Positions 1 through 26,911 of a DNA stretch of 26,911 nt are shown in pieces. Source of the stretch: a virus. A program made the position numbers and the translations under genes. Numbering within the stretch: position 1 is the first letter of the stretch; the number at the start of each line of letters is the position of its first letter. The stretch covers positions 1-26,911 of IMG/VR virus record IMGVR_UViG_3300035035_000013; one strand, 5' to 3'. The notes beneath the pieces are model-generated. The model searched no databases. It had not been told where the DNA came from and saw only the letters and a program-made list of their open reading frames with translations.

Positions 1-314
1 TAGTTTCTTGTGGTATCCCATTGTTCTACTAATCCAGCTGATCTTGATGTGACTTCTAGTGACCAAGGTAGTGTAGTGTCAGTAACAGTAAATACTGCAT
101 CGCCTCCAGCGATACCAGCACTTGCTGATGATGTGATGTTAGAGCCGTTCCAAGTTTTCACTTCGGCCCCAAAAACTTGACGCTGTTCTACTTCGGTTAT
201 AGTCTGTGTGGTTGTGGTCGTTGAGTTCATCGACCCTGTGGTAAACTGAGGCGTGACAGTATTAGCATATGCACCTGCAGGTAGCAGTAGCATAGCAATA
301 AGTAATTTTCTCAT
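1..314 (-). CDS. Secreted cyanophage protein, 3' end cut by window edge
   Basis: The frame opens at ATG 314 and stays open to the window edge, giving at least 104 residues. It starts MRKLLIAMLLLPAGAYA, a clear Sec signal peptide: two positive residues, a hydrophobic core, and an AYA cleavage site near residue 17. The mature part is rich in Thr, Ser and Gly, with a run of Thr after NS, which suggests a beta-rich exported or particle-associated protein. The start overlaps the stop of the upstream membrane-protein gene by ATGA, so translation is probably coupled. I recognise the general type from cyanophage late regions, where such proteins are unnamed. Function is unknown. An envelope or lysis-related role is only suggested by the signal peptide and the membrane-protein neighbour. 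Confidence 0.8.
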   Translation of the reverse strand, partial: MRKLLIAMLLLPAGAYANTVTPQFTTGSMNSTTTTTQTITEVEQRQVFGAEVKTWNGSNITSSASAGIAGGDAVFTVTDTTLPWSLEVTSRSAGLVEQWDTTRN

Positions 315-628
315 GTTTTTGGTTTGTCTTTGTTTGCCATAGGACATACAGGAGGTTTGCTTCCACCATTCTTACCAGTAGTAAGACCAAATGTAGCTAG
401 TGCTCCTGTAAAAACGCTGGCTACAAAAGTAATGTCAGAGTTACCAGATTTCTTAACCATAGGTATATCTACATAGTTCATGGTAATGATAAATCCAGAC
501 CATACTACTACACCTAATCTTACAAAAGTGCCTAGTATTTCTATTTGATGTTCTTTATCTTCTACAACATCTTTTATCTTTTTTGTGAAACTTCTTGGTT
601 GTCCTTTGATGACTTTTTCTTCTTCCAT
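311..628 (-). CDS. Small two-helix membrane protein, holin-like
   Basis: This is a 105-residue protein. A charged N-terminus (residues 1-30, Lys/Glu rich) is followed by a hydrophobic segment at about 33-50 (LGVVVWSGFIITMNYV) and a second at about 65-84 (ITFVASVFTGALATFGLTTG). A short Pro/Lys tail with one Cys closes it. Size, two predicted helices and charged ends resemble class II holins, and it sits beside a signal-peptide protein. That is an inference from architecture, as no holin family motif is diagnostic. The 5' end overlaps the previous gene by 55 nt and the 3' end overlaps the next by ATGA. It could instead be a structural membrane-interacting protein. Confidence 0.8.
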   Translation of the reverse strand: MEEEKVIKGQPRSFTKKIKDVVEDKEHQIEILGTFVRLGVVVWSGFIITMNYVDIPMVKKSGNSDITFVASVFTGALATFGLTTGKNGGSKPPVCPMANKDKPKT

Positions 629-975
629 TTATCAACTTTACCTTGTATAAACTTTTGTAGTTTTTTCTTTATGGTGTCAAAAAACGGTTGAGCAAACGTA
701 GTCACAGCTACGGCAGATACCGCTGCATAGCTTGCAGCCACAACTACCTCTGTGGTAGGTAATGGTACATCTATGTTAATCATTGGTATATTTATGCTCG
801 GTGCTGGTTGTTCCGTAGTTTCTGTAGCCTCTGGTTCTGTACCCTCTGGCTCTCTAAGATCGCTAGGAGGTACTACCAAAGGTACATAACTAGGAACGTC
901 AGCAGTGGGTAGCGGTATAGATATGGTTTCTATTTTTTCTACGCTGGGGATCTTGATTCTTGGTAAGCCTTCCAT
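574..975 (-). CDS. Pro-rich protein with hydrophobic segment and basic tail
   Basis: I place the start at ATG 975 (MEGLPRIKIP), giving 133 residues. The frame extends to a TTG at 999, which would only deepen the overlap with the upstream gene. Residues up to about 75 are rich in Pro, Glu and Thr, probably disordered, with repeated I-P/L-P pairs. A hydrophobic Ala/Val stretch follows (about 90-112, VVVAASYAAVSAVAVTTFAQ). The end is a Lys-rich amphipathic tail. This layout, an extended linker then one membrane-like helix then a basic tail, recurs in cyanophage late genes without an assigned function. It is followed directly by the holin-like gene and may be part of the same lysis or membrane set. 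Confidence 0.75.
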   Translation of the reverse strand: MEGLPRIKIPSVEKIETISIPLPTADVPSYVPLVVPPSDLREPEGTEPEATETTEQPAPSINIPMINIDVPLPTTEVVVAASYAAVSAVAVTTFAQPFFDTIKKKLQKFIQGKVDKWKKKKSSKDNQEVSQKR

Positions 976-1199
976 GCGTCTTTTACTTCTTGTGTCCAAA
1001 CCACATTACAAACAGTTTGAACTTCTGTTGGTTCTTTTGTTATATCTGTATCTGGATGTAGTACATATCTTTCATAAGATCTTGCATTAGGAATTTCAAC
1101 ACCATCTCTTTTAATAACAGTTGCCTTACGAACTTGTACGTTTTTATATTTACCAACAATTTCTATCTTGTCGTATTCTATAGATTCGCTTAATGCCAT
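939..1199 (-). CDS. Small conserved cyanophage protein, unknown function
   Basis: This is an 86-residue soluble protein starting at ATG 1199 (MALSESIEYDKIEIVGKY). A GGAG Shine-Dalgarno lies ten bases upstream, inside the 3' remnant described after the second fibre gene. The first half looks beta-rich (IEIVGKYKNVQVRKATVIKRDG), and the end has a short helix with W and K residues (WTQEVKDAWKAYQES). No catalytic motif is seen. Its position between fibre and lysis-like genes, and the small size, fit a virion accessory or fibre-assembly protein. I cannot name it. It overlaps the following gene by 37 nt. Confidence 0.75.
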   Translation of the reverse strand: MALSESIEYDKIEIVGKYKNVQVRKATVIKRDGVEIPNARSYERYVLHPDTDITKEPTEVQTVCNVVWTQEVKDAWKAYQESRSPA

Positions 1200-1204
1200 T
1201 AGGA

Positions 1205-1255
1205 TTAATCTCCGATTAAAACAGGTTTAGGCTTAGTTTTAAGACGTAGCTCGGT
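1205..1255 (-). other. In-frame extension after the amber stop of the fibre gene
   Basis: The second fibre gene ends with TAG at 1258-1256. The same frame continues for 16 codons, TELRLKTKPKPVLIGD, to a TAA at 1207-1205. The peptide reads like a natural protein C-terminus, basic then ending V-L-I-G-D. The GGAG for the next gene lies inside it. It may be the leftover 3' end of a former fibre gene after C-terminal domain exchange, or a readthrough tail. A 16-codon open frame by itself is not statistically unusual. Confidence 0.4.
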
Positions 1256-3043
1256 CTAAGATGCTTTATATACACCAGCACCATAAATATACATATTGCT
1301 TGAATTATTTTTAATTGCGTTCCAGCTATTATTATCACGATAAAATTCAATATATGTGCTATTTGTAGAGATCATACCTGACTGATTTTGATTATTTTGA
1401 AAACAATTTGTATAACACATACCAAAAGCACCTTGTTCAGTACAAGTATAAGGTAATCCGCTTATAAGAGCGTAGTTAGCGTTTTGTACTTCCCAAGAGT
1501 GCCAATCTAAATCAAAGTAAACCATATCGCCTATTTTTGTATATGTTGCTCTTTTAGTTCCATTACTTGTCATAGTTGTAGCATACCAAGCACCGTTGTA
1601 ATAATACATAACAAATGGAGTCCAAGTACCTTCTTCATAGTCGTCAAGCAACTCGCTTGTACCTGAATTAGAAGTAGCACTAAAATCAATACCTTTTCCA
1701 GCTGTACCTATAACTAAGTTTCCAGTGCTAACAGTTACATCTTCATTTACAACTAATCTAGTACCATTAGCCTGAGCACATACTAAAGCATCTCTACCAA
1801 CAGCACCACCATTATTGTAAATACGAACACCATCTCCGTAAGTATTGTAATTTGTTATGTTTAAGGCTGCGTGTTGACTATTAGTTTTTATCATTGCAAC
1901 ACCATATTCACTACCACTGGTAGGAACTGTAGTATCACTTATACTAAATAAATCAGCTTGACCTGATGTACCTTTTATTGCGACCTTAGACTCAGGACTT
2001 GATGATCCTATACCTATATTTCCAATGTCTGTACCATGAGTTTTAACTACTAAACGTTCAGTACCACCAGAGTCTTTGATACTAATATGGTCTTGTCCAC
2101 CACCACTACCAGAAATATGGCCACCAATATTTGCAACAGCATAACCAGAACCTGATACTAAAATATTATTAGAGTTGTCAAAAATTAGAGTAGATTCACC
2201 ATTTAAAGTATCAGTAGTTCCAGTACAAGTAATTAATCTGTGGTCTGCTTGGTTGTTTATTGTTGTACCAGAAGGGATAGATTCAAACGAAGGGGACGCA
2301 TTATTGTTAGCTCGTAAAAACTTACCATTATTACTACCATTACCTGCTGGTAATTTGTCTAATGTAACTGCACTACCTGCAATTTTAGCTGAAGTTATTG
2401 CACCATCAGCAATTTTAGCTGTTGTTACTCCATTTCCTATTCCAGTTGAGTCAGCTATTTTAGATGTAGTAACTGCACCATCAACTATTTTACCATTAGT
2501 AACTGCATTATTAGCTATAGTCAAAGACGTAGATCCAGTTACATCACCAGTATGTGTAGCGTTGGTAGTCTTGGCTGTGTTTGCTGCTATAGCTGCTACA
2601 ACAGAGTTAGCTAACTTGTCGTTGTTTACGGCATCATCAGCAAGTTTTGCTGTGCTTATACTACCGTCAGCAACAGAGCCAGCTATATTAAACTGACCAG
2701 CCATACTTGCATGACTACTACACTGATAGTACAGTATGTCAGGAGAGTCGTGAGGTACAGTAAATACTATCTCTGTACCGTTACCGCCTCCATTGTTTGT
2801 AACTCCTGTGTTATACGCATCGTTAGTTCCACCATTAGCTATGCTAGTTTTGATGTAGAACGGATGTCCACCAGAGTTATTTTGAAATATGTATGTCTGC
2901 CCTCTAGTTAGGTATATAGTAGGATCATTTACCGTGCCAGTTAGACCTGGGCCAGTAAACGTATAGTCGCTAGTGCCATTAGCACCTAAGACCCACCTAA
3001 GAGAATCCTCTACACCTGTTGAGGCTATTTTAGTTAATGTCAT
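1256..3043 (-). CDS. Second tail-fibre-like protein with cupredoxin-like N-terminal domain
   Basis: This is a 595-residue probable receptor-binding or fibre protein. Residues about 25-120 resemble a plastocyanin/cupredoxin fold: a LTRGQTYIFQN strand, a GGH60PF motif, and YYQC108SSH111ASM114, giving a possible His-Cys-His-Met type-1 copper set. Residues 127-231 hold decapeptide-like repeats of the form AVTxxKIADG, shared with the large fibre. The middle is Gly/Ser/Asn-rich beta structure. The last 129 residues (from 467) begin DDYEEGTWTP and continue to YTKIGDMVYF, a C-terminal module known from many phage fibre and receptor-binding proteins. The start ATG overlaps the stop of the 103-residue gene by ATGA. 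The protein probably sits at the distal tail. Whether copper binds is untested, and the domain could be only structural. Confidence 0.88.
   Translation of the reverse strand: MTLTKIASTGVEDSLRWVLGANGTSDYTFTGPGLTGTVNDPTIYLTRGQTYIFQNNSGGHPFYIKTSIANGGTNDAYNTGVTNNGGGNGTEIVFTVPHDSPDILYYQCSSHASMAGQFNIAGSVADGSISTAKLADDAVNNDKLANSVVAAIAANTAKTTNATHTGDVTGSTSLTIANNAVTNGKIVDGAVTTSKIADSTGIGNGVTTAKIADGAITSAKIAGSAVTLDKLPAGNGSNNGKFLRANNNASPSFESIPSGTTINNQADHRLITCTGTTDTLNGESTLIFDNSNNILVSGSGYAVANIGGHISGSGGGQDHISIKDSGGTERLVVKTHGTDIGNIGIGSSSPESKVAIKGTSGQADLFSISDTTVPTSGSEYGVAMIKTNSQHAALNITNYNTYGDGVRIYNNGGAVGRDALVCAQANGTRLVVNEDVTVSTGNLVIGTAGKGIDFSATSNSGTSELLDDYEEGTWTPFVMYYYNGAWYATTMTSNGTKRATYTKIGDMVYFDLDWHSWEVQNANYALISGLPYTCTEQGAFGMCYTNCFQNNQNQSGMISTNSTYIEFYRDNNSWNAIKNNSSNMYIYGAGVYKAS
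2351..2665 (-). repeat. Degenerate decapeptide-coding repeats in second fibre gene
   Basis: These codons specify imperfect ten-residue units such as AVTNGKIVDG, AVTTSKIADS, GVTTAKIADG and AITSAKIAGS, interrupted by a spacer. The units match those in the T7-type fibre gene upstream and probably form an extended fibrous shaft. The DNA repeat period is about 30 bases but is diverged. Confidence 0.7.
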
Positions 3044-3351
3044 TCTGGTTTAGGATATTTTTTCTTAACTGGATCGACTATGTCCGTTTTCCATTTGTCT
3101 ATACCGTTGTGATATATGTAATCAAGCTGTGTACCCCAGTCTGGATACTCAGCTGCTCTGTTTCTTTGATAACGTTTACTGTTATACTCTGCTTGTAGTT
3201 TGCTTTGCTCTGCTTTAAGTGCAGCTTCAGTTGGTTTTGGTCTAGAATCAAGCCACTCTAAACCACTATATTCAGTACCTCTTAAAGTGTATATTGCATT
3301 AGGCAATAAAGAAGCTGCTGCATCACCAAGACTAAATTTAAAATCATCCAT
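3040..3351 (-). CDS. Probable tail-fibre accessory or assembly protein
   Basis: This is a 103-residue soluble protein. A helical centre (about 40-65, EAALKAEQSKLQAEYNSKR) is followed by AAEYPDWGTQLDYIYHNGIDKW. That Y-P-x-x-x-x-Q-L-D-x-I-Y-H pattern is common in small tail-associated phage proteins located next to fibre genes (tail assembly or XkdW-like families). It is linked to both neighbours: TAATG with the 163-residue gene before it and ATGA with the second fibre after it, which suggests matched stoichiometry. A chaperone or connector role for the fibre is inferred from position and motif. There is no direct evidence for either. Confidence 0.8.
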   Translation of the reverse strand: MDDFKFSLGDAAASLLPNAIYTLRGTEYSGLEWLDSRPKPTEAALKAEQSKLQAEYNSKRYQRNRAAEYPDWGTQLDYIYHNGIDKWKTDIVDPVKKKYPKPE

Positions 3352-3842
3352 TAAACTGCAATCTCCATTAATATTAACCTAGTTAGACTACCCATGTATT
3401 GACTAGGTGATCTGTTTACATACAAACTATATCCACCAGTTCCAACTTGATTAAAAACTATTTTATAAGTTACTTGGCTTGTTGTATTAGGATGATCTAT
3501 GTGCATCAAAGAGACTTCCCCATATGATGCGTTACCGTTACTACCATAGTTATTGTTATCAAAGGACGCTGCGGATACATAGTTTACAGTTTGACCATCT
3601 GAACCAACTGTTAGTCTTGAACTATCTCTATAAAGATGTACACCACAATGTTGAACATTACTCATACACCCAGTCATGCCAAATATAATAATATAGTTAG
3701 AAGTAGATTTAGGTGTAATAGCTTTAGCTAAAACGTCAAGATTCTGTGCAGTACTTTGTATAGATGTTCTTAACTCTGCGGTTTCCATTTGTACTATTCT
3801 TCCAGCACCAGAGTTAGAACCATCCCCGTAATAAATAGCCAT
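3351..3842 (-). CDS. Small virion/fibre-associated beta-rich protein
   Basis: This is a 163-residue protein starting MAIYYGDGSNSGAGRIVQ. After a short helix (about 20-40) it is mostly alternating hydrophobic strands (NYIIIFGMTG, CGVHLYRDSSRL, QVTYKIVFNQVG) and ends SLTRLILMEI. The pattern resembles the compact beta-sandwich (C1q/TNF-like) heads of phage receptor-binding proteins and recurs in cyanophage fibre clusters. It is joined to the T7-type fibre gene by TAATG, so it is translated directly after the fibre. A distal tip or receptor-binding accessory role is an inference from fold type and position. Confidence 0.82.
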   Translation of the reverse strand: MAIYYGDGSNSGAGRIVQMETAELRTSIQSTAQNLDVLAKAITPKSTSNYIIIFGMTGCMSNVQHCGVHLYRDSSRLTVGSDGQTVNYVSAASFDNNNYGSNGNASYGEVSLMHIDHPNTTSQVTYKIVFNQVGTGGYSLYVNRSPSQYMGSLTRLILMEIAV

Positions 3843-6800
3843 TATGATACCTCCGTTAAATTAAATTTATACTTTTTACCAGAACGGTTATTTTTTAAGA
3901 ACAAGTCTGATTCTCCTTCTTGGATTGTCCAGTCACCCCAAGTATTATCAACATCGTTAGATGAACCTTCGTTAGATAAATGAAGGTCATTGGTGTAAAC
4001 GTTTCTCCAACGAGAACCAGATGAACCTAAATCTAACGAGTTATTAGCATTTGGTAATACATGGTTATTAAATTCAATACTGGCACTGTGAAATTTTATA
4101 AAGTGACCACCTGACGCATCAGAGTAAATGGTTGGTGTTCCATCACTCCAAGTACCCACAAAGGCATCTCTGTTTCCATCTCTTCCGTAGAAACCGATAT
4201 AACTCCAATCGTCAGCATTATTTGATGGAACAGCTAACCTTAATCTTTCATCAGTGTCTGCTTGACAACGTAGTTGACCGTTAATATGACTTATATCTGC
4301 TCCGGCAGTACTCAAACCTCCTGTAACAGTGACTCCCGCACTGGTTGTCTCAAACTTTTTACTGTTGTTGTGATATAGTTCTACGGCTCCGTCAGATTTA
4401 AATTTAGCTAAAGTTTCTTTGCTTGATGCAGTTGAATCTGTAGTGTTTCCATATAAAACAATATCACCACCTGTGTACATACCAAGTTCATCTGCTGCCA
4501 TACCAAAGCCAGCTTTCCAACCACTATCGTTGTGTAAAACAATTTTATTTGGCCCTTGAGCATTTTGGTTATAACTAGCATCAAATACTATTTTTTCCCA
4601 TGCGTCATTGTCCCAGTTTGTGTTTACGTTAGTGCCAGCACCTTGTAGTAAAGCGTTGTTGCCATTAAAATCTAAGTCACCGCCTAGCTGTGGTGATGTG
4701 TCAGATACAACGTCAGTAGTAATGTTACCAACTGTTGTGTTAAGAGCAGCTATATCTACACCGTCAACTGTTCCTGATACTGTGATGTTTCCTGTTACGT
4801 CAAGACCAGAACTAACGTCTAGGTTTCCACTAAACACACCAGTTCCATTATTTAGTATTCTAAATCTAGTTGCACCATTAGTATCATCGTAAATTGTATA
4901 TGCACCATTATTGTTTATGATGGAATAATCAGAATTACTATCTGTATCAGTTAAAAATATACGAGGATAAGAATTTTCAATTTTTATACCATTAGTACCA
5001 TTTACAATAACATTGCCTGTAAACTCACCCCCTGCACCAGTTATAGTCTGAGCTCCAAATACTGGAGAAATCTTTGTACCAGCTATTGCTGCACTTGCGT
5101 TTATGTCAGCGTTGACAATAGTCCCATCTACTATATGTGCAGATGTTACTGAACTATCAGCTATCTTATTTCCGTTAACTGCATCGTCTGCAATCTTAGA
5201 ATTTATAACTGATCCGTTTTGTAGTATGGCTGATGTAACTGTGTTGTCACTTGGTGTACCTATTCCGACTGTTGATCCGATAACAGTAACGAACATACTA
5301 GCACCGTTAGCAGGGGCAGACCCAAAGATAATGTCGTTGCCAACAAGAACGAATCCCTCGCTTGGCTGGCTCGATCCAGCGTTAGGTTTTTGAATGACTC
5401 CATCGACACTAACAAGAAGTTGCTGTGCATCAGTTGGTGCATTGCTAATTGTAAATCTATAAGCTGTTCCATTTGCTGTTGCACTGCCTCCACCTGTACT
5501 AGATGAGCTAGATATTGTAGATATAAAAAAGTTACCAATCGCAGATGACTCTTCCCAAGCAGAGTTCTGACTAGAGTAAACCATAAGTTTACTGTTAGTT
5601 GTGTCGTACCATAAGTCACCACCGTCTAAAGAAGATGTAGGTGCAGAGGCTGACACTCTGTATCTGTTTGAGAATGAGTTAACTGTCGCACTAATAGCCT
5701 GTATATCGGCTGCACTAGCTAACTGTTTGTGAAATGTATATGTGTGTAATGTTGATGTTGTTTGTACCTGTAAACCGCTGCTTGCTGGTAATGTCTGACT
5801 ATGCAATGAGCTAGGAAATCCAGTTATAGTTACAGTGTTACCTGTACCAGCACCGTTTGTTATAGTTGCTACACCACTACTATTAACTGCAAGACCGCTT
5901 GCAAGCTGTGATATAGATACAACTGTACCAGCATTGTTACTTGGGTCAGGGTTAGCTGTAGGAAAGCTAGTCTCGTTTGCTATAGCTACAAAACCACCAA
6001 GAGCGTTTGTTACAGACAATACAAGATCGTTTACAGCCTTAGATGTAGGTATACGTGTGTCACTGTTTGTAGTAACAGAAGTTTCAAGTGTTATACCGTC
6101 AAGCTGGTTTAGTTCTGCCGTAGAAGCTGTAAGAGCTGTGCTATCAGCTAAAACTGAAGCTGTACCAGACTGCATACCAGCTAGTGTTGTAAGCTCACCG
6201 TCAGCTATCTTGTCAGTTGTAACTGAGTTAGCAGCTAGTGCAGCTGATAAAATTTCACCGTCAGCTATTTTATCTCTAGTAATAGCATCGTTGTTTATCT
6301 TAGCTGTAGTAATATTATTATCAGGTATTTTTGTTGTAGTAACAGCGTTGTCAGCTATTTTATCAGTTGTAACAGCGTTGTTTTTTATATGGTTAGTGCC
6401 TACTGCTCTTAAATTATTATCAGACGAAGAATTAGATAATTCTCCATCTCCAATAGCATTAGAAGCTATTTGAGCTGCTGTTATTGTGTCATTTTCAATC
6501 TTAGTAGCAGTTATAACTCGAGTGCCAAGCTGTGCTGTACTAACTGCACTATCTGCTATTTTGTCGTTAGTAACTGCATCATTTGCTATTTTCGCAGTTG
6601 TTACCGACCCATCTGCTATATCTCCAGTAACTATAGTACCGTCTGCTAGTTTTGCAGAGGTAATAGCACTGTCAGCTATGTCTGCTGTAGCTATACTGCC
6701 ATCTATAATTTTAGCACTGGTAACAAATGGTTGTGCTACACCATCAATAGTAGGTTGTACGCCACCAAATATAGATCCTTCTAAATCTAGTGCTTTGTTT

Positions 6801-7237
6801 CTAGCATCCTGTGCTGTAAAGTTAGATTCAGTAGATGAGTTGTTTAAATCTGTAGCTCTTATTGTACTACCACTAGCAAAGCTAGTATATGCACTGTCTG
6901 CATCTCTTGTTCTACGCTCACAAAAAACTACTGCTCCTTGAGGTAGTGCAGAGTTAAATGTAATTGTATTGTTATCGCTGGATAGTGTGTAGTTGTATAA
7001 AGTTGTACCTGCTGAAACTGCAGGAAAGTATAATCCGTCTGTGTTGTTCACCTGTGGGTGACTAGACTGTGCAGTACTACCAGTAGACTGGCGTAGCTGT
7101 AGCACTCTAGTACCACCCGACAATGTGACATAAACATCTAGATCATCTTGGTTATTCAGTTGTATACTGACAGGACTAAATACTGTTGTAGTAGCATTAG
7201 TCGTGGCAGGAAAAGTTTTTTTAGTTGTAACTGCCAT
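3842..7237 (-). CDS. T7-type tail fibre protein
   Basis: This is a 1131-residue fibre. Residues 1-155 match the T7 gp17 N-terminal domain that anchors the fibre to the tail (FSPVSIQLNNQDDLDVYVTL, with ATDLNNSSTESNFTAQDARN near 128-147). Residues 171-350 are decapeptide repeats. Residues about 580-660 form a beta domain (QQLLVSVDGVIQKPN, GNDIIFGSAPANG) seen in other cyanophage fibres, followed by more repeats (665-715). A PQLGGDLDFNGN stretch (849-860) leads to the C-terminal part. The end (about 1065-1131) carries SLDLGSSGSRWRNVYTNDLH and WTIQEGESDLFLKNN, a widespread cyanophage fibre ending. No internal peptidase-type chaperone is seen. It begins 12 nt after the gp16-like stop, with no good Shine-Dalgarno, and ends TAATG into the next gene. 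Confidence 0.95.
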   Translation of the reverse strand: MAVTTKKTFPATTNATTTVFSPVSIQLNNQDDLDVYVTLSGGTRVLQLRQSTGSTAQSSHPQVNNTDGLYFPAVSAGTTLYNYTLSSDNNTITFNSALPQGAVVFCERRTRDADSAYTSFASGSTIRATDLNNSSTESNFTAQDARNKALDLEGSIFGGVQPTIDGVAQPFVTSAKIIDGSIATADIADSAITSAKLADGTIVTGDIADGSVTTAKIANDAVTNDKIADSAVSTAQLGTRVITATKIENDTITAAQIASNAIGDGELSNSSSDNNLRAVGTNHIKNNAVTTDKIADNAVTTTKIPDNNITTAKINNDAITRDKIADGEILSAALAANSVTTDKIADGELTTLAGMQSGTASVLADSTALTASTAELNQLDGITLETSVTTNSDTRIPTSKAVNDLVLSVTNALGGFVAIANETSFPTANPDPSNNAGTVVSISQLASGLAVNSSGVATITNGAGTGNTVTITGFPSSLHSQTLPASSGLQVQTTSTLHTYTFHKQLASAADIQAISATVNSFSNRYRVSASAPTSSLDGGDLWYDTTNSKLMVYSSQNSAWEESSAIGNFFISTISSSSSTGGGSATANGTAYRFTISNAPTDAQQLLVSVDGVIQKPNAGSSQPSEGFVLVGNDIIFGSAPANGASMFVTVIGSTVGIGTPSDNTVTSAILQNGSVINSKIADDAVNGNKIADSSVTSAHIVDGTIVNADINASAAIAGTKISPVFGAQTITGAGGEFTGNVIVNGTNGIKIENSYPRIFLTDTDSNSDYSIINNNGAYTIYDDTNGATRFRILNNGTGVFSGNLDVSSGLDVTGNITVSGTVDGVDIAALNTTVGNITTDVVSDTSPQLGGDLDFNGNNALLQGAGTNVNTNWDNDAWEKIVFDASYNQNAQGPNKIVLHNDSGWKAGFGMAADELGMYTGGDIVLYGNTTDSTASSKETLAKFKSDGAVELYHNNSKKFETTSAGVTVTGGLSTAGADISHINGQLRCQADTDERLRLAVPSNNADDWSYIGFYGRDGNRDAFVGTWSDGTPTIYSDASGGHFIKFHSASIEFNNHVLPNANNSLDLGSSGSRWRNVYTNDLHLSNEGSSNDVDNTWGDWTIQEGESDLFLKNNRSGKKYKFNLTEVS
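5078..5245 (-). repeat. Second block of decapeptide-coding repeats in T7-type fibre
   Basis: This encodes residues about 665-720, with ten-residue units such as SVINSKIADD, AVNGNKIADS and SVTSAHIVDG. They are the same family as the larger upstream block and lie just after the QQLLVSVDGVIQ beta domain. Confidence 0.65.
6188..6727 (-). repeat. Main decapeptide-coding repeat array of T7-type fibre
   Basis: This encodes residues about 171-350, in near-perfect ten-residue register: AITSAKLADG, TIVTGDIADG, SVTTAKIAND, AVTNDKIADS, then AVTTDKIADN, AVTTTKIPDN, NITTAKINND, AITRDKIADG and SVTTDKIADG. A divergent stretch near 260-288 interrupts it. The units fit a trimeric beta or coiled shaft. The ~30-base DNA period makes slippage or recombination with the second fibre gene possible. 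Confidence 0.8.
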
Positions 7238-7249
7238 TGATAATCAATG

Positions 7250-10200
7250 TTATTTTGGTAAATTTAATAATTTATCTATTTCATCATATCTGCCTCTACC
7301 ACCTAAGTTCTTCTTAGTTTGGGCTTCTTTTAGTTTATCTTCAAACGTAGGATTTTCTCCTACCATCTTTAGGTACGCTTCTCTCCTAGCTTTTCTAAAT
7401 GCCTTTTGTACCATCTTATAAAACTCTTGATCTTCTACTCTATATCCATTACGTCTACGTAACTGTAGTCTCTTAAACTCTGCAAACCCATCCTTAAACT
7501 GTTTAGAAGCAAATACTTTTTCTAAGTCTGAACGTAGGCTACTCATAGAAATATACTTTTGCATCATAGATCTTTCCTTAGATGTAAGGCGTAGACCTTT
7601 GTATGTTTTAGTAACTTCTGGTAAGTTGTAACCCATTTCATATAAGGTTGTTTTTACAGGATCCCCAGATGTGTTTGTAATAGCTACAGGTGACAAAAAG
7701 TTAAATGCACGTAACAATGGCTGACTTCCTGGCGGTTCAAACTTTACACCAGATCTATCTTTTGCCAACATGTCATACTTAGGAGGTACTAACGATTTAA
7801 ACAAAGCGTCACGTCTTACTAGCATTTCTAGTATACCGTTAGCTTCTTTTTGGTTAGCATCTAGTAAATCACCAATACTACCAATCAAACCTGAGTATGG
7901 TAATATTGAACGAGTTGACTTAGCTAGTAGTCTACCACCTTTGTTAGCTAGACCTTCGGGGTCTAACACTGAGGCTAAGTCATCAACACCCGCAAGCATA
8001 GACTTATCTACTATTGCAGCAGCTGCCATAAATGTTAAAGTTTCTAGTAGCTCTGTTTTTATATCTTCGTCTAAAGCATGCTGGTAATTAAATACATTAG
8101 CTGCTGTTGCAATGATTGAGTTAAATGGTTCTACATCTCTGTAAGACACTAAGACATTACCAATACGCATTGTATGTGGTTTTATACCTTCTTGTCTCCA
8201 AAGATCTCTCATTTCTTTATCACGAGGTAAGTCACCATATATATTACCCATTGCAGCTCCAATACTAGCCATAGCTACAATACTACTACCAACTGCTATT
8301 CTACCTTTCATCAAGGCTTGTTCAGCTGGTAAGTCAGCTGCGGTAAGACCATACTTCTCAATGTTCTGACCAGCCATGATGTCACGATACCTTTTACTAA
8401 ATAGTTCTAAAGGTGTGTGTTGAGTAGTAAGACGTATAGCATTATAACCTGTTCTAACAAATGGAAAGAACAACATACCCACAGGGTTGTTTTGTAAAGT
8501 CTCAAATGCTTTCATCCAGCCTTCAACATCTCGTGTCATAGTAGCTTCTCTACCAGCCATTAACGCTGCTTGGTCAGTCACCACCATCATGTTACCGTCA
8601 CCCATTTTAAAGATTTGATCTGCAAACCTTTGCTCTTGGGCTTTTGCATAGTCAGTCAACTGATCTAAAGGTATACCTTTTTCTACACCTTCCTGTGCAG
8701 CTCTAAGACGAGCTGTAAAGCGACCTATAACAGTTCTAGCTGCAGCATCACCTGCACCCATAATGTTTTGTGAGTAACGCATAAGAGGACTTGTGTTTAG
8801 ATCAACAAGTGTATTTAGACCTCTATACATCATTTTTTCAGTTGGTGTACCAAACTCTTCAGCGTATGCACCTAATCGTTTAAAGTTTTGTAAATCTGTT
8901 GGTAAATCAAATCTACCTTGGTATGACATCTTTTTATTATGTACACCTTGTTTCCAGTTGTACTTAAATACTTTCCAACTTTCTGCGTATGCCTTACCAA
9001 TAGAATCTATAGTTGCAGCTGCTACAGCCTGTTGTGCTCTGGCAGCAGGGCCACCAAACATAGCACCCGCATACATCATAAAAGGTCTTAGTACAGTAAT
9101 TAAGTTAGTACCTACGACAGCTCTTATAGGTGTTTTAGGTGAACTAAGTATAGAGTTATAATATACAGAGGCTATTTCTCTCATGATTTGTGATGGTATC
9201 TTCTGACCATTAATCATACCGCCTAAACCTAGACGTGCTTTGAGATAGTTCTGTATCATAGATAATGACGTTACACGACCATCTGATATAGAATATATGT
9301 CAGCTAACATTTTGACTTGACGTTTGTTGCCATTCTTAATTAGCTCTTTCATATTTTGTGTAAATGTCTTTTCTTCTTCTATAATCTCTTTTAATTTTTT
9401 ACCTAATTTTGCTTGGGCTGCTTGTGGAAATATACCTCTACCTTTCTGTACCTCTAACGCATTACCTGTCATGTATGCAACTTTCTTCATTTCGATCATA
9501 CCAATCTGTAAATGGTCAAGTATGTCCATTGCTTGTTGCGTAGCGTTAGCACCTTTTGGTAATATTGTAACACCTGTAGCTATGTCAGACGCTTTCTTTA
9601 ACATGTAGTGTGTAGCTAGTGTCATAGCGTTCTTCATTTGAGGTGTGATAGTTATAATCTTGTCACCGTCAAAATCCCAGAATATAAAGTTCTTACGTCC
9701 TGCTATATCACTAACGTCTAATGTTTTTGTACCAATATCTGCATTTAGATACCGTTTCAAAGCCTCCTGACCTTCTTTACCACCTATACCTATAATGTCA
9801 ATAATTTCTTGAGCTGCAGCAATTTGCATCTCTCTTATTTCATTAAATGGCATAGCATTGTCAATCTGCCTAAATGCTTGCTCAGTAATATTGTCCATGA
9901 TTTCTGTAGCAAACTTACGTAAGCCAGCATCATCATTAGTCATTCTACGTACATGAGCATTAGTAGACATGTTAGTAGATCCTACTGGTCTGCCATCACG
10001 TTTAAAGTTTTTAGTAGCCTCATTAACATACTCTGTATATGGGTTGTCAGTATCAGTTGATGCACGATAACTAGCTCTTTCGGTTTGACTAAACTTTTGA
10101 GGATTAACTTGTGGATCAGGTGTACGTAACCTGTTAGCTCGTTCCTGTTTAGCACTCATACCCTGTTCTGGTAGCCAAGGATCATTAGCAGCTCTACCTT

Positions 10201-12127
10201 TTCTAAATGCTAAGTCAAGATAATCTTGTAAGGTTACATCTTCTGTGCTTGTTTTACCTAACTCTAATTGATTTCCAGGATCCCAGTATATACGTACTTG
10301 ATGCTTACGTTTACCTTTACCAGCATATAGACCGCCTTGATGAGTATATCCACCAAAACCTTCTTTTTCTAAATGAATTTGAATTATATCTAGTATACCT
10401 TCTGCATGCTCATATGAATACATATCATAATCATAATTAGCAATTTTTCTACTTTCTCTAATAAATTCACCAAGAGTTACATTTTCTCTACCTAAAGCTG
10501 CAAAGGTATCAACAACAACTGCAGCATCATCAGCCCTTAAACTACCATCTGGTAATGTACTGTCTTTGACATAATCATCTAATAACTTAAATAAACTTGG
10601 ACTAATATCTTCATCAAGGTCATAAAACTTTACGTCTTGTTTTTGCCTTGTTTTATATACTAGCGGGTCAGTTAGTTCTGCTCTAGTTTTTTTAATATTT
10701 TTCTTTTTATATTTATTAGCAGTAATTATATCGTCTGTGGTGTAAAAACCGTACCCAAATAATCCTGGTTTAGCCTCACCATAAAATTTATCACCATCTA
10801 ATGGCCCTTCTAATTTATCTATTTCACTAGCAGTACCATGATAGAATGTACCTTTACCACGAGTGTCAGCTATACGATTTTCTTCTTTTACGTTAAAGTC
10901 ACCAAATACTTCATCTTTAACAGTAATGTCACCCTTTATTTTTTCACCTGCAAACAATCTTTGTACTTCTTCGTAGTCCTCTTCTTCTAAGTACTTTCTT
11001 AAATACAAATCTAAGTTGTCTACATCTTCAGACTTTTTAAAACCTTTACCCTCAGCATAAGCTCTGTCTGCCTCTCTTTTGGCATCTATCATGTCATCAT
11101 AGTCATTCTTACGAATGTAGTTGTACATGACTCTATTACCTTCAGCGTTAGCTGTAGCTATAGCTTCATCATAAAAGTCTTTGATAACAAAGTTATCTCC
11201 TATAAGATCTTTAGATCTAGGTAAGAGTTTTTGATCTCCTGTACCTTCTAATAATTTTTGTTGTTCTATAAGTTCTTTTGCTTTTTTAGTAGCAGCAAAC
11301 TTACCTTTTAGAAAACCTACTAAGGCATGTCCTACTAGGTTTACACCAGCTCCAGCTGCAACTGATTTTATTCTAGCAGCCCAAGGGTTATCTTCTTCAT
11401 TTACAGACAACGCCTCACTAAATGGTATGATAGGTGCATACTGGTCTACAAGGTTGGCTATGTTGGCTTCTTCACTATCATTCATAATAAAGTCAGCCAT
11501 ACCACCCTCACTTGCTATCTTAGCAAACTTCTGTGCTTTAGGGCTTGTTAAAAACTGTATAGGTCTACTACCAGCCTTAAACCGCTGTGCAGCTCCTGCT
11601 AATTTTGTACCAGCACCTAGACCTTTCATAGCACCACTAGCAGCTATACCTGCCTTTGCAGCAGCTCCTGCCTTAGCAGTCAGTACCGCTAGAATACCAA
11701 ACTCTGTCATACCCCGCATAAGTTTACCAAGACCTGTTTTTGTCTCAGGTGTAAACTGATCGGGTATATCTATCCAGTTACCTTTTTCGTATCTTTCACT
11801 AAAAGGGTTATCTTCTTCTCTTACACCAAAACCAAACAAGCTACCAGCTGCTAGACTAAGAGTGTCACCACTAAGGTCTAAGAATGATCCTATACTTTCT
11901 GCAGCGTCTACAGCACCTCCCAAGGGCACTGATACGATCTCTTGTAGAGCCCTGCCTGGGCCGTCAGCTATAAAGCCTTGGTCTTGTTCTTGTTGTTGTT
12001 TTTCAGCTTCTATTGCTTTGTCAAGTTTTCTCTCCTCAAGAAACTCTTTACCTAACTCATTAAGTTCTTCATACTGTTCGTCAGTTGGGTTTTCATATGA
12101 GGAGATTGGTCTGAAACTATCGCTCAT
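7250..12127 (-). CDS. Large internal virion (ejection) protein, gp16-like, with ART-like domain
   Basis: This 1625-residue protein occupies the T7 gp16 position (last internal core gene, before the fibre); T7 gp16 is 1318 residues. It probably lines the internal core and is ejected into the host envelope to form the DNA channel. Visible parts are an acidic helical N-terminus (1-50), an Ala/Gly-rich hydrophobic region (about 140-185) and a basic helical part. Residues 425-622 look ADP-ribosyltransferase-like (FYH430GT, GLFGYGFY462TTDD, ending HQVRIYWDPGNQLEL). A long helical C-terminal half has membrane-active-looking stretches (GRIAVGSSIVAMASIGAAMG) and conserved-looking FFPFVRTGYNAIRL and SYRDVEPFNS. 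I see no lytic transglycosylase motif at the N-terminus, unlike T7 gp16. The start overlaps the gp15-like stop by ATGA. Confidence 0.9.
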   Translation of the reverse strand: MSDSFRPISSYENPTDEQYEELNELGKEFLEERKLDKAIEAEKQQQEQDQGFIADGPGRALQEIVSVPLGGAVDAAESIGSFLDLSGDTLSLAAGSLFGFGVREEDNPFSERYEKGNWIDIPDQFTPETKTGLGKLMRGMTEFGILAVLTAKAGAAAKAGIAASGAMKGLGAGTKLAGAAQRFKAGSRPIQFLTSPKAQKFAKIASEGGMADFIMNDSEEANIANLVDQYAPIIPFSEALSVNEEDNPWAARIKSVAAGAGVNLVGHALVGFLKGKFAATKKAKELIEQQKLLEGTGDQKLLPRSKDLIGDNFVIKDFYDEAIATANAEGNRVMYNYIRKNDYDDMIDAKREADRAYAEGKGFKKSEDVDNLDLYLRKYLEEEDYEEVQRLFAGEKIKGDITVKDEVFGDFNVKEENRIADTRGKGTFYHGTASEIDKLEGPLDGDKFYGEAKPGLFGYGFYTTDDIITANKYKKKNIKKTRAELTDPLVYKTRQKQDVKFYDLDEDISPSLFKLLDDYVKDSTLPDGSLRADDAAVVVDTFAALGRENVTLGEFIRESRKIANYDYDMYSYEHAEGILDIIQIHLEKEGFGGYTHQGGLYAGKGKRKHQVRIYWDPGNQLELGKTSTEDVTLQDYLDLAFRKGRAANDPWLPEQGMSAKQERANRLRTPDPQVNPQKFSQTERASYRASTDTDNPYTEYVNEATKNFKRDGRPVGSTNMSTNAHVRRMTNDDAGLRKFATEIMDNITEQAFRQIDNAMPFNEIREMQIAAAQEIIDIIGIGGKEGQEALKRYLNADIGTKTLDVSDIAGRKNFIFWDFDGDKIITITPQMKNAMTLATHYMLKKASDIATGVTILPKGANATQQAMDILDHLQIGMIEMKKVAYMTGNALEVQKGRGIFPQAAQAKLGKKLKEIIEEEKTFTQNMKELIKNGNKRQVKMLADIYSISDGRVTSLSMIQNYLKARLGLGGMINGQKIPSQIMREIASVYYNSILSSPKTPIRAVVGTNLITVLRPFMMYAGAMFGGPAARAQQAVAAATIDSIGKAYAESWKVFKYNWKQGVHNKKMSYQGRFDLPTDLQNFKRLGAYAEEFGTPTEKMMYRGLNTLVDLNTSPLMRYSQNIMGAGDAAARTVIGRFTARLRAAQEGVEKGIPLDQLTDYAKAQEQRFADQIFKMGDGNMMVVTDQAALMAGREATMTRDVEGWMKAFETLQNNPVGMLFFPFVRTGYNAIRLTTQHTPLELFSKRYRDIMAGQNIEKYGLTAADLPAEQALMKGRIAVGSSIVAMASIGAAMGNIYGDLPRDKEMRDLWRQEGIKPHTMRIGNVLVSYRDVEPFNSIIATAANVFNYQHALDEDIKTELLETLTFMAAAAIVDKSMLAGVDDLASVLDPEGLANKGGRLLAKSTRSILPYSGLIGSIGDLLDANQKEANGILEMLVRRDALFKSLVPPKYDMLAKDRSGVKFEPPGSQPLLRAFNFLSPVAITNTSGDPVKTTLYEMGYNLPEVTKTYKGLRLTSKERSMMQKYISMSSLRSDLEKVFASKQFKDGFAEFKRLQLRRRNGYRVEDQEFYKMVQKAFRKARREAYLKMVGENPTFEDKLKEAQTKKNLGGRGRYDEIDKLLNLPK
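10262..10855 (-). other. ADP-ribosyltransferase-like domain inside the gp16-like protein
   Basis: This encodes residues 425-622. The order Y-H430-G-T, then G-x-G-x-Y462-T-T-D with A-x-x-Y, then a terminal strand K-x-x-V-R-I-Y-W-D-P is the H-Y type ADP-ribosyltransferase layout seen in polyvalent phage proteins and toxin-like ARTs. The third catalytic residue cannot be placed by eye. If active, it would reach the cytoplasm or envelope with the ejected core proteins at the start of infection, by analogy with T4 Alt. The domain call is inference from motifs. Confidence 0.55.
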
Positions 12128-15100
12128 GAGTCAAGTCCTAAATACTTTCTAAGGTTAGTCATAATGTATATATCTCTTTGTCTCCTAAGTTTATCTATAT
12201 TTTTCTTAGTTGCATTTTCTAATCTGTCAGCATTTTGCTCATTCCACTCATCTCTCCATTGAAAAATAGGTGAATCTTGATATGCAATATCTTTGTTACC
12301 GTCATACTTTTCTTGAGCTATAAGCATGTTAACAAGGTTGTTGTAGTCAACTCTATCGGTTATTGGTGAGATAGCTGTACCATTTAGTATCTTTTGATTT
12401 ACCCTGTTAAGGTTAGCCCACTTTCTAGTTTTATTATTCCATTTATCCCAAAGAGGATTATGTTTAAAAGTTTTACCAATACCAAAAGTACCTGCAACTT
12501 CAATTTCTTTAGGTGGTTCCATCTCTAATAATAACTTGTAAATAGATGTATTTCTGTCAAAATCTTTAAAGTTTACACCAGATGTCTCATCAATATCAAG
12601 TAAGTTTTCTAATACAATATTAGGTTCAAGATTATACTTCTCTTCAAACTTAGTTAAGTCTCTAGAGTTAGATACACTAAGACTATCTTTGTTATATTTA
12701 CCAAGAAGTTTACTTGTATCACCTGAGTAGTAACCATCAAGCACATCAAAGGCATAGTCAGCCTTATCATTGTCTACATTGTCATATATACTACCTTCAC
12801 CATAATCATTCATAGAACCTTCACCAAATCTCATACCAGTAGCTACCATAAGTATAGCTTGGTTCTTGTCATTGGTTTGACTAACTGCTTGTTTAAGTAA
12901 ATGGTTAACTTGTAAACGATGTACCTTTTCACGTACAAGAGCATCATTTTCATACTCTGATACTTCAATACCTTCTCTTGCTAGTACTAAATCTAGATCA
13001 CCTTCATATATAGGACTTTCAATGTTGACTACAATAGAGTTAGTAAGTGTGTTAAGATCAACAGCACCTAGTTCATCTATAGCTCTTGAAAAACCTTCAG
13101 CATCACTAGAAAACACCTTAGCTAAATGTTTGTATTTATCCTTTACAGCAGTATGTAATGCTTGTAGTTCTGGAGAAAAGTCTGATAATGGTATTTCATC
13201 TTCACCATGTTTAAGTCTCTGTAAATTTAAAACATCAATAGCTGTATATCCTGTTTCACTAAACTCTGCTATTTGCATAAGTGCTCTTGGTAACTTACTA
13301 ATTTTATTAGTTCCTTCATCATACTTAGGTGTAAGTAAAGTACTATTTTTAGGTATAATAATCTCGTTTCTAATGTGATCTCCGTCAGGTGCATATTGCT
13401 GTAGTACATCTAGTTTGTTTCTAGCTGCTGTACCGTCTGCTAGTATGCTACCTATTTGTTCATTCTTAGCTAAAACAACAGGGTTCATTAACTGACTTGT
13501 AAAACCTTCTGCATCTGTAGCAAAAATACCTTGACCTGCTGTTGCTTCTCCAGCAGCTTGTGCTATAGCCTTTTGTAAAGCTACTTCTGGAGTATCACCA
13601 TTAAGATAATTTGCACCAATTAATTTTGTTATATATGCTCTTGTACCATCTAAAGCTGCATTAATTTTAACACCATCTCCATTTTCAGTAAGACTTGTTT
13701 TAATTTTAGATGTAACAGTTTCATTTATACCAGAATCTTTTAATTCTTTATCTATTAATTTAGACCAGTTCTCCTTACCCATATCTGACCAGATATGATT
13801 TGGCTTATATTTATACCTGCCACCATTTTTTTTAGCATCGTCTAATATATCAATTCTAAATTGAGCATCTAATCCTAGTAAATCTTCATGTGTAACATAA
13901 CCGTTTTTAGCAACTAACTCATTATACTTGTTACGAGATTCTTTATTGTTAAGTTCTGGTGGATCAAAAAATACCAGTTTTTGTATTATAGGTCTTAATT
14001 CGTCAGAGTCATAACGCTCTTCACTTAACATGCGTAAACCTATTTCTCTAATATCACCTTTAGTATGTGGAAGTCCAGTAGTTTCATTTATTACATTATC
14101 AGTATATAAACTTGTAGCTTTTTTAACTTCTAATGTAACTTCAGCTTTTAAACTCTCATCTATTTTATCTTGATTTAACCTAGTTTTGTTGTTGTGGTCA
14201 ATTAGTAACTGGTCAAGATCTAAGTCTCCTGCCATCAAAGTTTCTAGATCACCAGTCATACCAGCCATTTCAAAACCAGTGTAACCTTTTAAAAACTCTA
14301 CATACTCAGATGCTGTGTCTGGGTCAAGAGCAGATAAAGCACTCTTTATACCTTCAATAAGTCTTGTCTTGTTAGCCTTAAATCTACTAACAGTAGAACC
14401 AATCAAAGCCTCACTTCCAGGGCCATTGATTAGTAGGTCGTCAATAGAGTTTACAACAGCTAAAAGTTTAACATCAACGTACTTACCGTCTACCAACTCA
14501 ACCTCTGGGCCAAAGTTTTCAGCTGCAGTAATTAGTTTATTTATTCTATCACTTTGTTCTGTTTCACCTTGTCTAGCTAACTCTTGCTTAAACTCTGCAT
14601 TTCTAAACTCTGCTGTAGCCTTTACAACACTTGAAGTAAGGTAAGAGTTTCTAACTACATCTGCAGCACCAAACGGGTTGTTGTTTGCAATGTACTGATC
14701 TTCTATATAGTTTTCAATTTCTTCTTTATGATCTGAGTTTAGAATTGTATAATAATCATTTATTTTATACTCAGTCTTATCTTTAGTTATAAATGTACCT
14801 TCGTTGTTTTTTAACTCGTCAATAAGATGTGCTTTATAGCCTTGAGCTGCTTCCTGTAGTTGAGCTCTTACAAAACCCCAACGTACATTAGCACCCATTT
14901 TTCTAACATTAAGTGCTTTTAGTTTATCTCTTAGTGATATGTTTTCTTGGTTCTGTCTATCTAAAAACGCCTCCGTAGATTCGTTAATATTTTTAGACAT
15001 AGAATTGACTTTTTCGTTTATCTCTTCTATCTGTTGTATGTTACCTTCTACCTCTGCTATAGCATCTGGATCTCCAGCTTCATACCTTCTGTATAGCTCT

Positions 15101-15408
15101 ACACCCTGTTGACGCTTGGCATCAATGTAACCTTTACCTACAGTCTTAGCAGCTGTATCTAGAAAGTCATTTAATGTATCACTAAACTTAGATAGTTGTT
15201 GTAGTTGAAATTTGTCGTTACTGGTTTGTATACTGTCCTGTCTATCAAGTTCTCCTAGCTGATCCGTAGATGCAGCTTTGAACTCTTTAACAGTTTGTTT
15301 TCTTTGTGATTCTAACGCCTTAGCGTATTCTGCAAGATCATTACTATCTTTTTTGTTGTAAACTCTCTTGCTATATGATGAGTTGTTTGTACTCCCTGAG
15401 TAGGTCAT
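12124..15408 (-). CDS. Internal virion (ejection) protein, gp15-like
   Basis: This 1094-residue protein sits between the gp14- and gp16-like genes, the T7 gp15 position; T7 gp15 is 747 residues, so this is a long version. It starts with a Ser/Asn-rich segment (1-20), then a long helical, coiled-coil-prone region (about 20-190) rich in Gln, Lys and Glu. The remainder is largely helical and hydrophilic, with no clear enzymatic motif. In T7, gp15 and gp16 form the periplasmic tunnel for DNA entry. The same role is inferred here from position and composition. It begins 8 nt after the gp14-like stop and ends ATGA into the gp16-like gene. Confidence 0.85.
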   Translation of the reverse strand: MTYSGSTNNSSYSKRVYNKKDSNDLAEYAKALESQRKQTVKEFKAASTDQLGELDRQDSIQTSNDKFQLQQLSKFSDTLNDFLDTAAKTVGKGYIDAKRQQGVELYRRYEAGDPDAIAEVEGNIQQIEEINEKVNSMSKNINESTEAFLDRQNQENISLRDKLKALNVRKMGANVRWGFVRAQLQEAAQGYKAHLIDELKNNEGTFITKDKTEYKINDYYTILNSDHKEEIENYIEDQYIANNNPFGAADVVRNSYLTSSVVKATAEFRNAEFKQELARQGETEQSDRINKLITAAENFGPEVELVDGKYVDVKLLAVVNSIDDLLINGPGSEALIGSTVSRFKANKTRLIEGIKSALSALDPDTASEYVEFLKGYTGFEMAGMTGDLETLMAGDLDLDQLLIDHNNKTRLNQDKIDESLKAEVTLEVKKATSLYTDNVINETTGLPHTKGDIREIGLRMLSEERYDSDELRPIIQKLVFFDPPELNNKESRNKYNELVAKNGYVTHEDLLGLDAQFRIDILDDAKKNGGRYKYKPNHIWSDMGKENWSKLIDKELKDSGINETVTSKIKTSLTENGDGVKINAALDGTRAYITKLIGANYLNGDTPEVALQKAIAQAAGEATAGQGIFATDAEGFTSQLMNPVVLAKNEQIGSILADGTAARNKLDVLQQYAPDGDHIRNEIIIPKNSTLLTPKYDEGTNKISKLPRALMQIAEFSETGYTAIDVLNLQRLKHGEDEIPLSDFSPELQALHTAVKDKYKHLAKVFSSDAEGFSRAIDELGAVDLNTLTNSIVVNIESPIYEGDLDLVLAREGIEVSEYENDALVREKVHRLQVNHLLKQAVSQTNDKNQAILMVATGMRFGEGSMNDYGEGSIYDNVDNDKADYAFDVLDGYYSGDTSKLLGKYNKDSLSVSNSRDLTKFEEKYNLEPNIVLENLLDIDETSGVNFKDFDRNTSIYKLLLEMEPPKEIEVAGTFGIGKTFKHNPLWDKWNNKTRKWANLNRVNQKILNGTAISPITDRVDYNNLVNMLIAQEKYDGNKDIAYQDSPIFQWRDEWNEQNADRLENATKKNIDKLRRQRDIYIMTNLRKYLGLDS

Positions 15409-15416
15409 AACCTTAG

Positions 15417-16154
15417 TTATTCTTTGTTAAACATGGATGAGAAATAATCTTCGCCACCTAAAGTTGTAGCTGCCCCTAGTCCAGTAGATATACCACTAAG
15501 TATTGGGCCAAGTGGAGAAGGTTTAGGTGGAGCCTTCTGTTCGATGGGTCGTTGTGTCATAAACGAAGCGGTTGGAGCTACATGAGCAGATGTAGATATA
15601 GCGTTATAAGCTGTTGTATTAGCTGCATAATGATCTAAGTCTAGACCAAACTGCTTGATACCATATGCCCTTGTTGCATCAAATATGGTTGCATCTAATT
15701 GTGCAGATGCCATACCGTATTCTCTTTCAATATCGTCAATAGTCAACATCATAGATTGACCAGCTTGTTGTCCACTAGCAAGTACACTTCCTTGTGCTTT
15801 TATAGCCTTAGCTAAGTTAGTTTGACTCTCAAACATTGTCTTGTTTACTTTTTCACGTAACTCTGCCTGAGCTGCTTCTGACGCTCTATTGTGTTCTATT
15901 TGGTTAATATTCTTTTGCTGATAGTATGCAGACCTTGCTGCAGCATCAGCTTGTAGTTGTGCTGTAAATACCTCACCTTTACGTTGATCGTTGTAAGCTG
16001 AGATAGTTATGTCGTTAATATATTTTTGTCGTGCCATCGCATTGCTACGATTTACGGCATCGACCTGAGCACGGTGTTGCCTATTCTGTTCTTGTATTCC
16101 AGTAATAGCTTGAGCACCACCGAGACCAATAGCTAAAGCTGCTACCGTACACAT
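15417..16154 (-). CDS. Internal virion protein, gp14-like
   Basis: This is a 245-residue protein (T7 gp14 is 196). It begins MCTVAALAIGLGGAQAITGI, a hydrophobic Gly/Ala segment. A long Gln/Ala-rich helical stretch follows (about 20-150, for example QNRQHRAQVDAVNRSNAMAR), typical of the gp14 family. The C-terminal part has PPKPSPLGPILSGISTGLGA, another Gly-rich hydrophobic piece. In T7, gp14 forms the outer-membrane end of the ejection channel, and the two hydrophobic ends fit that. The start overlaps the gp13-like gene by 13 nt. Confidence 0.85.
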   Translation of the reverse strand: MCTVAALAIGLGGAQAITGIQEQNRQHRAQVDAVNRSNAMARQKYINDITISAYNDQRKGEVFTAQLQADAAARSAYYQQKNINQIEHNRASEAAQAELREKVNKTMFESQTNLAKAIKAQGSVLASGQQAGQSMMLTIDDIEREYGMASAQLDATIFDATRAYGIKQFGLDLDHYAANTTAYNAISTSAHVAPTASFMTQRPIEQKAPPKPSPLGPILSGISTGLGAATTLGGEDYFSSMFNKE

Positions 16155-16609
16155 GGTTTTATAAATGTTATAAGAGGTACATTGTTATAGACATGGTAGT
16201 TGACAAAGGTGAAACCTAAAAGTTTTAGTAATTTTATATGTGATTCGTTTCGCATATCTGCTTGATTAAATAAATAAGGATTGAGTAAACTGTTTACCCA
16301 GCGTTTAGCTTCCTTCACAAATGTATGTGGATATTCTGTACTAGCATCAGTACATAGCATCCATATAACATTCTGTGGAGTCACTCCCGCCACTCCAGCA
16401 GCCTTGCCGTTGGGAACCTTAAAATATACAGAATATGCTGAATTATAGAAAGATTCAATTATCGAAGCCTCTGCACATAAACCAGAAGTCTCCTCTGCCT
16501 CACGCCTATCTTCATAGCGTAAGTTCAGACCTACACTTAGAGCTAACTCTGGTGTGCAAGTCTGAATATACTTACCTTCGTACATGTCGTCTATTATGGT
16601 ATATGCCAT
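16142..16609 (-). CDS. gp13-like internal virion / assembly protein
   Basis: This is a 155-residue protein directly after tail tube B, where T7 has gene 13 (138 residues). Near its end, ESHIKLLKLLGFTFVNYH parallels the T7 gp13 SHIRFLKTIGAVFHEE region, and the fold is likely GNAT-like as in gp13. The region also contains NVIWMLCTD, VKEAKRWVNSLL and a Cys near the C-terminus. No acetyl-CoA pocket motif is clear, so an enzymatic role is not claimed. T7 gp13 is needed to assemble the internal core. The start ATG 16609 lies 38 nt inside the tail tube B gene, with an AGGAAG-type Shine-Dalgarno upstream. Confidence 0.8.
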   Translation of the reverse strand: MAYTIIDDMYEGKYIQTCTPELALSVGLNLRYEDRREAEETSGLCAEASIIESFYNSAYSVYFKVPNGKAAGVAGVTPQNVIWMLCTDASTEYPHTFVKEAKRWVNSLLNPYLFNQADMRNESHIKLLKLLGFTFVNYHVYNNVPLITFIKPCVR

Positions 16610-19600
16610 CCCAGCTTCCTGAGATTATGGCAGTAGAAAAGGGGTCGGGTATTTGTATTTGTAGGGTATATTTTTCGTTCTTACGTTGTATTGGTACTCT
16701 TACACTTCGAGCTAACTCTGCAGGAGGCTCATCAAATACAGAAGAATTAGATAATATACCAGACTCAAATTGTACATAATCGTCTATATCTTTAGTAACA
16801 TTACCATTAGCGTCTACATATGAGTAGGGTGATGTAAGATGAAACTCTATAGGGCCACCTACACCTAACTCAAAGTTGATACCATTTATACGTAAATCTC
16901 CGTCCACATCATAGACGTTTTGACCCACGTTTAGATAGTATGTTGGTAATTCAATAATACTTGTGTACTTATATCCTACAGCAACCTTGGCTGCACTATG
17001 TAAGTTAATATTATTAAATGTTACACTATTAGTTCCTACAGCATCAGCTGCCTTTACAACGCCAGCTATGGAGTTACCATCGCTATCGTTACCAGATAAA
17101 CCAACCATAACTAAATTTGTAGTGTTAGCAGGTGTATATGGTATTGTAAGTACAGTTTTTTCTGGAGCTGTAGTTGTCTGAGCTGATCCAGCTACGTTTG
17201 TAGCTATAGTCATCATATCTAAATGTGCCTCAAACTGTCTTGCAGTTTTAAGAGGAGAACCTACATCACTAGCAGAACCACCTAGTACATATGCTCTATT
17301 ACTGTTTGCATCTGTAACATACTCATATCTACATAGTTTATATGTATTATCATGTAGTGTAACTGCAAAGAAACTACCACCTGTATACAATGTATGCTGT
17401 GCTGTGCCTGTTAATGTCCAGCTATACCACGCTGATTGCTCACGTTTGTTACCTGCATTGTAGTATTTATAGTGATATACAGCATTATCTCCTTTTTTAC
17501 TATAGCTGACAATACCTATAGCTGTAGAATTAGCAGATTTAGTTATATCTTTTGGTAAAAATTCTGGTACAACTCTTGTTTGTTCTATAATCTGGGGTGG
17601 TGTATCATCATCTATAATTGTAGCCTCAAATGCTCTAGCATATGCTGCTACGTTTGATGTAAATAGTATAGATGTACCTAGATCTACAGGTTGTATGGAA
17701 GAGTCACACTCGTAACTAGCTACCTTTTTTAACCTAGCAGTTTTAGGACTAAATATATCTGACTCTGTAAATAGTAAGAATTGACCATTATCACTAAACA
17801 TCATCAAACCTTTTTGTATTGGTAAGACATGATTAATAAATGCTGGCTTGACATCAGATACTGTAATATCTATAGGGTTGTCATCACTAAAAGATATAGC
17901 AGATACTATAAAAAAGTTAAAATAACTTCCTGGCTGGCTCAGTATTATATTCTCTCCAGAAACAAAACCTAATCTATTTCTGTGAAAAAACATTTCTTGT
18001 ATTTTATGACCAGTAAATGTAGGATAAGGATTAGATACGTCATCACCTACATCTCTATCTTTCCAGTAGTTATCATTATTAGCAGCGATTGCAGTAGCCT
18101 CATCTAACTTAACAAAACTAAATGTACCGTTACGGTTGTTTATTAAAGCATGTGGCATTGTTGCAGGGTCAAAACCTTTTAACATTGGGTCATTACCAGA
18201 ACCATCAAAGTTGTGAGGTCGTACAGTTTCTTCGTAGCTACCTGCTCCAGACACACCATTATTAGCTTCAAACTTTACATAGTAATCGTCTGTTTCTAGG
18301 TCAGCTGCATTTGATATTTGAGCTACATAACCTTGCTTGTTCATAGCAGGTAGTCTAGTAATATCCTGTGCTCTCTGACCGATTACACTCATGTTCTCGT
18401 TTACAGCACCACCAAGAAAGTTTACACTACTTGCAGAGGATCCGTGCATATATAAACCACTACCAATTACTTCAGCTGTTACATTAGGTAACGAACTGTT
18501 AACAGAAGTTTTTAATCCATTAAGAATAGTAGCCATAGATATAGCACCGTTTTCTGGATTTTTAGGTGTCTTGTGATAGCCTATATTAGAGACATCTTGA
18601 TATGTTGTGACTGGTTCAACAGCTTCAACGGATACACGATACTTTACTCCTTCTACAGTTACATCTACAAACAATCCCTCTGCTGTAGATTTGTTAGTTG
18701 ATTTAATTAAACCACCATCTTTTAGTGTTACCGTAGCTGTATATCTAATATCGTAATCTTGCGTGTAACCTAAAAAATCAGAACTTGACGTACTGTTGCC
18801 ATTAAAGTTTTCAATGTTAGCTGCAATATAACTAGCACCGTTTACTTGCAAACTTCCTTCAATATTTTCTGTAATATTTGAGCCACCTACTTGAGCACCT
18901 GTTGTATCAACCGCAGATCCTCCAGAAAATGACCAAGTTATAGTACCTGATTTAGCTTGGTTTTCATTACCACTTGTCCATGTAGAACCACTACCCAAAA
19001 CAGCTGTTGCAACTGCAGTGGTTGGGTTACTACCACTAGGACTAGATAGAGATACTTGCGGTGCTGAAGTATACCCAGCTCCAGAATCAGTTATGTCAAT
19101 TCTTTTAATTTTACCATCTTCAACAATGGCTTTTGCTGTAGCAACGCTAGTAAAACCACCACCTGTTAAAGTTACGGAAGGCTCAGAAGTATAACCATTA
19201 CCTTGATTAGTAACATTTATTTCACTTACAACTCCTTGAACATCTACTTTTACAGAAGTAACTCTGAAAAATGTATTGGGTGTGGGAGCTGTACCATGAT
19301 ATAAAATATATTCAGTATTGTAAGCAACAGTATCCAGCCTAGCAAATGAGTAATCTCCATTGTTAATTGGTGCGTCTGTAGTTGCTGTAGATTTACCTAC
19401 AACTTTATCTGGGTTAGCTATTATAGTATAGTCTTGGATTGTGGTAACTGCATAGGGTGATGTAGCTCCAGCTAAATATTGAAAAAGAGAATCTCCGCTA
19501 GAATTTGTCAAAGATTTTTCAGTACCATCAGCTAGATCCCATACCCGTATAGGCATACTACCACTGTTAGATGGAGTGATTTGTACAATATACTTTTCAT

Positions 19601-19811
19601 CACCATCTCTAATTATGTCATACCAATGACCACTTGTATTTGCATTGGTAAGTGTTCCTACAAACTCTGCAGGAGGACGTTTCTTCAAACCAAATGTAAC
19701 GTCTGGGACAGCGTTATCACATACTCTTAACTGTCCTGGAAATTTAATTTTATCTGGCTGTTGAGATACACCTCCTAGAAAGTTAGGAATACGTTGGTTG
19801 ATTGCTGCCAT
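16572..19811 (-). CDS. Tail tubular protein B (nozzle), gp12-like
   Basis: This 1079-residue protein forms the tail nozzle; T7 gp12 is 794. It opens MAAINQRIPNFLGGVSQQPD, the hallmark gp12 start (GGISQQPD in T7), with LRVCDNAVPDVTFGLKKRP following. Conserved gp12-like pieces are FFHRNRLGFVSGENIILSQPG and LMMFSDNGQFLLFTE in the middle. Residues about 183-275 look like an insertion made of two similar units, VTNQGNGYTSEPSVTLTGGG and ITDSGAGYTSAPQVSL, absent from T7. They explain much of the extra length and may form a surface decoration. The start overlaps the tail tube A stop by TAATG. Confidence 0.95.
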   Translation of the reverse strand: MAAINQRIPNFLGGVSQQPDKIKFPGQLRVCDNAVPDVTFGLKKRPPAEFVGTLTNANTSGHWYDIIRDGDEKYIVQITPSNSGSMPIRVWDLADGTEKSLTNSSGDSLFQYLAGATSPYAVTTIQDYTIIANPDKVVGKSTATTDAPINNGDYSFARLDTVAYNTEYILYHGTAPTPNTFFRVTSVKVDVQGVVSEINVTNQGNGYTSEPSVTLTGGGFTSVATAKAIVEDGKIKRIDITDSGAGYTSAPQVSLSSPSGSNPTTAVATAVLGSGSTWTSGNENQAKSGTITWSFSGGSAVDTTGAQVGGSNITENIEGSLQVNGASYIAANIENFNGNSTSSSDFLGYTQDYDIRYTATVTLKDGGLIKSTNKSTAEGLFVDVTVEGVKYRVSVEAVEPVTTYQDVSNIGYHKTPKNPENGAISMATILNGLKTSVNSSLPNVTAEVIGSGLYMHGSSASSVNFLGGAVNENMSVIGQRAQDITRLPAMNKQGYVAQISNAADLETDDYYVKFEANNGVSGAGSYEETVRPHNFDGSGNDPMLKGFDPATMPHALINNRNGTFSFVKLDEATAIAANNDNYWKDRDVGDDVSNPYPTFTGHKIQEMFFHRNRLGFVSGENIILSQPGSYFNFFIVSAISFSDDNPIDITVSDVKPAFINHVLPIQKGLMMFSDNGQFLLFTESDIFSPKTARLKKVASYECDSSIQPVDLGTSILFTSNVAAYARAFEATIIDDDTPPQIIEQTRVVPEFLPKDITKSANSTAIGIVSYSKKGDNAVYHYKYYNAGNKREQSAWYSWTLTGTAQHTLYTGGSFFAVTLHDNTYKLCRYEYVTDANSNRAYVLGGSASDVGSPLKTARQFEAHLDMMTIATNVAGSAQTTTAPEKTVLTIPYTPANTTNLVMVGLSGNDSDGNSIAGVVKAADAVGTNSVTFNNINLHSAAKVAVGYKYTSIIELPTYYLNVGQNVYDVDGDLRINGINFELGVGGPIEFHLTSPYSYVDANGNVTKDIDDYVQFESGILSNSSVFDEPPAELARSVRVPIQRKNEKYTLQIQIPDPFSTAIISGSWDGIYHNRRHVRR

Positions 19812-20449
19812 TACATTCTTCTTAGTACTTTAAATGGTCTGTATACGGTGTTAGCATCTTGTTGATATTGGAAGTCACTAAAGATATTGTGGTCAGACTG
19901 TTGCATTTCATACTGCACTGCAGCTGCCCTTGCAGCAGCCTCGTCTGTTTCTAATAACTTAGCAGATGGTTGACTGTTTACCATACGGTTAGAGGCGATT
20001 CTGGACGCTCTAGTGGTAATATAATCTTTAAATGCTTGTGGTAGATCTTCAAAATCTAACATCCATATAATATCAAAATATAATTTACTACAATTTTCAA
20101 AGGTAAAGGTATGGTTCTTTTTATCATATACCTTCATTACACCATTGTCACTACGTCTAACCACATCATAATCTTTACCGTGTTCAAAGATATTTAGGTC
20201 TAGTTGTAGGACATTGTTTGGTATGATACACTGGTTGTTTGTATCGAGGTCTATAGGATACTGGTTCTCTGTGTTGTATGACCATCCCTCAGCTTGTATC
20301 TCACGGCAGACTTGCCTTAGAGTCTTTTGTGCTATAGCCACTTCGGGGCTCTGCACCGTTAATGTATTAACTGGGGTTTCTCCAACGCTCATCAGGATTG
20401 AATTTACAGCATCTAGTTCGGTAGACACTCCGTAAGATATTTGTGCCAT
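19811..20449 (-). CDS. Tail tubular protein A (gatekeeper), gp11-like
   Basis: This is a 212-residue protein (T7 gp11 is 196). The N-terminal TELDAVNSILMSVGETPVNT parallels T7 gp11 (ELSAVNDILASIGEPPVST). CREIQAEGWSYNTEN matches the family's Q-x-x-G-W-x-x-N pattern. The C-terminus carries ASRIASNRM and a Gln/Asp-rich end typical of the gene. It bridges portal and nozzle. The ATG follows the U-tract of the intrinsic terminator after two bases, and I see no Shine-Dalgarno, so initiation is unusual or depends on readthrough transcripts and an A/U-rich leader. Confidence 0.95.
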   Translation of the reverse strand: MAQISYGVSTELDAVNSILMSVGETPVNTLTVQSPEVAIAQKTLRQVCREIQAEGWSYNTENQYPIDLDTNNQCIIPNNVLQLDLNIFEHGKDYDVVRRSDNGVMKVYDKKNHTFTFENCSKLYFDIIWMLDFEDLPQAFKDYITTRASRIASNRMVNSQPSAKLLETDEAAARAAAVQYEMQQSDHNIFSDFQYQQDANTVYRPFKVLRRM

Positions 20450-20451
20450 AT

Positions 20452-20474
20452 AAAAAAGGGGGGCGTGTGCCCCC
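20452..20474 (-). terminator. Intrinsic terminator between capsid and tail tube A genes
   Basis: On the minus strand the sequence is GGGGGC-ACAC-GCCCCC followed by C and six T: a six-pair all-GC stem with a four-base loop and a U-tract. It lies 15 nt after the capsid stop and just ahead of the tail tube A start, the position of T-phi after gene 10 in T7. It probably reduces transcription of tail and core genes relative to capsid. Confidence 0.9.
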
Positions 20475-20489
20475 GTATAAATGTATATA

Positions 20490-21665
20490 TTATGAGAAAG
20501 CTGCTGGCTTTGTAGTTGTTCCTGCGAACAATTCTACACAAGCTGCTGGGTTCACATAATCTGCTCCCATAGCCATGCGTCCTAGGATGACATCGCCTTG
20601 GTATACCACTGAAACGTCTCCAGAAGTTACTTGAACTTGTGGGCCAATGGTTTCAACAACACCTGCAGCTTCTCTTTGGAAGATTAATCCGCATGTGTTT
20701 GCAAAGTTAGAGGCAGCACCGTAGTTTTGGCGTGGGCCATAGTTGTTACCTGTAACTGTTGTAGCTGTTTCGATTGATTCAGATACGAATGAACCTGTAT
20801 TTCCAGGATCTACTGTATCAAGGTCAGTTGCAGCTGATGGGCTAGATGCAGGTGCATACTTAGTACCGTACTTGCTAAAGAATGGGACGTTCATTGATTT
20901 GTAGATTTGAATACCTGCAATTTCAATTACTCCGTTACCAGACTGAAGTGCTGTACCTTGTACGTCTCTGTTGATTAGACCGTTACTACCAGCTCCTTTT
21001 ATAAGTTCGTAGTACTGTCTAGGGTTAAGTACGGCAACCCGACCATCATCAGATACTCCTTTTTCATCTAAAGCTGCTGCAGCTTCATAGAAAGCTGTAA
21101 CTAAAGCTGAATCATCAAGAGCGTCATCAGCGTTAGAACCTGCTCCAACTCTGATTTGTGTACCACCTGGCTCGATGAAACCAGTTTTTGAGATAGGAGA
21201 AGCCTGTCTAGCACCCTTAGCAATAGCTCTAAAGATTAGTCTATCGTACTTTTGTGCAAGAGCATAACCGATCTTCTTAGAGATCTCTCCTCTCAATTCA
21301 TAGTGTGCTAGTGTTTCATCTAGCTCATAAACAAAAGCCGAGCTGATTAATAGGTCATCGACTGTAATTGTTTTTTCAGCTACTGGAGGAGCTCCGTCAG
21401 AGTTTCCTAATATACTGTTTCCAGGAGTGTGGTATTCCGCACTTGTACGTCCAGTATAAATGAACTGTAAACTCTTTCCGTTTGTGAGTGTACGCTTCAT
21501 AACGAGATCTCTTGCGATTGTCTCTCTTTGGAAGCCAGTAAACATCTCACCTGAGAACAACTTTAAATAGAGGTCTCTGTTGTTTGTTGCGTTCTGTGAA
21601 GAAGCATTACCAATCCTACCCAGAAAGGTTTGTGAGCTAGGATTGTTTGTTGACTGTTGTGCCAT
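20490..21665 (-). CDS. Major capsid protein, gp10-like
   Basis: This is a 391-residue HK97-fold capsid protein of the T7 gp10 family (T7 gp10A is 345). It starts with a Ser/Asn/Gln-rich arm. LFSGEMFTGFQRETIARDLVMKRTL follows around residue 36-60, then GKSLQFIYTG, the DDLLISSAFVYELDETLAHYELR helix (E-loop/spine region), and RVAVLNPRQYYELIKG near the middle. The C-terminal DVILGRMAMGADYVNPAA is typical. No frameshifted gp10B-type extension is visible, because the gene ends at the terminator. The upstream leader carries a TATAAT but no clear Shine-Dalgarno. Confidence 0.95.
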   Translation of the reverse strand: MAQQSTNNPSSQTFLGRIGNASSQNATNNRDLYLKLFSGEMFTGFQRETIARDLVMKRTLTNGKSLQFIYTGRTSAEYHTPGNSILGNSDGAPPVAEKTITVDDLLISSAFVYELDETLAHYELRGEISKKIGYALAQKYDRLIFRAIAKGARQASPISKTGFIEPGGTQIRVGAGSNADDALDDSALVTAFYEAAAALDEKGVSDDGRVAVLNPRQYYELIKGAGSNGLINRDVQGTALQSGNGVIEIAGIQIYKSMNVPFFSKYGTKYAPASSPSAATDLDTVDPGNTGSFVSESIETATTVTGNNYGPRQNYGAASNFANTCGLIFQREAAGVVETIGPQVQVTSGDVSVVYQGDVILGRMAMGADYVNPAACVELFAGTTTKPAAFS

Positions 21666-21724
21666 TATTTTGTAAGGTTATATGTATCGTCTCTAGATCT
21701 AGAATTATAGGAATCTTAATTGTA
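21666..21724 (-). promoter_or_regulatory. Capsid leader with TATAAT and TCTAGA tandem
   Basis: This 59-nt leader holds TATAAT at 21709-21704, about 39 nt upstream of the capsid ATG. Next comes TCTAGATCTAGA, two TCTAGA units sharing a palindromic overlap. No good -35 sits 16-18 nt above the TATAAT. It may be a host-type or phage-polymerase late promoter. The A/U-rich stretch before the ATG has no Shine-Dalgarno. Confidence 0.4.
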
Positions 21725-21775
21725 TCAGCTAAGACTCAAAGCTGCCTGTGGTCTATCCCACCGTCTAGACGGCAT
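21725..21775 (-). CDS. 16-codon micro-gene before capsid
   Basis: The ORF encodes MPSRRWDRPQAALSLS and stops with TGA. Its ATG overlaps the TAA of the preceding micro-ORF (TAATG), and a GGAG lies seven bases upstream, an excellent ribosome site. The composition (Arg, Trp, Pro) reads like protein. The DNA here can also fold (palindrome CCGTCTAGACGG at 21761-21772), so RNA structure is a competing explanation. Function is unknown. Confidence 0.5.
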   Translation of the reverse strand: MPSRRWDRPQAALSLS

Positions 21776-21829
21776 TAGGTGTCTCCGTAGAGGCTAATAC
21801 CAAATGTAGAGGGAGGCATTGCACCTCCC
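21771..21829 (-). other. Two stem-loops inside the micro-gene region
   Basis: GGGAGG and CCTCCC (21829-21824 and 21816-21811) form a six-pair hairpin with a seven-base loop. GGTATTAG and CTAATGCC (21801-21794 and 21778-21771) form an eight-pair stem, including one U-G pair. Its inner CTC-TACG-GAG helix is closed by a UNCG-type loop. They overlap the micro-ORFs and may be processing or stability elements for capsid mRNA. Confidence 0.4.
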
Positions 21830-21831
21830 AT
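21775..21831 (-). CDS. 18-codon micro-gene after the membrane peptide gene
   Basis: The ORF encodes MGGAMPPSTFGISLYGDT. It starts five bases after the stop of the 43-residue gene and ends TAATG into the 16-codon gene. It has no clear Shine-Dalgarno of its own, so coupling to the upstream gene is the likely route. The chain of coupled micro-ORFs favours a real gene, but the short length keeps this uncertain. Confidence 0.45.
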   Translation of the reverse strand: MGGAMPPSTFGISLYGDT

Positions 21832-21836
21832 GTCGC

Positions 21837-21968
21837 TTAACGAACTACTTTATGATAATGTAAATTTGGACGTTTCTCAGTCATATGCGTTTGAATGTGG
21901 CTTAATTCTAAAGCACCCATTATAAGAGCTAGACCGATTATACCGAACCAAATTGCTCGATCATTCAT
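21837..21968 (-). CDS. 43-residue single-helix membrane protein
   Basis: The protein is MNDRAIWF followed by a hydrophobic segment (about 5-23, GIIGLALIMGALEL) and a His/Lys-rich tail ending HYHKVVR: one predicted transmembrane helix. The start is chosen at ATG 21968 because it overlaps the stop of the 17-residue peptide gene by ATGA. A longer in-frame reading would begin inside the riboswitch and is unlikely. Its coupling to a glutamine-controlled peptide suggests shared regulation. Function is unknown. Confidence 0.7.
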   Translation of the reverse strand: MNDRAIWFGIIGLALIMGALELSHIQTHMTEKRPNLHYHKVVR

Positions 21969-22018
21969 TTGATAATTTTGGTGTAAGCAACGCCACGATA
22001 TACGTAAGTTACTGTCAT
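21965..22018 (-). CDS. 17-residue DUF4278-like peptide under riboswitch control
   Basis: The ORF encodes MTVTYVYRGVAYTKIIK. The core TY-YRGVAY resembles the start of DUF4278 proteins (M-x-L-x-YRG-x-x-Y) common in cyanobacteria and their phages. A GGGAG Shine-Dalgarno lies six bases upstream. It is the first frame after the glutamine-II-like leader, exactly where 'downstream peptides' are known to occur. It ends ATGA into the membrane peptide gene. Its role is unknown. In free-living cyanobacteria such peptides are linked to nitrogen status through the leader, not through any known activity. Confidence 0.75.
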   Translation of the reverse strand: MTVTYVYRGVAYTKIIK

Positions 22019-22090
22019 GGTAAACTCCCATATACCAAAGCCCCGTTCCATGCTTTGGTGTCATGCGTCCCGAAGGATGAACGGACGTGG
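22019..22090 (-). ncRNA. Glutamine-II riboswitch candidate (downstream-peptide motif)
   Basis: This leader lies just before the 17-residue peptide. Minus-strand features are CGTTCATCC-TTCG-GGACGCATGA (22083-22061), where short CC/GG and CG/CG pairs close a UUCG loop, then a perfect eight-pair stem ACCAAAGC / GCTTTGGT (22059-22052 with 22041-22034) around the loop ATGGAACGGG. GGGAG and the ATG follow. The CGUUCA...GGGACG core and the position before a short peptide ORF fit the downstream-peptide RNA, now the glutamine-II riboswitch, known in marine Synechococcus, Prochlorococcus and cyanophage. Identification is from recalled motif features, not a covariance search. Confidence 0.75.
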
Positions 22091-22092
22091 CG

Positions 22093-22128
22093 TTTGTGGA
22101 TTATAAAATTCCAGGAATTATTTGTCCT
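22093..22128 (-). promoter_or_regulatory. Sigma70-like promoter overlapping hli stop
   Basis: AGGACA (22128-22123, four of six matches to TTGACA), a 17-base spacer, and a perfect TATAAT (22105-22100). The predicted start, near 22093, falls at the beginning of the riboswitch. The promoter lies in the last codons and stop of hli, so it would make riboswitch-peptide-capsid transcripts apart from the upstream operon, using host RNA polymerase. Confidence 0.65.
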
Positions 22129-22235
22129 GTTGTTAGGTATGTACCTACAGCTATAACAAAACCTAGCATTGCTAGTCTGCCATTTAGCTCTTCAGCTACA
22201 TGCCATTTGTCGCCTTCGTGGTTGTGGTGTGTCAT
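22101..22235 (-). CDS. hli: High-light-inducible protein (Hli)
   Basis: This is a 44-residue thylakoid membrane protein that binds chlorophyll and protects photosystems under stress. The sequence is a His-rich start (MTHHNHEGDKWHV), the motif A14-E15-E-L-N18-G-R20-L-A-M-L-G-F that places Glu, Asn and Arg for pigment binding and helix pairing, a hydrophobic helix (to about 36), and TGQIIPGIL at the end. That ending is the signature of phage-type and multicopy Prochlorococcus Hli proteins. The start ATG 22235 overlaps the stop of the 77-residue gene by ATGA. Phages carry hli to keep photosynthetic energy flowing during infection, and the presence of this gene marks a cyanobacterial host. No psbA is seen in the window. 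Confidence 0.95.
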   Translation of the reverse strand: MTHHNHEGDKWHVAEELNGRLAMLGFVIAVGTYLTTGQIIPGIL

Positions 22236-22465
22236 TTTCTTCGTTTGTGGTTGTAGTTAATTCTTTTAGAACTTGTTTTAGATTTTTTAAATCTTGCTTT
22301 TTCACCCCCAGACATCTCCTTAGTAGTCTTAGGTGTTTTGGATGAGACTCTGCGAGATGGACGACAAGCGGGGTAGCCTTTACGCTTTTCGCCTTTCTGT
22401 CTGCCACATGGCTTACCAGTTTTTACGTCCACCCACTTCTCTTTAAACCATCTTCTTAAACTCAT
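22232..22465 (-). CDS. DUF5872-like small basic protein
   Basis: This is a 77-residue protein, MSLRRWFKEKWVDVKTGKPC then GRQKGEKRKGYPACRPSRRV. The W-x-D-V/I, GKPCGR and K-x-YP-x-C-R/V-P pattern is the DUF5872 type, frequent in cyanophages and picocyanobacteria. The two Cys (about 20 and 34) may pair or bind metal. The C-terminal half is Lys/Arg/Ser-rich and probably disordered and nucleic-acid-binding. The start overlaps the preceding stop by ATGA, and its own stop overlaps hli by ATGA. Function is unknown. Confidence 0.85.
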   Translation of the reverse strand: MSLRRWFKEKWVDVKTGKPCGRQKGEKRKGYPACRPSRRVSSKTPKTTKEMSGGEKARFKKSKTSSKRINYNHKRRK

Positions 22466-22623
22466 CTCTTTCCTCTAGTATATCCTTTAGCGGTCTTTCT
22501 TTTACCACCAGATTTTACTTGTCCTTTACATACCTTTACACCATACGCATTAGCATATGCTGAGGGGTATACCTTGAACTTTCTTTTTGCAGCTGCTTTA
22601 CCACGGGCACAGAGTTTAGCCAT
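22462..22623 (-). CDS. 53-residue basic protein (VYPSAYANAY family)
   Basis: The ORF encodes MAKLCARGKAAAKRKF, then KVYPSAYANAYGVKVCKGQV and a Lys/Gly/Arg tail ending RGKR. The VYPSAYANAY block recurs in small basic proteins of marine phages. Two Cys (5 and 32) flank it. The start is ATG 22623, sharing TAATG with the 18-residue gene, and the stop shares ATGA with the DUF5872-like gene. A structural or DNA-compacting role is possible from charge and position between scaffold and capsid. None is known. Confidence 0.85.
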   Translation of the reverse strand: MAKLCARGKAAAKRKFKVYPSAYANAYGVKVCKGQVKSGGKRKTAKGYTRGKR

Positions 22624-22679
22624 TACTTCTTCTTGCCTCCATGTTTACAGCCACACTTAGATCCTTTCTTGTGTGCCAT
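22623..22679 (-). CDS. 18-residue Cys/His/Lys micro-gene
   Basis: The ORF encodes MAHKKGSKCGCKHGGKKK. The C9-G-C11-K-H13 cluster could hold a metal ion. It is bounded by TAATG overlaps on both sides, in a chain of similar basic genes, which supports translation despite the length. Function is unknown. Confidence 0.65.
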   Translation of the reverse strand: MAHKKGSKCGCKHGGKKK

Positions 22680-22927
22680 TAGCATTTCCATCTACGTAGT
22701 GCCAACGCTTTACGGGTTGGCTTTCCGTTGGGCTTTTTCATTGGCCCTTTAACTCCCTTCATGCGAGCACAAAAGGAACGCTTACGAGCCCCACCTTGAG
22801 GCTGAGGAGCCTTGAGGTTGGAGCCAGTAGCTCTATTATATTTTGCTCTGCCCTTAGCTGTAAGCCCACCCTTGCGGGATTTCTCACCTCGACCTAAAGA
22901 CAGACTTACACCTTTTTTGCGAGCCAT
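22679..22927 (-). CDS. DUF6321-like small basic protein
   Basis: This is an 82-residue protein, MARKKGVSLSLGRGEKSRKG, then GGLTAKGRAKYNRATGSNLK and a second half with GGARKRSFCARMKGV and PNGKPTRKALALRRWKC. The GGLTxKGRxKYNRxTGSxLK and RKxSFCAR blocks are a recognised marine-phage family (DUF6321). It is very basic, has Cys near 53 and at the C-terminus, and is joined by TAATG at both ends. Its position beside scaffold and capsid suggests an assembly or packaged-protein role, unproven. Confidence 0.88.
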   Translation of the reverse strand: MARKKGVSLSLGRGEKSRKGGLTAKGRAKYNRATGSNLKAPQPQGGARKRSFCARMKGVKGPMKKPNGKPTRKALALRRWKC

Positions 22928-23061
22928 TACTTCTTCTTCTTACCTAAGATTTTGTTTCTTACTCCAGCTGGTAGTTTAGATAAACCTTTGTTCATCTTCT
23001 TACCGTTCTTTGCAGGTGGTCTACCTTTCTTACTTCCGTAAGTACCTTTTCCCATTGGCAT
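22927..23061 (-). CDS. 44-residue basic protein, first of the mini-gene chain
   Basis: The ORF encodes MPMGKGTYGSKKGRPPAKNG, followed by KKMNKGLSKLPAGVRNKI and a Lys tail. Marine phages often have such M-P-x-GKGTYG-S-x-x-GRP proteins beside head genes. AGGAG seven bases before ATG 23061 is the strongest ribosome site in this cluster, so it probably loads ribosomes for the whole coupled chain. It follows the scaffold stop by 10 nt. Confidence 0.85.
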   Translation of the reverse strand: MPMGKGTYGSKKGRPPAKNGKKMNKGLSKLPAGVRNKILGKKKK

Positions 23062-23071
23062 AATAAAGCTC

Positions 23072-23917
23072 CTATACTTTTAAATTTGATGCGGATAGTT
23101 TTCTTAGAACATCATCTCTGTACGCTTCGTCACTCTGATATTCTGGTTTGTTCATGTCTCTGACAACCTCAGCCATGCTTCTGTATGTTTCAACAGCTGA
23201 CTGTTTGCCAGTAATTATTTTAGAATCACGTCCCTGCGAATCTTCGTATTTTCCCATAAGTGCCGTCACTGCAAATTTGATTGCTGATTTGTTAGCTGTT
23301 TTGAGTACAGCATCGTACTCTTCTTGTGCTGTTTTATCTAGGTTTTGACCAGCCCACTCCATAAGAGCTTTGTAGCCTTCTTCACCGTTAGCTATATTTT
23401 TGATTTCATTAACCTCTGCATCACTTAGCACAGGCTCTGCATCTTGGTATCCTAGTTGACCACGTAGTCCTGACAAGTATGAATCAACCAACTCTTTGTT
23501 TAGGCCAGCCTTACCAAGTTTGCCATACATCTCCTCAGATAAAGTACCGTTGTTCTTCTCAAAGTATTCATTCATTTCAAATGGGTCTATACCATTTTCT
23601 TTAAATGTGTTACCGAGTTGCTCTCCATATACTTGGTTGGCTGTTTCGTAATTAACAGAGCCATCATCAGTGTAAAACTGATAGTCTGACTCAGGTTCAG
23701 CTGCTTCTTCTGTTGTTGATTCTGACTGTCCTAGTTTCTTTTGTAACTCAAGGTATGCAGCTTCTAAATCTTCAGCTGACTTATATTTACCAGCAAGCAT
23801 TTTTTCTTGCTTGGCCATAAGTTCTTCACCGATCTTTAAAGACTCGGCTTCTTTCTCTGCTATTGCTTGTGCTGCTACAGGATCATCTGAGGTGTCGTAG
23901 CGGATTGTTTCTGCCAT
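23072..23917 (-). CDS. Scaffolding protein, gp9-like
   Basis: This is a 281-residue acidic, mostly helical protein between portal and capsid, the T7 gene 9 position (gp9 is 307 residues). The N-terminal third has a long helix with MLAGKYKSAEDLEAAYLEL, a pattern typical of T7-like scaffolds. The middle is Glu-rich with a disordered linker (STTEEAAEPESD). The C-terminal helix (AYRDDVLRKLSASNLKV) is the likely capsid-binding end. It directs procapsid assembly and then leaves. It begins two bases after the portal stop. Confidence 0.92.
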   Translation of the reverse strand: MAETIRYDTSDDPVAAQAIAEKEAESLKIGEELMAKQEKMLAGKYKSAEDLEAAYLELQKKLGQSESTTEEAAEPESDYQFYTDDGSVNYETANQVYGEQLGNTFKENGIDPFEMNEYFEKNNGTLSEEMYGKLGKAGLNKELVDSYLSGLRGQLGYQDAEPVLSDAEVNEIKNIANGEEGYKALMEWAGQNLDKTAQEEYDAVLKTANKSAIKFAVTALMGKYEDSQGRDSKIITGKQSAVETYRSMAEVVRDMNKPEYQSDEAYRDDVLRKLSASNLKV

Positions 23918-23919
23918 AA

Positions 23920-25509
23920 TTACTGTGGTGGTTGTGGTGTAGCTCCAGTTACCATTGAGTTCATTGCCTCAATAAGTTCTGGATTTTTCTGTGGATCCAT
24001 CAGAGGAGTACTTGCTAACTGACCTACTTGACCAGTTATAGACTGCATCTGTTGTGCTTGCATTGCTTGTTGTTGCTCTGCATTACGCTCTTCCATGCTC
24101 TTGACAAGGTTTAGTATGTCTATACCCTGTGCAGCTGCAAGACGTTTGATAGCTTCGTCAGGGTTCATGTACTGAGCTAAAGCCTCTGGCCCCATTGTTT
24201 GGGCTATTGTAGTTATAAATTGTACAAGTGCATCTCTGTCTTGACCTCTACCTAAAGCATTGATACCTGCTACGATAGTTGGTTTGACTAGACCAGCTGG
24301 TACACTAGGTATCTGTTTTGATCTAGTAAGAGTGTGCATCTTACGCTTAAGATATGGTATTAGAAACTCTGCTGTAAGTAAACTAAACAGTCCACCCAAC
24401 TGTCTTTCTAACTCCATCTGTGTCATTCTTACTTCTTCTGCTGTAGTGCGTTCTGACTGACGTACTGTTAAGACTAGAAAAGCCTCAGCTAATCTTTTCT
24501 CTAGCATGTTTATCATTTGATACGCTGTGTTAAAGTCAGCAGTTTTACCTACCTGTACAACACCTACATCATCAGGTCTACCTTGTATGATAGCACCGTT
24601 AGCTGCGTTAGCTAATGAAGCTGGTTTGGTTGTAGACGAGGGTGACACAGTGAACACAACTTTAGCTGCAGCTGCACTACCTTCAACGATAGCTTGCATC
24701 AATGCCTCTAAAGATTTTAAGTCACCGAGAAACTCCTCTACCCTAGAACGTCCGTAGTCCTCTCCGTCTACCGTCACAAAACGTAGTGGTAGCCAGGGGG
24801 TCTTGTCCTTGGGAGCTTTACCTACACTATCAGGTAGAATGGTATCGTTAGCTTCTTGATGCCAACGCCACCCGTTGCCAGATAGCTTTACACATGTATA
24901 TACATCTACATCCTTTGTACCTTTATAGTCACCTTTAGAGTCATCATTAGGACTGTTCTCTTCCTCTATCTCAGGTAGACCTAATAATTTTTTACTGACT
25001 CTTTCTTTTGTTACTATCTCAATTACTTCTCCATTACCATCTCTTTCAACTACGTAACGATTTAATGGGTATACTTTCATACCTTCCTTGTGCATAAACA
25101 ACAAGGCATTACCTGTAACTACAAGATGTTTTAGTGCTGCAAATATTTGAACCCTATCTGTGGAGGCAGCTATGCTCTCCATTATCATGCGTTCTATCTT
25201 TGCAAAACTAAGATCCAACTCACTCTTTGCTTCGGGTGGTATTTCTACACCTAACTTTGAATCGTCTAATTGTAATTTAAAGAAACTTGTAGACGGAGGG
25301 AGTAATCCTAGCATGAGCTTTGAACTCAGTGTGGTTACTCCTTTAGCTCCGACTGATTGCCAAGGGGTTACGAAGTCATTATATAATGTATCTCCTTCGT
25401 TTCTCATTAGCAGTGTTGGTATGGTCAGCTCTGCACATTGGTAAGCAACATTTAAGAATTGTTCACGGTGACTCGATAACTCGTTGTATCGTTGCCGTGC
25501 GTTTTTCAT
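23920..25509 (-). CDS. Portal (head-tail connector) protein, gp8-like
   Basis: This is a 529-residue protein (T7 gp8 is 536). Strong T7-like matches are ARQRYNELSSHREQFLNVAY at the start, FVTPWQSVGAKGVTTLSSKL followed by MLGLLPP, and LKHLVVTGNALLFMH. Further in come YGRSRVEEFLGDLKSLEAL, ERTTAEEVRMTQMELERQLG and KPTIVAGINALGRGQD. The dodecameric ring sits at the capsid vertex, nucleates the procapsid and passes DNA. The C-terminus is Gln/Met-rich, as in the family. The start overlaps the preceding stop by TAATG. Confidence 0.97.
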   Translation of the reverse strand: MKNARQRYNELSSHREQFLNVAYQCAELTIPTLLMRNEGDTLYNDFVTPWQSVGAKGVTTLSSKLMLGLLPPSTSFFKLQLDDSKLGVEIPPEAKSELDLSFAKIERMIMESIAASTDRVQIFAALKHLVVTGNALLFMHKEGMKVYPLNRYVVERDGNGEVIEIVTKERVSKKLLGLPEIEEENSPNDDSKGDYKGTKDVDVYTCVKLSGNGWRWHQEANDTILPDSVGKAPKDKTPWLPLRFVTVDGEDYGRSRVEEFLGDLKSLEALMQAIVEGSAAAAKVVFTVSPSSTTKPASLANAANGAIIQGRPDDVGVVQVGKTADFNTAYQMINMLEKRLAEAFLVLTVRQSERTTAEEVRMTQMELERQLGGLFSLLTAEFLIPYLKRKMHTLTRSKQIPSVPAGLVKPTIVAGINALGRGQDRDALVQFITTIAQTMGPEALAQYMNPDEAIKRLAAAQGIDILNLVKSMEERNAEQQQAMQAQQMQSITGQVGQLASTPLMDPQKNPELIEAMNSMVTGATPQPPQ

Positions 25510-25856
25510 TATCCTCCGTATGAACCGCCACCGCCACCGCCACCAGTACCAGTGTTAGTACCTTGAGGTGTATTGATTCCCTGTAGTCCACCTGACTCAG
25601 GTTTCTGTGTAGCTAGTGATTGGGTTCCTGTTTGTCCTTGACCTCTCTTAGCTCTCTTCTTAGCTTTTACTTTTGCCTTTTTCTTAGTCTCATCTTCCTG
25701 CACAGGAGTAGGAGTAGGAGCTGCTGGCATTTCTGTAGGAGCTTGTTGTATTGGTAGTGGGGGTGGTGGGGTAGTTGGTGGAGCTGGTATAGGTGGGGGT
25801 GGTGGAGTTGATTGTCTACCTCCCCCGAATATACTTGAGATTAGGCTTCCGCACAT
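25509..25856 (-). CDS. Low-complexity Pro/Lys/Gly protein before portal
   Basis: This is a 115-residue protein in three blocks. It opens MCGSLISSIFGGG, then a Pro-run region (about 17-52) and a basic helix-like segment (about 58-72, KKKAKVKAKKRAKR). A Gly/Thr/Gln tail ends with seven Gly then SYGG. It is probably disordered. The position upstream of the portal and the basic segment suggest a minor head or DNA-contact protein, but no family function is known to me. AGGAG seven bases before the ATG is a good ribosome site. Confidence 0.78.
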   Translation of the reverse strand: MCGSLISSIFGGGRQSTPPPPPIPAPPTTPPPPLPIQQAPTEMPAAPTPTPVQEDETKKKAKVKAKKRAKRGQGQTGTQSLATQKPESGGLQGINTPQGTNTGTGGGGGGGSYGG

Positions 25857-25858
25857 AA

Positions 25859-26041
25859 TTATTCTCCTTTGAGTTTTTCTTTTAGTATACGTATTATTGA
25901 TAATTGACCAGCTCTATAAGATATTTCTTTCTCCGATAGGGTGTGGTCTGGAAACTTGTCTGGGAACTGTTCATCTAGTTCATCAACGATGAGTTGGATG
26001 CGTCCCCAATCAAGCGTACTTGGGTAAATTGGTGTTTGCAT
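25859..26041 (-). CDS. 60-residue unknown protein after RNR beta
   Basis: I choose ATG 26041 (MQTPIYPSTLDWGRIQLIVD). The longer frame begins with TTG at 26083 and would overlap the RNR beta gene more deeply. The protein has an acidic middle (DELDEQFPDKFPDH) and a C-terminal helix (EISYRAGQLSIIRILKEKL). The 32-nt overlap with the upstream gene suggests coupling. No motif is recognised. A small cyanophage accessory protein is the best description. Confidence 0.7.
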   Translation of the reverse strand: MQTPIYPSTLDWGRIQLIVDELDEQFPDKFPDHTLSEKEISYRAGQLSIIRILKEKLKGE

Positions 26042-26726
26042 GTTCAAAAAATGCGGGCATGCGGGCTCGCTTTGTATCGGCAAGCTGTGGAGCTTTACCT
26101 TCGTACATTAGACGGTCACTTGAATCCGTCCAAAATTTTCTGCTTAGATATTTGTTAGGTGCTATGTCAGCCAATGGTTCAAAGATCCAATTAATTGTAG
26201 CTTTCCTAAGTTTGTCCAAAGAAGAGCTAGGGCGTAGACCCATATCAGCACAAACCAAACTGTTGCAAGCGACATGAATTTGCTCATCTCTGGAAATATC
26301 AGCCGATACTGTCCTAAGAGCAGCATCGCCACAAAAGCGATTGAAAGGTAAAATAACAAAGAATACAGCACGTTCTGCTACCAAGGCTTTTAGTATAGTG
26401 TGGTCAGGGTGAGCTATCCACGCATCACGTAGTAGCTTTGCCTCTTTCTCAGCTTTGGCATCTAGTCCGTGGACATCAGCAACGTAGCCAAGAGCTAGGT
26501 CATGTCTCTCCTCGTCCTTTACGTTTGATTCGAGCAGTACTCTAGCAGTATCGGGAACCTCTTTGCTAAGGGTTTCCGTAATAAAGGAACCAACAGGAAG
26601 CTCCATATGCCGTACTGCAAGAGCACGGTAGATGGCTTCTTCACTTCCTTCCATGAGTTTTCCTTTCGTGGGCTTAACGGGAGTCCACTTTCTTTTCCTG
26701 TGTAATAACTTATCATAAGGGTTCAT
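26010..26726 (-). CDS. nrdB: Ferritin-like di-iron protein, probable class I RNR beta subunit
   Basis: This is a 238-residue helical protein with two ExxH pairs, E72-E-R-H75 (KDEERHDLALGY) and E148-Q-I-H151 (RDEQIHVACN). Candidate bridging carboxylates are E30 or E42 and E119. This is the ferritin/R2 four-helix metal site. The preceding gene ends like an RNR alpha tail, so it is most likely the beta subunit that generates the radical for deoxynucleotide synthesis. It is short for NrdB (usually over 320 residues). The residue four after H75 is Leu79, where class Ia enzymes have the radical Tyr. Cyanopodovirus RNRs, once called class II, have been reassigned to class I with a beta of this kind. 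A different ferritin-like oxidase is the alternative. The start overlaps the alpha stop by ATGA. Confidence 0.75.
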   Translation of the reverse strand: MNPYDKLLHRKRKWTPVKPTKGKLMEGSEEAIYRALAVRHMELPVGSFITETLSKEVPDTARVLLESNVKDEERHDLALGYVADVHGLDAKAEKEAKLLRDAWIAHPDHTILKALVAERAVFFVILPFNRFCGDAALRTVSADISRDEQIHVACNSLVCADMGLRPSSSLDKLRKATINWIFEPLADIAPNKYLSRKFWTDSSDRLMYEGKAPQLADTKRARMPAFFEHANTNLPKYA

Positions 26727-26911
26727 TCTTCACAACCTATGCACTTAATGGGTTCGAGTATTCCGCTCAAGTAATCGTCAACCTCAGTCTCATCTAATGC
26801 AGCAAAGGCACTAGACTTATCCTGTGTATCTCCCATAACTTGAAGCGAGTAGTATAAAGATGTTTGAGGACTATCTAACCACTCTTGGATAAACTGTTCA
26901 TCATAGGTCAC
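26723..26911 (-). CDS. C-terminal end of probable RNR alpha subunit (partial)
   Basis: The frame is open to the window edge, leaving 62 residues. The GTG at the edge need not be the start. SPQTSLYYSLQVMGDTQDK resembles the C-terminal K-T-L-Y-Y region of class I RNR large subunits. The end, EPIKCIGCEE, carries a CxxC as in the redox tail that re-reduces the RNR active site. It is followed by the di-iron beta-like gene with an ATGA overlap. The assignment rests on this short tail and the neighbour, so it is moderate. Confidence 0.6.
   Translation of the reverse strand: MTYDEQFIQEWLDSPQTSLYYSLQVMGDTQDKSSAFAALDETEVDDYLSGILEPIKCIGCEE

Follow-up and report, generated by a model that had tools for sequence, protein, structure and literature searches.

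A predicted type-1-copper-like cupredoxin domain in tail-fibre proteins of marine cyanophages

The window, by which we mean the whole stretch of DNA analysed, was a 26,911-base virus record. Its gene order ran from a portal-like head-tail adaptor through the scaffold, major head protein, tail proteins, and internal virion proteins to a T7 gp17-like fibre, small fibre genes, and then a gene for a second fibre protein of 595 amino acids, and this order is of the T7-like cyanopodovirus type. The nearest named relatives were the Prochlorococcus phages P-GSP1 and P-SCSP2, and the fibre genes of P-GSP1 stood in the same order as those of the window, including a gene for a 103-amino-acid protein before the gene for the second fibre protein. 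A ribonucleotide reductase gene lay at the window edge (Table 1).

The 595-amino-acid protein matched PHROG 892 (tail fibre, E 7e-38) and PHROG 677 (baseplate wedge tail fibre connector, E 5e-35). These matches, and neighbours that included the gp17-like fibre and the internal virion and tail genes upstream, identified it as a member of a tail-fibre family located in the tail gene block. It had no evident signal sequence, and its gene was within the phage structural operon. The shaft of the protein contained repeats of the DGAITSAKIAD kind and was followed by a C-terminal globular region. The minus-strand reading frame contained TYIFQNNSGGH60PFYIK and, farther on, DILYYQC108SSH111ASM114AGQFNI. 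A sequence-only reading of this DNA had singled out GGH60PF and YYQC108SSH111ASM114 in the second fibre protein as parts of a possible copper site in a plastocyanin-like domain at residues 25–120 (2684–2971); both motifs were present exactly as described and the mapping was right, the conserved domain being slightly larger (residues ~14–122).

Table 1. Positions of the fibre genes, the predicted domain, and its putative metal ligands in the window
Feature	Position	Strand	Basis or remark
Second tail-fibre-like protein, 595 aa	1256..3043	minus	ORF calling; predicted cupredoxin domain N-terminal
Predicted cupredoxin (type-1-copper-like) domain, residues ~14–122	2678..3004	minus	AF2, Foldseek, profile
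Met114, putative axial ligand	2702..2704	minus	Codon ATG; invariant in 164 metal-type copies; kept in ligand-lost clade
His111, putative second His ligand	2711..2713	minus	Codon CAT; invariant in 164 metal-type copies; CAC/CAT 64/100
Cys108, putative thiolate ligand, only Cys of the domain	2720..2722	minus	Codon TGT; invariant in 164 metal-type copies; TGT/TGC 113/51
His60, putative first ligand, in GGHPF	2864..2866	minus	Codon CAT; invariant in 164 metal-type copies; CAT/CAC 92/70
Small protein, 103 aa, overlapping the start of the domain-bearing gene	3040..3351	minus	PHROG 9114, E 1.7e-24
Small tail-fibre-related protein, 163 aa, between the two fibres	3351..3842	minus	PHROG 6942 tail fibre, E 2.5e-9
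T7 gp17-like main tail fibre, 1131 aa, upstream neighbour	3842..7237	minus	Pfam Phage_T7_tail, E 2e-6; PHROG tail fibre families
Ribonucleotide reductase, class Ia beta subunit	26010..26726	minus	PHROG 6799, E 1e-129

An alignment of the window domain with 50 relatives from other loci (51 sequences) was used for AlphaFold2 (AF2) and for the profile. The AF2 model of the domain, which is approximately 105 residues long, had a pLDDT of 95.1 and a pTM of 0.88; its strand order was that of cupredoxins with the ligand loop between the last two strands, and the predicted structure is a Greek-key beta-sandwich of cupredoxin topology. In a Foldseek search of the PDB with this model, all 50 matches listed were cupredoxin-fold proteins, nearly all of them copper proteins, and the 25 listed matches at E <= 1e-3 were without exception cupredoxin-fold copper proteins; the matches included rusticyanin (6.6e-5), AcoP, plastocyanin (7.9e-4), copper nitrite reductase, and multicopper oxidases. 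The TM-scores against solved cupredoxins were modest (~0.4–0.6), indicating that the phage domain is a divergent cupredoxin. When the sequence profile was compared with the PDB, copper nitrite reductases ranked at the top (6.1e-5, 6.9e-5, and 3.5e-4), followed by amicyanin, pseudoazurin, and plastocyanin, and in these alignments the loop residues Cys, His, and Met were in register. Among the 51 relatives, 17 matched the amicyanin family of NCBIfam (TIGR02657; best 2.6e-6) and 19 matched Pfam Copper-bind (PF00127; best 4.1e-5). The window member alone fell below the Pfam and NCBIfam cut-offs, and phmmer of the single sequence against the PDB returned no cupredoxin fold, with immunoglobulin light chains at E 0.1–1. 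Because such single-sequence searches carried no fold signal, the fold assignment rests on the profiles and the structure. The domain profile (A2) matched the window domain at E 1e-47, and this was the sole copy within the window.

The four putative ligands, His60, Cys108, His111, and the axial Met114, occurred in the canonical type-1 copper order. Strand order and the alignment to copper proteins, the two guides to their position, suggested that they are placed as a type-1 site requires. The spacing C-x2-H-x2-M had been described from the sequence as tighter than that of plastocyanin, and in this respect the description held; the spacing was not unusual, however, since the same loop occurs in amicyanin (CTPHPFM, checked against PDB 1aac) and in copper nitrite reductase domains (CTLHPWM), compared with CSSHASM in the phage protein, and it is therefore ordinary for a loop of the amicyanin kind. 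The residue following His60 was Pro. Small blue copper proteins usually have Asn after the first His ligand, and multicopper oxidases have HPF or HPxH at this position; with Pro instead of Asn, a backbone hydrogen bond to the Cys sulphur would be absent.

In composition shuffles of the protein, the pattern H-x40-60-C-x2-H-x2-M arose in 7 of 20000 cases. The four ligands were among only seven invariant columns of the 51-sequence alignment (hypergeometric 7e-6), a value that is optimistic because some rows had been fetched with a pattern holding the Cys and the second His. Sets fetched without these letters agreed: all 55 full copies found through the N-terminal half only kept the ligands, as did 60 of 60 full copies in the set obtained with the window as query (one of the six patterns held Met114), and among isolate phages 14 of 15 full copies did so. 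When 195 distinct full-length copies were compared, 164 had His-Cys-His-Met and 31 had lost the ligands, with no copy carrying a partial set, and relatives down to ~30% identity kept all four. Synonymous codons varied freely at His60, Cys108, and His111 in the metal-type copies (Table 1), indicating that the residues and not the DNA were held constant. The sequence-only reading had named poor conservation of the ligands in homologues as a result that would count against it, and the ligands proved to be conserved; together with AF2 and the fold and profile matches, this supported its proposal that a tail-fibre protein bears a cupredoxin fold in which the type-1 copper ligands are complete. The copy in S-SKS1 (L332:2501-2821) had two extra loop residues, giving C-x4-H-x2-M, and kept all four ligands.

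Amicyanin, the best curated family for the relatives, shared with the phage domain the fold and the C-x2-H-x2-M loop in register. Amicyanin is a free periplasmic electron carrier, a single secreted domain partnering methylamine dehydrogenase, whereas the phage domain was the N-terminal domain of a 595-amino-acid fibre protein, a predicted virion structural protein, and differed also in the Pro after His60 and in the middle region. The copper nitrite reductase and multicopper oxidase cupredoxin domains gave the top profile matches and also fold matches, and the HPF of the phage domain resembled the type-1 sites of multicopper oxidases; these proteins are enzymes with further copper sites, whereas none was seen in the phage domain. 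Plastocyanin (PF00127; PetE of cyanophages and hosts) had the same fold and the same four ligand types, but its profile matches were weak and its loop is C-x2-H-x4-M, and the phage domain was not assigned to it. As the closest relative, plastocyanin was rejected, since hhalign favoured amicyanin (9e-5, Prob 59) over plastocyanin (1.9e-3, Prob 14) and the loop length differed, which makes an origin of the domain from cyanophage petE unlikely. The petE gene of cyanophages is a separate auxiliary metabolic gene (PMC3037559).

By tblastn, the domain was found in 333 phage records, essentially all of cyanophages, so it was not peculiar to the window phage. The records were named Synechococcus, Prochlorococcus, or cyanophage, except for three 'Marine' virus records; the only one of these to be listed came from a single amplified cell. 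The YTFTG subfamily occurred in cyanophages only. In most T4-like cyanophages the domain formed the last ~105 residues of ~410-amino-acid proteins annotated as gp9, the long-fibre socket. The gp9 of T4 itself is a 31 kDa protein (PMC3004832), and the domain in the cyanophage proteins is an extra C-terminal end. In P-SSM2 and S-SCSM1 the domain lay near the N-terminus of the proximal long-fibre protein, and in the T7-like phages, namely the window phage, P-SCSP2, and P-GSP1, it was the N-terminus of the second fibre protein. To our knowledge, T4 gp9 bears no cupredoxin. The C-terminal end of gp9 and the N-terminus of a fibre would put the domain on either side of the same tail-fibre joint, a placement argued from gene products and not from a solved virion; in the cryo-EM structure of the cyanopodovirus P-SCSP1u, the main fibre was resolved at its N-termini only. 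From these sequences, a type-1-copper-like domain of the virion is predicted, lying in most cases at the joint between tail and fibre and not at the receptor-binding tip.

Further divergent cupredoxin-like copies occurred in the gp7 baseplate wedge of cyanomyoviruses (L171:2898-3194, L170:3974-4234, L178:2923-3195, and L329:2201-2920), and gp7 of P-HM2 had two copies in tandem, the first without ligands. A His-Cys-His-Met copy was also present in cyanophage virion proteins annotated as S8 peptidase or hypothetical (L177, L176, and L086:4578-6989). The copies in gp7 wedges, in S8-protease-like proteins, and at mid-protein positions in fibres indicated that the joint location is common but not universal. 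Divergent His-Cys-His-Met domains were seen in fibre or nearby proteins of the SAR11 phages Mosig and Baldr, the Methylophilales phage Melnitz-2, and the actinobacterium phage DSL-LC01 (L327, L328, L330, and L334).

The 31 distinct ligand-lost copies had F-[A/S]-[T/V/I]-M in place of H-C-H-M, the Met being retained. They belonged to fibre proteins of T4-like cyanophages (L180–L233, for example L198:1944-2282), including S-B05, S-B43, RN05-S, and RB11-B. In the tree they formed one clade (support 99/95) adjoining copies with all four ligands; repeated independent losses were rejected, as the tree needs one loss only. The best AF2 model of a ligand-lost copy had a pLDDT of 80 and the other four models were poor, and the predicted fold was still a cupredoxin, with rusticyanin and copper nitrite reductase among its Foldseek PDB matches at E < 1e-3. 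The existence of one clade without the ligands indicated that in this clade the fold can do without a metal, and the clade is a natural metal-free control.

Sequence and structure prediction gave the fold, a complete set of ligands that is strictly conserved and lost all-or-none, and a place by the joint in the gene products examined. These findings are probably best explained by a cupredoxin domain whose type-1 copper site is intact and under selection, situated at the tail-fibre junction, where it would act as a metal pin. Three residues far apart in the sequence behaved in an all-or-none manner, as expected of a metal site; the axial Met and the amicyanin loop pointed to type-1 copper. On these grounds, it is likely that the domain binds copper, and we consider it reasonably probable that in the T4-like group the domain belongs to the structure of the tail-fibre joint; that this structural element is stiffened or locked by the metal is a tentative proposal. 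In the occupancy and function that we infer, one copper ion would be held per chain and would tie the His60 strand to the Cys/His/Met loop, and this metal pin may stiffen or lock a small beta-sandwich at the hinge that holds the fibre. More speculatively, the oxidation state or occupancy of the copper may alter the stiffness of the joint or help to protect the thiolate; such a redox-responsive step was proposed because a type-1 site, rather than a generic metal site, was kept, and redox control of the joint is no more than possible. Several points weigh against the metal-pin explanation: the TM-scores were modest, Pro follows His60, one clade does without the ligands, and some copies lie off the joint. 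Virion assembly also takes place in the cytoplasm of the host, a compartment kept low in free copper, which counts against copper.

The site might be real and yet hold zinc, iron, or another metal, or copper only as Cu(I), the ion having a purely structural function with no redox role and no blue copper. Ligand sets of Cys/His/His/Met can hold other soft metals. A virion metal site of another kind is known in T4 gp37, with iron bound through HxH motifs (PMC11705849). We regard this alternative as rather improbable, since an axial Met and the exact amicyanin loop in a cupredoxin fold are specific to type-1 copper proteins and the top profile and fold matches of the phage domain were copper proteins. 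It is less probable still that the fold is only a protein-protein or adhesion module whose ligand residues are remnants of an ancestral site, retained for their packing. Some cupredoxin folds, such as those of the ephrins, serve in binding without copper, and the ligand-lost clade kept the fold; remnants would however be expected to decay one residue at a time, whereas no copy had one or two ligands replaced and relatives down to ~30% identity kept all four.

The sequence-only reading had offered three roles for a redox-metal domain on an adhesin, structural, sensing of oxidation, and binding of a copper-related surface receptor, and the last was the least supported. A 'Trojan horse' domain, its copper offered to a copper-uptake or copper-protein receptor at the surface of the cyanobacterial host, would parallel the iron hypothesis for phage tails (PMC11705849) and would suit the restriction of the YTFTG subfamily to cyanophages. 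We consider it very unlikely, since the domain adjoins the tail (gp9 and fibre N-termini) and is not placed like a receptor-binding tip, which disfavours receptor capture through copper, and since divergent relatives were also seen in phages that infect SAR11, Methylophilales, and an actinobacterium, hosts whose receptors differ. Finally, trimeric fibres can carry interchain disulfides, but that Cys108 forms disulfides, with His and Met conserved on other structural grounds, is extremely improbable, because an intradomain disulfide is precluded by the single Cys per domain in 162 of 164 metal-type copies and it would be left unexplained why His, Cys, and His are invariant together and lost together.

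The fold and the site are known, and a conserved type-1-copper-like domain as a standard part of the cyanophage virion appears to be undescribed in the open-access literature, in which we found no description of a cupredoxin, plastocyanin-like, or copper-binding domain in a phage tail, a baseplate, or a cyanophage, an absence that is only suggestive. The nearest prior idea is that of iron held by HxH motifs in phage fibres: the tip of the T4 long fibre, gp37, holds seven iron ions through such motifs, and the motifs have been proposed for marine phages including cyanophages (PMC11705849). The HxH fibres (T4 gp37 and that of the alterophage R22Y) likewise have a metal inside a fibre protein and a proposed importance for ocean metal chemistry (PMC11705849), but their motifs are short shaft motifs with iron, whereas the phage cupredoxin is a complete redox-protein domain with a Cys/Met site.

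The recurrence of the domain, with its four putative ligands, by the tail-fibre joint in hundreds of related phages suggests that these virus particles may carry copper. If the copper in virions were stoichiometric and lay at a joint that moves, a metalloprotein would have a part in phage mechanics that we did not find described, and this could couple infection to copper or oxidation and form a copper counterpart to the hypothesis of iron in phage tails. The broadest reading would be that most marine T4-like and some T7-like cyanophages carry dozens of redox-active blue copper centres at their tail-fibre hinges, six gp9 trimers alone giving 18 if gp9 is trimeric as in T4, with redox state or copper loading controlling fibre deployment or virion stability and with cyanophages as a copper-carrying class of particle in the ocean; this reading is doubtful. 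Cyanophages belong to the most abundant viruses of the sea. The copper question is directly testable, the domain being small, its ligands known, and phages that carry it in culture.

The only clear cellular relative found was a 154-amino-acid lipoprotein of Marinifilum with a His-Cys-His-Met domain, encoded between housekeeping genes (L090:3770-4234). Other bacterial matches were rejected as cellular homologues at least for L086, L094, and L095, in which the domain was set among phage genes. These three loci, filed under bacterial MAGs or SAGs, were phage-like and all had fibre genes, and L086 also had major-capsid-like and heme-oxygenase-like genes.

Follow-up and report, generated by a model that had tools for sequence, protein, structure and literature searches.

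A probable class O ribonucleotide reductase of a T7-like cyanophage, with a tyrosine-less beta subunit and a glycine/lysine split near its first metal ligand

Introduction

A ribonucleotide reductase (RNR) beta subunit without the radical tyrosine was described for phage P-SSP7 in the main text of Harrison 2019 (PMC6370689), with the metal ligands E-E-H-E-E-H plus D-D, and a subclass If ('Cyano SP') was proposed for it. Class O was named in Burnim 2022 (PMC9531940), whose main text gives its beta subunit a length of about 240 amino acids, with Phe or Leu at the tyrosine site and a C-terminal Tyr. The same main text describes class O as the smallest RNR known, places it near the class I/II split and presents a cryo-EM structure of the S-CBP4 alpha subunit in which a Tyr-Tyr dyad is resolved; the finger-loop motif of the class is given as NVCLE in parts of the literature. 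Class O beta can be unstable without metals, and the main text of Burnim 2022 (PMC9531940) presents it as still to be characterised, no beta of this class having been shown to be active; a 2026 preprint (PMC12918982), in the part of its text available, still calls the class biochemically uncharacterised.

In classes Ic and Id, Glu serves as metal ligand 1 and the metal cluster as oxidant (PMC6370689, PMC8463856, PMC6754362). The sections on class Id in two of these papers (PMC8463856, PMC6754362) describe a Lys four residues after ligand 1 (Lys71, Lys174 and Lys243 in three species) that reaches toward the metals and is proposed to attract superoxide to the dimanganese site. This Lys marks a subgroup only and is inferred there to derive from Gly, as a later arrival.

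Here we describe an RNR gene pair at the end of a window of 26,911 nucleotides, the whole stretch of viral DNA that was analysed (IMG/VR record IMGVR_UViG_3300035035_000013, positions 1 to 26,911). The missing tyrosine has already been reported for class O/If; what is new here is the scale of the census, the alpha tails and a split at position 46 of beta.

Results

Identification of the gene pair

A reading frame of 238 residues on the minus strand (window positions 26010-26726) encodes a putative di-metal protein, which its translation and its match to phrog_6799 identify as the candidate beta, or ferritin-like, subunit of a class O (Cyano SP) RNR. In a profile search, residues 1-238 matched phrog_6799, a family annotated as RNR class Ia beta, with E = 1.3e-129; judged by such scores, the family identification is confirmed far beyond chance. 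By tblastn, the window beta subunit matched 56 phage records, with query coverage of at least 80% in 56 of 56. Going by their names, all come from cyanophages or uncultured phages; identity is 60-80% in 48 of them and lower in the other 8. The P-SSP7 subunit is 73.5% identical to the window subunit (tblastn), and contig L004 encodes one that is 99% identical. The first-pass annotation had called the protein about 100 residues shorter than usual, which agrees with the average lengths in the main text of Burnim 2022 (346 residues for class I beta and 240 for the class O ferritin-like subunit; PMC9531940).

Directly upstream lies the 3' end of an RNR alpha gene (26723-26911, minus strand), with 62 codons in the window and the 5' part past the window end; its stop codon and the start codon of beta share four bases (ATGA). 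The upstream frame matched phrog_367 as an RNR alpha C-terminus (E = 8.9e-7, profile search). Within it, the motif SLYYSL holds a Tyr-Tyr dyad (26849-26854, minus strand), assigned to radical transfer from the sequence and the class O structure, and the protein ends in CIGCEE, whose CIGC (CxxC; 26732-26743, minus strand) is the putative redox pair. The window alpha is cut before the catalytic cysteines, which are present in the alpha subunit of L004. That subunit is complete (467 amino acids), its last 62 residues are identical to the window alpha tail, it carries the finger loop NVCLE, and it matched the solved class O alpha 7urg with E = 3.6e-208; in a test for an ATP cone, a domain that class O alphas lack, its only Pfam match at E<=0.01 was the barrel family PF02867. 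The earlier reading depended on the upstream gene being an RNR alpha, and the phrog_367 match, the dyad, CIGC and the likeness of the L004 alpha to 7urg all bear this out.

The arrangement is widespread among relatives. An upstream frame with the Tyr-Tyr motif was found in all but 15 of the 219 loci whose sequence extends 250 bases or more beyond the start of beta, and the dyad lies near the end in 147 of 148 distinct alpha tails. Of the 163 alphas of relatives that reach 400 amino acids or more, 161 have the finger loop NVCLE and 2 have NVCEE.

Genome context

In the window, beta is followed by two small ORFs and then by the portal and scaffold genes, an order also seen in Syn5, SS120-1, P-SSP7 and NATL2A-133. 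A high-light-inducible (hli) gene of 44 residues at 22101-22235 (minus strand; phrog_178, E = 2.3e-18) points to a cyanobacterial host, and hence to a cyanophage. It sits between the scaffold and capsid genes, and hliP of P-SSP7 likewise follows the scaffold gene. An 82-residue basic ORF at 22679-22927 (minus strand) resembles a tail domain encoded as a gene of its own: it matches several families of larger phage proteins over their C-terminal ~70 residues.

Some loci elsewhere depart from the paired arrangement. In Microcystis phage Mic1 (L082) and loci L107-L114, the class O beta is divergent (35% identical) and has no adjoining alpha. For Mic1 and the L112 contig, alpha lies elsewhere in the genome; that of Mic1 (74739-76061, with beta at 61615-62385) retains NVCLE, TTYY and CPAC. 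Calothrix membranacea FACHB-236 encodes a class O beta in which every ligand is present (L102, 4001-4717), with a tRNA-Pro gene some 250 bases away. Searches of its 8.8 Mb assembly by protein and by PF02867 found no alpha; the draft may lack the alpha, or this beta may be an orphan, perhaps within a mobile element.

Predicted fold of the beta subunit

An AlphaFold2 model of beta built from a 93-sequence alignment has a mean pLDDT of 92.4 and a pTM of 0.89, with a weaker C-terminal part (pLDDT 61-76 per ten-residue block). Its best matches are class I R2 proteins, namely 2rcc_B (Z 20.0; 3.0 A over 218 residues), class Id 6sf4_B (Z 19.8; 3.1 A over 217 residues) and class Ic 4m1i_A (Z 19.6; 3.1 A over 218 residues); because Z gaps of less than 1 are ties, the fold does not tell which subclass beta resembles.

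The sequence similarity to class I beta profiles is weak. A profile search against solved structures reached R2 chains, the best of them at E = 0.014, and phmmer of the window beta against solved structures gave chance matches only, to an unrelated sperm protein (E ~0.3). The window beta had no match in a Pfam scan at E up to 1; PF00268 was matched at this threshold by 17 of the 93 family members (best E = 1.8e-5), the window beta not being among them.

Census of the metal site and relay residues

Relatives were gathered from viral contigs, genome contigs and phage records; each collection scan took its best 80 loci, so that the sample leans to close relatives of the queries. Merging identical rows among 250 HMM hits left 203 distinct sequences, of which 199-202 cover each position because L103 was split into two rows by a frame break, L104, L105 and L114 are truncated where their contigs end, and in the S-CBP4 record the beta frame (L086) terminates early. 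The search peptides held D71-E72, H75, E118, E148 and H151, and W14 too in two scans; positions 46, 79 and 237 fall in none of them.

The candidate ligands, all encoded on the minus strand, are conserved throughout the matches listed, a conservation that is partly built in where the residues lay inside the search peptides: Glu42, ligand 1 and Asp in class Ia/Ib (26601-26603), which corresponds to P-SSP7 E42, in 201 of 201; the segment D71-E72-E-R-H75 (26502-26516), with the second-sphere Asp and ligands 2 and 3, each in 201 of 201; Glu118, ligand 4 (26373-26375), in 202 of 202; and the segment D147-E148-Q-I-H151 (26274-26288), with the relay Asp and ligands 5 and 6, D147 and E148 each in 200 of 200 and H151 in 199 of 200, the remaining one being X. 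Both ExxH pairs noticed at first pass are thus present, at residues 72-75 and 148-151. Trp14 (26685-26687, minus strand), likely the relay Trp and presumably the counterpart of W48 of E. coli R2, was found in 199 of 199 distinct sequences among the matches listed, a count partly built in by the two scans whose peptides held it. The penultimate residue, Tyr237 (26016-26018, minus strand), which would act as a Y356-like inter-subunit relay Tyr, is invariant (199 of 199 among the matches listed).

Leu79 (26490-26492, minus strand), four residues after His75, stands at the position of the class Ia/Ib radical Tyr, as had been proposed. The register comes from a profile-profile comparison with an alignment of the E. 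coli proteins NrdB and NrdF and four beta subunits from phages, in which E72, H75 and L79 align with the E. coli NrdB residues E116, H119 and Y123 (numbered from Met1; E = 2.3e-4, probability only 44%, both profiles being shallow). Among the matches listed, residue 79 is Leu in 198, Phe in 3 and Tyr in 0 of 201 distinct sequences, and the listed carriers of Phe79 are SS120-1 and two genome-contig loci. The missing Tyr is therefore a fixed family trait and not a local loss. Nor does another Tyr visibly substitute for it: among Tyr 4, 81, 193, 208 and 237, the residues counted (Y33 was outside the count), only Y237, the C-terminal relay residue, is invariant in the matches listed. The relay is invariant while the Tyr is lost across the family, which argues for a working, Tyr-independent enzyme rather than decay.

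Asp76, beside the ligand His75 (26499-26501, minus strand), is conserved in 199 of 201 sequences among the matches listed. It is an extra acidic residue that by helix geometry would face the metals, and it is absent from the residue table in the main text of Harrison 2019 (PMC6370689).

A Gly/Lys split at position 46

Gly46 (26589-26591, minus strand), four residues after ligand 1, occupies the Lys71 position of class Id and is replaced by Lys in a sister clade. Among the matches listed, this position is Gly in 144, Lys in 54, Arg in 2 and Ala in 1 of 201 sequences, and the preceding V45 is invariant. We mapped the Lys/Arg46 label on a 92-row tree, for which column 46 was left out, rows were mainly <92% identical, and rows of <225 residues or with X were dropped. 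The label required two changes, against 24 in shuffles, so that Lys/Arg46 characterises a clade, L101 being the one exception. The tree brings the long branches of Mic1 and Calothrix together, and the change may therefore have run from Gly to Lys or the other way. The Lys46 clade comprises S-CBS4-like siphoviruses and Syn5/SS120-1-like podoviruses, and the Gly46 clade comprises P-SSP7-like phages and the window phage. The first-pass annotation had missed this split, as well as the class O/If naming. In the literature searched, including the main texts of Burnim 2022 and Harrison 2019, we found no description of it: 'lysine', 'Lys71' and 'superoxide' are absent from the former (PMC9531940), and in the latter (PMC6370689) 'lysine' is absent and 'superoxide' occurs in the references only.

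The alpha tails were compared with this residue in 181 distinct alpha-beta loci, which comprise 102 Gly46/CXC, 19 Gly46/CXXC, 56 Lys46/CXXC, 2 Arg46/CXXC and 1 Ala46/CXXC pairs and 1 false tail match. Unlike most of its Gly46 relatives, the window alpha ends in the CXXC motif CIGC; of the 122 tails in this group, 102 have CXC and 19 have CXXC, the last being the false match. This tail is found in the window phage and its nearest relatives, with CDC or CNC in the rest of the Gly46 group. We do not claim that CXXC was regained from a CXC ancestor in the window phage: the tree needs two changes, and its well-supported branches force one.

The segment beginning at ligand 1 reads ELPVGSFI in the window beta, ELPVKDFL in S-CBS4, EVAVKSFW in F. 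johnsoniae and ELGIGCYW in S-TIM5. The residue four positions after ligand 1 in E. coli NrdB is also Gly, so that only Lys is telling. No helix break after ligand 1 was seen in the predicted models of the window beta and of a Lys46 member, in which metals were not modelled and helix 29-53 is unbroken; according to the class Id sections of PMC8463856 and PMC6754362, the helix is unbroken in the metal-free class Id crystal too, the break belonging to the metal-loaded form.

Comparison with described classes

The window pair combines the length, adjacency, ExxH and Asp pair, Leu79, penultimate Tyr, dyad and CXXC of class O. Like the S-CBP4/7urg system, it has a beta subunit of 238-240 amino acids directly after alpha, a penultimate Tyr and a Tyr-Tyr dyad, and Leu/Phe at the tyrosine site is common to S-CBP4 and the window beta. 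With the Cyano SP/If enzyme of P-SSP7 it shares the E-E-H-E-E-H plus D-D ligand set, the absence of Tyr and the gene order, and the residues tabulated in the main text of Harrison 2019 (PMC6370689) are without difference between the two.

Other classes diverge further. Class Ia/Ib enzymes have an Asp as ligand 1 and a radical Tyr, whereas the window beta has Glu42 and Leu79; class Ie loses metal-binding carboxylates, whereas the window beta keeps all six ligands. The class Ic NrdB of Chlamydia trachomatis resembles the window beta in its Glu ligand 1 and non-Tyr radical site, but it is longer and has a second-sphere Glu (E119) where the window beta has Asp71 (201 of 201 among the matches listed). 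Class Id NrdB (NrdBi; F. johnsoniae, L. blandensis and S-TIM5) has, like class O, Glu as ligand 1 followed by Gly or Lys at +4. However, class Id proteins are longer, with the Tyr retained and a Trp at +7, where the window beta has Leu79 and Ile49; from the subgroup of class Id with Lys at +4, the window beta differs further by its Gly46.

Discussion

The window pair is likely the class O (Cyano SP, proposed If) RNR of a T7-like cyanophage, in which a metal-centred oxidant would replace the tyrosyl radical. The earlier description of an alpha/beta pair with a Tyr-less beta, linked to the reassigned cyanopodovirus RNR, has held up in each of these parts, and the mixed-metal or modified site that it suggested is possible.

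From the observed gene pair, residues, conservation and predicted fold we infer a metal identity, an oxidant and an electron path. Beta would bind two metal ions through E42, E72, H75, E118, E148 and H151, and these metals, on reacting with oxygen or one of its reduced forms, would yield an oxidant that takes the place of the tyrosyl radical. This oxidant would be high-valent and centred on the metals, with Mn2 (the class Id arrangement) or Mn/Fe (that of class Ic) as the cluster. The oxidising equivalent would pass along H75-D147-W14, then from Tyr237 to the alpha Tyr-Tyr dyad and on to the finger-loop Cys, which would start ribonucleotide reduction, and the oxidised active site would be re-reduced through the alpha C-terminal CIGC. 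Phage-encoded glutaredoxin was found in 0 of 21 phage records, and the search for phage-encoded thioredoxin gave one sub-threshold match only (Syn5; 1 of 21 records). A Glu as ligand 1 together with the absence of Tyr is the class Ic layout, and the Glu is common to class Id, which favours a Mn-containing metal-centred oxidant; such an oxidant feeding the retained Trp-to-Tyr relay appears the most likely arrangement. Chemistry at a Trp or another residue, or an external radical source, is possible.

Which Mn-containing cofactor this would be is the main point on which readings differ. A class Id-like dimanganese site, with superoxide as the activator, is given a little less than an even chance; here the lysine gate would serve the Lys46 clade, and the Gly46 clade, including the window beta, would be activated otherwise. 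This reading accords with the Glu ligand 1, the invariant V45 and the Gly or Lys at +4 as in class Id, and with the photosynthetic host indicated by the hli gene. NrdI was found in 0 of 21 phage records, some of them IMG/VR records that may be incomplete, in a search whose positive control worked, so that these phages show no evident flavodoxin of the class Ib kind. Class Id, however, keeps the Tyr and the Trp at +7, both of which class O is without; the Gly at +4 is shared with E. coli NrdB; and the unbroken helix 29-53 in both predicted models also speaks against this reading, though the metal-free class Id crystal is likewise unbroken.

A class Ic-like Mn(IV)/Fe(III) cofactor, activated by oxygen without superoxide, is a tentative reading that falls short of an even chance. 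The Glu ligand 1, the Leu or Phe at the tyrosine site and the presence of 4m1i_A among the best fold matches agree with it, but the tied fold ranks do not discriminate, class Ic has Glu where the window beta has Asp71, and Cyano SP lies apart from class Ic in the trees of Harrison 2019, as given in its main text (PMC6370689).

It is improbable that an ordinary diiron site oxidises another residue, such as Tyr81 or Trp103, to a stored radical. Both residues are common among the matches listed (residue 81 is Tyr in 188 of 201 and W103 is Trp in 200 of 201), but 12 of the same listed sequences carry Phe and 1 carries Asn at residue 81, by ideal helix geometry Tyr81 would face away from E72, H75 and L79, and ligand 1 is Glu, unlike in class Ia/Ib. 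On this conservation and predicted geometry, we rejected Tyr81 as a substitute radical site. That beta is not an RNR subunit at all, but an unrelated ferritin-like protein beside alpha, would suit its lack of a Pfam match at E up to 1 and is nevertheless very improbable, given that beta follows a Tyr-Tyr alpha in nearly all loci, that R2 folds match at Z up to 20 and that the relay residues are invariant.

Returning to a Mn-containing oxidant, one specific form of it is that class O beta is Mn-dependent with two activation modes, a superoxide-lysine mode that the Lys46 clade gained independently of class Id and another route in the Gly46 clade; as a whole, we consider this proposal rather unlikely. 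If it were true, RNR evolution would have reached the superoxide-lysine solution on two occasions, and on the second of these in tyrosine-less enzymes of phages whose hosts produce oxygen. The Gly/Lys split offers a concrete protein pair for comparing metal and superoxide dependence, and together with the missing-Tyr census it bears on the radical source of the smallest RNR class.
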